64,000 nucleotides of DNA from assembly GCA_026210745.1 (NCBI GenBank), contig CP110630.1, forward strand, positions 6,510,001 through 6,574,000, in the 5' to 3' direction. This DNA is from Exobasidium rhododendri. Taxonomy: Eukaryota; Basidiomycota; Exobasidiomycetes; Exobasidiales; Exobasidiaceae. The translations under genes and the position numbers were made by a program. Position 1 is the first letter of the stretch; each line of letters begins with the position of its first letter. The notes below the pieces were generated by a model that saw nothing but the letters and a program-made list of their open reading frames with translations, made no database searches and was not told the DNA's origin. Shown here one piece after another: positions 1 through 64,000 of the stretch.

Positions 1-131
1 CGACAAACTTGCGTCATACTGTTTTGCATCCACCTGCACGCTGTTCCTCAAGTCCCTCAGGAAGCACGGCTTAACATCGACAATCTGCACTCAGACTTGA
101 GCCCCTAAGTGGATAGTGTTACGACTCAAAT

Positions 132-3100
132 ATGCCTCCACGCAATCCCTCCTATGGGTCGTCTCCGCCTCCAGGGAATCATCGGTCGTATCCGACATAC
201 GATGAGGGAGCGGCTCCAACTGGTCAGCCAAGCTATCCACTATATGATGACCACGATCAGTCTCCTCCAGTTCATCATGACGAATACGATGCACACTTTA
301 ATACCCGTTACGCAGAAGCACCATACTCAACTTCTGCTGACCCAGAAGCCGAGCAGTATGGGATGGTGCCACCTTCTTCATCTATGGGCGGCTATGCAAG
401 ACCTTCCGACTCCCGTCACAATTTCCAACCTCGACCTCGTAACGATTCGTACGGAATGCCATCACCCCTGAACAACCCGTTTGGCGGTGATGGATCAAGT
501 GCGAATCATGGCTACGACGACCGGATGAGTGAGATTGGACCAGGTTTGTATGCAGGCAGACAGAGCACAAATACGCTGCCTGGCTATGGTGGCCCAGACC
601 CTGGGGAAGAAGATCACGAAGGAATAGGAGATGTGCCGCTGCTACCTGCCAAGGGAGGTAATTACAATTACGCACCTGCCTCTTCCTTCGATGCTGATGG
701 GCATCATGTGGGGGGAATGTCCATCAACGATGAAGAGGGAAGATACCCGGGTGATCAGGGATTGAGGCAAAGGCAGCGAATTGCTTCAGAAGCGTCTTAT
801 ATGCCAGGCGGATTTGATCCTAGTCTGATGGATCAAGGAGGCAATGTCCGATTTGGAAAGATTCCTCAGAGAGTGCCTCGAAGGTACAAGACACTCAAGC
901 GAGTCGAACTCTTTCACGGGAATCTGGTACTCGATTGTCCCACAGCACCTGCTCTGCTAGAGAAGCTCAATGATCGAGAAAGTCGAGAAATGACACACGC
1001 TCGATACAGTGCGGTAACTTGCGATGCAGACGACTTTCTTGAGGAAAGATACACCCTTCGACAGGTACTTTTCGATCCTCCCCGACGCACGGAATTGATG
1101 ATTTGTCTGACGATGTACAACGAAGATGAACAGCTATTCTGTCGAACGCTCCATGGAGTCCTGACCAACGTCGCCTTTTTGTGCAGTCGAACAAAATCGA
1201 GGACGTGGGGAGCTGATGCCTGGAAGAGGGTGGTGGTGGTCATTGTAGCTGATGGAAGAATGAAGTGCAACCCGAGAGTTCTTTCTGTCCTGGCAGCCAT
1301 GGGAGTGTATCAAGAAGGTGTTGCGAAGAACGTCGTCAATGGAAAGCCGGTTCAGATGCACCTCTACGAGTACACGACACAACTCAGTGTTGATCCCAAC
1401 ATGAAATTCAAAGGAAAGGAGAAAGGTGTGATGCCGACGCAGATCATCTTTGCCATGAAAGAGAAGAATGCAAAGAAGATCAACAGCCATCGATGGTGCT
1501 TCAATGCGATCGGTAGAGTACTGCAGCCAAACGTTTGCATCCTTCTCGACGTAGGAACGATGCCGAGGGCAAAGAGTATCTATCACCTATGGAAAGCTTT
1601 CGACATCAACTCGAACGTCGCTGGTGCTTGTGGTGAAATCGTTGCTCTCAAGGGGAAGCTCTGGACTGGTCTGCTGAATCCTCTCGTAGCAGCACAGAAC
1701 TTTGAGTACAAGCTGTCGAACATTCTGGACAAGCCTCTCGAGTCGGTATTCGGGTACATTACCGTCTTGCCAGGAGCATTTTCTGCCTATCGTTATATAG
1801 CGCTACAGAATGATGCAAAGGGAAATGGGCCGCTGGCTTCCTACTTCAAGGGGGAGACATTGCATGGAGGAAACAGCAACGCCGACATCTTTACCAGCAA
1901 CATGTACCTCGCCGAAGATCGAATCCTGTGCTGGGAGCTGTGTTCAAAGCGAGACGCTGCGTGGATTCTGCATTACGTGAAGAGTGCGCAGGGTGTGACG
2001 GATGTGCCTGACACTGTTCCTGAGTTGATTTCTCAAAGACGTCGATGGCTCAATGGCTCCTTTTTCGCTGGTCTACACTCGATTGTCCACTTCGGGTACA
2101 TCTATCGATCATCTCACAGCTTCAGCCGTAAATTCGCGCTCCACATCGAGATGGTCTACCAGGTCATTCAATTGCTCTTCACTTGGTTCGGACTTGCCAA
2201 CTACTTTTTGGCATTTTCCATCCTGACGAGATCACTAGGGGACGAAATCAAGCAACTCAAGGTTCCCAATCTGATCTTGGAGTACATCTACGTGGCTCTG
2301 CTCATCTTCATCTTCTTGCTCTCCATGGGCAATCGTCCAGCAGGCGCCAAGTTCGGCTACACCTTTTCCATGGTCATCTTTGCCATCTTGACCCTGTACA
2401 TGACAATCTGTGCCATCTATCTGGCTGTGACGAGTATCATCAACACCGAGAATTCGGTAACGGGAGCGGCAAGCCTGTTGACCAACTACACATTCGTCGC
2501 CATTGTAGTTTCAGTGGCAGCCACGGTCGGTGTCTACCTGATTGCCAGTATCCTTTTCGTGAGTAGCAGCAAGTATACGATCTCGTGGAGTGTATTGCAT
2601 GGCTGACCCCACGCGCGATACACTCTCTTCCTCGACAAAGCTTGAGCCTTGGCATATGATCACCTCTATCTTGCAGTACTACCTGATGTCTCCTTCCTTT
2701 GTGTCCGTCTTTGGTGTCTACTCCATGTGCAACGTGCACGATGTCAGCTGGGGGACAAAGGGGTCCGACAAGATCGAGACCGACTTGGGTGTCGTCGGAG
2801 GAAAGGATGGTCAAGTAGAGATCCACTTACCCACCGAAGCAAAGGACATCGATGAAGCTTATCACGACGCCGTTCACGTCTTGGCGACGAAACCTCCAAA
2901 GGAAGAGAAGAAGGTGGACGCAGATCAGGCTCAATCGGATTATTATGCCACCATCCGAACAAACGTCGTCTTAGTCTGGGTCTTGTCGAACGGTGCACTT
3001 GCCGTCTCGATCTTGTCGATCAGCAACCCAAAAGCAAAGATCATCTACATGGCCGTGATCTTGTACTCTGTAGCGGCTCTCAGTGCTTTCAGGTTGGTGG

Positions 3101-3144
3101 GCTCCATTACTTATCTCATCAAACGTCTCTTTGCCGGCGAGTAG
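132..3144 (+). CDS. Chitin synthase (division 1, class I-III)
   Basis: Membrane glycosyltransferase that extends cell-wall chitin from UDP-GlcNAc at the plasma membrane. Two exons, 132-2558 and 2677-3144; the intron (GTGAGT...TTGCAG, 118 nt) is phase 0 and the product is 964 aa. Residues 1-250 are a Pro/Ser/Gly/Tyr-rich, probably disordered tail. The catalytic domain shows [11 protein letters not shown] near residue 595 and the processive-synthase motif QRRRW at 635-639. A cluster of hydrophobic helices follows from about residue 685 to the end. Without the splice, the frame stops at 2606 inside the membrane region, and the conserved continuation ([13 protein letters not shown]) lies in another frame, which supports the intron. 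The exact class cannot be fixed by eye. Confidence 0.95.
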
Positions 3145-3482
3145 AGAAGGCTACACGGGAAAATTCTCGACAAGTACGGGTCTCCATCCGCCTTCCTATC
3201 TCTTGCATGTCGATGTACTCTATTTCTTTCGTGTTCGGTACGTTGCAAATGCCTATGCATTCATCACTTCCTTGATCTTCAGCGTCGAGACCGACATTTC
3301 TCATACAGGGCCAGCGCTCGGGCACTTTACATCAAGGTGTCAGCGTATCCGTCCGTGAAGTGATCAATTTTCCGCAAAACGCCATCCTTACGCCGAGCGA
3401 ACCGAGGATAGCCCTTTGTATGATGACGTGGCATTTCGCTCTTTGTCAACTTCTTCACCTACCACCAGCATCATCGCCATCA

Positions 3483-4090
3483 TGCCACGGGGGCCTGAGC
3501 TATCGGTGGAAAAGAAGGGTTTGGCTGTAGGAATGTGGAAGGCTGGGGCAAAGCAGGTACAGATTGCCAGGGAGCTTGATCTGCGGCCGTGCACAGTAAG
3601 CCGCATCATCAAACGCTTCAAAGCAAGGAATACTGTGAAGAATGACCCTCGGCCTGGCAGGCCGCCTGCCACCACTCGACTGGGAAGAACGCGGCCACAA
3701 AGTGGAAGTCTAGACCGCAGCAGCTGATACGGTGTGGAACGCTACAGCAATTGGTCACAAGTCGTTACTGGTTCGGGTGTAGTACAAGGCTGGAGAGATA
3801 CTACCACCACCCTCCTTACATCCAGCTCTAGCCTGTGAAGATAACGCAAAGCCACACAGCTGCAGAGTTTCATCCGAAATGAAGGCCACTATCGGCATGG
3901 TCTCCTTGTCAGCATCCTCCTCAAAGCCCCGATTTGAAACCTCATCAAAGAAGTCTTCTGGCTGTACGAGAAGCAGCGCACAGGTAGCCAAGAGGGTCGG
4001 CATCTTACACTGCATGAGCTCTGGGAGCTAGTATATAGGTGTATTGGAATGAGATTCCGCGGGCTTGGATAGTGTATGCTCCACAATGCT
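3483..4090 (+). pseudogene. Decayed Tc1/mariner-type transposase
   Basis: Relic of a DDE transposase between the chitin synthase and prefoldin genes. An open stretch from 3483 to 3727 encodes an N-terminal helix-turn-helix (MPRGPELSVEKKG ... ARELDLRPCTVSRIIKRF) ending in the GRP-type linker PRPGRPP. The central catalytic part is missing or scrambled. Further on, pieces of the DDE core appear in shifting frames: EDNAKPH near 3837-3857 (second catalytic Asp region), PPQSPDLKP near 3916-3942 (relic of the SPDLNPIE block), then IKEVFWLYEKQ and LHELWELVYRCIG to about 4050. About 600 nt remain of an expected 1 kb. At least two frameshifts and an internal deletion make it inactive. I found no clear terminal inverted repeats. 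Confidence 0.8.
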
Positions 4091-4245
4091 TTCCTGTTGT
4101 TCCTTTGTCGTTGAAATAAATTCAGTGCAGGTCACAGCCATGCTTGGCATCTACCTCGAATCGTAGATATGATCAGCTTGCAGGCAAAGGAGACGTGATA
4201 GTGGATGCGATAGTGTACAGTGTGCTTCTCTGCCCTTTTTCATCT

Positions 4246-4948
4246 TTACGCTTTGACCGATGTCTGCGCTCCTCTCTGACCACCTTGCTGTTGCATTTTC
4301 TGCCAAAGATTAGGGAAGGTTAAGTCGAGCTTCGTCGTTGAGCTCTGATAGACAAGATTTTTGCTTCACTCACCACCATCGAGATATCTCGAACCACTCG
4401 CATATTATCTTCCTTTCTCGTGATCGTCTCTTGTAGCTGTTCTAAGCTCTTGGTGACGTATTCAACCCGGCCTTCGTACATCTTCCTAGCATCTTCCGTA
4501 CTCTGTGTCATGAGAAGGGATGGAGCATTATACTGATGAGGAAGATCACTTCACAGGTAGTAGCTTTGAGCACGGAAGAAGGTAGCAAACTCACCTTCTC
4601 GACATAGTAGCCTGTCCCTACATCAACGATGACTCTATTGGCATCTGCAATCGTTCCCGGCACATACAAGCTGCTGGTCAACGGGACCAGAATCTCCTTG
4701 CCGACATTTCCGGGCTTTATTGCGTTCACCGATTCAATGCAGGTGCGGAACTTGGCTTGAGCTGCCTTCAATTGTCCATAGGAAGAGGTGAGATGTTGTA
4801 GTTCTTGCTCCAATTGCTTGCCAACATCTTGCAGCTGAAGGAGGAAAGGATTTCGAATCAGTAAGACAACGACAACGGCACAGTGATCAAGTAGGATACA
4901 CACCTGAGCAACGTCCAGATCGGCCACATCCACAGGCTGATCTGACAT
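4246..4948 (-). CDS. GIM5: Prefoldin subunit 5 (alpha-type)
   Basis: Subunit of the hexameric cytosolic prefoldin chaperone that hands unfolded actin and tubulin to the chaperonin CCT. Four phase-0 exons on the minus strand: 4948-4904, 4834-4595, 4502-4374 and 4299-4246; 155 aa, the usual length. The first coiled-coil helix runs from LQDVGKQLEQELQHL, the beta-hairpin reads LVPLTSSLYVPGTIAD followed by VDVGTGYYVEK, and the second coiled coil starts at DARKMYEGRVEYV. The last exon gives a Gln/Gly-rich tail ending TSVKA. Intron 1 (69 nt) has no stop in frame, so retention would add 23 residues. An E-box TCACGTGA lies at 5041-5048, about 95 bp upstream of the start. Confidence 0.93.
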
Positions 4949-5271
4949 GATAGCACTTTAGTGGGAGAGTAGTAGAGACTTAGCTGGAAGGATCGTCGCG
5001 ATCATCAAACCAACACCAACATCGAGCTCTCATTTCTGTGTCACGTGAGCTGCACTTTGCGTCTTTGTGTGACTCAACGCTGCACTTCGTCTCTGATCCT
5101 CATCTTCATTAGATGATGGTAATAATAAAGTGAATTGCATCAGAATGGCAAGTACAAGATGTTGTTGGCATGCAGTCCTGTCATCAAGATTACACTGCTT
5201 TCGTTCAGACTTCTTCGCCCCTCTCTTCAGGCACCCTTTCCTGTAGGATGCTTCTTTGCGACTGCTGACTC

Positions 5272-5707
5272 TCATCTGCAGCTTGATTCTCTTCTGCCGT
5301 CACTTCCTCTGCAAAGGAATGATTAGCGATCAGCATATACCAGGCATCAATTTGATTCAATTCAAGATACCCACGCCATGGTCTCTTGCATAACGGACAA
5401 AGAGCCTCCTGATTCATCTTTTCGATCCATCTAATGATGCAATGCATGTGGAAGATGTGAGAGCAGGTTCCAAATACTTTGGATGATTGATCAGAGAGTG
5501 TTGTGAGGAAGAAGGTCTTCTACAGCTTTTCTTCTCTTCAAGCTTTGAGGTTTACAACTTACATAGCGGACACTGATCACCCGGCTCGTCGCATGTTCCA
5601 CAGACTCCATCAAAGGCATTCTGGCATATACCGCAGATATCGTCCTCATCTTTCACATCCCACACCCAGTATCCGACTGCACTCCATTCATGAACGTGGA
5701 CTTTCAT
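5272..5707 (-). CDS. APC11: Anaphase-promoting complex RING-H2 subunit Apc11
   Basis: Catalytic RING subunit of the APC/C ubiquitin ligase that drives cyclin and securin destruction in mitosis. Exons 5707-5563, 5476-5371 and 5308-5272; about 95 aa, normal for Apc11. The protein opens MKVHVHEWSAVGYWVW, then carries the zinc ligands CGICQNAFDG, CGTC and CPL-LFGTCSHIFHMHCI, then WIEK and CPLCKRPW. The Cys/His order is that of Apc11, not a generic RING. The first intron breaks inside the CPL-LFG stretch, and splicing restores it. The last exon adds a short tail of about 11 residues and is the least certain part. An in-frame upstream TTG extension is ignored because the family begins at MKV. Confidence 0.92.
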
Positions 5708-5918
5708 GCGTGGCAGCGGAAGTCGCGTCGATTCATCGAGAGGGAGAGGAAGAGCGAGAGGGAGATGGCGAGGTAGCAATTGTCAGGCAAGGGCAAGAGA
5801 AGCGTGATGGTCTCTTCCTCCGCCAAAAGTGTTGATGTCCGAAGGCGCGCCAATCTACACGTGTTATCTCCAACTTTGCAATGGACTTTCTGACTGGTAC
5901 CGTACCGGTACGTAATGC

Positions 5919-5967
5919 TGCGTCTACTCTTGTCTGCCCGCAACATTGCTCTTGTGTAGTAGACGCA
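5919..5967. promoter_or_regulatory. 10-bp inverted repeat in the APC11/COA3 divergent promoter
   Basis: TGCGTCTACT at 5919-5928 is matched by its exact reverse complement AGTAGACGCA at 5958-5967, with a 29-nt spacer. It sits in the 303-bp divergent promoter, about 45 bp upstream of the COA3 start. The palindrome-like GGTACCGTACCGGTACG lies just upstream (about 5897-5913), and an E-box CACGTG is at 5858-5863. It could be a dimer binding site or a 5'-UTR hairpin of COA3. Confidence 0.5.
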
Positions 5968-6010
5968 TTCAAAGCACCTTGCTCCTCAGCGTTAAGCACA
6001 TACAAGCAGC

Positions 6011-6448
6011 ATGTCGACACCAAGACGATCAGTCGTCCCTCCCACTTCGACGCACGAGTCGTATCATCCGGGAGGCTACGGCGTCTCTGAAGGTCTCAAG
6101 CGAGCGAGGAGGCCTTTCCTGGTGAAGAACATTCTGACCGGTGGCGTCATCATGAGCTTTGCAGTCGGAGTTTACTGGTACAGTATCTCCAAGGTGAGCA
6201 GCTTTTGAAAGTGGAAGGCAATGTCCACACAGTCTACACAACGTACGTTCTAATCTCAAATTCACACACTCCGCCCTTTGCAGGTTCGACAAGACGATTT
6301 CAGTGATTTGGCCGATGTTAGAGCCCTGGGCGCAGGAGCACCACCTGCTAGCGCACCCCAAGTCCCTTCGATTGCCACGCCCGTTCACAGAGAAGTCGAC
6401 TCGAAACATCCAGTAGCAGAGCCACAGACGAATCGCAAGCTTGTCTAA
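6011..6448 (+). CDS. COA3: Cytochrome c oxidase assembly factor 3
   Basis: Small inner-membrane protein that binds newly made Cox1 and couples its translation to assembly of complex IV. Exons 6011-6193 and 6284-6448 (phase 0 intron GTGAGC...TTTGCAG); 115 aa. The matrix-side segment GLKRARRPFLVKNILTGG leads into a single membrane helix VIMSFAVGVYWYSISK, directly followed by VRQDDFSDL, the family signature just after the helix. The remaining C-terminus is Pro/Ala-rich. It is divergent from APC11 and shares the 303-bp promoter. Confidence 0.92.
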
Positions 6449-6831
6449 GGAGTAGAGAGAGCACTGCTTTCTGGACTACACTAGCGAGGACAGGAATAGC
6501 AGCGACAAAGGCTACCCCCTTACGAACACCACGCAGAGATCGCCTCGATCATCACAAACACTACTTAACTGTACAACATGCACCACTTTTGATTGCGCAT
6601 ACTAAAAAAGGATCGTCATCATCTCCTGGTTCTACCTTCCTCACACAGCATTAGAAGAGACTCATATAGAAGAGACCTCTATGATGCTAAAAGTACACGA
6701 TGCAGATCGTGGTAGTCAGCGCGGCCTTCCTTCTGCTCTCGCATAGAGGGCTGTCAAGGGGAAAGACGAGAGGGAAGACAAAGACACTTGATCTTTATTC
6801 ATCTTTCGGTCATTCAGATCCAGATTGCCGT

Positions 6832-9746
6832 CTAGATTTGGTAGTTGAACGTGTTGCCGAAGATTAGATTATTCAGTCCTGCCTCGTCGAGTACGTCGGC
6901 TGAAAGAAAAGAGGGGTTTAGACCAATTAAACCCTCTTCTCTTCCGATTACTCGACGAAGGGGTTAGATACTCACTGGAATTGGTACCATGCGGTACGTC
7001 AGCATAATATGACCGAAAGGAATCCGGCAACCACATGGCGTCCGGATTCATTTCGTTGTTGTTTGGTGGGAGGCCTGTACTGAGGTTGTTCATGCCAATG
7101 TTGCCGGAGGAAGGGAATTGTTGGAAGTCCATTGAATTCATCCCACTTCGATATGTTATGTCGTGAGGATTGTATGGTTGAGGAGGAGGAGGAGCCATGG
7201 TCGACGTGCCGACGTTAGATCCACCGACCGTAGTACCCTGCTGCATGAAAGGAGGCTTGCTGTAAAGACTGAAATTATGATTTTGACTGGGGGTGTTCGG
7301 TAAAGAAGAAGAGGGGTACGGATATCTTGCGCTAGGGTGACTCGAGAAGTTGCCCTCTGCTTCACCCTGATTTGTGCCTTGTTGACTGTGCATGCTGACG
7401 TTGCTACCATTTGCGGCTGCACTGCCCCTTAGTTCCTGTGTCCTCTTGTCCTTTGCTCTGGCTAGCACAGAGGCTAGGAAAGGGCCGTAGCTCGTTGCTG
7501 CACCCATGCGATGCTCCGTCACCGATCCCGCCAAGTCCAAAGCGGCCACAAATTGACTAATGAGGAAGATGGTAGCATCGACATCGACCCCGAGCCGTTG
7601 CTCAACGTGATCCATCACCATGATCACATGGGTGCAAAAGATACAGCAATACGTCGCTGCTACAATGAGTGAATTGTGACCCCACACCAGCTTCTCCGGG
7701 ACGTTACTTGACAAGAACAAGCTGATGTATGATATGGAAGAGGAAAAGGCATCGCTGTAGAGCCCTTGGATGATGTTCTGATGATCCGGCAATTTGTCGC
7801 TCAGACCGATTATCTTCGTGATGAGTAGCACTCGGGCGTACCAGTACTGCAATCTTGCTTTATCCAATCGAGATTTCCCATGCCTTCCATCCCGTTCAAA
7901 CCACAGCGACCACGTCCGTATCCACGCATCTAATGCCAAAGCGTTGTTGTGAAAGAAAAATTGTACGACGACCTTGCGTGCTTCATTTTTTTGGGGGTCG
8001 TTCGTGTCGTCCATCTGGCTTGCCATGATCATTCGATCAAAACTTTCACTCTGTCGTCCGATTTGCAGTCGTAGCTGGATGGTACAGACGATCAGACTAT
8101 CTGCACTTGCCGCCCAATCTCGCGTATGCCAATGATTGCACGACATGATGACGGGGTCTACTTTGAGAAGCGGCGATCGACCCATGTGTTCTCCTATGCT
8201 CATCTCACCCAGCCATAGATTGAACCAAGTTCTAGGGGAGGCCAAAGAAAAGAAGGGGGGAGTAGAGTAAGGATGCGAGCGTCAGTCTGCCATTCTTTTC
8301 ACCGACTTCGATCAGCAGCAGACCTCACCTCTCACGATTGCGGACTCTTCGCATGAAGTCCTCGCTCTTTTGCCTTTCTACAGATACTTGAGAAAGACGA
8401 TTCATGCCCAACTCCGATGCTATTCTTGCAGCATGTCCGATGTACTGCCATGACTTGTCGTCTGAAAGCGTAGGTGATGGCGGATGGTAGAAGGCAAGGA
8501 GTATGAATGCTTGTGCTATCTCGGCAGATCGATAGCTCTCCATAAGAACAGCCGGTAAGATTGTTTTCATAAGATGCTTGTCTAATGCTATTGCTATCCC
8601 CCCGGCTTTGGGATCAAAGAGACTGGTTAGCCAGCAGATCGCTGTCAGTAAGAACGAGGAACTGCCACGAACAAAGCCAAATGAATGCAGTGATGGATCG
8701 AGTAGATTGATTGCTTCATTTAAGTTCTCCATGAAGATATTGAAGAAGTGGACTGCTGTTTGCTGAGAAATGATGCCGAGCTCAATGGGATCGAAGTGAT
8801 CCTCCTTATTGTCGCAAAGTCCGGAGGAGAAGAAAGCTTCCCCTCTCGCAGGTCCGGGAATGGAGCGTGTGCCACCCCTTTGGCCAGTGATGGGAAGATA
8901 TTGCAACACATCCGATGTATTTTGCTGATCTTTGCGGACTTGAAGGCTCGCATGAGCGAGTAGTTCAAGTGGCTGAGATAGCATAGGTAGTCTGTAGTCT
9001 GATTTCGGCGGGATTTGATCCAGATGCGATGGCAACTGCATTTCAAATTGACTTGAGCCTGTTTGAGAGGATGTTGCACCACCTTTCCTCCCTCCACCTT
9101 CTCCTCCCGCCAGTCTATCGCCTGATGCCTTGCCTTGCTTTCCTCCAAAATACGATTCGCCGCCCTTGAGAGCTCGACCTTGACTGGACGAATCAGCCAA
9201 GGAAGAATCATGTCTGGACGAAGAAGGGGTGCCGATGCTGGAACCCTGCCTGCTATGCACCTCTTCCAATTCTTTCATTAGCGTTTGGACAGTGTTCTCG
9301 AGATGTTGGACTTTCTTGTTGTCAGAAAAGCGGCCCCTACGATGTTCCTTGTAGATGCACTCTCGTTCTAGTCGTTGACATCTTTGGCAAATGTCGCCAC
9401 CCGAACATTTTGTCTAAGATCGGTGAATAAGGGTGGAGACGAATTGGACGTGGTCAATTTCGGCTTTCCTCCCTCGAAGTATGTGAGGGCAAGTGTGACC
9501 GCATCAACTCACCTTGCTTGCTCGACACTCTAAGCAGGAGACTTTTGAGTTGACAGAGACAGCAGCTTGAAGGGGGGACAAGGAAGGGTTGTCGGAATCG
9601 CCGGCCTTCTGTGCATCAATCCGACGCTTTTTGCCCTCTGCTACTGTTGTCATCAAGGGAAAATAAGCCGCTTCTCTGCCGGAGAGAAGATGTTCTATTC
9701 CTTGACTGAACGAAGCAAGAAGATCAAAGTGCAGAGATTGTTGCAA
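6832..9746 (-). CDS. Zn2Cys6 transcription factor with fungal-specific regulatory domain
   Basis: Nuclear regulator, four exons: 9746-9513, 9413-8329, 8231-6976 and 6899-6832; 880 aa. The binuclear zinc cluster is split by intron 1: CLECRASK joins TKCSGGDICQRC and QRLEREC, giving C-x2-C-x6-C-x5-C-x2-C-x6-C. A coiled-coil dimer region (KKVQHLENTVQTLMKELEEV) follows. The middle-homology region includes the RERTWFNLWLGE block restored by intron 2. The last exon gives DVLDEAGLNNLIFGNTFNYQ, an acidic/aromatic C-terminal end like an activation segment. The start could also be the internal Met about 32 codons later. Target genes are unknown. The C-terminal third is rich in Asn, Ser, Pro and Gly. Confidence 0.9.
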
Positions 9747-11259
9747 AAGGATCTCAAAAAAGAAAGATGAACTGTTTCCCTACTTGTTATAGATAGTAAT
9801 GCCGGCTTTCGATGGTATTCTCTCTGCTTGCTTCGATGATGAGACTGAAAAGAGAGGATGAAGAATTCGTGGGAAAGCAGAGAGGAGAAAGTGAAGGACG
9901 AAGAGATGCAGCCTAGTCAAGGCGTTCTGCCATGATTGCAGTCAGAAGTCATCTCGAAGCAAGACGACAGCGGCTCGAAGGGAATGTTATTTCTCAAGGG
10001 TAGTGCAATACAAGCTTCAGGGTCGAAGTAGGGAATTCTTGGCTCAGTAGCACTATTATCTTCTGCTTTCCAATTGAGAAGGATGGGCAATTGAAAACGC
10101 GCCGTTGGATACGCTCAGAAGACTTTACAGTACAGTGCGGAAAGCTATTTGAAACAACAACAACAATGTAGAGATATCACCCTCAATTAAAAATTTATAA
10201 TTTGCCCTACTTAGCTCTATCGTGTACCGCTTCTTCCAAACATAATGAAAAGAGAATCGCCGTGGGGGTTGGGTAGGTGGGGTCCGCTGCCAATGTTCCC
10301 CGTTGGTCATCTTTTGAAACTCCTCCCATACGCCGTCTTCTGCCTTGTGAGGGCAATGTTTTCAAACATACCCGTCAAGTGCGCGAAGCAAGTAGTAACA
10401 AAGCGGTAAAGAACACAGTGTCCGGCTGTGTCCTTCTCCTGCCCTCGTGGACCAATCAGAGGCGTGCAAGCAGAAGCAGCTCTCGTGACTTCTGCGCGCT
10501 GTCAGACGAAAAGCTGGAACTCGGCTTACGAATGAATAGAGGTCGAGAGATCTAGGCTGAGGTAGGAGCGATCAGTCGTGGCCAGCATGCGTGCTGATTG
10601 TGCGTTGAGAAGAATGTGTAGATTGATCTACGCCGCCAAGAAGGTACGTAAAGACCCTGAATCTGAGATTTGTGCCCTTAATCTCCTTCTGTGTCACACT
10701 GCCACCCGCCGAAAAAGCTTAATGTGCCACTCTGTACATCTGTGCAAACAGGCGTCAAGCCTATTCTGCCTGGGAAAGATAGACGGAGTTCCCGATACTG
10801 AATCCTTTTCTATTTGTTGATAGATGCACGTCCAATCTGTATAGCTCATTCTCCCTTCTGGGGAAACTTGTAACGACTACGAAACTTTGCTACAATGTCA
10901 AGGTGCACGAACTAATGAAGAAGCCAATATCCCATTCGCCGAAAGACCCTTCGTCGCGATCGAAAGACCCTTCTACACCACGAGGCGCGAGGTCAAATTC
11001 GAGCGTGAGTGGAGGAAGTCAGAAACAGGGAATTTTTCCCCACGCGACCGAAAGGAGGCAGGCAGGCAGGCAGGCAGACACCAAAGAAGAAGCGAAAAGC
11101 AAAGAGGAAGAAAGGAGAGAAAATCGCAAGGGCAAGGCGTCGTCGTGAATGTGAAGACCGCTAAAATTAACTTTGTGGCAGGTGTTCTAAGTGGTCACTT
11201 GCTTGCGACGGTTGCGGGATCGACGCATTGAGGAGAAGATTACCTAGAGACCGTCAGCA
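9747..11259. other. Long intergenic region between divergent genes
   Basis: About 1.5 kb between the starts of the Zn2Cys6 gene and the mitochondrial carrier. It holds a (GGCA)5 microsatellite at 11057-11076 and a repeated CGAAAGACCCTTC stretch near 10938-10970. I found no convincing gene, tRNA or mobile element. A possible tiny spliced ORF at 10587-10820 is discussed among the rejected items. Confidence 0.6.
11057..11076. repeat. (GGCA)5 microsatellite
   Basis: Five perfect GGCA units in the upstream region of the oxaloacetate carrier gene. Confidence 0.9.
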
Positions 11260-12638
11260 GTGTCTCCTCCTTCGTCACAACAGCAAGCTCAAGTGCGCAC
11301 CATGTCGGCCAGCAAAGGACTAGCGCAGCCGAGCGCAGGGATAGCGGGTGCTCCAAGTAGTGCACAATCTGTCGTCGCTACTGCACCGGCCAAGCTCTCC
11401 ACTGCTGAGGGTTTCGCTATGGGATCCCTGTCCGCCATGACAGCTGTCATCTTCTCCAATCCAGCCGAATGTGTAAAGACGAGGATGCAACTGCAAGGAG
11501 AGCTCTTGGAGAAGGGTGGACTAGACCAAAAGCGACTATATAAGGGTGCATTGGATTGTTTCGTCAAGACGGCAAAGACGGAAGGTTTTAGTGGGGTACA
11601 GAGAGGGTTAGGTGCTGCCATGATATATCAAGTGTGCTTGAATGGAAGTCGCTTGGGTTTCTATGAACCTTTTAGGCTGACATTTAACAAGATGGCCGGG
11701 GTGGGTGAAAAGGAGGTGTGGGCTCCTGCTGCTTTCGCTGCCGGTGCAAGCTCAGGTATTGTTGGAGGTGAGTTCAAGTAGCTGCACCGGCGACTCATTC
11801 ATGACTTACACAAATCTCTTTGCATTTTTCAGCAATTCTCGGCAATCCTCTTTTCCTCATCAAAGCGAGAATGCAAGCATATTCGCCCCACTTTCAAATT
11901 GGAAAGACATCGTATAAATACAAGAATACGTTTGATGGATTAAGAAGTATCGTCAAATCAGATGGTATTTTAGGTCTAGCCAGAGGTATAGACGCTGCTA
12001 TACTACGAACTGCCATGGGAAGCACAGTACAATTACCGGCTTACAATTGGGCAAAGACATACTTGATGAATCTCAAAGAAGAAAATACATTCGCATACAA
12101 TCCTTTCTTGCTTGCAGCAGGAAAGCCAAACTCATTCTGGACGTACCTCCTTTCATCGACTTTCAGTGGTCTGTGTGTGTGTGCGGTCATGCAGCCGGCA
12201 GATACAGCGTTGAGTCGAGTCTACAACCAGCCAACATACATTGATGGTAGGTCAAAGGCAGGACTCGTACGTAGATGGGCGACCCGCATCCTGATCGTCT
12301 CCTCTCTTCCCTCCCAACCTTCTTTTTTGTTCTCCAGCTCGGGGTCGGTCAATAGGAAAGCTCTACAAGGGACCGATACACTGTCTCTATTTGACTGCGA
12401 AGACAGAGGGCCCACTGGCGTGGTACAAGGGTACCACTGCTCATCTCGCCCGAATAGCACCACACACAGTCAGTAGTGATGAATCTTTAAAGGCAAAGCT
12501 CTGATCGTACAGTATTGACACTCTCTACCCTTCCTTCAGGTCCTCACGCTGGTCCTCAACGAAGCATATGTAAGGTATTACGGCAACTGGAAAGCAGGCA
12601 GGAAGATCTTCTCCGAGCCGACAGAAAAGACACTATAG
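11260..12638 (+). CDS. OAC1: Mitochondrial oxaloacetate/sulfate-type carrier
   Basis: Inner-membrane solute carrier (SLC25 fold) that by family exchanges oxaloacetate, sulfate or related anions. Four exons: 11260-11767, 11833-12246, 12338-12468 and 12540-12638; 383 aa including a Ser/Ala/Gln-rich N-terminal extension of about 45 residues. The three repeats carry NPAECVKTRMQLQGEL, NPLFLIKARMQ and QPADTALSRVYNQ. The unusual second motif (Phe in place of the acidic residue) and the third ending xRxYNQ are hallmarks of Oac1 rather than of other carriers. The stretch RGIDAAILRTAMGSTVQLP also matches. Exon 3 gives LYKGPIHCLYLTAKTEG and HLARIAPHT. The start could also be the second Met, at 11302. 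Confidence 0.93.
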
Positions 12639-12988
12639 TGGGCGTTGTACACGGTAGATATACACTCGCTTTCTCCATCGAATCAACCAGATCGTGCATC
12701 TGTCTGCCATTCTGTCTTCAATTTTAAAGGTCGAGCCACAAATGAGCATCTAATCCTAGACGTCTAGGAAATGTGCGCAGATATTGAACTGAGTGTGAAA
12801 AAAGTGACCCTTGCGAGATGCTGTAAATGTTTAGCTTGCTGCACGTCTGCTAATTCTGGAATTGACCCGCCCCGCGTCTATACTCCAGTGCTTCTTCCTT
12901 TCGTCTGCCCCCCACGCTCATTTAGAAATCCTTCCCTGCTCTGGGCCCCCTCGGTGTACCATTTGTACCTGACGTAGTCGACTTAGAT
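12639..12988. other. Intergenic region with a 16-bp palindrome
   Basis: 350 bp between the carrier stop and the flavocytochrome b2 start. It contains a perfect 16-bp palindrome TCCTAGACGTCTAGGA at 12754-12769, about 220 bp upstream of the b2 start. No gene was seen. Confidence 0.6.
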
Positions 12989-14930
12989 ATGCCGCTTCTC
13001 GCTGAAGCAAGTGTTCGTAGTTCTCTTCGTTCATTCCGACCAACTTTACATGGGAATAAGGCCCGGAATGCCTCACAATGGGCCCAACAGAGCGGCAGAC
13101 GAATCACCAGAACTGCCTTGCCTGTCTTAGCCAGTGCCTCCTTTCTTGGCGCTCTTGGCTTCTACTTTGCGACATTTGACTATTGGACCGCGCATGCAGA
13201 CGACGGTGGAGTGAACAGCAATACGCTACCTTCGATCAGACCGACTTACACTATGGCTGGTGACGAGCAAAAGATGAAGATGATCAGCATGGACGAAGTC
13301 AATGAGCATAATTCGACCAAAAAGGGACTATGGGTGGCGATTCAAGGCCAAGTTTATGATCTTACCGACTTCGTTGATTCACATCCTGGGGGCAAGAATG
13401 TAATCCTCAAGAATGCAGGAAAGGACGTTACAGACTTATATGTGCCGATTCATCCGGCCAATGCTATAGCTGAAAGTTTGATCCCGTCACAGCATCTCGG
13501 GCAGGTGGACCCAAGGACAATCAAGAAGGCTCAGATAGGAGAGCTATCGGAGAGGGAGAAGAAAAGGATTCATGCTAGAGAGAACCTTCCTCCGTTGGGT
13601 ACAATACTCAACTTGGACGATTTCGAGGTGGGTTGTTGCAACGTGCGATAGAGGAAAGGTCACTGATGATGCTCATGACCATTTCTATTCCCACATCTCA
13701 GCAAGTCGCAAAGACGATCTTATCGGATCAAGCCTGGGCCTACTATTCGTCTGCCGGTGATGATGAGATCACAAAGCACCAGAATCGCTCTTCGTACTCC
13801 AGGATATGGTTCAAGCCTCGTATACTTCGATCCGTAGGCTCCGTTGACGCCTCTTCTTCACTGATCACAGGCAAGCACAACACATCCTTACCAGTGTACA
13901 TTTCACCAGCCGCCATGGCAAAGCTTGGCCACCCAGAAGGCGAGCTGAATTTGACAAGAGCGGCGGGAAAGGCGGGCATCGTTCAGGGAATCTCAGCCAA
14001 CGCTTCCATTAGTCTAGACGAAATGCTTGACGCTAGGTTACAAGGTCAGCCAGTCTTCTATCAGCTGTACGTGAACAAGGATCGAAGTGCTTCTGAAAAG
14101 ATTCTTCAAAAAGTGCAAGACAAGGACGTTTCTGCGATTATGTTGACCGTCGATGCACCGGTCATGGGAAATAGGGAGAGAGACATGAGAGCAAAGGGAG
14201 AAGAGGTGGAGACGGGAGGAGGAGCGGGAGGCGCAACAAAGGGAGGTGGGGTTGCTCAGGCTATTTCCGGCTACATCGATCCTGATCTGGTGAGTACAAG
14301 CATATCGCTGCAGGCTAAGACGTAGAATAGTACTAACGCCGCCTATTGCAGAGCTGGAATGACATTGCGTGGCTGAAGCAAAAGTGTTCGTTACCCCTCA
14401 TTCTAAAGGGAATTCAGACTGTTGCTGATGTTGAATTGGCCGTCAGACATGGCTGTCAAGGAGTGGTGCTCTCGAATCATGGAGGTCGATCACTTGACTA
14501 CGCTCCTGCCCCCATCGATGTACTGATTGAATTGCGTCAGACAAGGCCAGACTTGTTCAAGAAGATTGAAGTCTACGTCGATGGAGGCGTTCGAAGAGGA
14601 ACAGATGTTCTCAAGGCGTTGGCATTGGGTGCTACAGCAGTAGGTTTGGGGAGGCCCTTTCTTGTGAGTAGAGGCAGTCGCAGGGTGAAAAGCTCGTGGA
14701 GGTATACTCACCCCCTGCTGTGCCTAATCTCACAGTATGCTCAATCAGGCTACGGAGAAGCAGGCGCAAGTCGAGCTATCCAGATACTGCAAGACGAGAT
14801 TGAAAGGGGCATGCGATTGTTGGGCGTGACCTCCTTGAGTCAACTCACTCCAGACATGATCGACATACTGCCTCGCTCATACGACCCGTTCGTCCACGCA
14901 AAAAGGAAAGAAGACATTGATGAGCAGTAG
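12989..14930 (+). CDS. CYB2: L-lactate dehydrogenase (cytochrome), flavocytochrome b2
   Basis: Oxidises L-lactate to pyruvate in the mitochondrial intermembrane space and passes electrons through heme to cytochrome c. Exons 12989-13627, 13702-14289, 14352-14663 and 14736-14930, all phase 0; 577 aa. Residues 1-42 are an Arg/Ser-rich presequence; a hydrophobic sorting helix (LPVLASASFLGALGFYFATF) follows. The cytochrome b5 domain has HPGG with heme ligand His132 and a second ligand His155. The FMN-dependent alpha-hydroxy acid dehydrogenase domain includes VLSNHGGRSLDYAP with the catalytic His, and VDGGVRRGTDVLKALALGA for FMN phosphate. The 3' end lies 29 bp from the convergent hydrolase stop. 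Intron 3 is 72 nt and stop-free in frame. Confidence 0.95.
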
Positions 14931-14959
14931 TGATGAATATTTGTTGGCAACGTAACACC

Positions 14960-16379
14960 TCATAGCACAGAATACGGCTTCGACGCCAATTGCTTCTTTG
15001 CCCAGTCTCGGAAGCCGCGGTATATCTTCCGACTGTGAGGCAGAGCGGTCGGGAGAGTGAAGAAGTCGTGCGGTTGCAGTGGCTAGCAAAGGGAGGAAAG
15101 GGCATTTCAGTCAGGTGTTACCGAAGCAGTAAGCATGACTAATGACAGCACTCACAGCAACGACATATGTGATGGTAGCGCCCGCCTTCTTCGCTCTTTG
15201 CACAAAGTCACGTCCCTCATCGACGAGGCACTCCAATTCTCCATTCGACACATACATTGGGGGCAACTGCTCGAATTCTTCTGGACTCTTGTTCACTGGA
15301 CTAAGCCAAGGATCTACCAAACTCAAATTGCATCTCTCTTCGAATCCGGGCCCGATTTGCATGGAGCGGAGTCCCCAGTCACCGTAGGCCATCGTCATGA
15401 TATCGTACTTGAGATGGTTGGGTCTGGATTGATATTCACCATTGACGGTCGTCAGCCAGGGTGACAAGAGCAGCAAACCTGCCATGTATGCTCCTTGGCT
15501 CTCAGAATCACCACGAATCCTAGCTCCCTCTAGTCGCAAGAATCGTTCTAGAGAAAGGGCCAAATGAGCTCCGAAGCTGTCGCCACCGACGATGATCTGA
15601 TCAGGACGATAGCCGAGCTTTTCAGTGAGGTATAGATATCCTCCAAGCGCTTGAAGCAAGGGGATAGGGAACGGTGCATAGGGCGCAAGATTGTAATCCA
15701 CCGAAAAGACTGGAATTTCCGATGTTTTCGCGAGATTGGATGCGAGAGTGATACCCATGAACATGTCACCAGCTGAGAAAGTGACCCCTGCGCCACCATG
15801 AAAGTACAGTATGACTGGCTCTTTTTGACCTCCTTCGCTGGCGGCTGGTGTCCGTTGCTTGTCTCCCTTAGGCAAGTACCAGAAGGCCCTTGTTCGGCTC
15901 TTTGTCCAGCTGATGTCGACCATGGGAGGGCCATTGTACGTCTCACAATCTTGCACTCTGTCTTTTGTCGTTTTGCTTGTCTTGAGAGAGAGGATTCCCC
16001 GGTAGTACTGGAGCGGTGGTGCATCAAACCAAACGCGGTCATGTCGACGATGTTCACTATCTTGCTTGTGACCAATCTTGACGGCGGCTTGTGCAGCCAT
16101 GATTGGATGTGCGACTCTTCCTCCGGGACCTGTGTTGTTCAGGATGGCAAGCACCGTTCCGACGATACCAGGCCTCTCCCTGTAACCACCCTCTCTTGGC
16201 TGAATTGGCTGCATCTTGAATATGATCATAAGTTGAATAGTCAATCGAGTCATCAGGACAGCCACTGTCTCCTGCATTGACCACCTCTTGTGAGGCCGTA
16301 AGAAAGGGATCAAGCCTCGAATGACGACATAAGGAAAGTACGCAAATGTAGAAGGTAGGAAGGCGAGGTGAAAGAGTAG
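14960..16379 (-). CDS. Alpha/beta-hydrolase (hormone-sensitive-lipase-type esterase), membrane-anchored
   Basis: Predicted carboxylic ester hydrolase. The main exon runs from about 16379 to 15156, followed by an exon that ends at 14960. The second exon (from just upstream of 15070) supplies PLQPHDFFTLP, whose His is the expected catalytic base. The oxyanion motif reads YFHGGAG, the nucleophile elbow GGDSFGAH, and the acidic residue lies in GELECLVDEG. The N-terminal stretch LLFHLAFLPSTFAYFPYVVI looks like a membrane helix. No in-frame ATG precedes it in this exon, so a short 5' exon is likely; a candidate is ATG at 16562 with a donor at 16529. The first internal Met is near 16286. Substrate unknown. 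Confidence 0.82.
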
Positions 16380-16950
16380 CTGTCGTTGATGTACGTGTGT
16401 GCGAGTGCAATAAAATTCTCGTCAGCTAAATTTGCCCGGCATCATTTTACCACCTTCTCTGCTCCTCACAAGCTTGAACAGCGGCCTGAGGAAAGGAGGG
16501 CGAGGAGGCTTGGCAGCTTGGTATGCCACCTGTATAGCGCGGGACGTGCTTGGATCTGTCATTTAAGATGGGCAGGACGGCCTGGGGAAATTTGGTGGGA
16601 ATAACGCTCGAAGCGGTGAGAAAGATGGAGTAGGAGGAGGAGGAGCAGTGTGTAGTGGGGAGCGCACACGAATGCTCGGAACTCGGTACAAGGGCAAAGT
16701 GGGGATCGTGAACTCTTCCGCGCTAAAATGCTGTTCTTTCAACTGGTTGACCTAAGGGCAATTCTGAAAGCGCGTCTCTCGAGATGGGTTGCTCTGAGTG
16801 ATAATCGAAGAGGCCTTTTCGTGGAGTCTGATGCAAGTGATGTACACGTATGGCGCATTCTTTGAGACCGTGGGACGGGTTATAAGAAGAAGCACATACT
16901 ATATACATGGCTAAGCCTGGACAATCTAGCATGCGTGTGTGCCTCTGACT

Positions 16951-18281
16951 CTACTGCGGAGTCAAGACGATCTCGAACGTGGCTCCTGCCTTGACACCTT
17001 CTGAGACTTCCACCTTGACGATGCTCTCTGCTTCATCAACTGAAGTGGTGATACCGGCAACGTCGCTTCCGTCTCTTGACTCGACAGTAGCTTGAACTCC
17101 ACTAGAATACATCCTAGCCTTGTCAAAGAGGATGGAGAACTTATCGGCACCCGCAGCTAAGGAGCAGTCATGATAGGGAGGAAGTCAGTCCAGGAAGCTC
17201 ACCAAATCGAACGCTCGCAGATTGTGAAGAGCTCAGCTGACTCACATGCATACTCTCCAGTCCATCTCTTCTCTCCCTTGTCGTCCTCAAATACTTGAGA
17301 GATGGAGATGGTCTTCATATCTGGCGTGCCCGGCTTGTTTTGCGAGCTCAGATCGATGGGGACGTGGCCAATCTCGTAGAATGTATCTCGAACTCTTCCG
17401 ACACACATTGGTGTCTCTAGAGAGATCATTTGGACGACAGAGGTAGGTATACTACCATTGAGGTGGACCTGTGAGATGGCATGTCTCGTCAGCATCGGGA
17501 AGGGGCTCCTCTTAATCTCTTCGTTAGCGAGACTCACCTTGACGACATACATCAGCTTGACGCCCTCATCAACCTTCGTTGCAGTCCAAGCGCTCAATTC
17601 TACTGTGGCCCTCGTTCGGCTCTTTTGGTAACTTCCAGCTTCGGGCAAGCGTTCTTCATCCTTGACCGTCACCTGAATAATGGTCACCGAGTCAGCGTCA
17701 GGGGTCCACCAAGACTCTTGCACGGCGCAGATGTCGCGAGCCCAGATGAAATAAGAGGGTGACTTCCTGTGTGCAGAAGTCAATGTGAATGAGTTCGGCC
17801 AGCCCCTTTGTCTCGACTGCATATAACCTTGGATGCCTCACATAACACTGTAGAGCTCATACGAGGACGGCGAGTATCTGGCGATCGGAACACCGGATTC
17901 CAAGCGAGGATCCCACTTCTTCCGCATACCTGATTAAGCGGCGAGATCAGCAAGGAAGTCTCTGAGAGTGTGTGTGCGTGTGTCTCGCCCCACGCCAGTG
18001 TAGTACCCACCTGGCAGCTGTATAACGCCCATCATCTGCTGTGGTGTTGCACCCTCGACGATTGTGGTGCCCCTTGTGATGGGAATGTCGGAAGTATTCT
18101 CTGGATCGACAATCTTGCTCAGCTCCACCTCTTCTTTCTCGGGCATACTCTCCCAGTCCGAAGAAGTTTCGAGCTCCTTGAGTAGCTTTCGGGCTTCCTC
18201 CAGAGCGTCCGTGTAGTCACTCGGTCGATCAAAGTACGTTCCATTGGGTCCAGCAGGCGTTTCGGGTATTTGGAGCGACAT
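16951..18281 (-). CDS. START-domain lipid-transfer protein
   Basis: Soluble protein with a StAR-related lipid-binding fold. Five exons: 18281-18011, 17929-17842, 17766-17538, 17468-17246 and 17156-16951; 338 aa. Splicing reconnects QLPG-MRKKWDPRLESG, SYELYSVM-KSPSYFIWARD and LMYVVK-VHLNGSIPTSVVQM, which together give the typical START order: a solvent-exposed IVEGATPQQMMGVIQLPG helix, the W-D-P-R strand, RDI, and the C-terminal NGSIP...P helix. An extra C-terminal region of about 115 residues after the domain looks beta-rich and ends VLTPQ. No signal peptide or membrane helix. The ligand is not predictable by eye. Confidence 0.88.
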
Positions 18282-19366
18282 GATGATGGTGCGTGAGGTA
18301 TACTTATGCGAACGAAGTCTCAGCCTGCTTGAATACAATTAGCGGTGGTGTGGTCCACTATATCCCCGGCTTCGTGGATTTTTTAAGCGTGAAGTGGGGA
18401 CATTAGAATTACTCACCGTCTTGCCCTGTGCGTGAAAGTGAACTTATACTTGGAGTCGAGAATGGATTTACAGTATACATAGGGCAGACGCCACGCGCTT
18501 CCCTTGGAAGGAAAGTCGCCTACAGATATACAGTAGATACGTCGCGTTTGAGTATAGATAGAAGGCATCTTCGCGGCGGTCTTGTCTGGGCAGAGCGAGC
18601 AAGCACGGCGGGTCTTGAGGGGGTCCAGACTCATCTTGCAAGTTTAAAGAGAAGCGCTATCGGACGATACTGACAGCGTTCATTGCCTGCAATGGGCGCT
18701 CCACGAGGGTGTTATCAGCGTTATCTGATCAGGCCGCGACTCTGTTCTTAATAGGCTTTTCTTGATCCTATCGAATTTTATAGGTCAGTGTGGTCAGGCC
18801 GACCTAGCGACCTGTAATCGGGAACAGGAACATTCGCAACAGGAGAAAGTTGTCAATATATATTCCGATCAAAGAATATAATATCTTGTGGCGACTGATG
18901 GACGTTTTTGATAAGAGTCCTTGGATGCGATAACGCGCTTACTCTACGATCCACTACTTTCATTGGACAGACTCTTTTTCCCTTGTTTCTTATCGCTTCA
19001 CCCGGCGAGCGGACTTCAATACGCGGGAGGGTCGGTCAATCAGTCAGAAAAGGAAAATTTTCACCAAGAGAGGCGCAGCTGCCATGGTGCAATACACAAA
19101 TGCACTGTCTAGCGCGCTTAATTAAGATTTACATCGATGTGCTTTTTTCTTTTTCTTTTCGTTTAGTTGCACACGCAATTATAGTTGAGCCGAAGATACA
19201 GACGGGAAGCTCCTACAAAGTATTTTCTTCTCACCAGAGTGGGGGACAGCGCCTATAAAGGCACCTCTTTTTTCTTGCTGTCTCCCACGTACATTTTAAG
19301 ACACTGACTCTGCGTACATCCTCCCCTTTTCATCCTGCCTCTGCTCCCCCCTTTCTTTATCAAGAA
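18282..19366. other. Divergent promoter region
   Basis: 1.08 kb between the START gene and the phosphatase-like gene, with AT-rich patches near 18850-18890 and 19130-19180. Apart from the TATA element at 19254 I see no gene, RNA or repeat. Confidence 0.6.
19254..19260 (+). promoter_or_regulatory. TATA box of the phosphatase-like gene
   Basis: TATAAAG, 107 bp upstream of the ATG at 19367 and followed by a pyrimidine-rich leader. This is a strong match to a core promoter; clear TATA elements are uncommon in this window, so the gene may be inducible. Confidence 0.55.
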
Positions 19367-20746
19367 ATGTCTGTCGCCGGTATTGTTCTCCTGACTCGTC
19401 ATGGTGACCGTCAAGGTTTCTACCAGTCCCCTACTACCTACACTGCCATCTCCACCAACTTGACTTTGCTTGGCAACCTTGAAGAGTACCAGAACGGTCA
19501 AGATCTCCGAACGATGTACATGTCTGGAGACACTGCCATCTCTGGTCTTAACACCACCGTTGCCAATGGAGGTCAACTCCGTCTAATGGCCGATGCTGGT
19601 GGTGAAGGTAGCGTCATCATTGACTCTGCCAATGCACTCTTGCAAGGTCTTTACCCACCGTACAATGAGTCCATCTCCTTGGCAAACGGTACCACTGTCT
19701 CATGGGATCGAGCCCAATTGATCGAAGTCGAGACCATCGAAGCTAATCAAAACACTTGGCTAGAGGGATACACTGACTGCAGCGGATGGACTAGTCGACT
19801 CAACACTTGGTACAACTCCACCGAATTCAAAGCGCAAGCCAAGATTGCCAATCCCTTCTTTCAGAGCATCAGCAGTATATTGGGACCCAACCGACCGGCT
19901 ACTCTTCAGAATGCGTGGAATTTGTTCGATTTCCTCAACGTTGAGTCCATTCACAACGCTACCCTGTCGCCACAGATCACTCCTCAAATCTTGTCTCAGG
20001 CGCGATACTGGGCAAACTACCACGAAGCTGGATCATTCACCGATCCTGATCTTTCCAACAACGGAAACGTAGCTGGTCAAGCTATTCTTCCCCCCATTCT
20101 ATCTGCTATGACTGACATCGGCAACTCCACCACGGGACTCAAGATCGGTTACATGGCCATCGCATACAAGCCTTTCCTCTCGCTCTTCAACATGTGGGGT
20201 CTACCCTCCCCATTGAAAGACACTGTCGTCGATTACGCCAGCGCTGCCATCCTCGAAATCCGAACAGACAACACAATGAGACTCTTGTTCCGAAACGGAA
20301 CATCGACAGGAGGTGGAGATGCCAACTTCACTTCGTATGCTCTCTTTGGAAGCTCCAATGCCGAATCGTACCCCATCGCCGACTTCATGTCCAACATGGA
20401 GCCATACTCTCTCAACACCCTCACAAAATGGTGTGACAAGTGTGGAGAAACAGAAGAGAGAGGATGCGGAGTATTGGCTGCCTTGAATGGCACGGGAGGA
20501 GCTGGATACGCAAGTATCGATACCACTACCGGTCGACACGCGGTCAGCCCAGTGGTTGCTGGTGTGATCGGTGCCATGGTCACCCTAGCCGTTGCTGCTT
20601 TTGCCCTTGCGCTGTGGTTGGTCTTGGGAGGACTTGTCAAGAAGCACAGAGGCAAAAAGAACTCCCGCGGATCTGGCTCATCAGTCGGAACTCGTACTGG
20701 ATCGGACCACCACCTCGAGACCAAGCACTCTCCATCTTCGCCTTGA
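19367..20746 (+). CDS. Histidine-phosphatase-superfamily membrane protein (clade 2)
   Basis: Single exon, 459 aa. The protein begins almost directly with the superfamily motif RHGDR (residues 11-15, in LLTRHGDRQGFYQ), so there is no normal signal peptide. The ectodomain-like part has many N-x-S/T sites and a Cys-rich end (WCDKCGETEERGCG). One membrane helix (VVAGVIGAMVTLAVAAFALA and onward) is followed by a basic tail KKHRGKKNS, giving a type I-like layout with the catalytic domain in a lumen or outside. The conserved HD proton-donor pair of acid phosphatases is not visible; the equivalent stretch reads GYMAIAYKPFLSLFNMWG. It may be a phosphatase with altered chemistry or a pseudoenzyme. Confidence 0.85.
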   Translation: MSVAGIVLLTRHGDRQGFYQSPTTYTAISTNLTLLGNLEEYQNGQDLRTMYMSGDTAISGLNTTVANGGQLRLMADAGGEGSVIIDSANALLQGLYPPYNESISLANGTTVSWDRAQLIEVETIEANQNTWLEGYTDCSGWTSRLNTWYNSTEFKAQAKIANPFFQSISSILGPNRPATLQNAWNLFDFLNVESIHNATLSPQITPQILSQARYWANYHEAGSFTDPDLSNNGNVAGQAILPPILSAMTDIGNSTTGLKIGYMAIAYKPFLSLFNMWGLPSPLKDTVVDYASAAILEIRTDNTMRLLFRNGTSTGGGDANFTSYALFGSSNAESYPIADFMSNMEPYSLNTLTKWCDKCGETEERGCGVLAALNGTGGAGYASIDTTTGRHAVSPVVAGVIGAMVTLAVAAFALALWLVLGGLVKKHRGKKNSRGSGSSVGTRTGSDHHLETKHSPSSP

Positions 20747-21242
20747 GTCGTCCTCCGTCTTTCCCTCCTATTTGTTTTCCTTTCTCCTTTCTGCCGCTTC
20801 AATGTCACCCAGCTGAGACTTGTGTTCTGTACCATCGGAAATGTACATTTATTTATGAAATGAACAAGTGTTTTCTTGTCGACCAAAATAGAATCTTGAA
20901 CCCCTTGTGCACCACTGATACGGGCGACGGCTCTAGCAATCGATCTTACTTCGTGGTCTTCTGCTTCCACCTGCGACGGCGCTTCTTTCTGGGAAAGTTC
21001 AGCGGCCTCAATGTCAAAGCAGAGATCTCAACGTCATGGTAAGACACTGGACTCCTTTCCGGGAAATGTTGTACCCCCTTACCAGTGAGCTCGATATCGC
21101 ACTCAGACCGCTTCGTCCATTACTTCAAATTTGATCTAGAGCCACTCTCCTCACCGAATCCGGAATAAGAGCAGCATAAAAAAAGGAAGAAAGAAAAACA
21201 TGTTGGTCTATAAGGGTATCTGTACAATTTTAAAGGGGGGTT
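20747..21242. other. Convergent 3' intergenic region
   Basis: About 500 bp between two convergent stops, pyrimidine-rich, with no gene, RNA or repeat seen. Confidence 0.6.
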
Positions 21243-23186
21243 TCAGCGGCCCGTAGCGCTTTGGACGTCGACGGTGTTCAACAATGCAATGGCATCTGAT
21301 CGGTAATTGTCCAAGATGATGGATGTCTGATCATTGCTGTATTGCATCATGCTTGGAGTTGACGAAGTGTAGGCGGGCCATGCAGGCAGGCCTTCAGAGG
21401 CACTCGGATCTTGTGAGATGGCGAAAGCGAGGTATTGACGAGCATAAGTTGCACTGATTGCGTTGGATGGTGCCTGTAGCAAAGCACCCAGATCAGAGCC
21501 ATGAGGAACACCTACACTTGCTGCGTCCGCTGGATTACTTTGGGCATAGAGATATGAATAGACTTTGAGACCCTCGTTGGCAAAAGCTGACAGCAGGAAG
21601 CGTCGATTGGACTGAAAGCGAATGTCACCGTACAAGGAAGCGGCTCTCTTGTATTGGTTTGTACTTCCAAAGAAACGATCATCACTTCGTACGCCCACTG
21701 GAGCGTATGGTGAGCCTTGCGAAGGGACGTCTGGATAGGCGGCCAACACATTGTTCAATGCTACCATTGAGGCTGCATTTGAACTTGAGGTCGAATTGGT
21801 AAAGTACACGGTCGATATCCAATTCGAAACGTCTGCTGTACTGATCAAATCCTGGGGTGCAAAGTAGGTCCCTTCGTCCAGACAATCTCCATGCAAGATA
21901 GGAATCTTAGCGAAGGAGCCACTGTTGATGAGCGTACTTGGTCGAGAAGAGAAGAAGCCTTCAACACTAGCACCCCCGTCCATCACAGGCGTCCAAGTGT
22001 AGTATCCTCTGACGAGGGTAGCCTGTTCACTCGCTCGAGTGGATTCGGCTGCTGACACGGTCTTCAGGTCATTCCATGAAGCACTTCGAAGGCAGTTGAT
22101 GTGATCGCTGGATGATGCGCATCCTACCGAGCTAAGAACTCTTTCAAATTGGGCATTTTTCACGCTGGGATAGTCGATAGGCACACCACCTGCTGAACCT
22201 GATTCGAGAATGGCTGCGTGGAAGGGCGCTGTCTTGTCGGCGTATGCTAACAGCAATGCAGACGCACCGAAAGAGCTGACAGAGGGCAGGTCTTATCTCA
22301 GTATTCGTTGGGCGTATCTCTACACCCCAATTCTCTCATCCACTCACCCTGCTGATTGACCCCAGATGGTGATCTTTGTTGCGTCTCCTCCGAATGCATC
22401 TACATGGCTCTGCACCCATTCCGTTGCTGCTCTCATGTCCCTGAAGCCGTTGTTCAATCTGGCGGTGGTGGTTTGACTGGTGATTGCCGTAGCCATACCA
22501 CCGCTAGCCAAAAATCCAAAGAGTCCTAGTCGGTAATTGATTCGTACGACAACGACGTCTTGTCCATTGTTGTGCCCCAAAGAGATCAGATCAGAGGGGT
22601 CATTTATGTTTCCCGAACCACCTTCGAATCCACCACCATGGAAGTGGACGAGGACAGGTAGCTTCGTAGTGAGTGGAATGCTTTGAGGTCGTTGAATGTT
22701 CAAGTAGAGGCAGTCTTCGCTTTGTGAGGTACTCGTGGAGCCACTTTGTGCACAAACGGACGGTGGAGTACTTGCAGCATACGTCTTTCCGGGAGAGGGA
22801 GGCAACTGCGGTGGTGCAAAGCGCAAATTACCAACGGGAGCAGCAGCGTATCGAATGCCTGTTGACCGAGCGATAAGAGAAATGTTGCATTAGTGTCATG
22901 ATCGCATTTGATAAGAAACGTCAAATGACTCACCGTACCAAGAGCATATCGTAGACGAGCATGTACCGACATAATTGGTGTTGGTGGTACTATCATGGGC
23001 AGTCATGGAATTGGCGGCGTTAGCTTTTCCATAGTACCCAGCAGAGGCAATGAAGCCCAAAAGGACGATGAGTGGAGAGCAACGCATGAGCACCTGGAGC
23101 CACAAAGGAATACGAGAAGGGGTCGATGGCGAAGGAGGGGACTTTTGCCGAGCCCAGCTGCAGGCACCTTTAAGTACGTCCCTCAT
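21243..23186 (-). CDS. Type-B carboxylesterase/lipase with N-terminal membrane anchor
   Basis: Alpha/beta-hydrolase of the carboxylesterase/cholinesterase family. Exons 23186-22934, 22858-22348 and 22275-21243; 598 aa. A hydrophobic helix near residues 34-50 (MRCSPLIVLLGFIASAGYYG) is a signal anchor. The family motifs are SEDCLYLNIQRP, VHFHGGGFEGGSG (oxyanion hole), RINYRLGLFGFL, and the nucleophile elbow WGQSAG, which is cut by intron 2 (GG joined to C). The catalytic His is probably in VPHGSDLGALL. The start at 23186 is the first ATG after an upstream GTG-initiated stretch. Likely secreted or surface-bound; substrate unknown. Confidence 0.9.
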
Positions 23187-23612
23187 CGTGGAGGAGCAGG
23201 AGGACGACGACGCCGCCGTTCCCCAAGGCGCTTGTCCTCTTGATCGTTCGACCACCGACGCAAAGGAAAGGTGTCTGAGCGGTCTTGGAATAAAATCAAT
23301 CGAATTTTTTAGTTGAGAAGAAAGCTAAAACGCCTAGAACAACTGCATGTTACAGATAAGCACTTGATCACAATCACGCCTCTGCGAAATAGATTGGAAC
23401 GTGTCTGATGAAAATTTTGATCTTCGAGAAAGTGATCTAGAAGTTTGCCTGTGAGACTCTCAAGGGGCGTGTCAGACGGAATTTGTTCGATGCAACTGCA
23501 CCAGGGAGCAAACACAACAAACAGCAGCCACAACGTTGTGGCGAGAGGGAGGATTCTAGAGCTTGGAAAAACGTTTCACAATTTTCCTCGAATTTGTTAT
23601 TTACTGTCAATT

Positions 23613-26013
23613 CTACATCTTAGACTGCCTGTCTTGTCGAGGGGCGAGATGCCTAGTGCCTTTTAGCGTATGCAGCTCTTTCCGCATGATCTTCCCAGTC
23701 GGATTCTTCAAGACCGTGGGAGTGAACACATAGTACTTGGGCCACTTGTAGCTGCCAATCAGAAAAGAGGGGCCAAAGCGATCAGTACCGTTGTCAGTAC
23801 AGTTTACTCAAATGCAACCAGACGAGCAACCGTGGACAACTCACTGTGCAATCTTGTCTGTGACAAAGCTGGCCAAGCGATGTGCAAGATCCTTTTGCAG
23901 TCCTGCGTCCTTCAGAGTCTTTTCGTCCCGTGGTATGATGTACATGACGACTTGCTCCACTCCATCAGCCTCCGCTACTCCCGTCGCACCGGCGTCTAGT
24001 ATCTCAGGATGTTTGGCAAACAAGCTGTCCAATTCAGCAGGTGCCACTTGGAAGCCCTTCACTTTGATCAGCTCTTTCGTCCTACCAACAATCCAGAGTC
24101 TTCCTTTACTGTCCAGTGTGCCTTCATCACCAGTTCGATAATAGCCATCGGATGTCATGGCAGGAGTGGAGAGATTCACATCGATCGCGCCTGCTCCCCC
24201 TGTATCCGATCCGAGTCCAGAATAGTAGCCTAACATGATGCAGTCCCCTCTGATTAAGATTTCGCCTGGTACACACGGTGTCATAGGTGCACATTCTCCT
24301 GCTTTCATCTTTGTTTTCCCTTGCTCTACAACCTCCTCGAAGCGCAATCTCGTCTGTTCTTCACTCGTTTCTGGCGTAGGTCGCACACATATCTCAACGT
24401 TGGCAAAGGCAGCACCGACACTTCCCAATTCCTCCAAGGCAGCAGGCGAAGTGATATCTACTGCTTCGCAATTATTGTTTGATCCCGTTTCCGTAGCCCC
24501 GTAGCCAATTTGCAGCGGAATCCCGGTTCTTTGATAGATGACTTTGACGACCTCTGTCGGCGTGGGTGCACCGCCTGACATCATAGCTCGTACGCTGGAC
24601 AGATCTATCTCTTTTCCTTCAGGAGTGTTTCGATCGAGCAATGGAGTCGAGCGCATGGCAATGGCGACGGGGGGCGCGATATGAAGTTTCGTGGCTCGAT
24701 ACTTTGTAGCAAGGCGAAGATAATTTCCCAAGTCAAATTTAGGGGAAGCCGGAATGATCAAAGTCACACCCAGTGCAAACGTGGGCAAGAGCAGAGTCGC
24801 CATGCTGAGGTTAATCACCATTGTAGTCAGTCAGTGTTGTCCTCTTTGCACGCCGCCGAAGAAGGAATGGCACTCACCCCATGACGTGACACCACGGAGC
24901 TAGAGCTATCCATGTCTCTCCACCCCCATATGGCCCCTGGAAAGGTCCATTTGTTTGAGGATTACAGTACCAGCTACACACAATACTAGCCACGAGATTA
25001 CGATGACTCAACAAGACCCCCTTCGACCCTCCAGTCGTGCCAGAACTCCAAAGCAAAAGAAATACTCGTCGTACTTGCTCGTCTTTGCTCACTTTGCGAA
25101 CCTGGAATGCATCTCTCCCAAGCGAGTCCGAGCTGCCACTGTGCTTATGGCCGTGAGGTGGATGGAGGAGATTCGACCAATCTCTAGGATCTGTCAAGGT
25201 AGAGATGCCATCGTTTCGACCGCTTGTGCCGTAATAATCTGCTCCGCCCGATGTTGATAGATTCACCGTCCACACCCTTTGCTCCTTGACTGGAGGCCTA
25301 TCTCCCTTCTGAACCTTTTGTCTTTTGCCCTGATCCCAGGAGGATGCCAGCTGAGTAGCCCATCTTTTGACCTCCTTGCCGCTGACCGTTCCTACATCCT
25401 CCTCCGGTCGGTCTAGAAGGACTTGCAACCCTTTTCTCAATTTGTCTTCTCCGTCTGCTCCAACGACAGTCACTAGAACCTGGGGGCGGGCCTTTGCCAG
25501 AATGTTGGCTAATTCAGCAGGCATCAGCATGGGCGATATGGGTGTCACAGCATACAGATTAGCTGCCGCGCCCAACAAAAGCAGAGGAAACGCTACGCAA
25601 TTTGGCAGGTGTAATAGTATCGTAGTTTGGGGGGCGTGTATCTGTGGAAGCGTGCACGACAGGATCAGAAAGCGTTGTCAATCGAGTCGACGAGAAAGTA
25701 GAGCACTTACTGGGTCTTTGCCCCCTCTGCCATCCCAAGGTAGTTCCTCTCCTATGATGGCACGCAGGTACCTCGCTACTCTCAGACTGTCCGCCCTTGC
25801 CCTCTGCCAGCTAAGAGTTGCGCCTGTACCGGCGTGTACGATAGAAGGCCTCTGTGGAGGAATGACTTGACCATCATAGGTGTGATTTTTCGAATTTGTA
25901 CTTGGTGCATGTTGGAAAGGATTCGAGAAGCAGTACGTAAAGACATCGTCGTCTGGAATAGGCACGGAGGGACCTGCAACGTATGTGGACGTCGAGGATA
26001 AAGAGCTCGTCAT
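23613..26013 (-). CDS. Acyl-CoA synthetase, 4-coumarate-CoA-ligase-like, with C-terminal PTS1-like SKM
   Basis: ATP-dependent adenylate-forming enzyme that would activate a carboxylic acid to its CoA thioester. Exons 26013-25711, 25641-24878, 24804-23845 and 23751-23613; 721 aa, longer than the usual 550 because of extra loops around residues 150-260. Motifs: LLLWSSGTTGGSKG (phosphate loop), IGYGATETGS, GYYRTGDEG, IVGRTKELIKVKGFQVAPAE and the C-terminal catalytic-Lys block NPTGKIMRKEL. The last exon ends in SKM, which fits the peroxisomal import consensus (S/A/C)(K/R/H)(L/M). The gene is adjacent to the mobile island, with its 5' end facing it. Confidence 0.9.
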
Positions 26014-26679
26014 CTCTTTGCAAAGTCAGTCAAGCTTGGGTGGGTGGGTGAGGGTACGAAAGGAGGATGATCGAATATCGTGTCTATCTCCATCTTGTAC
26101 AGGTACTCATCGGCAGCTTCGTAGACATATGCAAAGTTCAATGTCGAATGTATTTAATGTCCACTCGAGCATCCGTACGGTACGAATCCCTCAATAAACA
26201 CAAGCTGATCCTGTGCAACCTTCTCCATAAAGTGGGGCACTCCGCCTTTTCCTTCACGACGCGCGCTTCCAGGGCCGAAATGAGCCGGCAATTGCGGGTG
26301 CCCCTCAATTAGTATATTATAATCAGCACTGCTCTCGCACGGTAGATGCGACCCTCCAGCAGGCGGGATGCCGACACCTGCCGTGTAGTGGCAATCTATG
26401 AGGAGAGAGAGAGGAAGACTCGTGCAACGATCCCCATGCCAGGATGGAATTGCCAATACGCTACTACACAACTCTACAAAGCGAGGTAGTGCAAGTGATG
26501 GTCTTTCGACGTGGGATGTGGAAATTCTGTATGCGTCGTCACTCTACAATCCATCTCGTGTGCACTTTGAGGAAAATGGTTGTGAGTGATAGACATGCTA
26601 CATAGTATTGCCATGTTCAGCGTTGATGTCTGATAGTGCGACTGGTTCGTTCCCCTACGCACTTATCCGATGCAATTGA
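26014..26679. other. Intergenic region left of the mobile island
   Basis: Promoter side of the acyl-CoA synthetase gene, with an AT-rich TTAGTATATTATAAT stretch near 26310. Short ORFs here overlap each other and lack any family signature. No RNA gene seen. Confidence 0.55.
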
Positions 26680-26686
26680 CGCGTGA

Positions 26687-26933
26687 GTCAATCCGAGCCG
26701 AGCCCGCAAATTTGCAAAATCTTCCCTGCCAAAAGGGCCATGTTGAACGCGTCAGAGTGTTTGGGAGATGTTTGCCACTTCAAAATGCAAAGTCAATCCA
26801 ACAGGGCATATGTGCTTATTTCCCAAAATGCCTGCGTAGCAGGCCAAAAAATATGCTGCATATGCCTCCAGGATTGACTTTTAATGCAGAAACTGGATTG
26901 ACCCGTCTCATTTCACTACTTGACTGGATTGAC
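26687..26933. repeat. Cluster of five GGATTGAC octamers
   Basis: GTCAATCC at 26687-26694 and 26792-26799, and its reverse complement GGATTGAC at 26871-26878, 26895-26902 and 26926-26933. The last two share the 11-mer CTGGATTGACC. Five copies in 247 bp, two facing one way then three facing the other, just upstream of the recombinase gene. This arrangement suggests binding sites for the recombinase or a regulator. Confidence 0.75.
26708..26721 (+). repeat. Left copy of 14-bp direct repeat (island edge)
   Basis: AAATTTGCAAAATC, identical to 30766-30779 and in the same orientation 4,058 bp away. Possible recombination or attachment site. Confidence 0.55.
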
Positions 26934-27049
26934 CTGACTTTGTGCGCCCTGAGGAACTCCACCGTCTCACAAATCACAATAATAAGCAAGACCATAGCTG
27001 GTAGAAGGCAGGGAAATCAACGCAATCAGCTGAAGCGTCACACCAGAAC

Positions 27050-28936
27050 ATGTCCAATCATAGAGGAAGGATTACTCGTGCCGCTGAGCACTTCTTGGCA
27101 GAAGCTAATCTGCAGCTGGGAATGGTCATTGATATGGAAGATGATGTTGCACCGTCTAGCACAAAAGAGACCGTTGGCAACATTGAGTCAGCAGAGATCA
27201 ATAATACAACAGAAGCAATGCCCAACGCAGAGATTGCAGATGAATGGGATGATGCATTTGGTGATCAGTACGTTCAAGATCATTTGTTGTCGAGTGGAAC
27301 AATTAAATCATACAAGCAGAATATTGTACGCTTCAGGAAATGGATTGCAACATTAGGCAGCTCTTGTACATTTAAAGACGGCCTAGACATGCTTGGTGAG
27401 CACAGTGAAAGGCTCTGCCGCGCCTGGTTACAAGAGCGTGTGAGACTGGCCGATGCCAACTCAAGCACACTGCAAAGTATGCACGCAGCGCTCAAATGGC
27501 ACTTCCTTACTGTACACAACTGTGATAGTGCTCCGCAAACTGGCTGGCACAAGACCACAGAAGGAGAATGGACGGGCAATCCTGTCTTCAGTAAGAGGTA
27601 TCTGAACCTATTCAGAAGCAAGATGCGTGAAGTGAAGCGCTCTCTGGTTGCAAGCAAAAGCTCTCTACCAATGCTTTATCAGTATCTGTCCGTCATCCTA
27701 AAGGACATCAAGACAAAGCTACTTGCCTTTGACGCAACACCACATCTCATCACAAGTGAGCGTACACAATTAGAGTTCATGCATTTCTACATGATCCTGG
27801 CTTACAGGCTTTGGGCACGTTGTGATGAGATCTGCTCAATGCTATGGCGTCACATACATTCAACAATCAAATTCTCTTCTCCGGGAAACAATCCCTATCT
27901 GGAAGTGACAATTGCATTCCGCAAAACAAATCAGTATGAACTGAACAAAGCCAACGTATACCAGCTCTACTTCCTGCCTGGACGGCCATTGGTAGATGCT
28001 GTCTCATCATATCAACGGTGGCATGCTTACTGGAAACTTGTTTGCGGACATGAGCCAAGGCCAACCGATCACATCTTTCCTGCACCAGACAAGAAGGTGG
28101 GCCGTCTGCAGACTGGCACAAGGATGGAAGCAGCACAGATCAATTTAATGTTGGGTCAGATAGAGAATATCAACAGTATGCTGAAGAATCAGCAGGGCAA
28201 ATTTACGTCTCACTGTTTCCGACGCGGCGGAGCACAAGACGCGGTATTACACGCACACCTGTATGGAGAACAGAGGCAGTCCATTACGCGTGCCCTGTGG
28301 TGGGGTGGCTGGTCTAAAGGGGAGCGTACCAACATGTTGGCTCACTACCTCTTAGAAGAGGTTGCTACGCAAGAAGAGTATCATGGAGATATGGAGGATC
28401 CAGGTGGAGACAACGTCCGAGGTAGCTACTTTGCAGGTGCACAAATGTCAGGACAGGACCGCATGATAGAGTCTTTCCAGTACGCCCTTGGAAAGCTCGA
28501 GAAACAACTCAGTATAATGCAGCAGACCAACGTCAGCCTTGTAGAAGCACTGTTGCAGGGTTCACAGAGAGTGCAGGCACAGGCTGGCACCGCAAACACA
28601 GCAGCAACACCCAGTGTAGTCAACAGCGTCAACAGTCAACTGGAACACCTTGCCGGCACCTCTGCAGCAGTTGCTATTGGTGCCAACGCTGCTTCTGCTC
28701 TGGCAAGTGGGACGCCGCACATAGCTCCTGGCAGGCCGCTGCCACTGAGAATACCATCTGTAAAGACAGTAGAGGAGGTTGTTAAGCAATGGGAATTGGG
28801 CAATGCAAGTCAGAACCTTCTGGCTTTGTGCCGTTGGACCCCGCTATGCGCAAGAAGGACAAAGGGGGAAATGCTCAAGTGTACAGTCTACGCAAGAAGA
28901 TCTATGATGGGTATCTCAAGCGTAATAAGGATCTAA
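27050..28936 (+). CDS. Tyrosine recombinase, Crypton-type
   Basis: Intronless 628-aa frame encoding a site-specific recombinase. An N-terminal SAM-like DNA-binding region (residues 80-155, SGTIKSYKQNIVRFRKWI) is followed by the catalytic domain. The active-site set is visible: Arg257 in WARCDEI, Lys292 in AFRKTNQ, His388 and Arg391 in SHCFRRGG, a Trp in GGWS (about 421), and the nucleophile candidate Tyr433 in LAHYLLEE. A helical segment (471-503) and a low-complexity Ala/Ser linker lead to IPSVKTVEEVVKQWELG, the start of a GCR1_C-like domain. After about 28,810 this frame loses similarity while another frame picks it up (see next entry). The recombinase core looks intact and could be active. 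Confidence 0.85.
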   Translation: MSNHRGRITRAAEHFLAEANLQLGMVIDMEDDVAPSSTKETVGNIESAEINNTTEAMPNAEIADEWDDAFGDQYVQDHLLSSGTIKSYKQNIVRFRKWIATLGSSCTFKDGLDMLGEHSERLCRAWLQERVRLADANSSTLQSMHAALKWHFLTVHNCDSAPQTGWHKTTEGEWTGNPVFSKRYLNLFRSKMREVKRSLVASKSSLPMLYQYLSVILKDIKTKLLAFDATPHLITSERTQLEFMHFYMILAYRLWARCDEICSMLWRHIHSTIKFSSPGNNPYLEVTIAFRKTNQYELNKANVYQLYFLPGRPLVDAVSSYQRWHAYWKLVCGHEPRPTDHIFPAPDKKVGRLQTGTRMEAAQINLMLGQIENINSMLKNQQGKFTSHCFRRGGAQDAVLHAHLYGEQRQSITRALWWGGWSKGERTNMLAHYLLEEVATQEEYHGDMEDPGGDNVRGSYFAGAQMSGQDRMIESFQYALGKLEKQLSIMQQTNVSLVEALLQGSQRVQAQAGTANTAATPSVVNSVNSQLEHLAGTSAAVAIGANAASALASGTPHIAPGRPLPLRIPSVKTVEEVVKQWELGNASQNLLALCRWTPLCARRTKGEMLKCTVYARRSMMGISSVIRI

Positions 28937-29040
28937 AGGCATTCTATGAGGCATATGGTGGTCCTGGCTTGACATTGCGTAGATACATTGATGCAATAAA
29001 GGCTGAAGAAAAAGATATACGAGTAGTGCAAAAAGGCTGA
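28825..29040 (+). pseudogene. Frame-displaced C-terminal (GCR1_C-like) part of the recombinase
   Basis: Continuation of the recombinase in a different frame. It reads EPSGFVPLDPAMRKKDKGG, then YSLRKKIYDGYL and a helical end, ending at 29040. The YSxRKKIYD pattern fits the end of a GCR1_C-type DNA-binding domain that starts in the upstream frame at TVEEVVKQWE. One base missing (or two extra) near 28,800-28,830 would explain the change. No intron of usual size fits, and no classical slippery heptamer is visible. This is either a recent inactivating mutation, a sequencing error, or less likely a frameshift event. Confidence 0.6.
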
Positions 29041-29084
29041 ATTATCTGTATCTTCCAACGTACAACTGAGCAGTGACATGACAT

Positions 29085-29690
29085 GTAATTGACAAACTGT
29101 TTAACCCACATAATATGCTCCTTATGAACTTCCCAAAACATCATCAAGCGTAGTCCTACCTTGAGATGCAAGCATTTGGCTCCCATTCCCTATTTTACAT
29201 GGCTCTAACTAAGCAATAATATTTGCTCACGTATGCCCTAATTTTCTTGAAGCAACACTTCTTTGACAGATTATGAGATGAATTTGTATCATGCAATTGA
29301 CACAATATTAAGACCATAGAATATGCTCCTTCTGATCTCTTGATAGTGTCCTTAACCATGTCTCTAGCATGTCTGAGCAAGTCACCGTCAGGCTCTAGAT
29401 TGTCCTTGCGTGTAAGGATTTTGAAAAAAAAAAAAACGCAAATGTTCAACAGACTGTGTACAAGACACCTACCTTTTTCTCTTGAAACGCTTCAAACCAC
29501 AAAATATGCTACCTCTGAACTTTCTAAAATGATATCAAACATGTCTCTAGCATGGCTCAGTGGCTCACAATAAGTGTTTACAATTAGGATGCCTGTAAGA
29601 GATTTTTTTCAAAAAAGTGTGTGGCAGAAAAATATTCATTTCATCCATTCGGATGCCTGTAAGGATTTTTTTGAAATTTTTTTCTCACAC
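29085..29690. repeat. Degenerate repeat array between the two island genes
   Basis: Three related units start at about 29,090, 29,295 and 29,480, each with (A)ATATGCTCCTTNTGA-like core: ATATGCT at 29113-29119, 29321-29327 and 29504-29510. Two of them share CATGTCTCTAGCATG downstream. A second motif family, TGTAAGGATTTT followed by A- or T-runs, occurs at about 29411, 29590 and 29653. A related ATATGCT with A-rich lead occurs at 26851-26857, upstream of the recombinase. The stretch is AT-rich and stop-dense in all frames. It might be terminators for the two convergent genes, recombinase-binding sites or a decayed tandem array. Confidence 0.65.
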
Positions 29691-29736
29691 CGTTGAACAT
29701 CCTTTGGGGTGGTCTAAATTGTGTCTATTGGTCTAA

Positions 29737-30645
29737 TTATGGTACATGAGCTTTCTTGCTTCTTACACGGGGTATCCTTGTTGAGGATCCAGCACCTTCT
29801 ACATCTCGGACTTCCATGGAAGGGAGCTGTTTTTTCAGCACTATCAGCCGTCTCATTGACAGACTTACTGCATATCTCCTTGCCATGTCTTCTTCTGAAG
29901 TTCCATCCGTTGGTCTGACCTTGTGTTCCATATTAGCTCTGAAGAAGAGGACATCTCCCGGGTGGAGACATACGGCCGACCCTTCCACCTCTATGACCAC
30001 CTTACACCCAAAATTGATGAGGATAGTTGGATCTGAATCCCTGCTGTCTCTATGACTCTCTGTCGAGAAGCCTTGTATGACGGCAGCCAGTGCATACCAT
30101 GGATGTAGAAGACTACAATCACCAGCGGGGAAGAGAGATTCCATCCATTCAAAACCTTCTTCCCGAGTGTCCAGTTCCTCTCTGAAGTCTTCTGCAAGTA
30201 GGGAGTCCAAGATGATGACAAATGACATAAAGAATGAATGAATCCAGTCAAGCATCTTGTCTGAAGCAGGCTTGCATCTGATGTGTTCCCGTGTCCAACC
30301 TATCTGCCGACCAAAATTGTACCATATCCCCAAATGAACCACCAGTGCTCCGTGACGATCAGGATCATCTAAATTCTCCAGCGCTGACTTGTAAAGAGAC
30401 TCCTTCAGCTCCCATCCCTCCCTGTACATCTCGTTGAGACGGGCAGCTGACCTTGTTGAGGTAGGAGAGAAGCGCTGCATAATGGTCTTATGGCCAGCAC
30501 TGATGGTAATGTTAGTCCTGTCTTCCAGATCAATGTAGGCGTGTGGATGCTCATGATGATGGGCAATTTTGCGGCTCTGCACCTCTACCCTTTCCCTCCT
30601 CTTCCTAGCAGCATCTGTGTCAAGTCTCTTAGGTCTGAAAGGCAT
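29737..30645 (-). CDS. TET/JBP-like 2-oxoglutarate/Fe(II) dioxygenase
   Basis: Intronless frame of 302 aa from the first ATG at 30645. The N-terminus is strongly basic (MPFRPKRLDTDAARKRRERV), like a nuclear localisation or nucleic-acid-binding tail. The C-terminal half has a double-stranded beta-helix dioxygenase pattern: HRD (His198, Asp200) in STESHRDSRDSD, a LHPGDVLFFRA strand, distal His241 in MEHKVRP, and the 2-oxoglutarate Arg257 in ARRYAVSLSM. The order HxD - PGDVxFxR - H-x-V-x-P - RY is that of the TET/JBP family, which oxidises methylated bases. Basidiomycete TET/JBP genes are known to expand with transposons. It is convergent with the recombinase. Substrate is inferred only. Confidence 0.7.
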   Translation of the reverse strand: MPFRPKRLDTDAARKRRERVEVQSRKIAHHHEHPHAYIDLEDRTNITISAGHKTIMQRFSPTSTRSAARLNEMYREGWELKESLYKSALENLDDPDRHGALVVHLGIWYNFGRQIGWTREHIRCKPASDKMLDWIHSFFMSFVIILDSLLAEDFREELDTREEGFEWMESLFPAGDCSLLHPWYALAAVIQGFSTESHRDSRDSDPTILINFGCKVVIEVEGSAVCLHPGDVLFFRANMEHKVRPTDGTSEEDMARRYAVSLSMRRLIVLKKQLPSMEVRDVEGAGSSTRIPRVRSKKAHVP

Positions 30646-30750
30646 AGTATTATGGTATACCAATGCCAGGGTGGTGGTGGGGGGGGTGAGATGAGATCTT
30701 CTGTAGGGGGGAAAAGCCCAATCTAAAAAAGGGGTTCAACGCGCGCACAA

Positions 30751-30880
30751 CCAGTCAAAAAATAAAAATTTGCAAAATCACGAAGATCTTCGTGATTTTG
30801 GAAGTCACGAGAACACGAGAATCTTCGTGATTTCAAAGTCTAAATCCAGGGCCAAGATCGAGGCGCGCGCCAGTCAAAAC
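30751..30880. repeat. Right-edge repeat and palindrome block
   Basis: The 10-mer CCAGTCAAAA occurs at 30751-30760 and 30870-30879, both preceded by GCGCGC tracts. Between them lie a perfect 26-bp palindrome (30774-30799, centre AAGATCTT) and a second copy of ATCTTCGTGATTT (30786-30798 and 30821-30833). The right copy of the 14-bp direct repeat (30766-30779) overlaps the palindrome. This dense symmetry marks the likely right terminus of the island or a protein-binding hub in the dioxygenase promoter. Confidence 0.7.
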
Positions 30881-31041
30881 GAAAAGTCAAACGATGGGAA
30901 ATATATTCTACTTATTTAAAAAGCACTCCTTCTGACGTTAATGTCAGGAGTTCCTTTGAGATATATATATCGTCGTGCCACTTCCGATCCGACAAGCATC
31001 AAGCAACCACATTCTTATACAATCCTAGTAATCTTACTTCC

Positions 31042-31159
31042 ACCTACGGCCATAGAATCATGAAAATACCGCATCCCGTCCGATCTGCGAAGTCAAGCAT
31101 GATATCGCCTAGTCAGTACTGCGGTGGGGGACCACGCGGGAATCCTGGGTGCTGTAGTT
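31042..31159 (+). rRNA. 5S ribosomal RNA
   Basis: About 118 nt of eukaryotic 5S rRNA transcribed by RNA polymerase III. It has ACGGCCATAGAATC, the loop region GCATCCCGTCCGATCTGCG, GAAGTCAAGC within the internal control region, GGTGGGGGACCACGCGG and the 3' end AATCCTGGGTGCTGTAG. Helix III pairs ATCATG with CATGAT, and CTAC near the 5' end pairs with GTAG near the 3' end, so the stems are intact. A T-run terminator (GTTTTTATT) follows. It is a lone copy here, as in fungi with dispersed 5S genes, lying between the mobile island and the exosome gene. Confidence 0.95.
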
Positions 31160-31356
31160 TTTATTCCTTCTTTTTTTCCAAATCTTCCGTCGCGAATCGA
31201 AGGGAGATCAAACAAATTTAGACTTCTGCAGCCGCTTCTTCTCGGTGCTTAGTCATGCTGGGATTTTTTTTGGCAGCCTTTTGTATGAACTCCAGCATTT
31301 GCTTCTCCATCGTTATTGGGCACATCTCTACTTGATATCTTCGCCTCTGCGACAGG

Positions 31357-32755
31357 ATGGTGATCTCCATTTCTACAACGCAGCATAGCTACACGCTCTC
31401 AGGTCTGCTCACTTCACCGCCTCAACGACTTGACGATCGCACTCTTCTCGCTTTCCGACCTCTGCACATTTCGACGGGAATCGCTCCTCAAGCTGCTGGA
31501 AGTGCTCAATGCTTGTTGGGCGGTACTAGATGCGTAGTGGTGGTCAGTGCTGAGATTGTAGATGGAGCAGAAGCAGGCGGCCCCTGCATGAGCTGCGACG
31601 TCGATTGGTGAGTTGCCGTCACATGCTGTAATGGGATGGGCAATTTGCATGCTCTGAGCTGACAGTCCCGCTTCTGCTACTACTGCTGCGAAGCCCCTCC
31701 TCTATACCTCAAGGCACCAATCTCACTTCCCTACTCTTAACGCTTCAAAAGACACTAGCTTCGACGCTTAGCTCGTCTTCCATTTCGAAGGATCAATTTG
31801 TGGTACTGCGATCGGCATCCCGTCCATATCAGCCTACCAAAACTTGGTCCCTTCATGTAGACGTCACCTTCACCGATATACAAGGTGGTAACCTAGCAGA
31901 TGTCATGTTTGCCGCTGTCTGGGCTGCTATCAACAACGTTCGATTGCCTAAAACTCGGGCAATCGGTTTCGATACAGATCTACTGAATAGTAATAGAGGA
32001 ACGGAAGGAAATCTAGACTCGTTCGATATCAAAGGCTCGCTGGCAAAGACGAGAGGTACCGCAGCTGCTCTAAGCAATGCTCAGAAGACAGCAGGAACAG
32101 GGGCAACGACAGGTTCATCAAGTGCGCAACCGCAGCAAGAAACGGATCCCTTGGTCATGAATAAGACAGGTATAGACTTTGAGGTGATGGATGTTTGGGA
32201 TAGTGGAGTCCCGATTGAGGGATGCGAAGATCTACCCATTGCGGTCACAGTCAACATGGTGAGTGAAACGCGAATGAACTGTAGTAGCACGCCATGATTT
32301 CTAGCGAACTTTCCTGACTGACTAGTGCCCATTCATCATCATGTATCAGCTACCCGGCAGTGTCATGCTCGATGCAACACTGACAGAAGAGACTTGTGTT
32401 CCCACATCACGAAGGCTACTTGTTTTATGTTCACCATCAACGGGAAGAGTGATTGGAACGCAGATGATACCCTCAACGTTGGATATCGGTCTGAGTGGCA
32501 GCGAAGAATCAACAACGAAGAGCGCGAGACCCATCACGGGTACAGCAGACTACACTTCTATACGCCAGGCAATGCGAGTGAGTGCGAGGAAAAAGAAAAG
32601 GGGGGGCGGGGATCTTAATAGAAGAGAGGGGAAAAAAGAAGAGTCACTGATGTCCAATGACTCCTCAGGATGGCTTGGAGTATGCTCGCGGTCTGCATGG
32701 TGCCATCAAGTCTCAGATGGCCTCGACGAGCGATACGGCAATGGAGACAGTGTAG
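31357..32755 (+). CDS. RRP43: Exosome core subunit Rrp43/EXOSC8 (RNase PH fold)
   Basis: Catalytically inert ring subunit of the RNA exosome, which trims and degrades RNA in nucleus and cytoplasm. Exons 31357-31607, 31694-32258, 32326-32577 and 32669-32755; 384 aa. RNase PH features: RLDDRTLLAFRPLHISTGI, GSAQCLLGGT, WSLHVDVTFTDIQGGNLADV and AAINNVRLP; the second half has CPFIIMYQLPGSVMLDATLTEE and ends LEYARGLHGAIKSQM. The first acceptor at 31693/31694 is chosen because it is the only one giving phase match to the conserved frame. A long Ala/Thr/Ser insert sits after NLADV...RAIG. The promoter region overlaps the 5S gene. The paralogues Rrp42 and Rrp45 are less likely. Confidence 0.85.
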
Positions 32756-32820
32756 AGATTTTCTCGATAATGAGAGGTTAAAAATACAAGTGGAGAGGAG
32801 AGGCGATGGTGGTGGAAGAA

Positions 32821-34512
32821 CTATGACATCGTTGAGCGGTGACGGGTGGTGGAAGAGTTGGAGGAAAGGGCAGGGTGGCTGTCACCTCGAAAGCGGGTCA
32901 TGACAGACTCGCTGCCGATGATTGCATCTGGTATACTGCTGTCGTCCTCCGCATCATCTATCATCTTTCGAACTCGATCTGTCAAGAGAGGACCAATCCG
33001 ACTCGCTAGATGTTGTACCAAACGTACGCTCCGACTACCGGCCAAGAGAATGGAGAAACCACTTGGCACGATGGCCAAATTTGAATGTAAAGTAGCTTGA
33101 AACGCTTCCAGCAGAGATGGCTCTCCCACATGACTGTTCAGTCGAATCCTTACAGGTGGTGCACCGAGCATCTGACTGGAGTCAATTCCGCGAGGAGGCA
33201 AGCGCACGAGCGTTGAGGGGGATACATCCTGCACGTCTATGCTTTCTTCGACCTCTTCTTCCTCTTCCCGCGTTTCAATCGACAGTCGTCGGTTTCGACT
33301 GCGCTCATTTCGACGCCATACTTCATCTTGCGCACCAACACCCAAAGTCGCCGTAGAAGCATCCACTGCAAGACTCCGTTGAGAGACGCTCTGAACTTTC
33401 AGAGGACCTTCATCTCGAAGGAATGCCTGTAGCACTTCATCGTCATCCACACTGAACAACTTTCTCAGGACAGTGTCTAGCAGATTCTGCGTGCGTGAGT
33501 ACTTGCGAGGGCTCTCATACACGGCTTCGGTCATCCTTGTATTTTCTGCCATCGACGATCTTGCTTTGTTATTCGCAACTCTTTCTGCCATACTAGAAGC
33601 GGCGCTCCTACGACGTCTAAAAGCGGCTCTACTTTGCTTGACTTGTGTCTCCGAAGCAACGACTGCACTGCTATTGCTGCGCTTGCTTCCTTTACCACTT
33701 TCACCATTCATTCGGTGTCTTCTTTTCGGCTTTCTCGCGCTCAAACCGGCTGATTGAGCAGTGTGTGTATTTGCAAGTGTGTCTTCAAAGGCTGCATCTT
33801 CTTCGCCTTCTTCCGACCCAGAGGTGTATATCACCAGAGGGTCATCTTGCATATCACGCGATCTCGTCCCTCTATCGTTATGCGACCGATGTAGAGACTC
33901 TCCTTTCAACCAGGACCACGATGACGAAGATGGCCCGTCTGCTCCCCTTTCCCACTCAGAGAGCCGTCTTTGCCCGTGTGGTACAGTACTGTTTCTGGCT
34001 CCTCCTTCCGACTCAGACAAGAAGACAGAGGAAGATACTTCAAGTTCATCTAGCTCCGAATCGCCCTCACTGACGCTGTCTACTGACGGTAATTCGTTCC
34101 TGAAAGTAACGTTGGTCGCGCTCCTGCTAGGCCCACCCTCTCCCTCTAGCGCCTCCTCCTCCTCCTCCTCTTCATCATCAGCAGCGTAAGAAGGCGAGGA
34201 AGGCCGTGTGAATCGTCCGGTCCCGTCCTGCTCGTTGGGTAAAGCCAATTCTGCATTGGACAAGTCGACCTCTTCAACTGGCGAGATGAACGGAGAGCTG
34301 GCGTCTATCAATGATGAGGTTGCTTCGCTCTTGATACGTCCTGGAAAGACGATGCTCCAATCTTTGGAAGTGCCGAGACCATCATGTTGAATGTGCTGTG
34401 ATGCGTCAGTGGGGCGGTTTGGTTGCGTTGAATGCGATAAGGTGCTGGTGGAGGGCGAAGCTGTGAGCTGCCCCCGCGCAGTACGTCGCTGGTGATGATG
34501 CAGAAAAGCCAT
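32821..34512 (-). CDS. Hypothetical acidic, Ser-rich protein
   Basis: Single frame of 563 aa, not recognised. Mostly low complexity: an acidic run (AADDEEEEEEEALEGEGG), Ser/Asp/Glu clusters and basic patches such as SARKPKRRHRMNG and AAFRRRRSAAS that could act as nuclear signals. Two more ordered stretches are SKDWSIVFPGRIKSE near the N-terminus and YSRTQNLLDTVLRKLFSVDDDEVLQAFLRDEG near residue 345. A third hydrophobic stretch (about 475-510) contains LEAFQATLHSNLAIVPSGFS and SRSVRLVQHLASRIGPLL. The ATG at 34512 opens the frame. Its stop is 65 bp from the convergent exosome gene. No catalytic motif seen; function unknown. Confidence 0.75.
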   Translation of the reverse strand: MAFLHHHQRRTARGQLTASPSTSTLSHSTQPNRPTDASQHIQHDGLGTSKDWSIVFPGRIKSEATSSLIDASSPFISPVEEVDLSNAELALPNEQDGTGRFTRPSSPSYAADDEEEEEEEALEGEGGPSRSATNVTFRNELPSVDSVSEGDSELDELEVSSSVFLSESEGGARNSTVPHGQRRLSEWERGADGPSSSSWSWLKGESLHRSHNDRGTRSRDMQDDPLVIYTSGSEEGEEDAAFEDTLANTHTAQSAGLSARKPKRRHRMNGESGKGSKRSNSSAVVASETQVKQSRAAFRRRRSAASSMAERVANNKARSSMAENTRMTEAVYESPRKYSRTQNLLDTVLRKLFSVDDDEVLQAFLRDEGPLKVQSVSQRSLAVDASTATLGVGAQDEVWRRNERSRNRRLSIETREEEEEVEESIDVQDVSPSTLVRLPPRGIDSSQMLGAPPVRIRLNSHVGEPSLLEAFQATLHSNLAIVPSGFSILLAGSRSVRLVQHLASRIGPLLTDRVRKMIDDAEDDSSIPDAIIGSESVMTRFRGDSHPALSSNSSTTRHRSTMS

Positions 34513-35196
34513 GACTCTTTAAAAATGGCCCGTTTTCAAGATTGTCGGATGGATCGTAGTGATGGTGTCGTGGATGTCAAGATCGACACATGTGGTGCTG
34601 GTCAGGTAATCGGGGGGACAGTAGCGCCGCGCTTGACATAAAAATATATCGTTATCACTGCTGGGGGGAGAGAGAGAGTGTCCAAAGTCGTAATCTGACG
34701 AATCCGTTAGCGCGTCATGGAGAAATCAGTGTCTGGGCATTTGCGTTGGGGGCGGGCGAGACTTTTTTTGAAGGGTCAGTGCATCAGATCACGTCTGATC
34801 GGAGCATGCGGTGAACTGTGGTAAGGGGGCTACAATGCTAGTTTAGGGAAGGGGGAAATCTGGCATTCAAGTCGTCTGATGTCGCGATCTCCGAAAGAAC
34901 AGCTTGCAAGCAACCGAGGGGAGGGAAAGAAATAGGGCTGACCAGGCGCCGATATCTTGCGGCGTTTAGGCTTCGTGCGGGCTTTTGATATTGTGAGCTT
35001 GATCTTGCGGTCTGAGGTTGAAGTCGAGGAAAAGCGACGCTCGGACCATCACGTGGATCTCTCTTTCGGCGCGGCTCCATGATTTGGGACTGTGTGTTAG
35101 CATCGATTAAGGATCCGACTTGGTTGATTTGAGAGAGAGAGAGGGGGAGAGCAGCATCGACAAACACATGAGAAGCAGCCAGAGGATCTACTTGCC
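34513..35196. other. Divergent promoter region
   Basis: 684 bp between the hypothetical gene and the amino acid transporter. Contains an E-box CACGTG at 35050-35055 and short GA tracts. No gene or RNA seen. Confidence 0.6.
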
Positions 35197-37390
35197 ATGC
35201 CGTCCTCACCACCGAGCTCCTCTATGAAGGCGAAGAAACCAAAGAATGTTCGTAGGCCTTCTGTTCGATTTGCAGATTCCGCTCAGACGATCTTTTCGAT
35301 TCAGGATGATCAAGATCATATGGAGGAATCAGACTTGGGAGGGAGGAGGGAAAGAGGAGAGGTCAATGCATCCGTCACTGAGTCACGGACAGCCCTGGTC
35401 GGGGCGGACGCGGTAGAAGAGGGCTTGACGGAACAGCCAGATCAGCTACCTCCATACAGACCGCCATACGGACTCAAGTCTACGCAATCTTCTCGAGAAG
35501 CAGAATTCGAAGCAGACGACTCAGACGTGGAAGCGGACGAAGCTCAGCCAGCATTGACCTCACCGCTAGACGAAATGCAACGAGGTAGATCAAGGAGTAT
35601 GTCACTGCTCGACAGGATACCGTCCTTGCCCATCGCAGTCGACCGAGCAAGGCAGAGCATCAGCGATGGGGCGGGTCATAATCTGCGAGAAAGTCTGCGG
35701 AATGCAATGGAGAGTGAGGAGCTGCCAGATTGGCTGAGAAAAGGAGCAGGCATACTGGATAGTACTTGGAATATGAGCAATAGTATTTTAGGTGCTGGCG
35801 TAGTAGGTAGGTGTTCACGGACACGGCTTGACTGGGAGTGTAACATGACAGCTGGTTCTGATGCCTTTCTACTATCGTTTGACAGGTCTGCCGTACTCTC
35901 TCAAGTCTTCTGGCTGTCTGACAGGACTTGGTCTATTGATCGGCATTGCTCTCCTCACCGACTGGACTATCCGTTTGATCGTCCTCAATGCCAAATTATC
36001 AGGTCAACTCACGTACATCGACATCATGGACCATTGCTTTGGACGCAATGGTCGGACGGCAGTCTCTATCTTCCAAGGTGCTTTTGCCTTTGGAGGCATG
36101 TGTGCCTTTATAGTGAGTCATGGCTTATATAAACTCGTGAACGATCATCACTTAAGTCGGGCTATCCTTTGCAGGTTGTCATTGGTGACACGTTTCCACA
36201 CGTCCTCACCTCCATCTTCCCCAACCTGGAAGGATCCTTCCTCTCTTCACGCTCATTTCTCATGATCATCTGCGTCATGACTGTTTCCTTTCCCCTCTCT
36301 CTTTATCGATCAATCGAGAGTCTGAGCAGGGCAAGCGCCATCGCTCTGGTCAGCATGGTTCTCATCATCGTCACTGTCGTGATACGTGGACCAGCCATGC
36401 CCGTAGAGCTCAAGGGTGATCCCAGTCTTCGTGTGAGTAAAGGGAAAAACCGTTTTCTATCTCGACACCTTACTTCGTTCGCTGACGTCACACTGCTGCA
36501 ACCAATCCCTCCAGTTCACTATTATTCGACCTCAAAACGTCGTGCGGTCGATTGCCGTCATCTCTTTTGCTTTCGTTTGCCATCACAACTCACTCCTGAT
36601 CTATGGAAGTCTGAAGGAGCCCTCCATGGATCGTTTTGGCAAGGTGACTCATTACTCGACAGGAATCGCCGCGGTGGCTGCCGTTGTCATGAGTCTGGCC
36701 GGATATTGGACCTTTACCGACAAGACGCTAGGAAACATCTTGAACAACTTCCCACCAGACGATGGTATGGTAAACCTTGCCAGATTTTGCTTCGGAATGA
36801 ACATGCTCACGACTTGGCCTTTGGAACTCTTTGTGGCTAGAGAAGTCATCGAGACGTACTTTTTCCGCGGCGAATTCGATCAAAACAGGCATCTGATCTT
36901 CACAGCTGCTTTGACAGTAACATCACTCGGCGTCAGTCTCATGGCAACGGATCTAGGAGTAGTGTTAGAAGTAACAGGCGGTCTGAGTGCCACAGCTCTT
37001 GCTTTCATCTTTCCCAGCATTTGTTACCTCAAGCTTTGTAGCGAGACCGCAAATCATGCCGCTGCCAGTGGTTCGCTGGAGCACGGTCATGAATATCGAG
37101 AAGTGGATGACGGAAATGACGATGCAGATGAGGAAGAAGCGCTACGAAGGGAAGTCGATGACGACATCACCGCCGATGAAGTCGAATTACCCCTTCGACC
37201 AGGTGCTAGTGTGCGGAGAAAGGGTTCCAATCTAGGACAACCGACTCCCTGGTGGTTGACTACCAAACCGCTGGCAGTAGCGTGTGCCATATTTGGATGC
37301 ATTGTCCTTGTCATCAGTGTAGGGACAGCCCTCAGTGACGCTATCTTCGGCCCCTCCATCGAGGCTGAAACACCCATTGGCAAATTATGA
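35197..37390 (+). CDS. Vacuolar-type amino acid transporter (AAAP/Avt family)
   Basis: Multi-pass amino acid/auxin permease family carrier, probably on the vacuole. Exons 35197-35806, 35886-36112, 36175-36432 and 36515-37390; 656 aa. The first 190 residues are a hydrophilic, Ser/Glu-rich cytosolic tail. The transport core begins LDSTWNMSNSILGAGVVGLPYSLKSSG, the family's first-helix signature, restored across intron 1. About eleven hydrophobic helices follow, including VVIGDTFPHVL, SFPLSLYRSIESLSRAS, SIAVISFAFVCHHNS and FCFGMNMLTTWPLELFVARE. An acidic loop (about residues 570-610) separates the last two helices. Closest in pattern to Avt2/Avt5-6 and SLC38-type carriers; substrate unknown. Confidence 0.9.
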
Positions 37391-37665
37391 TGCAACACCT
37401 AACATCATCAGAACGTCGTGGTGAAATCGTCAACACATTTGTAATTATAGTGCATACAGGATCGTGATCGAATCGTAACAATAGAATAGAAATGATCGAA
37501 GATCCACATTCTTTTCTCCCGAAAAAGAGGGGGAGGATCATGATAAATGGAATGATACTTGATGAGGTAATAATACACCGACGGCTTCCATCGTCCTCTT
37601 CCCTGAAGAACTTGATTTCACTCAGCGCGCCCCTCTTCTGCTTCTATTTGACTTCTTCAGTCCGC

Positions 37666-38058
37666 TCAATGACTCAGGAACCTTTTGCCTTGCGCTCGCC
37701 TCCTCCCTAACAGCTTTCGGCCATTTTTGGTTTTAAGCCGCGACAGAAATCCATGCTTTCTCTTCCTCTTTCGTTGGGAGGGTTGGTACTCGCTTCCATA
37801 TGTGACACATCGTACGGATTGCTGAAAGCCAGTATTTCCCAAGAGCGAGTGTATTGATGGTGTGATTCGATTAGCAAGTAGAGAGGTGCCTCCTGTAATC
37901 ATTCTCGCTGGTCGAGAAAGCAACGATGGAATTGCTGTCCGGAGTGGAGCATTCGTTGCAAGACGTATCGAGCTTGCGGTTGCTGGTGAGGCCTGTTTTG
38001 CACTCCTTTGCGACAACAGGCATCCCTGTCGTACGATCCATGGCGCTAAGCGTGGCAT
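37666..38058 (-). CDS. Mitochondrial large-subunit ribosomal protein bL34m
   Basis: 130-aa single-exon protein. Residues 1-90 are an Arg/Ser/Ala-rich mitochondrial targeting sequence without acidic residues. The last 40 residues are the bL34 core: [19 protein letters not shown], then [17 protein letters not shown], with the usual order N-x2-R-K-x3-GF-x-R and GR-x-L-x-RR-x-KGR. It shares a 318-bp divergent promoter with the Zn2Cys6 gene at 38377; an E-box CACGTG lies in it at 38146-38151. Confidence 0.9.
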
Positions 38059-38376
38059 CGTGTGGATCGTTGTGAGGTGTACTCAGAGCGAGCGAAGGGC
38101 GTTGACAGGGAAAGATTGAGAGAGAAGCAAGAATCACAAGCGTGACACGTGCTTGCATACAGAGCTTTGCGCACGACTTGCTCGATTGTCCTCCCGTGCG
38201 AAAGGACGGTCTAGAGGGAGAGTACGGTATTATTAACTTTTTACCTTGTCATTCACAGCCCTGAAACGACCACCCCTTCGAGAGGGCCACAGTCCAACGG
38301 CGCTTCCTAAAGGTCATATCCGTGTTGTCTTCTTGCAGACAGAAGGGTGGTGAGAGCTTTTCGGGACTGGGCGATA

Positions 38377-41300
38377 ATGACGTCTTCGTCTGGACACTAC
38401 AACGACATGTCGATGCACAGTGATCAGCGCTATCAGCAAAGCCCCATACCCGGCGAAGCAGCTCATCGACTGATAGCCATCCCGCCCGCCTCCCGAGAAT
38501 CATCGGTTTCCTTAGCTGGGCCAGGTGCAGGATCGATGAATAGCCCGGGGCCTTCACAATGGAGAAGCACGCCTCTGCGAATGGCCAACATGTTCGAGGA
38601 TTCTAGTGCCGCGTATGGTGCGGAAGATGCTGGCTATGGGAGTGCTGCAATCAACGATTCAACACCACCTTCTGAAGACAACGATTCATCTTTCGCTGCA
38701 ATTAGCGATCCAAGCCAATCGATACCTAGCAAAGCCGCAACAACGCGAGTTGCAAAAGCTTGTGTGCCATGCAGTACGAAAAAGAGGAGATGCGATGGAG
38801 GTGAGAGAGGATGTATAGACGACACTAGAATGTGTGGCCACTACACTAACAAACCTAGCGTTGCTCATTCAGGCAAACCGGAGTGCAAAGTGTGTGTTGT
38901 ACTGGGAACACCGTGTTCCTACGAGAGCAAAGGCCTGAAGAGAGGACCACCGAAGGGCTTTCGATCTGGGCCAAAAGAGAGTGCGAAGGCGAGATTGCTA
39001 CGAAGCCTCGAGACGACAATTCGAGATCTGTCGCTACAGATGGGTGGGGACGACACAGGAAAGGAAATCATGCGCATAAGCCGTGATCGAGGCATCTCCT
39101 TGACTGCGTCTGCGTCTGTTGCTGATGTGGGAGAGTCCTCGCCCTCCAAGAAGATCAAGAGAGACGACTCAGTGTCACATGCGAAGGAGGAGCAAGAAGG
39201 TGGAGGGGAAGAAGAGGACTTTTTGGGTGTAAATGAACAAGGATCAATTCGCCATTTTGGATCAAGTTCGGGTATTCAGCTTCTTCACACACAGACGCCG
39301 ACGACTAATTCGCTACGACCCTCCTCTAATCTTCGAGAGCAGAGAATGCATTTGTCCTCCAATGGCGATCCGTCTACTTACCATCTGCCTACTGTACCCA
39401 ATCGCTTGCATGCAATGGGCAGCAACACCTCCCACTCTGAAACGTCCATCTTATCACCGCAACAGCAGCAACAGCAAAGATTCATCGGTACAAAATCTCA
39501 AGGCCAAGTCAGCCTTGAGTTGAACAGGCGACTATTTCATCATTATTGGGAGGGATTCCACCCCTTCTGGCCAGTCCTATACAAGCCTGCTTTCGATAAA
39601 TTGCCTTTGGATCAATTACCACTACTGTTAGACGCAGCACTGAGCAATGCTATCTATGCCATTGCTGTGTGCGTTGCTTCGCCATCGCTCGACGCAGAAG
39701 TGGAGACAGAGCTGGGCGATGCACCAGCAGGCGAAGTACTCTTTCTTCGAGCTGAGTCGCATCTATTTGGAGGTCGCTCTACGCCCACGCCTTCTTTGTC
39801 TTCAATCCAGGTATGCTTCTACCTCGCGCTCTACTGCCAAGGATCTGGACAATTGTCGAAAGCGTACATCTACTCATCCTTGGCAAACAGCATGTCGTTT
39901 GATCTCGGACTGCACAGGCACTTGCACCACTACGACAATAATCCGGTAGAGAAAGAAAGCAGAATTCGATTGATCCACTGCGTCTACATCTTGAGCACGA
40001 TACTGTCGGCGGAGATGGGTCGACCACCAATGATGAGGAGCAAAGATATTGATGTTCCTCTCCTGAGTGAACAAGAAGAGGACGAATTCGAGACGGATCA
40101 GATGGGCAACCAGCTGTACACGGCTAGTTGCCTCAACGGAGGAGTGCGACTGTTCAGTATTGTAGAAACAGTACTCAGTCAGATTCATAGCTTCAGAAGG
40201 AAGGCAGCCCTGCGAAGAATGGGATCGGACAACACCAAAAGTGTCGTGGAAGATATCAGCAGGAGGTTGGAAACGTGGAGAAAGACGTTACCGGATCCCC
40301 TGAAGATGGCGGGTGATCGCAAGAAGGACTCTCGGCTCTTGCCCAACTTCATCGCCCTACATCTCTGGCATCATACGGCAGTCCTCTTGCTTCACCGACC
40401 TTTTGTACCGCACGACGAGGGATCTTCTTTGACAGAGGTGCTGAACAACCCCTTTCATATCAAGTGCACAAAGGCGTCCAACGAGCTGTTTGATCTCCTA
40501 CTTCAACTGTCGAACGCCAACAACGTCGATCGGCTCTCCACTGACTTGGCGTACTGCATCTTCACTGCTGCCGTCATGTTTGTGTTCAACGCTCGTCTAG
40601 GTCAGTCGGCTACAGTGAGCGACGGACAGGGCTCTTCCAATAGCAGCAACGCTCGAGTATTAGAGCTTTCCAACGAAGCAAAGCGACAATTTCTTATGTG
40701 CAAAGAGTGGTTGCGAAGTCTGAGCGCTCGGTGGCCAGCAGCAAGTGCTCATAAACAGCTCCTCGACGGGTTTTCCACTGTGGGGGATGACGTGCTGGCT
40801 GGTGGTGGACCGCTCGAAGTCGATCGTACGGGAAGAGCTGAGGGAGGGATAAAGACAGAATGGCCACAGCAGAATACCTCTGCAAGCTCCTGGGGTGCTT
40901 CAAATGATAGGGGACTGTCTGCTAATCGACGAGGGGCACTGGATGCTTCTCACGAGCAAGTCAGTCTGACGCCTACTCTCGATGCAAACGTCTCGTTTGA
41001 CACTCCTCCTTCTCGCTATTCGAGCAGTACGGGCACCTACTCTGACGGTGGATTAGGACAGATCCACTATCAGGAGGGAAGTCAGTACATGTACTATCCG
41101 ACAAGCAGCAACAATAACATCCCAAATGCACGAGCAGCAACGCAGCAATACTCCAACTCTCATTTCCCTCCCAACATCTTTGACATGGAAAGTGTGTATT
41201 GGAATGAGACGGCCGCTCGTAATCCTGCGTCCTTTGAGGCAAGTCAGGGACTCAACAACATCATCCAGAGGTTGCCTTTTAGCAGTGCCAGCCACGCCTC

Positions 41301-41562
41301 CGTCCTGGCCCCTACTCCAGCGGTCAAGCTAGATCAGCAACAGCAGCAGCAGCATCAACTCCAGCAACCTCCGCAATTGTCTTCCCTTCACACGACTCAG
41401 CAGTCTACCGACACTGGCCACAACGGTCTTCAAATGCTGGCACAAGCCACAACGGCAGGAATGGGGCAAGTGAGCCCATTTACATTCCAACAGGAGCCGT
41501 CGCAACCCGAGTGGAGCGACGTGATCAACATGCTCCAATTGCCCCCTGCTTTCCTTCAGTGA
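38377..41562 (+). CDS. Zn2Cys6 transcription factor with fungal-specific regulatory domain
   Basis: Nuclear regulator of 1037 aa after removal of one 72-nt phase-1 intron (38801-38872). Splicing rebuilds the zinc cluster: ACVPCSTKKRRCDGG joins KPECKVCVVLGTPC, a C-x2-C-x6-C-x6-C-x2-C-x6-C pattern, followed by the basic RGPPKG linker seen in MalR/Clr-type sugar regulators. The middle-homology region starts RRLFHHYWEGFHPFWPVLYK and contains YIYSSLANSMSFDLGLHRH. Poly-Gln and Asn/Ser-rich tracts lie near residues 335 and 960-985. The C-terminus SDVINMLQLPPAFLQ resembles an activation motif. The intron has no stop in frame, so an unspliced form would carry 24 extra residues within the cluster. ATG at 38377 is the first in frame. 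Confidence 0.9.
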   Translation: MTSSSGHYNDMSMHSDQRYQQSPIPGEAAHRLIAIPPASRESSVSLAGPGAGSMNSPGPSQWRSTPLRMANMFEDSSAAYGAEDAGYGSAAINDSTPPSEDNDSSFAAISDPSQSIPSKAATTRVAKACVPCSTKKRRCDGGERGCIDDTRMCGHYTNKPSVAHSGKPECKVCVVLGTPCSYESKGLKRGPPKGFRSGPKESAKARLLRSLETTIRDLSLQMGGDDTGKEIMRISRDRGISLTASASVADVGESSPSKKIKRDDSVSHAKEEQEGGGEEEDFLGVNEQGSIRHFGSSSGIQLLHTQTPTTNSLRPSSNLREQRMHLSSNGDPSTYHLPTVPNRLHAMGSNTSHSETSILSPQQQQQQRFIGTKSQGQVSLELNRRLFHHYWEGFHPFWPVLYKPAFDKLPLDQLPLLLDAALSNAIYAIAVCVASPSLDAEVETELGDAPAGEVLFLRAESHLFGGRSTPTPSLSSIQVCFYLALYCQGSGQLSKAYIYSSLANSMSFDLGLHRHLHHYDNNPVEKESRIRLIHCVYILSTILSAEMGRPPMMRSKDIDVPLLSEQEEDEFETDQMGNQLYTASCLNGGVRLFSIVETVLSQIHSFRRKAALRRMGSDNTKSVVEDISRRLETWRKTLPDPLKMAGDRKKDSRLLPNFIALHLWHHTAVLLLHRPFVPHDEGSSLTEVLNNPFHIKCTKASNELFDLLLQLSNANNVDRLSTDLAYCIFTAAVMFVFNARLGQSATVSDGQGSSNSSNARVLELSNEAKRQFLMCKEWLRSLSARWPAASAHKQLLDGFSTVGDDVLAGGGPLEVDRTGRAEGGIKTEWPQQNTSASSWGASNDRGLSANRRGALDASHEQVSLTPTLDANVSFDTPPSRYSSSTGTYSDGGLGQIHYQEGSQYMYYPTSSNNNIPNARAATQQYSNSHFPPNIFDMESVYWNETAARNPASFEASQGLNNIIQRLPFSSASHASVLAPTPAVKLDQQQQQQHQLQQPPQLSSLHTTQQSTDTGHNGLQMLAQATTAGMGQVSPFTFQQEPSQPEWSDVINMLQLPPAFLQ

Positions 41563-41978
41563 GAGTCCCTTTCTGTACCCTCACCTCTCTTCCACCCGCA
41601 TAGAAGTATCTCGTCTTAAATAAGAGATCGTATCGCCTTGCCCTTCATATAATATTCTCCCATCCCCCACCCCCCTCTTACGCTTCTACTGTGTCACTAT
41701 TCTTTGTATTTGTCCAACTTTCTCACATTAATGAAGGAGCCGTCTTGCTCTATTTTTCTCTATTTCCTCCCTTCGTGGTTCGCACACACGATATTGTAGA
41801 GCGGGACGGACAACAAGTAATGTCATTCATCTGCATCCTTTATTGTCGAGAAGAAAGTGGAGGGAGGGGGAGATACATTATTCTGAAAAGAAAGTAAGGA
41901 AAGATAGATGTGAGCGGAGAAGCGTAATAAGAGAGAAAGGGGGAAAAGGGAGTCAGAGTGCGTTTCTTCTCCGGATCG
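41563..41978. other. Convergent 3' intergenic region
   Basis: 415 bp between convergent stops, with pyrimidine-rich and then purine-rich halves. Nothing else seen. Confidence 0.6.
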
Positions 41979-43606
41979 TCAAGCCCCATTCCTTGCCATG
42001 TCTTCTAGATATTGTGACAGCTTCATGGCTCCTGATCGGAAGCTCTCGATGCCGCTTTGAACATCTGGATTGGCCATCAGACGAGAGTAGTACTCCTTTG
42101 CCGTCTGTTCAAAGTCGCCTGCCCAATCCTCGCCATTGCTTGGTGACCCCATTCCGCCACCTCCTTCTTCGCCTCCTTCCTCGTCTTCTCGACCAAAGTA
42201 CTGATTGGATGAAATGCTCGTCTGTCCGGAAAAGCCTTGCAACCTTTCTTTGGCTTCACTGGATGCATTCGCATCATAATTGCCCCTCTCAAAGTATTGA
42301 TCGCTGCTGATCGACTTTTGGGCGGCAAATTTGGCTCGAGCATAATTTGGTTCTTCGGCAGACGTGGACGCATTTCCATTGCTGCTAGGCTTGTTGCGAT
42401 CCTGTCTTGCTGCTACCTTGGCCGCTCCCATGTTGAGCCTTCCAAAGCCCATGCCCAATCGCTCCGTATCGCCACTTGATCGTGAAGCCATGGGATTCTT
42501 TGCTGGCGGGCTGGTGGGGGCAGCGCTCAAGTGCGCCTCGTTCCCATTCGATGCATCGACGGCGGAATGAGCAATCTGAGAAGCGGTAGCAGCCTGAATT
42601 GCTGCCTTTGCCATGGCATCAGCTTGCTCAAAGCTTTCCTTTTCGTGCAGTGCTCTATCTTCCATTGCTTTGGCTTTGACCTCTTCTTCCTTGGCCTTTC
42701 GCTCGGCTTCTTCGAAATTGAACGGCGTGGTAGCTTTCTTTACTCCTCCAAGTTTCTTACTTCCACCAAGAGCAGATGAGGGGGTTTTGGTGGCTCCTAA
42801 AGCGCCTTTGCGTGTTGCTGTCGATGTCGATGAACTGGTCCGAGTAGCGTTAAGGGTTCGAGACGAAGTGATGGTAGGCGTCGAACTTCTTTCTGGAGTG
42901 TTGACACCGGAAGTGGGAGCGGAGGTAGCGGGTACTATAGGTCTTTTGCCGATACCGGGCAAGATTGCGGGAGCAGCTACTGGTTCGACTTTCGCTGGAG
43001 CAGCGCTTGCAGGTTTATCCCAGTCGTCAAAGAAGTCTTCATCAGCATCATTGGCAGATGCATCCTCTGCAGTGCCAGTGTTTGCTTGTACACTCGCACC
43101 CAGTGACAATCCGGGGAAGGCAACTCTGGCCCCTACTGGACCACCCTTTGCATCCTCTAACACTCTCTTATCCAACTCCTCCTTGTAGCTCCGTCCGGTG
43201 GAAGAAGTATACTTGACTTTTCCCTCAGTGCCAGGTGAAAGATATGCATTGCCGCCATTACGAGTGAAGTAGTCAAATGCAGCAGTATTACCGCCCACCT
43301 TCATCCTTCTCAACTGCGCCCATGTCCATGAATCGAGCGTAGTAGAGCTGTCATCATCCAACAATAAAGTAGTCAGTTTCGGCAGCGGACATCGGCCATC
43401 TCACCATGTCTCGCCCTGACTCACCGCACAAAAGTAATGTGAACTCCAAGATTCCTATGGACCGATGAGCAGTCCAGGCAGACGTAGATTGCGCACCCTA
43501 GACTGGCCCATGTTGGTGCTCTCGCATTGCAGTCGAAGCACGTCTTGCTACGTATGTGATGCATGATCTGGACCAATTCCTCCTTGGTTGGACCATTTTC
43601 GGCCAT
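41979..43606 (-). CDS. GLO3: ARF GTPase-activating protein Glo3 (ArfGAP2/3)
   Basis: Stimulates GTP hydrolysis by Arf1 on COPI vesicles at the Golgi. Exons 43606-43425 and 43347-41979; 516 aa. The N-terminal ArfGAP zinc finger reads [34 protein letters not shown], with C-x2-C-x16-C-x2-C spacing and the arginine finger region in HRNLG; the intron falls right after ITFVR. The central part is Ala/Ser/Thr-rich with a coiled stretch ([19 protein letters not shown]). The C-terminal Glo3 motif repeats are present: [11 protein letters not shown] and [11 protein letters not shown]. It ends in an amphipathic helix [20 protein letters not shown]. It diverges from NOT2. Confidence 0.93.
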
Positions 43607-44350
43607 CTTTTCTGGTGCTTGCGGAGACGCAGAGAAGTTCCGAGTCGATTTTTAATGCTGGAGTGTAGAGTCGTACAGATCTGTCGCTATTGGGGTGTTT
43701 GGCGGACCCGGGCGCAGTGCGTGTGTTTATCGGCGACGAGACTAGGTGGGATCGTGTTGGTGTTTCGAAGGTCAAGTTGAGCGCACTAGCAGCTAAGATC
43801 TACAACGTTCGCCCGCAAGGGAAGCAACCCTAGCATTTGACACTTTAACTGTCTGTGGACAGTATCATGTCCAGCGTATCTATAGGGTCTTTCTCAGCCA
43901 CGCGAAGGCTCGCATGAGACTGTACTTGAGGTTGAGGAAAGGCTGTTGACAGACACCATATAGACACGTGCAATGCTCCAAGTCCTTCCTCCTCGCCCTG
44001 ATACGGTACCATAGCATCCCACTTGGTATTCTTAATCGTAAGTGATAGTGCAGCATCCTTTGAACGGCCCCGACGTAGTCTGCTTTAAAGTGGGTGAGTG
44101 CAAAGAGTAGATAAGGAAGTGTGCAGGGAGGTCTCGATAGATCAGCATTCAGCGCTTGTAAAAGAAGGCTAAGGTGTGCAGATTTCTTGACGAGATGGGA
44201 AGCGTGACTGGTGATCGCTAGAGTGCCTGTCGTTTAGGAGCGACTGAAAGTTGAAGAACGAGGAATATGGCTTCAAGGAGGTACCGTAAAGAGACTTCGA
44301 TAGGACCAGATTCACTGATACTTTGCCTGTCTTTATCCAGAAGTCACAAC
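43607..44350. other. Divergent promoter of GLO3 and NOT2
   Basis: About 740 bp with an E-box CACGTG at 43965-43970. TTTATCCAG just before 44342 looks like the 3' splice site of a 5'-UTR intron of NOT2. No RNA gene seen. Confidence 0.55.
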
Positions 44351-45968
44351 ATGCAAAGGCCGGGTCCACCACCTCAAAGACCTTCGGCTATGAATCCACT
44401 CAACTTCAGTCGGAGCCCATCAGGCGCAGCACCAACGACGGGATACAACTACCTACCAAGGCCTTCACCAAGCGCAACATCAGGGACGTCAAATCCATTC
44501 AGTAGGGGATTCGCTTTTGGAAATTCGTCACTTCCACCTCACCTGGCAGCTTTCTCAGGGTCGGGAGGAGGGAATGGTCAGGCAGCAGGACAGACAGGGC
44601 AGCATGGAGGCCTACAGCAGGGTGGCCAAAGTTCACTCAATATCAACGATTTTCCTGCCCTAGGAGGTGCTGCGAATCTGGCCTCGTCGGGAAACGATGC
44701 GGTGAATTATGCCACTAGTGCGAGTGGACTTCTACGGTCTGGTGAAGGGGTCAGTAATGAGGACTTCCCCTCACTGAACGAAGGCTTCTCGGGGAACGGT
44801 GTAGGAAACAACAGCAATCAAGAGCAAGTGAGCGCAGCAGCAACACTTCAACATCAGCGGATAGCTCGCGAGCAGAATCAAACGCAGACACTGAATGCGG
44901 CGAGGGGAGGGTTTGGAGAACCAGAAAGAAACTATGCTACAAAGGTGGGAATGCAGCAGCCTCCAGGCATGTCAATAGCACAGAATTGGTCATCGACAGG
45001 GACGGGAGGTCTAGGTAGCTTAGAGAGCATCGTCAATGGAGGGAGTAGGCTTTCTGATATCAATGACGGTAATGGTGGAGGTGTGAAGGGGCAAGGATCA
45101 ACGGCATCGATGATGTCGCACAATGCTGCACCTCAACTGGCAAAAACACCAGCGCAACAAGTACTCACGAGTCCGGCAGATCGATTTGGGCTGCTTGGTC
45201 TGCTGAACATCATCAAAATGCAAGATCCCGATTTGAGTATGCTAGCGATGGGAAGCGATCTGCAGCTGATGGGAATGAGTCTCGATTCATCCGAGTGAGT
45301 GTCGTGAAGCATGCTTGCGTGGAGTGTGTAAAGATATTGAACTCGATCCGCTGACTCGAACGGCTTTCTCCTCCTGCAGTAGCGCCCTGTCATCCTCCTT
45401 CGTCACGCCATGGTCAGAGAATTCGACAGCAGCCTCGCTACAAATCGAGCCTGATTTCCACTTGCCAAGCTGTTACAACGTTCAAACGCCTCCACCACCA
45501 CAGTCCAAAGTCGCTACATTTAGTGACGAGACGCTCTTCTTCATCTTCTACAGTACGCCAAGGGACATCCTACAAGAAGTTGCCGCACAAGAGCTGTGAG
45601 CATGCAGTGTGATGGAGCACATCTGAGGAATGTATGTGTAGATTTACTTTCCCCTTAAACTAACCTAATTCGAAATCTTACACAGGTACAACCGAAATTG
45701 GAGGTTCTACCGAGGCGGACTCAATCTCTGGCTGACAAAGGAAGAGAATGTCCAGCCGACTCACAAGGACCTACGGGCGGAGAAGGGAATGTACATCTTC
45801 TGGGACCCCGTCAGCTGGAGCAAAGTCAGTCGAGAATTCGTGTTGGCTTACGATGCGTTAGAGGAGAGGACGGTTGGGGTCAGTCAAGCTAGTCTAGCGG
45901 CAGGGGTCCAACAACAGGGCATTTCATCACAGCAAGCACCAACGCAAACGGCCCAAGTCGGTGCCTAA
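44351..45968 (+). CDS. NOT2: CCR4-NOT complex subunit NOT2 (CNOT2)
   Basis: Scaffold subunit of the deadenylase complex that shortens mRNA poly(A) tails. Exons 44351-45294, 45380-45595 and 45686-45968; 480 aa from the chosen start. The N-terminal half is a Gly/Asn/Ser/Gln-rich linker with two short conserved pieces, LNINDFPALGG and EDFPSLNEGF. The NOT box begins DRFGLLGLLNIIKMQDPDLSMLAMGSDL and continues SFVTPWSEN, then DETLFFIFYSTPRDILQ, AAQEL-YNRNWRFYRGG and GMYIFWDPVSW. An in-frame ATG at 44267 exists, but the sequence just before 44342 looks like an intron acceptor, so the start at 44351 (MQRPGPPPQ) is preferred. Confidence 0.92.
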
Positions 45969-46205
45969 GAGCGCACACTCTTCTCTCTTCCCTTTCCCGA
46001 GTCAACTGAAGTTTCTACAATCACTTGTATCTTTTCCTCCTTTCTCTTCATCTCGGTCATTCTCAATCCACCCCCCATCCTATATCCTTTCGCCCATTCA
46101 CTCTGCGTTCTTACCAATTGTTACAATAAGAACATTCTTTTGCCTCTGGTGTATGCAAATGACAGGTCGATGTGGGTAGTTCACTTCACGCCTACAGTAC
46201 CAGGA

Positions 46206-47708
46206 TCACTCGCCGATCGCCCCTGAGTCCTTGAGGTGATCGATCTGCGCTTCAGAGTACCCAAGATCCGCCAAGACTGTCTCGTTGTCTTGACCTAACA
46301 CCGGTGGCGCCCTAGAGACCTGTATTCGGAAGCGATGACAGTAGTCAATATATGCTAAAGGTGCAGTCACCTCGCTGTACAACCGCCTCACCTGCATCTT
46401 CCCTTCCCCATATCGCACAGCGGGAGAGTTTATCTTGATTCTACCTGCTCTAGGATGATCCACCTCGGTCACTACTTGTCGATCCAGCGCCTGAGGATGA
46501 TTGAATGTCTGCTCGATGTTTCGTATCGGTGCAATTGGTATTCCCAGCTCCGCAATCTTTTCACACCAAGTCTCTGTAGTCTGACCTGCAAAGATGTCTT
46601 GCAGAATCGTTATTAGTGTGTCGCGGTTGGCTACCCGATCCTTGTTGGTCAGAAACATCGCATCTTCTGCCAAGGAAGGTTGCCCAACAGCTCCACACAG
46701 CTTCCTGAACTGAGAGTCATTGCCTGCGCCTACCATGAACAGCGAATTGGAAGAAGGGAATACTTGGTAAGGGACGATGGAGGGGTGTGCTGTGCCCCAT
46801 CTCGTCGCCTCTTTGCCGCTGATGAGATAAGAAGAAGCTACGTTTGCGAGAGATGCAATCTGAGACTCGAACAGACTGGCATCAATGTGGACACCTTTAC
46901 CTGTCTTGCCTCGACCGATCAATGCAGCCAGAACAGCGCCATGCACATATAGTCCAGTCGTGAGGTCCGTCATGGCGACCCCGATCTTGACCGGTGCTCG
47001 ATCCTTCTCTCCGGTGATGTGGAACAGGCCTGCATCGGCTGCGATGATCACGTCGTACCCGGCAGAACTAGAATAAGGACCAGTCTGACCATATCCAGTG
47101 ATGCTGGCGTAGATGATGGAGGGGTTGATCTTCTTGACATCTTCATATCCGAGCTCCATCGTCGCTAGTTTCCCGGGCAAGTAATTCTCCACCACTACAT
47201 CGGCTTTCCTGATCAATTCATGCACAATCTTTCGGCCCTCTTCCTTTTTCAAGTCGACACTGATGCTCTTCTTGTTCCGATTGACGCTGAGAAAGTAGGC
47301 GCTCTCAGCTGGGAGAGAGTCCCAGTATTTTCGCTTTCGAGTGGATAGTGTAGACGCAAACGATGCTGGAATTTGATCTATCCGAACAAGAGGCGCACTG
47401 GGGGGTGACCAGCTGCGTGTGTCGTCGCCTCCCTTTGGATGCTCTACCTTGATCACGTCCGCCCCCAGGTCGGCTAGCAGCATGGTGCAATACGGACCTG
47501 CTAGGACTCGCGTCAAGTCCAGCACTCGGATGCCTTCCAGAGGAGGAGGAATGCTGGCATGACCAGGGCTTGGAAGAGGCTGCGAGTATCGCAGTGAAGC
47601 AGAGGTGAATATCGTTCGAGGGGAGAGGGTGCTAGGTCCTGGAAGTGCACTCCAATGAAGCTGTCCTCTATGCGCCGACCTCCACGACTGCATGCCGGCT
47701 CTGTGCAT
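46206..47708 (-). CDS. Class III CoA-transferase (CaiB/SUGCT type), mitochondrial
   Basis: Transfers CoA between carboxylic acids. By similarity to SUGCT it could act on glutarate or other dicarboxylates; this is inference. Exons 47708-46392 and 46319-46206; 476 aa. The intron (46320-46391) is 72 nt, in frame and stop-free, so the unspliced frame of 500 aa also stays open. The N-terminus is Arg/Ser-rich, without acidic residues for about 40 residues, as in a mitochondrial presequence. Core motifs: LEGIRVLDLTRVLAGPY, LADLGADVIKVEHPKGGDDTR, VVENYLPGKLATMELGY, ASITGYGQTGPYSSSAGYD, and GKGVHIDASLFESQI with the nucleophilic Asp. The spliced end reads PPVLGQDNETVLADLGY, a conserved block. Confidence 0.92.
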   Translation of the reverse strand: MHRAGMQSWRSAHRGQLHWSALPGPSTLSPRTIFTSASLRYSQPLPSPGHASIPPPLEGIRVLDLTRVLAGPYCTMLLADLGADVIKVEHPKGGDDTRSWSPPSAPLVRIDQIPASFASTLSTRKRKYWDSLPAESAYFLSVNRNKKSISVDLKKEEGRKIVHELIRKADVVVENYLPGKLATMELGYEDVKKINPSIIYASITGYGQTGPYSSSAGYDVIIAADAGLFHITGEKDRAPVKIGVAMTDLTTGLYVHGAVLAALIGRGKTGKGVHIDASLFESQIASLANVASSYLISGKEATRWGTAHPSIVPYQVFPSSNSLFMVGAGNDSQFRKLCGAVGQPSLAEDAMFLTNKDRVANRDTLITILQDIFAGQTTETWCEKIAELGIPIAPIRNIEQTFNHPQALDRQVVTEVDHPRAGRIKINSPAVRYGEGKMQVRRLYSEVTAPLAYIDYCHRFRIQVSRAPPVLGQDNETVLADLGYSEAQIDHLKDSGAIGE

Positions 47709-48197
47709 CGATAGACGATGAAAAGGGAGTGAGGAGGGAACTTACCTTCAGTTGACTGATCGAGGAAGAAGGGAAAAGAGAAAGGATGGCCTGAGCGTGT
47801 TGTGGAGCGCGCTAAAAGATCTATTGAGAAAGGCGGGGGAAAGAAAGATGGACGGGACAGATCTAGATCGAATGTTCATTTCTTCTCAATGCTGAAGTGA
47901 GGCACTTGACCCTCCCTCGTATATGGTACATGTGTGCTTGCCCAGGCAGAGGACAGTGGTAGAGTCCAAACGATTAAGCGACTGATATGGCAGCCATTGC
48001 AGGACCGATTGTGTCATGCGTTATTCTCTCGTGTAGCTGAATCACTCATCTCGGCCGTATGATAAATTTGAGAGTAGAGGGGTTTGCTTCTTTCTTACGT
48101 CGTGTGTCGTGCGTCCCCGTCAAGGGATGACTGTCCAAGTATAGCATCTAATATAGACGTGGCTTGCCGATAGATAGAAAATTGAGAATAATCTATA
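47709..48197. other. Intergenic region
   Basis: 489 bp between the CoA-transferase start and the stop of the first small membrane protein. No feature seen. Confidence 0.55.
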
Positions 48198-48590
48198 TCA
48201 TGTCTTACTTCTAGCCATAGCTCGATCGGTGCTTTCTGCTCTGTCCCTGATCAAAACTCGTTCGGGCATGCATTGCAAAGTAGGGCAAACCATGCTCATG
48301 TACTGCGAGCCGGGTTGTAAGTTCGGGTATGAGCGCGCATCCGCTATCTCTGTTGACGATGATGATAATAGGTGCTCTTCATCTTCTATCTTCTCATTTC
48401 GCTTTCGAATTGCTTCTATCTTTACCCTAAAGCATAATTGACGTCGATTCTCGGATCTTTTGCTAGTGCAAGCATACACCAATGCGAAAAGGAGGCAGAG
48501 CAAAAGAAAGCCTATGATGCCACCAAATATATAGAGTCCCAATATATTCTTGTTTGATCGGTGTGGGATGACCAAGTATTTGGGAGACAT
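48198..48590 (-). CDS. Small single-pass membrane protein, paralogue A
   Basis: 130 aa, not matched to any family I recognise. A short N-terminus (MSPKYLVIPHRSNKN) is followed by one membrane helix (ILGLYIFGGIIGFLLLCLLF...) and a basic stop-transfer CTSKRSENRR, so the C-terminus is probably cytosolic. The tail is hydrophilic with a Ser-rich stretch and ends with PGSQYMSMVCPTLQCMPERVL plus a charged end (split here: PGSQYMSM, then PERVLI). The next gene (49630-50130) shares the helix start (N-x-x-G-x-YIF-x-GI), the SEN after the helix, and the PG-x2-YMS ... PERVL tail, so the two are paralogues. The single exon opens at an ATG with no obvious intron. Confidence 0.65.
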   Translation of the reverse strand: MSPKYLVIPHRSNKNILGLYIFGGIIGFLLLCLLFALVYACTSKRSENRRQLCFRVKIEAIRKRNEKIEDEEHLLSSSSTEIADARSYPNLQPGSQYMSMVCPTLQCMPERVLIRDRAESTDRAMARSKT

Positions 48591-49629
48591 TCTGTCGTAA
48601 TCTGTCGTGCTGGAAAGGTCTGTATTTCTTAAGGTGGGAATGCTTGTAACACCCAGAGACTATGAGAATGGTGTGTTTGCAGGTCCCCTTCACATCACGG
48701 CTCCTCCTCCTCTTATAGTTATATGAAGGAAGTGAGCATTACCATCATACCCTAAGGTCTTAAGAGTTCCGAAATTCCATCACGGAGACGCAATGCTACT
48801 TGTCTTGCATTGCCGTATGCTCAACCACATTGCCTTCTCGTTGAAGCGGCTTCGGTCATTGGAAGGCCGGCGACGATGGCCTCCTCTTGCTGGGATCATG
48901 ACTTTCGTTCCTTCTTTGTTCAATCTTAGGAAGGGTGTCCAGACGCGTTCTAAACCGCCTTTTTCTTTTTGGTTGTGTCTTTTTTGGTTGTGGAATTGCC
49001 GGTCTCGTCTCAGTTAGATTCCTTTCTAGTCTAGACCGGGCGGTCGAGATCGGGGATTAAATTCGACTCTCTAATTTCGATGCAAGGATCGTCGACGTCG
49101 TCGTCGTCGCCCTTTCTCCGGTGTGACGGAATCTGTCAAAGTCCATGTGTATTTGTAGGGCTTGGCAACACCGCGCCTTTGGTCAAGTCACACGAGTCCA
49201 TTGAGTCTCTCGTTTAAGCAGTTTCAATATGAATATGAACGATGTTCGTTTGACAAGGAATTATCTTGTACATAATGCGTCGTTAGCTACTATTTACATG
49301 CATGGTAGGACTGCCTTGTTCGTTGCTGGTCTAGCCTTGAGGATGGCAGATGTAAAAGGCAGGATCTTTGTAGAGTCTATGTAGAATGGGGTCGTTAGGA
49401 ACAGTCTTGAACACATTTCTCCTTCCTACGATGTGCAGTTCGTCGTAAATGCAAATTCTTGTGAAAGACCTTGGGTCCGGAGCGCTTGATACATTCGAAT
49501 GGCTAAATACTCCACCAAGTATATGGCGCAAATCTTGCCGACGGTTCTTGCTTTTTCGGCAGCTCGCAGGCTTTCAATTCTGGTGAGCTTGACCCTTTTG
49601 CCGACATATGAGTTTCGTGACGGTGTAAT
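48591..49629. other. Intergenic region between the two paralogues
   Basis: About 1.04 kb with a short (GTC)n-like run near 49090-49110. No gene, RNA or third paralogue seen in either strand. Confidence 0.5.
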
Positions 49630-50130
49630 CTAGCTTCCTTGACGCTCAATGTCGACGTATAACTGCGCCTTTGGCTTTGCTTTCATCAGCACTCGCTCAG
49701 GTGTACTGGAGAGACCGGGGGACATCACGCTCATGTACTTCCACCCCGGTCTCGAAGAGTCTCGTATTGAGGGCGGAGGATACTCGTGGAGTAATGATTG
49801 GTCTTGCTGATGATTGAGATTTTCTTCGTAACTATTTTCACCACTATTGTACGGTGGAGGAAGAGCAGGATGACGATGATGCTTGTAGGCGTCTTGTCCG
49901 GGGTCGGGCTCGACAGTGTTTAACGGCCCAACTATGTTACTTTGACCATCATTACTGTTGTTTTCTGAACCTCTTCTGAAGTACGAAAATATCAAAGCAA
50001 AAGCAAGAATGAGGAAAAGAAGCGCTACAATACCGGCAAATATGTAGACGCCCACGAAGTTGTTGGGAGCCCTCTGGTCATTTCTGTGCTCGTCCCTTGT
50101 CTCCATGCAGTGATGCTGTATGAAGGGCAT
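49630..50130 (-). CDS. Small single-pass membrane protein, paralogue B
   Basis: 166 aa from the ATG at 50130 (an alternative ATG is at 50106). N-terminal part MPFIQHHCMETRDEHRNDQ, one membrane helix NFVGVYIFAGIVALLFLILA, then RRGSENNSN. The cytosolic tail is Pro/His/Tyr-rich (HHRHPALPPPYNSG), a possible PPxY site (PPPY) for Nedd4-type ubiquitin ligases. The C-terminal block PGWKYMSVMSPGLSSTPERVL is shared with paralogue A. No known family recognised. The two genes are in the same orientation, suggesting tandem duplication followed by spacer growth. A GATA-rich microsatellite lies just upstream (about 50225-50275). Confidence 0.65.
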   Translation of the reverse strand: MPFIQHHCMETRDEHRNDQRAPNNFVGVYIFAGIVALLFLILAFALIFSYFRRGSENNSNDGQSNIVGPLNTVEPDPGQDAYKHHRHPALPPPYNSGENSYEENLNHQQDQSLLHEYPPPSIRDSSRPGWKYMSVMSPGLSSTPERVLMKAKPKAQLYVDIERQGS

Positions 50131-51320
50131 TCGAACAGGAGAAGCGTACGACCAATAAAAGCTGTGTGAAAAAGGAGAGGATAGAGGAGACGGAGTGAGC
50201 AATTAGAGATAGAAAAAAGGAGTTGAGTAGATAGAGACGGATAGGTATAGAGATAGGTAGATAGATAGATCCACAAAAAGGGCAGGTAGACGGTGCCTTC
50301 CAATTTCTACTCTTTTGCACCTACCACGGAGCGTCTCTGAACCCATGCGGTTCTGCAAGACCTTCCCGTCTTTCTGTTTTCTCGTTGATCTCATTATTCA
50401 GCTAGTTGACCACTAAGCGATCTCGAGCTGGCTGTCTAGAACATCTCCTTCTTCTGAAGCACCCTTATCGAAGCAGCAAAGAAAGAGTCGAACAGATCGG
50501 GATCGATCTTATTAAGGTAGCGTATAGAATCGGCAATATAGACGCCATTTCGCTAGCTTTTTCCCGATTTACACGCACACCATTGTTCTAGTTTTTTTTT
50601 TGGTTTTTGCATCTCAGCTCCATAGGCAGTGTTAAATGGAAAGAAAAAAAAAAGGACAGACCAAGGAACACCGCGACCCGACGCACCCCAAGCGTGCCAG
50701 ACACAGTAGTAGTACAGCTTACCATTACTACTTCGAGGAAAGGCCACGAATGTAATGAAGAGCGTCACGATTGTATATTCAGTTGTCTTTGTGCTCTGAC
50801 CACTGTTTCTTGAGCGAAAGGAGGGATCGGGTACACACTCATAGGGCGCTACTGGCATGCATGCATGTCAACGGAGTTGGTGTGTTCCATGTCAACATAT
50901 CTCCGCGCGCGCCGAATACGGTAGACTCGTTCGCCCAAAGATCAGCGCATCTGATCTTGTCCGCAAGAGGGTCGTACCATAGATTGTCCACAAAGTGAAT
51001 CCGTAAGATATGTGCCTTGCTATGAGTATGTTGCGCTAGATTCTGTGGTGGTGGCCTAGCCCTGTGTGAGATGCTATGGATTCGGCCTTGTACACTGAAC
51101 ACCGGCGAACAGTGGCTTGTGACATAGGTAGAGAGGGCGCTTATCCGGTGGCCGCGAGGGTCCGAGAGCTGGAATTGGACCTGCCGCGCATGAGAAAGCG
51201 CAACTGCGAATGTGTGATTAGGACGGTCCAAGGATAAATAGGCGGACCTCCATCCAAGGTCGGAGGAAGGATCCTCCTCTACCACGCACAAGATCTTCCC
51301 CTACCTTACTTGCACCGAGC
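50131..51320. other. Intergenic region with low-complexity tracts
   Basis: About 1.2 kb between divergent genes. It has a GATA/TAGA-rich tract near 50225-50275, a T-run at 50590-50600 and an A-run near 50643-50655. A TATA-like GATAAATAGG at about 51233-51242 lies some 80 bp upstream of the sedolisin ATG. No gene seen. Confidence 0.55.
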
Positions 51321-53069
51321 ATGTTGGTCAACCTTCTCCCACTCTTGGTCCTGGTCACGACAGTAGTGGCCATCGCGAGCACGCCAAGATCTTCAGGACT
51401 AGTCCCTTCGAATTGGAAGCTGACGGGCAGATCATCCCCTACATCTGCTTGCAATTTCACTCTTCATCTTGTTGGCCGCGACATGGATGGTCTCGACACT
51501 CAAATGAACCAGATAAGCACCCAGGGAAGTGGAAAATGGCTAGCGGACAGCGATTTGGCCAAGTATGTGACCCCGACGGATGCCGCCTTGCAATCGGTCA
51601 TGTCTTTCCTCACCACATCAAAGATTCCAACATCGGCCATTCGGAAGAGCAAGTACGGCGATCGAGTGACGGTGGAGACCACGATTGGGAAAGTCGAAAC
51701 AATGTTCGGTGCTATCATGAATGACTACTCAGCAATTGGATCCACTGTCTCCAGGACCAGGACATACACGATTCCTTCCAGTATTTCTCCTTACATCGTG
51801 GACATCTCTCCTCTGGCTCTTTTCGGGTCAGTCGCAGGAGACGGAGTGCTAGCCAAGAGAGAGAGCACCACCTTTCTTCCCGCAGAAGCAAAGAGGGCGG
51901 AAGAATCAAGTCTGAAGGCGGCGGTAGTATCTAGTTCCTCCGTGCCGTCTTCGTGCAACGTAAGTGCCGTCACACCACAATGCAGAAAGGACTACTACGG
52001 CACAGCTAGCTACCAACGGAGTACCGGAAGCAGCACTCAGCCAGATGTCGCCGTCATTGGATTCCAGAATCAATGGATCGACAATGGTCTCCTTAGCACT
52101 TTCACCAAGAAGTACGCCACCAACATCCCTTCTACCTACAGCGTCCCTACCTCTGCATTCAACGGTGCTGCCAAGACAGGAAAGCCTGGCTTTGAGGCGA
52201 TGCTCAATATGGAGGCAGTAGTGGCAGAGATCTACCCTCTATCGACCAATTACATCAGCATGGCCTCGATCGACAACCGTCAGGACCCTTGGCTGCTCAC
52301 CTTTACATCCCTCATCGAAGAGTTCACGTCTGCCACTCGTCCAAAGACGGTCACGATCTCGTACTCTGGCGATGAGAAGTTTTGGTCAGCCTCACAAGCA
52401 AAGAGCATGTGTGTTGAGGCGCAAAAATTGACCGCCTTGGGCACCACCATCGTGGTCTCTACCGGTGATTACGGTGTAGCAGGAACAGAGGATGGAGCAT
52501 GCCCTCCCTTTGTTGTTCGATATCCTGCCGCCTGTCCCTACATTCTAGCAGTAGGAGCCACAGAGGGCTTCTCACCCGAGCAACTGATGGAGCCTGACGA
52601 AGGCGGTCTTGGTCTCTTGTCTTCTGGAAGTGGTGCGTCTAACTTATTCACAATACCTACCTACCAAGCAAAGCAGGTGAAAGCTTATCAAAGTATCATC
52701 GGATCCTTGAATGGCAACTACAACATGTCTGGTAGAATGTACCCCGACCTGGTAGCACAAGGCTCTCGATACTCGATCATCTTCAACAGAGATACGGTGG
52801 CAAGTGGAACATCGGCTTCCACTCCCTACGTTGCCGCTCTCATTGCTCTGGTCAACGACAAGCGAAAGAAAGCAGGAAAAGGAACTGTCGGATGGGCAAA
52901 TCCACCTCTTTACTCTTCTACGACTGCAATGAAGGATATCACCGTCGGTGGTAGTTACGGCTGCACAAGTAACAGTAAGTTGGGCTTCAAGGCCACTACT
53001 GGTTTCGATGCAGCGTCTGGTCTTGGATCTCCCACACTCGATCTGCTCAGCAAAGTGTTTGGTGTGTAA
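51321..53069 (+). CDS. Sedolisin-family (S53) serine peptidase-like protein, secreted
   Basis: Single exon, 582 aa. A signal peptide (MLVNLLPLLVLVTTVVAIAS) leads to an activation pro-domain (about residues 30-180), then the peptidase domain from about CRKDYYGT. The nucleophile is in SGTSASTP (Ser498); the oxyanion Asp is in STGDYG (Asp383). The Ca2+-binding end reads DITVGGSYGC and TGFDAASGLGSPT. The first catalytic element is unusual: FEAMLNMEAV at 291-300 has Glu292, but the expected Asp four residues later is Asn296. Family S53 uses a Ser-Glu-Asp triad at acidic pH (tripeptidyl or endopeptidase). Activity may therefore be weak or absent. Extracellular nutrient acquisition is the likely context. 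Confidence 0.9.
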   Translation: MLVNLLPLLVLVTTVVAIASTPRSSGLVPSNWKLTGRSSPTSACNFTLHLVGRDMDGLDTQMNQISTQGSGKWLADSDLAKYVTPTDAALQSVMSFLTTSKIPTSAIRKSKYGDRVTVETTIGKVETMFGAIMNDYSAIGSTVSRTRTYTIPSSISPYIVDISPLALFGSVAGDGVLAKRESTTFLPAEAKRAEESSLKAAVVSSSSVPSSCNVSAVTPQCRKDYYGTASYQRSTGSSTQPDVAVIGFQNQWIDNGLLSTFTKKYATNIPSTYSVPTSAFNGAAKTGKPGFEAMLNMEAVVAEIYPLSTNYISMASIDNRQDPWLLTFTSLIEEFTSATRPKTVTISYSGDEKFWSASQAKSMCVEAQKLTALGTTIVVSTGDYGVAGTEDGACPPFVVRYPAACPYILAVGATEGFSPEQLMEPDEGGLGLLSSGSGASNLFTIPTYQAKQVKAYQSIIGSLNGNYNMSGRMYPDLVAQGSRYSIIFNRDTVASGTSASTPYVAALIALVNDKRKKAGKGTVGWANPPLYSSTTAMKDITVGGSYGCTSNSKLGFKATTGFDAASGLGSPTLDLLSKVFGV

Positions 53070-53215
53070 TTTGATCCTTACCACGTCAGAGAGCATGAGA
53101 CCAAACTTTCTTCCTATTATACCTATGATGTGATGTTGCTACTGCTAATCGAAGCTTGTTCATTAATGACGCACTATTTGACACTGCGCAATCTGGTGCT
53201 AAACATGAGTGGGGA

Positions 53216-54574
53216 CTACAGTTTCGCCCCCTCCTTTCGATGCGCAATGCTGAGGACTGCTTCGGCGGCGTGAGGAAATTTTGTTGCATACCGCTTAGCT
53301 TCGGCAGAACTGGCCTGTTTCTGGGCCACTCGTGCTGCAATCCCTTGGGAGATGACGGCGGCCTGAGAAGGAGGCGGTAAGAGAAGAACAGTTTCAAAGG
53401 GAAGCAAACGTAATACTTGCAATAAGAGAACTCACCCTAAACCACGACCATGCTTCACAAAATTGCCAGCTCGGGATAGGATACGGTCTTCCAGCTGCTT
53501 CGCAGTATACCTTCATCAGATCATCCTTTTGCGGGGTGGGACTAATGCTCGAATCAAGTCCACCTAACAGCATGAACATCTCTCCTCTCTCTTGCGAATG
53601 CTTCATCTCATCTGGATCATTGATCTTTGTTGGATTGGGGCATTTCATCGAGAAGGGTTGAAGTAAGTTCCCCAGATCAGAGAGTGGGTGACCCAGCGTA
53701 GACAGTTCCCAGTCGATGACTGCGATCACTCTTGGCTCGGTGGGGTGATAGATCAAATTGTCAATTTTGTAGTCACCATGATATATGCAATTCTCGTCCT
53801 TGACCATATTTGCAGAGAGCCACTTTGTGATCTCTTCTATATTGGGAATCGGGCCTACTTCTTTGCCGGTATCTGCATCTCTCACTTGACCTTGCATCGT
53901 AGAGACGCCCGACAAGGCTCTCAACTGTCGTGGGTAGAAGTCTGAATTCTTGCCGTACTTCTCCAGTCCAATCTTTGTCGGGTCCACTTTGTGCAGCTTT
54001 GCCAACGTGCGGATAGCGGAGTACCAGCTGTTGGTGGCATAGAGAAGGTCAAGCCTTTAGCGCATTCCTCACCGCAAGCTGTCCACAAGTTCTTCGTCAC
54101 TCACCACTCTTTTCTTTCCTCCTTGGGCAGGGAAAGCATTCTGGCATCAGTGAAGATACGGCCCTTGATGAACTCCATGATATAGAACGGAGTCCCCACC
54201 ACGCTTACATCTTCGCACAGACAATACACGCTCGGTACTGGAATTGCCTCTGAATGCTCTCTTCCCCCTTCGAGAGTGTCGTTGTATTTCCCTAACGCTT
54301 CGATGATCTTGAATTCCCTCTCGACTGCATGAGCTGTCTTAGAGACTAGCTTGCCCGGTGGCTTCTTTCGAAGTATGAATTGTGCTCCCTTCTGATCTGT
54401 CAATAGTAGAGTCGGGTTCGATTGACCAAACGCCGCTTGTTGCACACTGACGGGCGTCTGTATCACCTTAGACGTCGATGCGTGAGAAGCGAGATAGTCA
54501 TTCAGAGCACTAGTGTTGATTTCCTGTCGGACCGCACCAAATTGCTGGTCTCCCTCCTTGCTCGTTGGCGCCAT
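53216..54574 (-). CDS. ACAD10/11-type APH-fold kinase with C-terminal PTS1-like AKL
   Basis: Phosphotransferase with the aminoglycoside-phosphotransferase fold, equivalent to the kinase part of ACAD10/11, which phosphorylates 4-hydroxyacyl-CoAs for beta-oxidation in animals. Exons 54574-54105, 54027-53436 and 53362-53216; 402 aa. Motifs: [11 protein letters not shown] with the ATP-binding Lys, [23 protein letters not shown] hinge, the catalytic loop [15 protein letters not shown] and the Mg2+-binding [15 protein letters not shown]. The last exon ends [11 protein letters not shown] fits the peroxisomal targeting consensus. No acyl-CoA dehydrogenase domain follows, so here the kinase is a separate protein. 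It diverges from the helicase gene. Confidence 0.9.
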
Positions 54575-54895
54575 GTTTGGTGGTAGAGGGTGGGAAGATT
54601 GGTATGAGATTGTTCCTCAAACACTTTCCCCGCTTTTCTCACAGAGGTATTCCAGTTTTAGGACCTTCTCCACCGGGCAATCTGAGGTGAAATTGGACCG
54701 GCGTCCTTCCACGTGGAGCAAGCCTAGAGACGATCCCCACTAGCGTCCTCTCTCTAGATCGTCGCGCTAAGTTCAGCTCGCGCTTTAGCAAATTGAAGGT
54801 GAAATTCATCTTCTTCTGGGAGTGTACATCCACTTCACTATCACTTGAGCGCAGGTCACAGGACTCATTCGAGCACTCTCGCATCGCAGAGATCC

Positions 54896-57739
54896 ATGCG
54901 ACCACCACTTGGCTTGCATGTCAGACTTCTCTCATCGATAGCCTCACCCTCCTATCGCCTTCCAGCATGGGCACGTCAAGTCCAGCCAAGGCGATTTGCG
55001 CACAGTGCCGATGCGGCGACACAACATCGACCATCTCCTGCTTCCGACACAATGGGATCCCACATTCTACGAGCTACAAAATTACAAGAGATCGCCGAGC
55101 ATCAAAGGGGTCCACCACCTCCATTCGAGCCGATAGAAGATGTGTACGACGCCGCTTATACAATCCATGATGGATCTGCAGACAAGATATCAAATAGTGT
55201 CACCTCCGCCACTACTCCTGTTGCAAGGAAGAGGAGCGTCGTTTTGGAGAGCAAGATTCCGACTCGGAGACCGGCCAGTAAGACTGTACTCAATGGTGGT
55301 GTTAGCTATCGCGAGCGAGCTCAGCGTAAACTTCACTTGCAGCGTATCACTGAAACACTAGGTCCAGCAGAGGCTCGAGCGACACAGAAACGATTCGAGA
55401 GGGAAGATGAGGCCAGAAAGGGACAGAGAAAGGTACTGCTGGAGAAGTTGAGACCTTACATGGAAAGTCAGCTTCAGTTAATTGAACTCGAAGCAGAGGA
55501 GCAGAGGAAAGAAGTAGAAATTCGAAAGAGCTGGTCAGTGGAGAAATTGACAAAGGAAGGCTTGGCCTTGAACATGATGGAGGGGTACTGGCTTCAAAAT
55601 GAAAAGGAGAGACGAAACGAGGACGGAAAGGTGATTAAAGCAAAGAAGAAGTCGCAGTATTTAACGTTACGAACGGCCGTGTTTCATAGGATAGGCAAAG
55701 CAAGATTAGGCTGGACAAAGCTCCAGAAGGGCGATCAAGTTGAAATGAGAAAGGCAGTGAAGCGACAAACGCCGGAAGAGACGTTCATCGATGGCGAGTC
55801 TCGTTCGACTGAGACTGTAGATTCTCCCGATGAAGTCATCTCTGCGACAGTAAAGTCGATCACGGAGAATGAGATCCGGCTCAATCTAGGAGCACCCTTT
55901 CACGACCTGGACTTGATAGCCAATCCACTATGGCGCATCGACTTGGCATACAATGATCTGATAGAGAAGCGACTCAAGGATAGCGTAGAGGCGTTGATGC
56001 ACGATGTAGAAGCTACACAACGAGCTGACTCTGAATTGAGCGGCACCAGTCTCGTTAATATATTGCTGGAAGAGGGTCATGAAGCCAGAGCAAAGTCAAA
56101 TAAGTTGACGATTGCACGCTGGATCGAGGAGAATTGCCAGGGTATGGAAGAACCTGACTACGGCTCGCTCAACAAGACACAAAGGGCAGCAGTGAAGATA
56201 ATGTTGTCGGAGCCGATCAGCCTCATTCAAGGCCCACCAGGTACAGGCAAGACGAGCACGATCGTCGCAGCTATCCGACTTCTCAAGCAACACTACGAGA
56301 TCCCTCATGCCATTCTCTTGACCTCGCACACCAACGTCGCTGTAGACAACCTGGCGCAAGGCTGCAAGGACGCAGGGTTAAATGTCATTCGAGCAGGCGC
56401 AATGGCAAGAGTCCGCGAGTCGCTCAATGACATTACCGTGGAAGGACTGATGGAGAAGCACCCCGCCAAACCTCGACTAGATGACCTGGAAGCGAGCAAG
56501 ATATCCACGATCAAAGCTCTTCAGGCGTTGCAGAACATCAATCAGACTGATGAAGGCGATGAAGGAACGATAGAGGTGGAAGATCGGGAGCTGCCAAGGT
56601 CAGATGTAGATGCCGACGTGGAGTGGCTTGTCGGTCAAAGCCTCAGTGCAGACAGCAGTGAAGTGGCCAAGTTGCAGAAGAAGCTGTCCCTGTTGATTCA
56701 GAAGACGTTTGTGCTTCGTCGTGATATGGAGACGGACATTTTCAAGGGAGTAGACGTCGTCTGCTGTACTGCTCTCTCTGCGCCGCTCATCAGAGTCGTT
56801 GATTTCCCTCTCGTCTTCTTCGATGAAGCAAGTATGGCGACCGAACCAATCACGATTGCGACAATGATCAAGGGTTGTCAGCAGCTGAGCTTGATTGGAG
56901 ATCAGCAGCAACTTTCTCCCCTGGTGAAAAGTCGTCAAGTGATGGAGGAAGGTCTCGGGCTTAGTTTGTTCGAACGACTGATGGCAAGAGGGGACTGCAA
57001 GAGTGTCATGTTGAATACGCAGCACCGAATGCACCCTTCCTTAAGTCACTACCCTAATAAGGAGTTTTACAAAGGTCGATTGAAGAATGCAAAGCCTACC
57101 CTTCGCATTCCTGCCATCGAGTCTGCATACATCAAGGGCGGGCGTCATCTGTCCTTTGTCGATCACAAAGGAAAAGAGAGCGTGACGAAGAACAAATCAC
57201 TGGAGAACAATAGAGAAGCCGAGGTCCTCGTCAAGATCATCGCAGACATCCTCTGCAGGAACGAAGATATATCAGGATCAGACATCGGGATCATCACTCC
57301 TTACTTGGGTCAAAAGGAGCTACTCTGGAAATCACTACAAGATCCGTCCTCCTATCTTCGAGCTCTTTTGACGAACGAGGTGGCTCGACTAGGTGGTTCA
57401 AAGAGTCGAATCCGAGAAGTCATCGATGACATCGAGATTCACACCATTGACGGGTTCGAGGGAAGAGAAAAGAAGGTCGTCGTGTTCTCTTTAGTACGTG
57501 CGAACAGCATGAAGTATCTGGGCTTCTTGAAAGAGGAGAAGAGATGGAATGTGGCCCTGACAAGAGCGAAGAATGCCCTGCTCATCGTGGGGAATTACTC
57601 AATGTTGAAGAGGGGTGACAAGGGGTGGATGGATTCAGACGAGCAAGAGGAAGGAGAGGAAGAAAGTTTTCTTCATCGATTTTCAGATCATCTCCTCGAG
57701 GAGGATTGCATTGTAGCCGCCGAGGACGTACAGTCGTAA
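54896..57739 (+). CDS. SF1 (UPF1/IGHMBP2-like) helicase with mitochondrial presequence
   Basis: 947 aa, single exon. The first 40 residues (MRPPLGLHVRLLSSIASPSY..., ending RRFAHSADA) are Arg/Ser/Ala-rich, without acidic residues, and include a plausible processing site, as in matrix-targeted proteins. Helicase motifs: QGPPGTGKTS (residue about 445, motif I), LTSHTNVAVDNL (Ia), FFDEAS (II), LIGDQQQLSPLV (III), LNTQHRMHP (IV), IDGFEGREKKVVVFS (V) and NVALTRAKNALLIVGN (VI). The N-terminal half has an IGHMBP2-type stalk/beta-barrel region after a coiled segment. By family it unwinds RNA or DNA with 5'-3' polarity. A frame open to 54845 lacks an ATG before 54896. Its stop is 93 bp from the convergent oxidoreductase. 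Confidence 0.9.
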   Translation: MRPPLGLHVRLLSSIASPSYRLPAWARQVQPRRFAHSADAATQHRPSPASDTMGSHILRATKLQEIAEHQRGPPPPFEPIEDVYDAAYTIHDGSADKISNSVTSATTPVARKRSVVLESKIPTRRPASKTVLNGGVSYRERAQRKLHLQRITETLGPAEARATQKRFEREDEARKGQRKVLLEKLRPYMESQLQLIELEAEEQRKEVEIRKSWSVEKLTKEGLALNMMEGYWLQNEKERRNEDGKVIKAKKKSQYLTLRTAVFHRIGKARLGWTKLQKGDQVEMRKAVKRQTPEETFIDGESRSTETVDSPDEVISATVKSITENEIRLNLGAPFHDLDLIANPLWRIDLAYNDLIEKRLKDSVEALMHDVEATQRADSELSGTSLVNILLEEGHEARAKSNKLTIARWIEENCQGMEEPDYGSLNKTQRAAVKIMLSEPISLIQGPPGTGKTSTIVAAIRLLKQHYEIPHAILLTSHTNVAVDNLAQGCKDAGLNVIRAGAMARVRESLNDITVEGLMEKHPAKPRLDDLEASKISTIKALQALQNINQTDEGDEGTIEVEDRELPRSDVDADVEWLVGQSLSADSSEVAKLQKKLSLLIQKTFVLRRDMETDIFKGVDVVCCTALSAPLIRVVDFPLVFFDEASMATEPITIATMIKGCQQLSLIGDQQQLSPLVKSRQVMEEGLGLSLFERLMARGDCKSVMLNTQHRMHPSLSHYPNKEFYKGRLKNAKPTLRIPAIESAYIKGGRHLSFVDHKGKESVTKNKSLENNREAEVLVKIIADILCRNEDISGSDIGIITPYLGQKELLWKSLQDPSSYLRALLTNEVARLGGSKSRIREVIDDIEIHTIDGFEGREKKVVVFSLVRANSMKYLGFLKEEKRWNVALTRAKNALLIVGNYSMLKRGDKGWMDSDEQEEGEEESFLHRFSDHLLEEDCIVAAEDVQS

Positions 57740-57832
57740 AACCGGGAGAGAGGAGAATGCAAATGCAATCGACTGTAGTGCTTTAAAATAATACATATAC
57801 CCTTATGCTGCTCTTCATGCTTTTCAAATACC

Positions 57833-59112
57833 TCAATCGACGAGGACAATGATCTTGCCAGTGTCTGCGATGGGAAAAGTTGGACCCAATTCAGTAGCCT
57901 GATCACGAAAAAAAAATCACTGCTCTGTCTCCACTCACTCTTGTTGCTCTCCATCTCATCGTGAGCTTCTTTGATCTGCTTCCATGAATAGACCTTGTGA
58001 ATGGCGAGATGGTGTCCCTTTTTCCCCTTTGACTCCTGCTTGATACCCGCGACGATGTTGTCTACACCACCGAACTTGATGAACTCCTGAACGAGATCGC
58101 TCTGGTATTCGAGATCTCGAGAACGCAGCGTGGAACCTTCAATCTTGAGTCGCTTCGCTAGGAGTGGTCCCATGTTGAACTCGTTTACCTTGATGCCGCC
58201 CATGAAGCCTTGCAGTACCAATCGTCCGTCCTTTGCCAGGGAAGAAATATTGGAGACCAAGTAGGGTGCTCCAATAAAGTCCATAATGACGTTCACGCCC
58301 TTTCCGTCGGTCAATTTAGATAGCTTGATTGTGGATTCAGTAGATCATCGTCAGCTATCCACCCCCCCCATACTCGTCGTCTCCCCTCGGCAGCCCCTTT
58401 CGCCGCAATTCCTCACCTCTTCTGCCCAGTCACTGGCCTTATAATTGATCCCCTTCTCGGCACCCACACTCTCGCAGAACTTGATCTTCTCCTCACTTCC
58501 AGCAGTGACGTATACCTTGTTCGCCCCCATAGACTTGGCGATCTGTATAGCGGCCAGACCAACGCCCGATGCACCGGCGTGGACGAGCAAGTCCTCCCCC
58601 TTCTGCAGGCTCGACAGGTGGTTGAGTGCTTGATACGCAGTCAGGAAGTCTGCAATAGTAAATGCCATCACGATCAGTGTCCGAGAGATACACTCTATAC
58701 TGTACACCAACTCACTTTCTGGAATAGCCGCAGCCTGCTCCCAAGACAGCTCTTTGGGTTTCGGCAGCACCATGCGACTGGGCACCTTTACATACTGACT
58801 GTAGCACCCTCCTGTACTCAGCCCAAATACTTCCTGCCCTGCCTTGAAGCTACTCTTTCCTGCATCTGCAATCGTACCAGAGAACTCCACACCGAGAATC
58901 GGACTTGCTCCTGGCGGTATGGCGTAGGCTCCTTCTCTCTGGAGGATGTCCATCCTGTTCAGTCCGAATGCATTCACCTTGACCAGCACTTCCTGCCTGT
59001 CCTCTGCACCATCGAGCTTCGGCACGGGCGTATTCTCATCGATGTACAAGCTCGAAGAGGGGCCCTTGCCGTCCTTGATGAGTATGGCTCGCATTGAAGT
59101 GGGGACTGACAT
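57833..59112 (-). CDS. NADPH:quinone oxidoreductase, PIG3/zeta-crystallin type
   Basis: Zinc-free medium-chain dehydrogenase that reduces quinones or enones with NADPH. Exons 59112-58716, 58649-58417, 58323-57939 and 57864-57833; 348 aa. It begins MSVPTSMRAILIKDGKG; motifs are VNAFGLNRMDILQREG, PILGVEFSGTI and the cofactor loop VHAGASGVGLAAIQIAKSMGA, followed by TDGKGVNVIMDFIGAPY and GRLVLQGFMGG. The final micro-exon (32 nt) gives NTGKIIVLVD, the typical C-terminus. No catalytic zinc Cys ligands are seen. It shares a promoter of about 500 bp with FZO1 that has two E-boxes. Confidence 0.92.
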
Positions 59113-59615
59113 CTGGATTGTCCCGTCTTGTGGGATATTACAGTAGGACGTTCAGAAGGTGAGAAATAGTGCCTCCGGTGTGGAACATGCCCTCTCCCTT
59201 CCTAATATTCTGACCCTTGGTGGAGGCGGTTTTACGGCCGAAAGACCCGTCGACAGCACGTGACCAGAAAGATAAGATTGGATGTTCAAGAATCGATACA
59301 CGTGGTAGACCCCACTGGGAAATTGAGAAAAACCAGTCAAAAGGGCGTCGTTAGGCGAGGGAAGGGGCCCAGTCAGATCGAGTCAAAATAAAGCCCGCCC
59401 GTCTCCGGCTCTGACTTGAGGTTCTCATTTCGTGTTTTAGTATTACTTGATACCATCATCTCTTCACTTGACGAGCGCGCCACACTCCCCAAAGCGACGT
59501 CAATCACATCCATCCTCTACGACATCGACTGTGACTAAATGGACCTGAAGTAAAGCTGTCCCAGACATCACTTTACGGCAACTGACGAACATTACTCACC
59601 CCCTCAAGTAGCGCC
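59113..59615. promoter_or_regulatory. Divergent promoter with two CACGTG E-boxes (oxidoreductase/FZO1)
   Basis: 503 bp between the two start codons. CACGTG at 59257-59262 (followed by AC) and again at 59299-59304, 42 bp apart. These are bHLH (Cbf1/Tye7-like) binding motifs; use here is inferred. Confidence 0.5.
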
Positions 59616-62258
59616 ATGTCACAACAATACGCTTCAGCACCGTTGGTGTCGACGCCCGAAGAAAAGGAAATGGCCTTCACAACAGATCTGTCGGAGCGAG
59701 AAGGCTTCGAGCCAGCAGAGAAGGTCAGAGGTATTGAGCAGGTCTGCGTTGAAAAGGATACCGAAGACATGAGACGTGTCATGGAAGAGCACCAACAGCT
59801 GTACACGGAAAATCAGGAGAAGTTGCTCACCGCCATCGACAGTACAAGTGAGATTGTCACCCAATTGCGACAATTCAGCAAGGATAGATGGGTCATCCAC
59901 TATCCAGAGGTCACGACAAGCGAGATACCTGGTACCGTTGCTGCGCCATCGCACTCGTTGGAGGAAAGTGACGTGACTAAGGAACAGGTCGTTGCGCCTC
60001 CTGCGTTTCAACGATCGCTCACCTACCAACCCAAGCCCAGCTCACAAAATGCTCGTCCGACACTACGAAGGCAGCCACTTCGCTCCGAAACTACTCGAGA
60101 CATGTCAGTTCTCAAGCTTGAATTGAAGGTCGGACCAGCATCGAGATCAATGAGCGCTTTGATGCACTCCTTGGAAAAGTCCTCCATTGCTCAGCTCCTA
60201 GATGGAAGATTTGCGTCTTCCTTGACGCAATTAGACCATCTGAGAAAGCGAGTCAGTGACAAGCAGAGCAAGGTTCTGATCACCGGTGACTTGAATGCAG
60301 GCAAGAGCACGTATGTCAATGCTCTCTTGCGACGAAAAGTCATGCCCACCGATCAACAACCCTGCACGACTGTCTTTTGCGAAGTGCTCGACGCAGAGGA
60401 AGGAAATGAAGGGCGCGAGACGGTACACATGCTCAAGAAGGGTGTCTCGTACGACATTCATGATGACGCAACCTACAGCGAGTTCACGTTGGAGGACATT
60501 GAGCAAATTGTCACCGACGCCGAAGAGCTTGACGCAGAGGATGCGCCCGTCATCAAGTGCTATTGCAACGACACAAGAGCCACGCAAGAATCACTTCTAC
60601 GAAACGGAGTCGTTGACATTTCCCTCATCGATGCACCTGGCTTGAACACTGATTCAGTCAAGACGACCAATCTGTTTGCACGACAGGATGAGATTGACGT
60701 CGTCGTCTTTGTCGTTTCTGCGGAAAATCACTTCACACTCAGTGCAAAGGAATTTCTCTGGAACGCCAGCAACGACAAGGCCTACGTCTTCATTGTTGTC
60801 AACAAGTATGATCAGATCCGCAACAAGGAGCGATGCAGGCAGAGAGTATTGGAACAGATCCGGCAACTCAGTCCACGAACATACGAAGATGCCGAAAACT
60901 TGGTGCACTTTGTCGACAGCAGTGCTGTGATGCAGAGCAGTGAAGAAGAAGACGTGAAGGAGTCGTCGATGATGCAACCGTTCAATCAAATGGAAGCAGC
61001 TCTACGAGACTTTGTCCTCCACAAGCGAAGCATCTCGAAGCTGCAACCCGCTCAGACGTACTTGTTGAAGGTGCTCTTTGACGTTGCCTTCTTGTCGCGA
61101 ACGAATATCTCTGTGGCAAACAGGGAGAGGAAGGAAGCAAAGGAGGCTCTGGCTCTCGCAAGACCTGCCCTCCAAAAGGTTCAATCCAGCGCAAACAAAC
61201 TCGAGACACAATTGGAAGGAGAAGAAGACGGTGTCGTAGGCGGAATCGTCGACGGAGCAAAGTCACGACTGGAGGAAGCCATCGAGCGAGTTTCCAAGGG
61301 TGAACCAGCAGAGGTCTCAACGTCGCTCCCAGAGTATCCCGGTCTCTTTGCGGTGTGGGATTATGCTAGAGACGTTCGAGAGACTTTGCTGCACAGTGTC
61401 GAGTTGGCAGTCAGGAGCGTGGAAGATCTGGCTCGTGATTGCACAAAGGACGCCGTGGACAAGATTCGTTTGCTGGGAGAAAAGCACCTTCCGGACGATG
61501 TGGAAAAGAGCAACCGAGTGTTCCTTCCGGAAGCGATGTTTGCGAAGAGAAGAAGCAGAACCGCCTTTGCAGGACTAGGCCTCGGAGCAGAGTTGGTGGA
61601 GGTGAAGATCAGTGACATCTTCGACGTCAGGCATCACTTCATGCTCATTACTGGCTCAGACAACGATGGCAAGGCTGCAAAGGAGCAAGACGAAGAGACT
61701 TCCATGGTCAACAGTCTTTCACTCGGATTGGGTGCCTTGACCCTTGTTGGAGGAAAGGCATTCGGAGCAAAGACTGCGGTGGACATCTTCGTTCGAGTGT
61801 CTGACTTGGTCGGCAACCCTACTGCCAGAAGGTGGGCTCTGCCTGTCTTTGTAGTGGCCAGCACCGGTCTGATTGCCTGGACGATCATTGATCTGCCCAA
61901 CTCGATCCCTAGAAATGTTGGTAGAAGCCTAGCAAAGGAATTGCGACAGAGCAGCAGCGCTGTAGTGGCGGACAAGGCGGATGGTCAACAATCTCTTGCC
62001 CTTTCCACCGTTACATACTCCTTCACCGAGATTCAAAGTAGGCGAATCAGTAGAGACTCCAGGAAAGTGCTCCGTCTGGCTGGATACGACCTCAGTGAAC
62101 GATTCCGTGTAGCGATCAACGCCCGAAAGCATGAAGTCGCCGAACAAGAACAAAAGGAGCAGAAGGCGCAGACGGCAATGACCTGGTTTGAAAGTACGGG
62201 AAAGCGTGTGTCTGTCATTCAGAAGGAGCTGGACATTCTCAAGGGTATCAGTGCTTGA
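59616..62258 (+). CDS. FZO1: Mitofusin, mitochondrial outer-membrane fusion GTPase
   Basis: Dynamin-related GTPase that fuses mitochondrial outer membranes. Single exon, 880 aa. An N-terminal helical region (about 40-95) precedes the GTPase domain: G1 GDLNAGKSTYVNALL (Gly224), G2 Thr in QQPCTTVFCEV, G3 DAPGLNTDSVKT, G4 VNKYDQI. Helical heptad repeats follow, including a coiled coil around 500-535. Near the C-terminus two hydrophobic segments (SLSLGLGALTLVGGKAF and ALPVFVVASTGLIAWTIIDLP) form the membrane hairpin, then a last coiled coil (EQEQKEQKAQTAMTW...). Length and layout match fungal Fzo1. The ATG at 59616 is the first in frame. Confidence 0.94.
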   Translation: MSQQYASAPLVSTPEEKEMAFTTDLSEREGFEPAEKVRGIEQVCVEKDTEDMRRVMEEHQQLYTENQEKLLTAIDSTSEIVTQLRQFSKDRWVIHYPEVTTSEIPGTVAAPSHSLEESDVTKEQVVAPPAFQRSLTYQPKPSSQNARPTLRRQPLRSETTRDMSVLKLELKVGPASRSMSALMHSLEKSSIAQLLDGRFASSLTQLDHLRKRVSDKQSKVLITGDLNAGKSTYVNALLRRKVMPTDQQPCTTVFCEVLDAEEGNEGRETVHMLKKGVSYDIHDDATYSEFTLEDIEQIVTDAEELDAEDAPVIKCYCNDTRATQESLLRNGVVDISLIDAPGLNTDSVKTTNLFARQDEIDVVVFVVSAENHFTLSAKEFLWNASNDKAYVFIVVNKYDQIRNKERCRQRVLEQIRQLSPRTYEDAENLVHFVDSSAVMQSSEEEDVKESSMMQPFNQMEAALRDFVLHKRSISKLQPAQTYLLKVLFDVAFLSRTNISVANRERKEAKEALALARPALQKVQSSANKLETQLEGEEDGVVGGIVDGAKSRLEEAIERVSKGEPAEVSTSLPEYPGLFAVWDYARDVRETLLHSVELAVRSVEDLARDCTKDAVDKIRLLGEKHLPDDVEKSNRVFLPEAMFAKRRSRTAFAGLGLGAELVEVKISDIFDVRHHFMLITGSDNDGKAAKEQDEETSMVNSLSLGLGALTLVGGKAFGAKTAVDIFVRVSDLVGNPTARRWALPVFVVASTGLIAWTIIDLPNSIPRNVGRSLAKELRQSSSAVVADKADGQQSLALSTVTYSFTEIQSRRISRDSRKVLRLAGYDLSERFRVAINARKHEVAEQEQKEQKAQTAMTWFESTGKRVSVIQKELDILKGISA

Positions 62259-62547
62259 AAGCTTCTCTCTCCGACCACTATCACCACTACTCTTTCCTCT
62301 TCAATTCCTCGCATCTGTTCTCTTCCCCTCGTCGTTGTCTGTACATCTCTTGTATTCTTTTCTCATCTCTCTTTGCATCTACGCAATATAATGGATTGCA
62401 AACAAATTGATGTCCAGGTGTGAAATCGCAAGGCATGGAGTGGTGTTTCTATGGTTGTGCTGGTACATAATACATGCGGGGGAGGCTCTACAACATGTTC
62501 GAAGGCGGCCCTCACGATTGATGAGCACGCAGCGGTCAAGGGCGCTC

Positions 62548-64000
62548 TCACAGTTGGTGTGCACGCAAGGGAGCGGCCAATTGAGTGATATCATCAATGA
62601 CGGCCTGATGAAGTCGACTGCGGAAGAGATAGCGGATGACGAGATGCTTTCTCTCCCCCATGCAAGGATCAAAGAAGCCCAGAATTTTACTTTTATGTCT
62701 TCCACCGGGAATTATCAGCTGTCCTTTATTGACGAGGATCATGACTGCAATCTTGACGTCCCACCACATCGTCTCCTCTTCTTCTTCTTCTTCCCCTGCT
62801 GTCGGTGGTGACTGAGTATTGACTGCTACACCATCACCGCTGCTACCGCTAGTATTCCACGCTTCGTCAAATAGCACTTGAGAAGCGCCATCTTCCCTCA
62901 TTGCTGGCCACTTGTCCTTCTTTCCATAGTAGGCCTCCAAAATGACCAGGCCATCTCTTCTGTATTCTTGCAGAGCCTTCTTTCTTGCTGCGTCCTTCAA
63001 CACAGTCCTGGCTTCCAGTGCGGCTGCCCTCCTTTCCTCAATCAGTGCTGAATTGGACTTTCGTAGGCTTGCCAATCTGGACGAGATGTTCCTCCTCTTC
63101 AGCGGCTTCAAGTAGAGATGTTCAATAGCGATCATGCTGAATACCGGCAAGATCGTGAAAGCTGAAACAAGATCAGGTCGGAACTCTGGACTCAACTGAA
63201 TGGGGATGTGGAGCTTCTGTCCTAACCGGTCGAATCGAAATCGGAAACTAACCCCACCATGCGGAATGCCGAAGTTGATACCCACTCCCACTTTGATGTT
63301 CTCAGTGATCTTCCTTTCGATTTGATGGAAAGCGCTGAGACCGCTTCGAGTGCCAAGATTCAATCCAACCGACACCTTGGGCGAGCCGAGAAAGGCAGGA
63401 CGAAACGCATAATCTGTCGAGATTACTTGATTTTCCAGACTCAAGGAACTCTGGCAAGTCCATCCCTTCCCTTTGCCAGACTGGGATGTGACCCCGACTG
63501 CTATCGAAGGCGACTCCTGCCTGATGTTGCTACCAAGTCCCCACGAACCCAAAGTATACGAGCCAGTCTTGAAAGCAGTGAAGCCGGTCAGAGCCGCCTT
63601 TTGCGACAGCTGCTGACCAAAGGAGAGGTTCAATTGAGGAGGCACCGCAAAGGTAGTAGAGGAAGCCACAAAGGTGAGGAAGCTACGAGAGTGTAAGTCA
63701 TCACAAAGGTCACGGTAAGCCAGATATTAGAAGCGCATATACGAACATCTAATACTCACCTGAACTGATTGACTTGGTAGGAGCCCTTGAAAGTGGCCAC
63801 CCGGGGCCTCATCAACGTTGTCGTGACTTCCGTGGCCATCTTGTGACTCCATTGCGTCTTGAGCGTCCCTATCAGATTACCTCCTCCCATGCCATTTCGA
63901 CTAACCATCTGCCCGTTAAACAGTAGTCTGGTGTAGCCGGTAATGGGCATCTCCCATCCATTCTTGCCCGTCAAGGATGTAACACCGACCCGATTCCATC
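62548..64000 (-). CDS. DNAJC11-like protein, 5' truncated by the window end
   Basis: C-terminal part of a DnaJ-C11-type protein (DUF3395 domain), associated in animals with the mitochondrial MICOS/sorting machinery. Visible exons are 64000-63761 (open at the window edge) and 63682-62548. The spliced frame reads VNQFSFLTFVASSTTFAVPPQLNLSF across the intron (written in pieces: VNQFS-FLTFVASS). A beta-rich region with repeated G-W/S-x-x-Q strands, IKVGVGINFGIPHGGVSFRF and a membrane-like stretch (SAFTILPVFSMIAIEHLYLKPL) precede the coiled segment RRNISSRLASLRKSNSALIEERR. The acidic run GEEEEEEETMWWDVKIAV and the end KSKILGFFDPCMGERKHLVIRYLF are family-typical. The J domain would lie beyond the window. 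Confidence 0.85.

Follow-up and report, generated by a model that had tools for sequence, protein, structure and literature searches.

A Crypton-like transposon combining a tyrosine recombinase with a TET/JBP-like dioxygenase in Exobasidium rhododendri

The element described here lies in a 64,000-nucleotide stretch of contig CP110630.1 (the window, meaning the whole stretch analyzed) and pairs a Crypton-type tyrosine recombinase gene with a convergent gene for a TET/JBP-like 2OG-Fe(II) dioxygenase, each in one open frame. We give a probability of about 0.76 to the best explanation as a whole: a Crypton DNA transposon with recent activity, in which the two genes move as a unit through recombination at ACTT, the dioxygenase being an integral part that would counteract silencing. 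The genus Exobasidium is presumably a member of Ustilaginomycotina.

Borders and copies of the element

A DNA search of the Exobasidium rhododendri CBS101457 genome revealed six full-length copies on two contigs and one mosaic copy (L015). Five full-length copies are identical across all 4254 bp; the window copy has lost a single base relative to them, giving a complete element of 4253 bp (Table 1). Outside the ACTT repeats, the flanks are unrelated among all seven copies. The original prediction, made from the window alone, had drawn the unit at 26680-30880, slightly inside the true borders; the mobile unit itself is real, and the edge repeats it mentioned correspond to the 4-bp ACTT at each end. 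No terminal inverted repeats were detected, as 0 of 23 listed inverted-repeat pairs link both termini. The block holding the subterminal palindromic repeats is 98/100 identical in L015. The three intergenic repeat units were considered as an exon of another gene and rejected, since a 45-aa antisense reading taken from a single unit matches only the seven Crypton copies. One Crypton copy is positioned 216 bp downstream of a host DNMT5-like gene.

Table 1. Coordinates of the element and its features in the window
Feature	Position	Strand	Basis or remark
Complete Crypton element	26661..30913	+	Shared sequence of six copies stops sharply here; flanks unrelated
Left terminal direct repeat ACTT (putative recombination core)	26661..26664	.	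7/7 copies
Tyrosine recombinase gene	27050..28936	+	Single open frame; frameshifted near 3' end in this copy
Recombinase Arg257, Lys292, His388, Arg391, Tyr433	27818..28348	+	Alignment of 14 proteins
Three degenerate parallel repeat units, intergenic between recombinase and dioxygenase	29082..29521	.	Repeat search (D1/D2) and alignment
Approximate cassette exchanged relative to L015	29420..30660	-	100-bp identity profile
Segment 87% identical to part of 1585-bp Harbinger insert	29432..29669 (about 239 bp)	+	Same strand relative to right end
TET/JBP-like 2OG-Fe(II) dioxygenase, 302 aa	29740..30645	-	Single open frame; stop codon 29737-29739
Dioxygenase His198-x-Asp200, Asp203, distal His241	29923..30054	-	Alignment; Asp203 at position of NgTet1 Asp234
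Subterminal palindromic repeats (candidate recombinase binding sites)	30770..30833	.	Repeats I3 and I7, near right end
Right-end motif GAAATATATTCT	30898..30909	+	Common to right border of Harbinger insert
Right terminal direct repeat ACTT	30910..30913	.	7/7 copies

Both genes are present at all seven recombinase loci found in this genome, and this co-occurrence, together with the common borders, rules out chance neighbors. A plain host copy of the dioxygenase at a fixed locus without the recombinase was not found in this genome, the only other family member found adjoining a MULE-like transposase. The observation behind the original prediction, a Crypton-like recombinase and a TET/JBP-like dioxygenase forming one unit, is thus confirmed.

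The two encoded enzymes

The recombinase belongs to the tyrosine recombinases of Cre fold and carries the R-K-HxxR-Y signature of Crypton. Alignment of the protein with 13 relatives (14 rows) places Arg257, Lys292, His388, Arg391, and Tyr433 at positions that we take to be catalytic, with roles assigned by position. Lys292, His388, Arg391, Trp417, and Tyr433 are invariant (14/14), and Arg257 is present in 13/14, P0018 having Thr. The one-base deletion shifts the frame in the window copy, which encodes 628 aa, whereas each of the other five burst copies encodes 663 aa. GCR1_C matches the C-terminal region weakly (15.4 bits; cut-off 23) and reaches E≤0.1 in 4/14 aligned recombinases (best E 0.024); searching PDB sequences with the recombinase profile brought up no relevant match (best E 0.3). 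A tyrosine recombinase, terminal direct repeats of 4-6 bp, and the absence of terminal inverted repeats are likewise features of CryptonF in passages of Kojima and Jurka 2011 (PMC3212892), to whose C-terminal GCR1_C domain the weak match here may correspond. In those passages, a C48 peptidase is described for oomycete Cryptons and a fusion with Mariner is noted, with no mention of a dioxygenase.

The dioxygenase contains the predicted HxD and distal His. His198, Asp203, His241, and Arg257 are invariant across the seven aligned dioxygenase rows, and the metal-binding Asp200 gives way to Asn (HxN) only in L015 and in database entry P0003, two records of a single gene. The HxD...H triad and Arg257 are thus present in the burst copies, the L015 version departing from the triad; by its position, Arg257 would bind 2OG.

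Placement of the dioxygenase as TET/JBP-like is supported by sequence profiles and a predicted model. A profile search of PDB sequences ranks NgTet first, the model (modest confidence: pLDDT 62.9, pTM 0.62) aligns best with fungal CcTet of Coprinopsis cinerea, and profile and fold comparison together appear to place TET enzymes nearest and AlkB second, consistent with a nucleic-acid dioxygenase, as proposed. CcTet is a fungal TET that Kojima tied to Kyakuja transposons (PMC12730594). A plain Foldseek search of the model without re-alignment returned mostly weak cupin matches, none at E≤0.001. Pfam Tet_JBP scores 19.8 bits, under its cut-off of 34.9, and the cupin model scores 18.9, also under its own cut-off; at E≤0.1 the cupin model matches 6/7 family members and Tet_JBP 4/7, and Tet_JBP exceeds its curated cut-off at 0/7 places in this genome. 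We use the label "TET/JBP-like" because the Tet_JBP cut-off is not reached. Outside this genome, only three relatives of the dioxygenase were found (source "lgn").

The substrate may be read from the position five residues after the first His (H+5). In NgTet1 and CMD1, an Asp at this position (NgTet1 Asp234) binds 5-methylcytosine, whereas Gly occupies it in CcTet, an enzyme that accepts 6mA as well (PMC11040006); the Crypton enzyme has Asp. Under a rival explanation, the product would be a hypermodified base, such as the base J of JBP or the glyceryl-methylcytosine of CMD1, or the substrate would be 6mA or, AlkB-like, damaged bases, rather than 5mC being removed. Against it, the enzyme shares the H+5 Asp with the 5mC enzymes NgTet1 and CMD1, and among element ORFs of at least 80 aa, judged by eye, no third modifying enzyme is recognizable beside the two genes. 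We consider this rival unlikely.

Cassette exchange and TET-like genes in other transposons

Comparison with L015 delineates an exchanged cassette around the dioxygenase, in which alignable 100-bp blocks are 45-72% identical, between flanks of 94-98% identity just before and about 95-100% after. The swap preserved both flanks and left the reading frame open. Between very diverged versions, dioxygenase dN/dS is low (0.40/1.81, with dS near saturation), and it is low for the recombinase alike; YN00 failed for both genes.

TET-like genes occur in three unrelated element types of this one genome: the Crypton, a PIF/Harbinger-like element, and a MULE-like element. These observations bear on whether the dioxygenase is passive cargo, caught between Crypton ends and hitch-hiking without benefit to the element. 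The HxN of the single mosaic relative, L015, would fit such cargo, but the maintained frame and low dN/dS, the clean cassette swap, and the recurrence in three element types argue against it, and we regard it as improbable. An integral dioxygenase remains our preferred reading.

In the Harbinger-like element, the TET-like gene is located inside a 1585-bp insert whose right side is Crypton-like sequence with a terminus exactly as in the Crypton. A near-identical copy, L054, is devoid of the insert and thereby defines its border independently. The 12-mer GAAATATATTCT falls exactly on this border, precedes an A just as it does in the Crypton, shares its strand with the common segment, and has no other occurrence in the 185,501 bases scanned. 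These features tentatively suggest, at somewhat below even odds, that Cryptons serve as vectors carrying TET-type genes from one transposon superfamily to another, unrelated one. On this view, a cassette derived from a Crypton and ending in a Crypton right terminus may have been planted in, or precisely lost from, the Harbinger-like element, and the Crypton's own dioxygenase cassette may be exchanged while its promoter side and ends remain in place.

Gene conversion or template switching could alternatively account for the common 239-bp segment and the 12-mer, in which case Cryptons would not have carried the Harbinger dioxygenase. The Crypton left end was not found at the left border of the insert, the two dioxygenases are so far apart that neither retrieves the other in searches, and the 12-mer alone is short, its score being reached in 1/5000 shuffles of the two 70-bp ends and in 12/5000 with a second scoring. 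Against this stand the exact border position, the following A, the matching strand, and the absence of the 12-mer elsewhere in the scanned bases; we hold this alternative plausible but less likely than not.

Two simpler views of the insert were set aside. Splicing of the Harbinger dioxygenase was suggested by two overlapping ORFs in L016, but L017 encodes one 421-aa frame, so that L016 is broken. As to a merely recent gain, L019, a diverged TET-carrying copy (29 differences in 369), has the left junction unchanged, while the TET-less L054 shows 1 difference in 371 from L017; on these alignments, precise loss of the insert in L054 or later homogenization appears no less probable than gain. Neither the Harbinger nor the subtelomeric dioxygenase drew an informative match from PDB sequences. 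Pfam finds only 2OG-FeII_Oxy_3 in the Harbinger protein (15.6 bits, cut-off 27) and no match at E≤0.01 in the subtelomeric one. Their TET-like assignment, based on HxDxxD and mutual similarity, is therefore weaker than that of the Crypton enzyme.

Proposed role and relation to known systems

In the proposed mechanism, the recombinase would move the element by recombination at the 4-bp ACTT core, presumably through a circular intermediate, and the dioxygenase would oxidize 5-methylcytosine placed on the element by the host, keeping it transcribed and sparing it CpG decay. The DNMT genes of the host genome and CpG decay in these elements suggest that the host methylates DNA. CpG depletion points to probable past methylation of the elements; their protection would therefore be incomplete. 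Nothing in the analysis supports the further proposal that the element licenses recombination, and the original interpretation is, overall, partly supported.

That interpretation also named KDZ transposons as the background for TET genes, which is out of date. TET/JBP genes have been reported in eleven transposon lineages of PU, AG, and PE types, each with either a DDE/D transposase or, in Helitrons, the HUH enzyme, in Pucciniomycetes, Agaricomycetes, and Pezizomycetes (Kojima 2025, PMC12730594). The Crypton resembles these in housing a TET/JBP-like gene within a complete DNA transposon, in the related TET genes across superfamilies of one genome, and in the anti-silencing role proposed. It differs in its partner, a tyrosine recombinase, with no KDZ transposase beside the dioxygenase, and in a host from Ustilaginomycotina. 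Comparison of the ends of transferred TET genes found no signature in that study (PMC12730594), unlike here, where a Crypton-like right end borders one TET-like gene. The terms "crypton", "tyrosine recombinase", "Exobasidi", and "Ustilagin" have 0 occurrences in its main text; passages of PMC5718144 and PMC11075540 do not link Crypton to JBP, though both terms occur, and searches of the open-access literature found no published Crypton carrying TET. Within the open literature and that main text, a Crypton and a Ustilaginomycotina host are therefore new among TET-carrying transposon lineages, as are the Crypton-bordered TET-like gene in a Harbinger-like element and the TET-like gene in a MULE-like element.

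VANC counters silencing as a sequence-specific protein rather than as an oxygenase. The VANDAL transposons that encode it, MuDR elements of plants, provide a parallel in carrying their own factor against methylation-based silencing (PMC5735166, PMC10398659).

Should the preferred reading hold, the selfish elements that bring their own methylation eraser would include a recombinase-based transposon, from a subphylum new to the list. The five identical copies imply a recently active element open to study, and the copy near the DNMT5-like gene offers a natural test case for the interplay of eraser and writer. With a Crypton-like border next to a TET-like gene in a second transposon type, TET transfer between superfamilies would become a testable question; were Cryptons indeed vectors, they would provide a mechanism for what Kojima 2025 was able to describe only as passive transfer (PMC12730594).

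Crypton copies and the recombinase-dioxygenase unit

The Exobasidium rhododendri CBS101457 genome comprises 17.65 Mb in four contigs, of which C1 spans 7,127,044 bases and contains the window at 6510001-6574000. Searching the genome with the reported interval as a DNA query recovers six copies at full length plus a mosaic one (L015). Alignment of the six full-length Crypton copies reveals sharp borders and unrelated flanks, each copy starting with ACTTATCCGATG and finishing with ATATATTCTACTT; L015 possesses the same two ends. ACTT is identical at all seven sites, and outside it the sole notable bases are two Ts, one lying two bases on and the other 14 bases upstream (each 6/7). Five copies share an identical 4254-bp sequence; the window copy differs solely by one missing base and as a result encodes a recombinase of 628 aa rather than 663 aa. 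The Crypton recombinase is 100% identical to a database protein named as Exobasidium rhododendri. A tandem duplication of 100 bp extends across the right border of L015 (approximately L015:7305-7535).

The Crypton with its recombinase and dioxygenase is one unit: the recombinase query retrieves only these seven loci, and the dioxygenase query adds a single distant gene to them. A Ceraceosorus relative, used as a genome query, recovered no additional Crypton, bar one match at E 0.85. Compared with the near-identical full-length copies, L015 shows 98% identity across the first 2.76 kb and about 95-100% on the promoter side of the dioxygenase and at the right end, with the intervening dioxygenase cassette at 45-72% per 100-bp block where alignable; by this profile, it is a mosaic copy. 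The dioxygenase displays a dN of 0.40 and a dS of 1.81 (NG86; dS near saturation), and the recombinase a dN of 0.005 and a dS of 0.059. Together, the identity profile and these values indicate that a cassette exchange probably replaced the dioxygenase and that both genes look constrained.

On the antisense strand of window 29082-29669, repeat units have a peptide reading in common, roughly LxHARDM...SExAY in 2/3 units. A genome search with one unit matched Crypton copies only; the peptide is also retained in the Harbinger insert described below.

Harbinger-like and MULE-like carriers

Three PIF/Harbinger-like elements (L016-L018), 99.96-99.98% identical, encode a transposase (DDE_Tnp_4, 75.6 bits; match split in L018) and carry a TET-like gene different from that of the Crypton. 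This gene forms a single open frame in two of the elements (L017 and L018), whereas the L016 version is broken. The TET-carrying Harbinger lineage of Kojima 2025 makes TA target duplications and lacks a Myb/SANT protein (PMC12730594), whereas ACT flanks the elements here, which encode a Myb/SANT-like protein with weak support (18 bits, under the cut-off of 27). The transposase recurs at additional loci, five at 87-98% and two at 56% identity, with no dioxygenase there among the matches listed for the Harbinger dioxygenase search.

L054, the sole one of these loci read, aligns with the element that bears the TET-like gene on either side of a 1585-bp gap, with identities of 99.5% and 99.2%. The absent stretch comprises the dioxygenase and, after it, a 239-bp segment sharing 87% identity with Crypton 2773-3010; it terminates in GAAATATATTCT, then A, exactly the Crypton's end before ACTT. 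This 12-mer occurs 12 times in 185,501 bases of 14 sequences (one site counted twice, in the window and in L009, a Crypton-bearing stretch), always at a Crypton right end, its L015 duplicate or the Harbinger insert border. With the two 70-bp ends aligned alone, its score was reached by 1/5000 shuffles, or 12/5000 under a second scoring. No Crypton end was found at the insert's left border. Because the diverged copy L019 shares the left junction, the difference may represent either gain or precise loss.

L019:4688-6836 is a shortened Harbinger derivative that keeps a diverged dioxygenase with one internal stop codon; it is strongly CpG-depleted (o/e 0.30), and the genome search with the Harbinger transposase gave no match there. 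Four further Harbinger dioxygenase matches (C2:7433, C1:3760, C3:7425 and C1:7119159; 36-37% identity) are all subtelomeric, no more than about 8 kb away from a contig end, and the one read (L052, C2:6900-8300) contains the motif HxDxxD.

L041 carries a transposase that we read as MULE-like, its SWIM domain scoring 20.6 bits and exceeding the cut-off. Convergent with it is a dioxygenase that shares 30% identity with that of the Crypton. The pair lies between 18-bp inverted repeats (17/18 matching; local alignment score 31 versus ≤23 in 300 shuffles, at a place preselected by scan), and a 13-bp direct repeat flanks the element a few bases outside them. A C2 relative of the transposase has no adjoining dioxygenase among the matches listed for the Crypton dioxygenase search.

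Coordinates of the MULE-like element and of the Crypton copy near the DNMT5-like gene
Feature	Coordinates
L013 Crypton left end	C1:5102275
DNMT5-like stop codon	C1:5102492-5102494
L041 MULE-like element with its own TET-like dioxygenase	L041:3957-7566

Host methyltransferases and CpG decay

PF00145 identifies two loci over the cut-off and a third below it. One of these loci is a DNMT5-like gene, read as two parts: a methyltransferase part (L053) and an 834-aa C-terminal part that shares the reading frame of the methyltransferase match and matches PDB 7r76 (E 8e-118). We take this PDB entry, whose deposited name is 'DNA repair protein Rad8', to be Cryptococcus Dnmt5. The Crypton copy in L013 (C1:5095000-5104999) lies 216 bp downstream of the stop codon on the same strand; a rough post hoc estimate gives ~0.6% for one of seven insertions landing within or next to either of two DNMT genes.

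The Crypton is CpG-poor (o/e 0.54 versus 0.84), and the lowest three of 63 overlapping two-kb windows lie inside it or extend 87 bp beyond it. Between the near-identical copies and L015, CpG-type sites (188/2758 positions) hold 22/45 transitions and 1/7 transversions; between the L016 and L019 Harbinger copies (98/1633 positions), they hold 32/68 and 4/22. These figures suggest that the elements were once methylated at CpG sites.

By analogy with Crypton models, the recombinase would excise or copy the Crypton through a circle and join it at ACTT. The dioxygenase would oxidise 5mC set by the host near the Crypton, so that both genes remain expressed. The eleven TET-carrying transposon lineages surveyed include neither Crypton nor MULE (PMC12730594), and the present Crypton gives an added clue to the mechanism of TET transfer.
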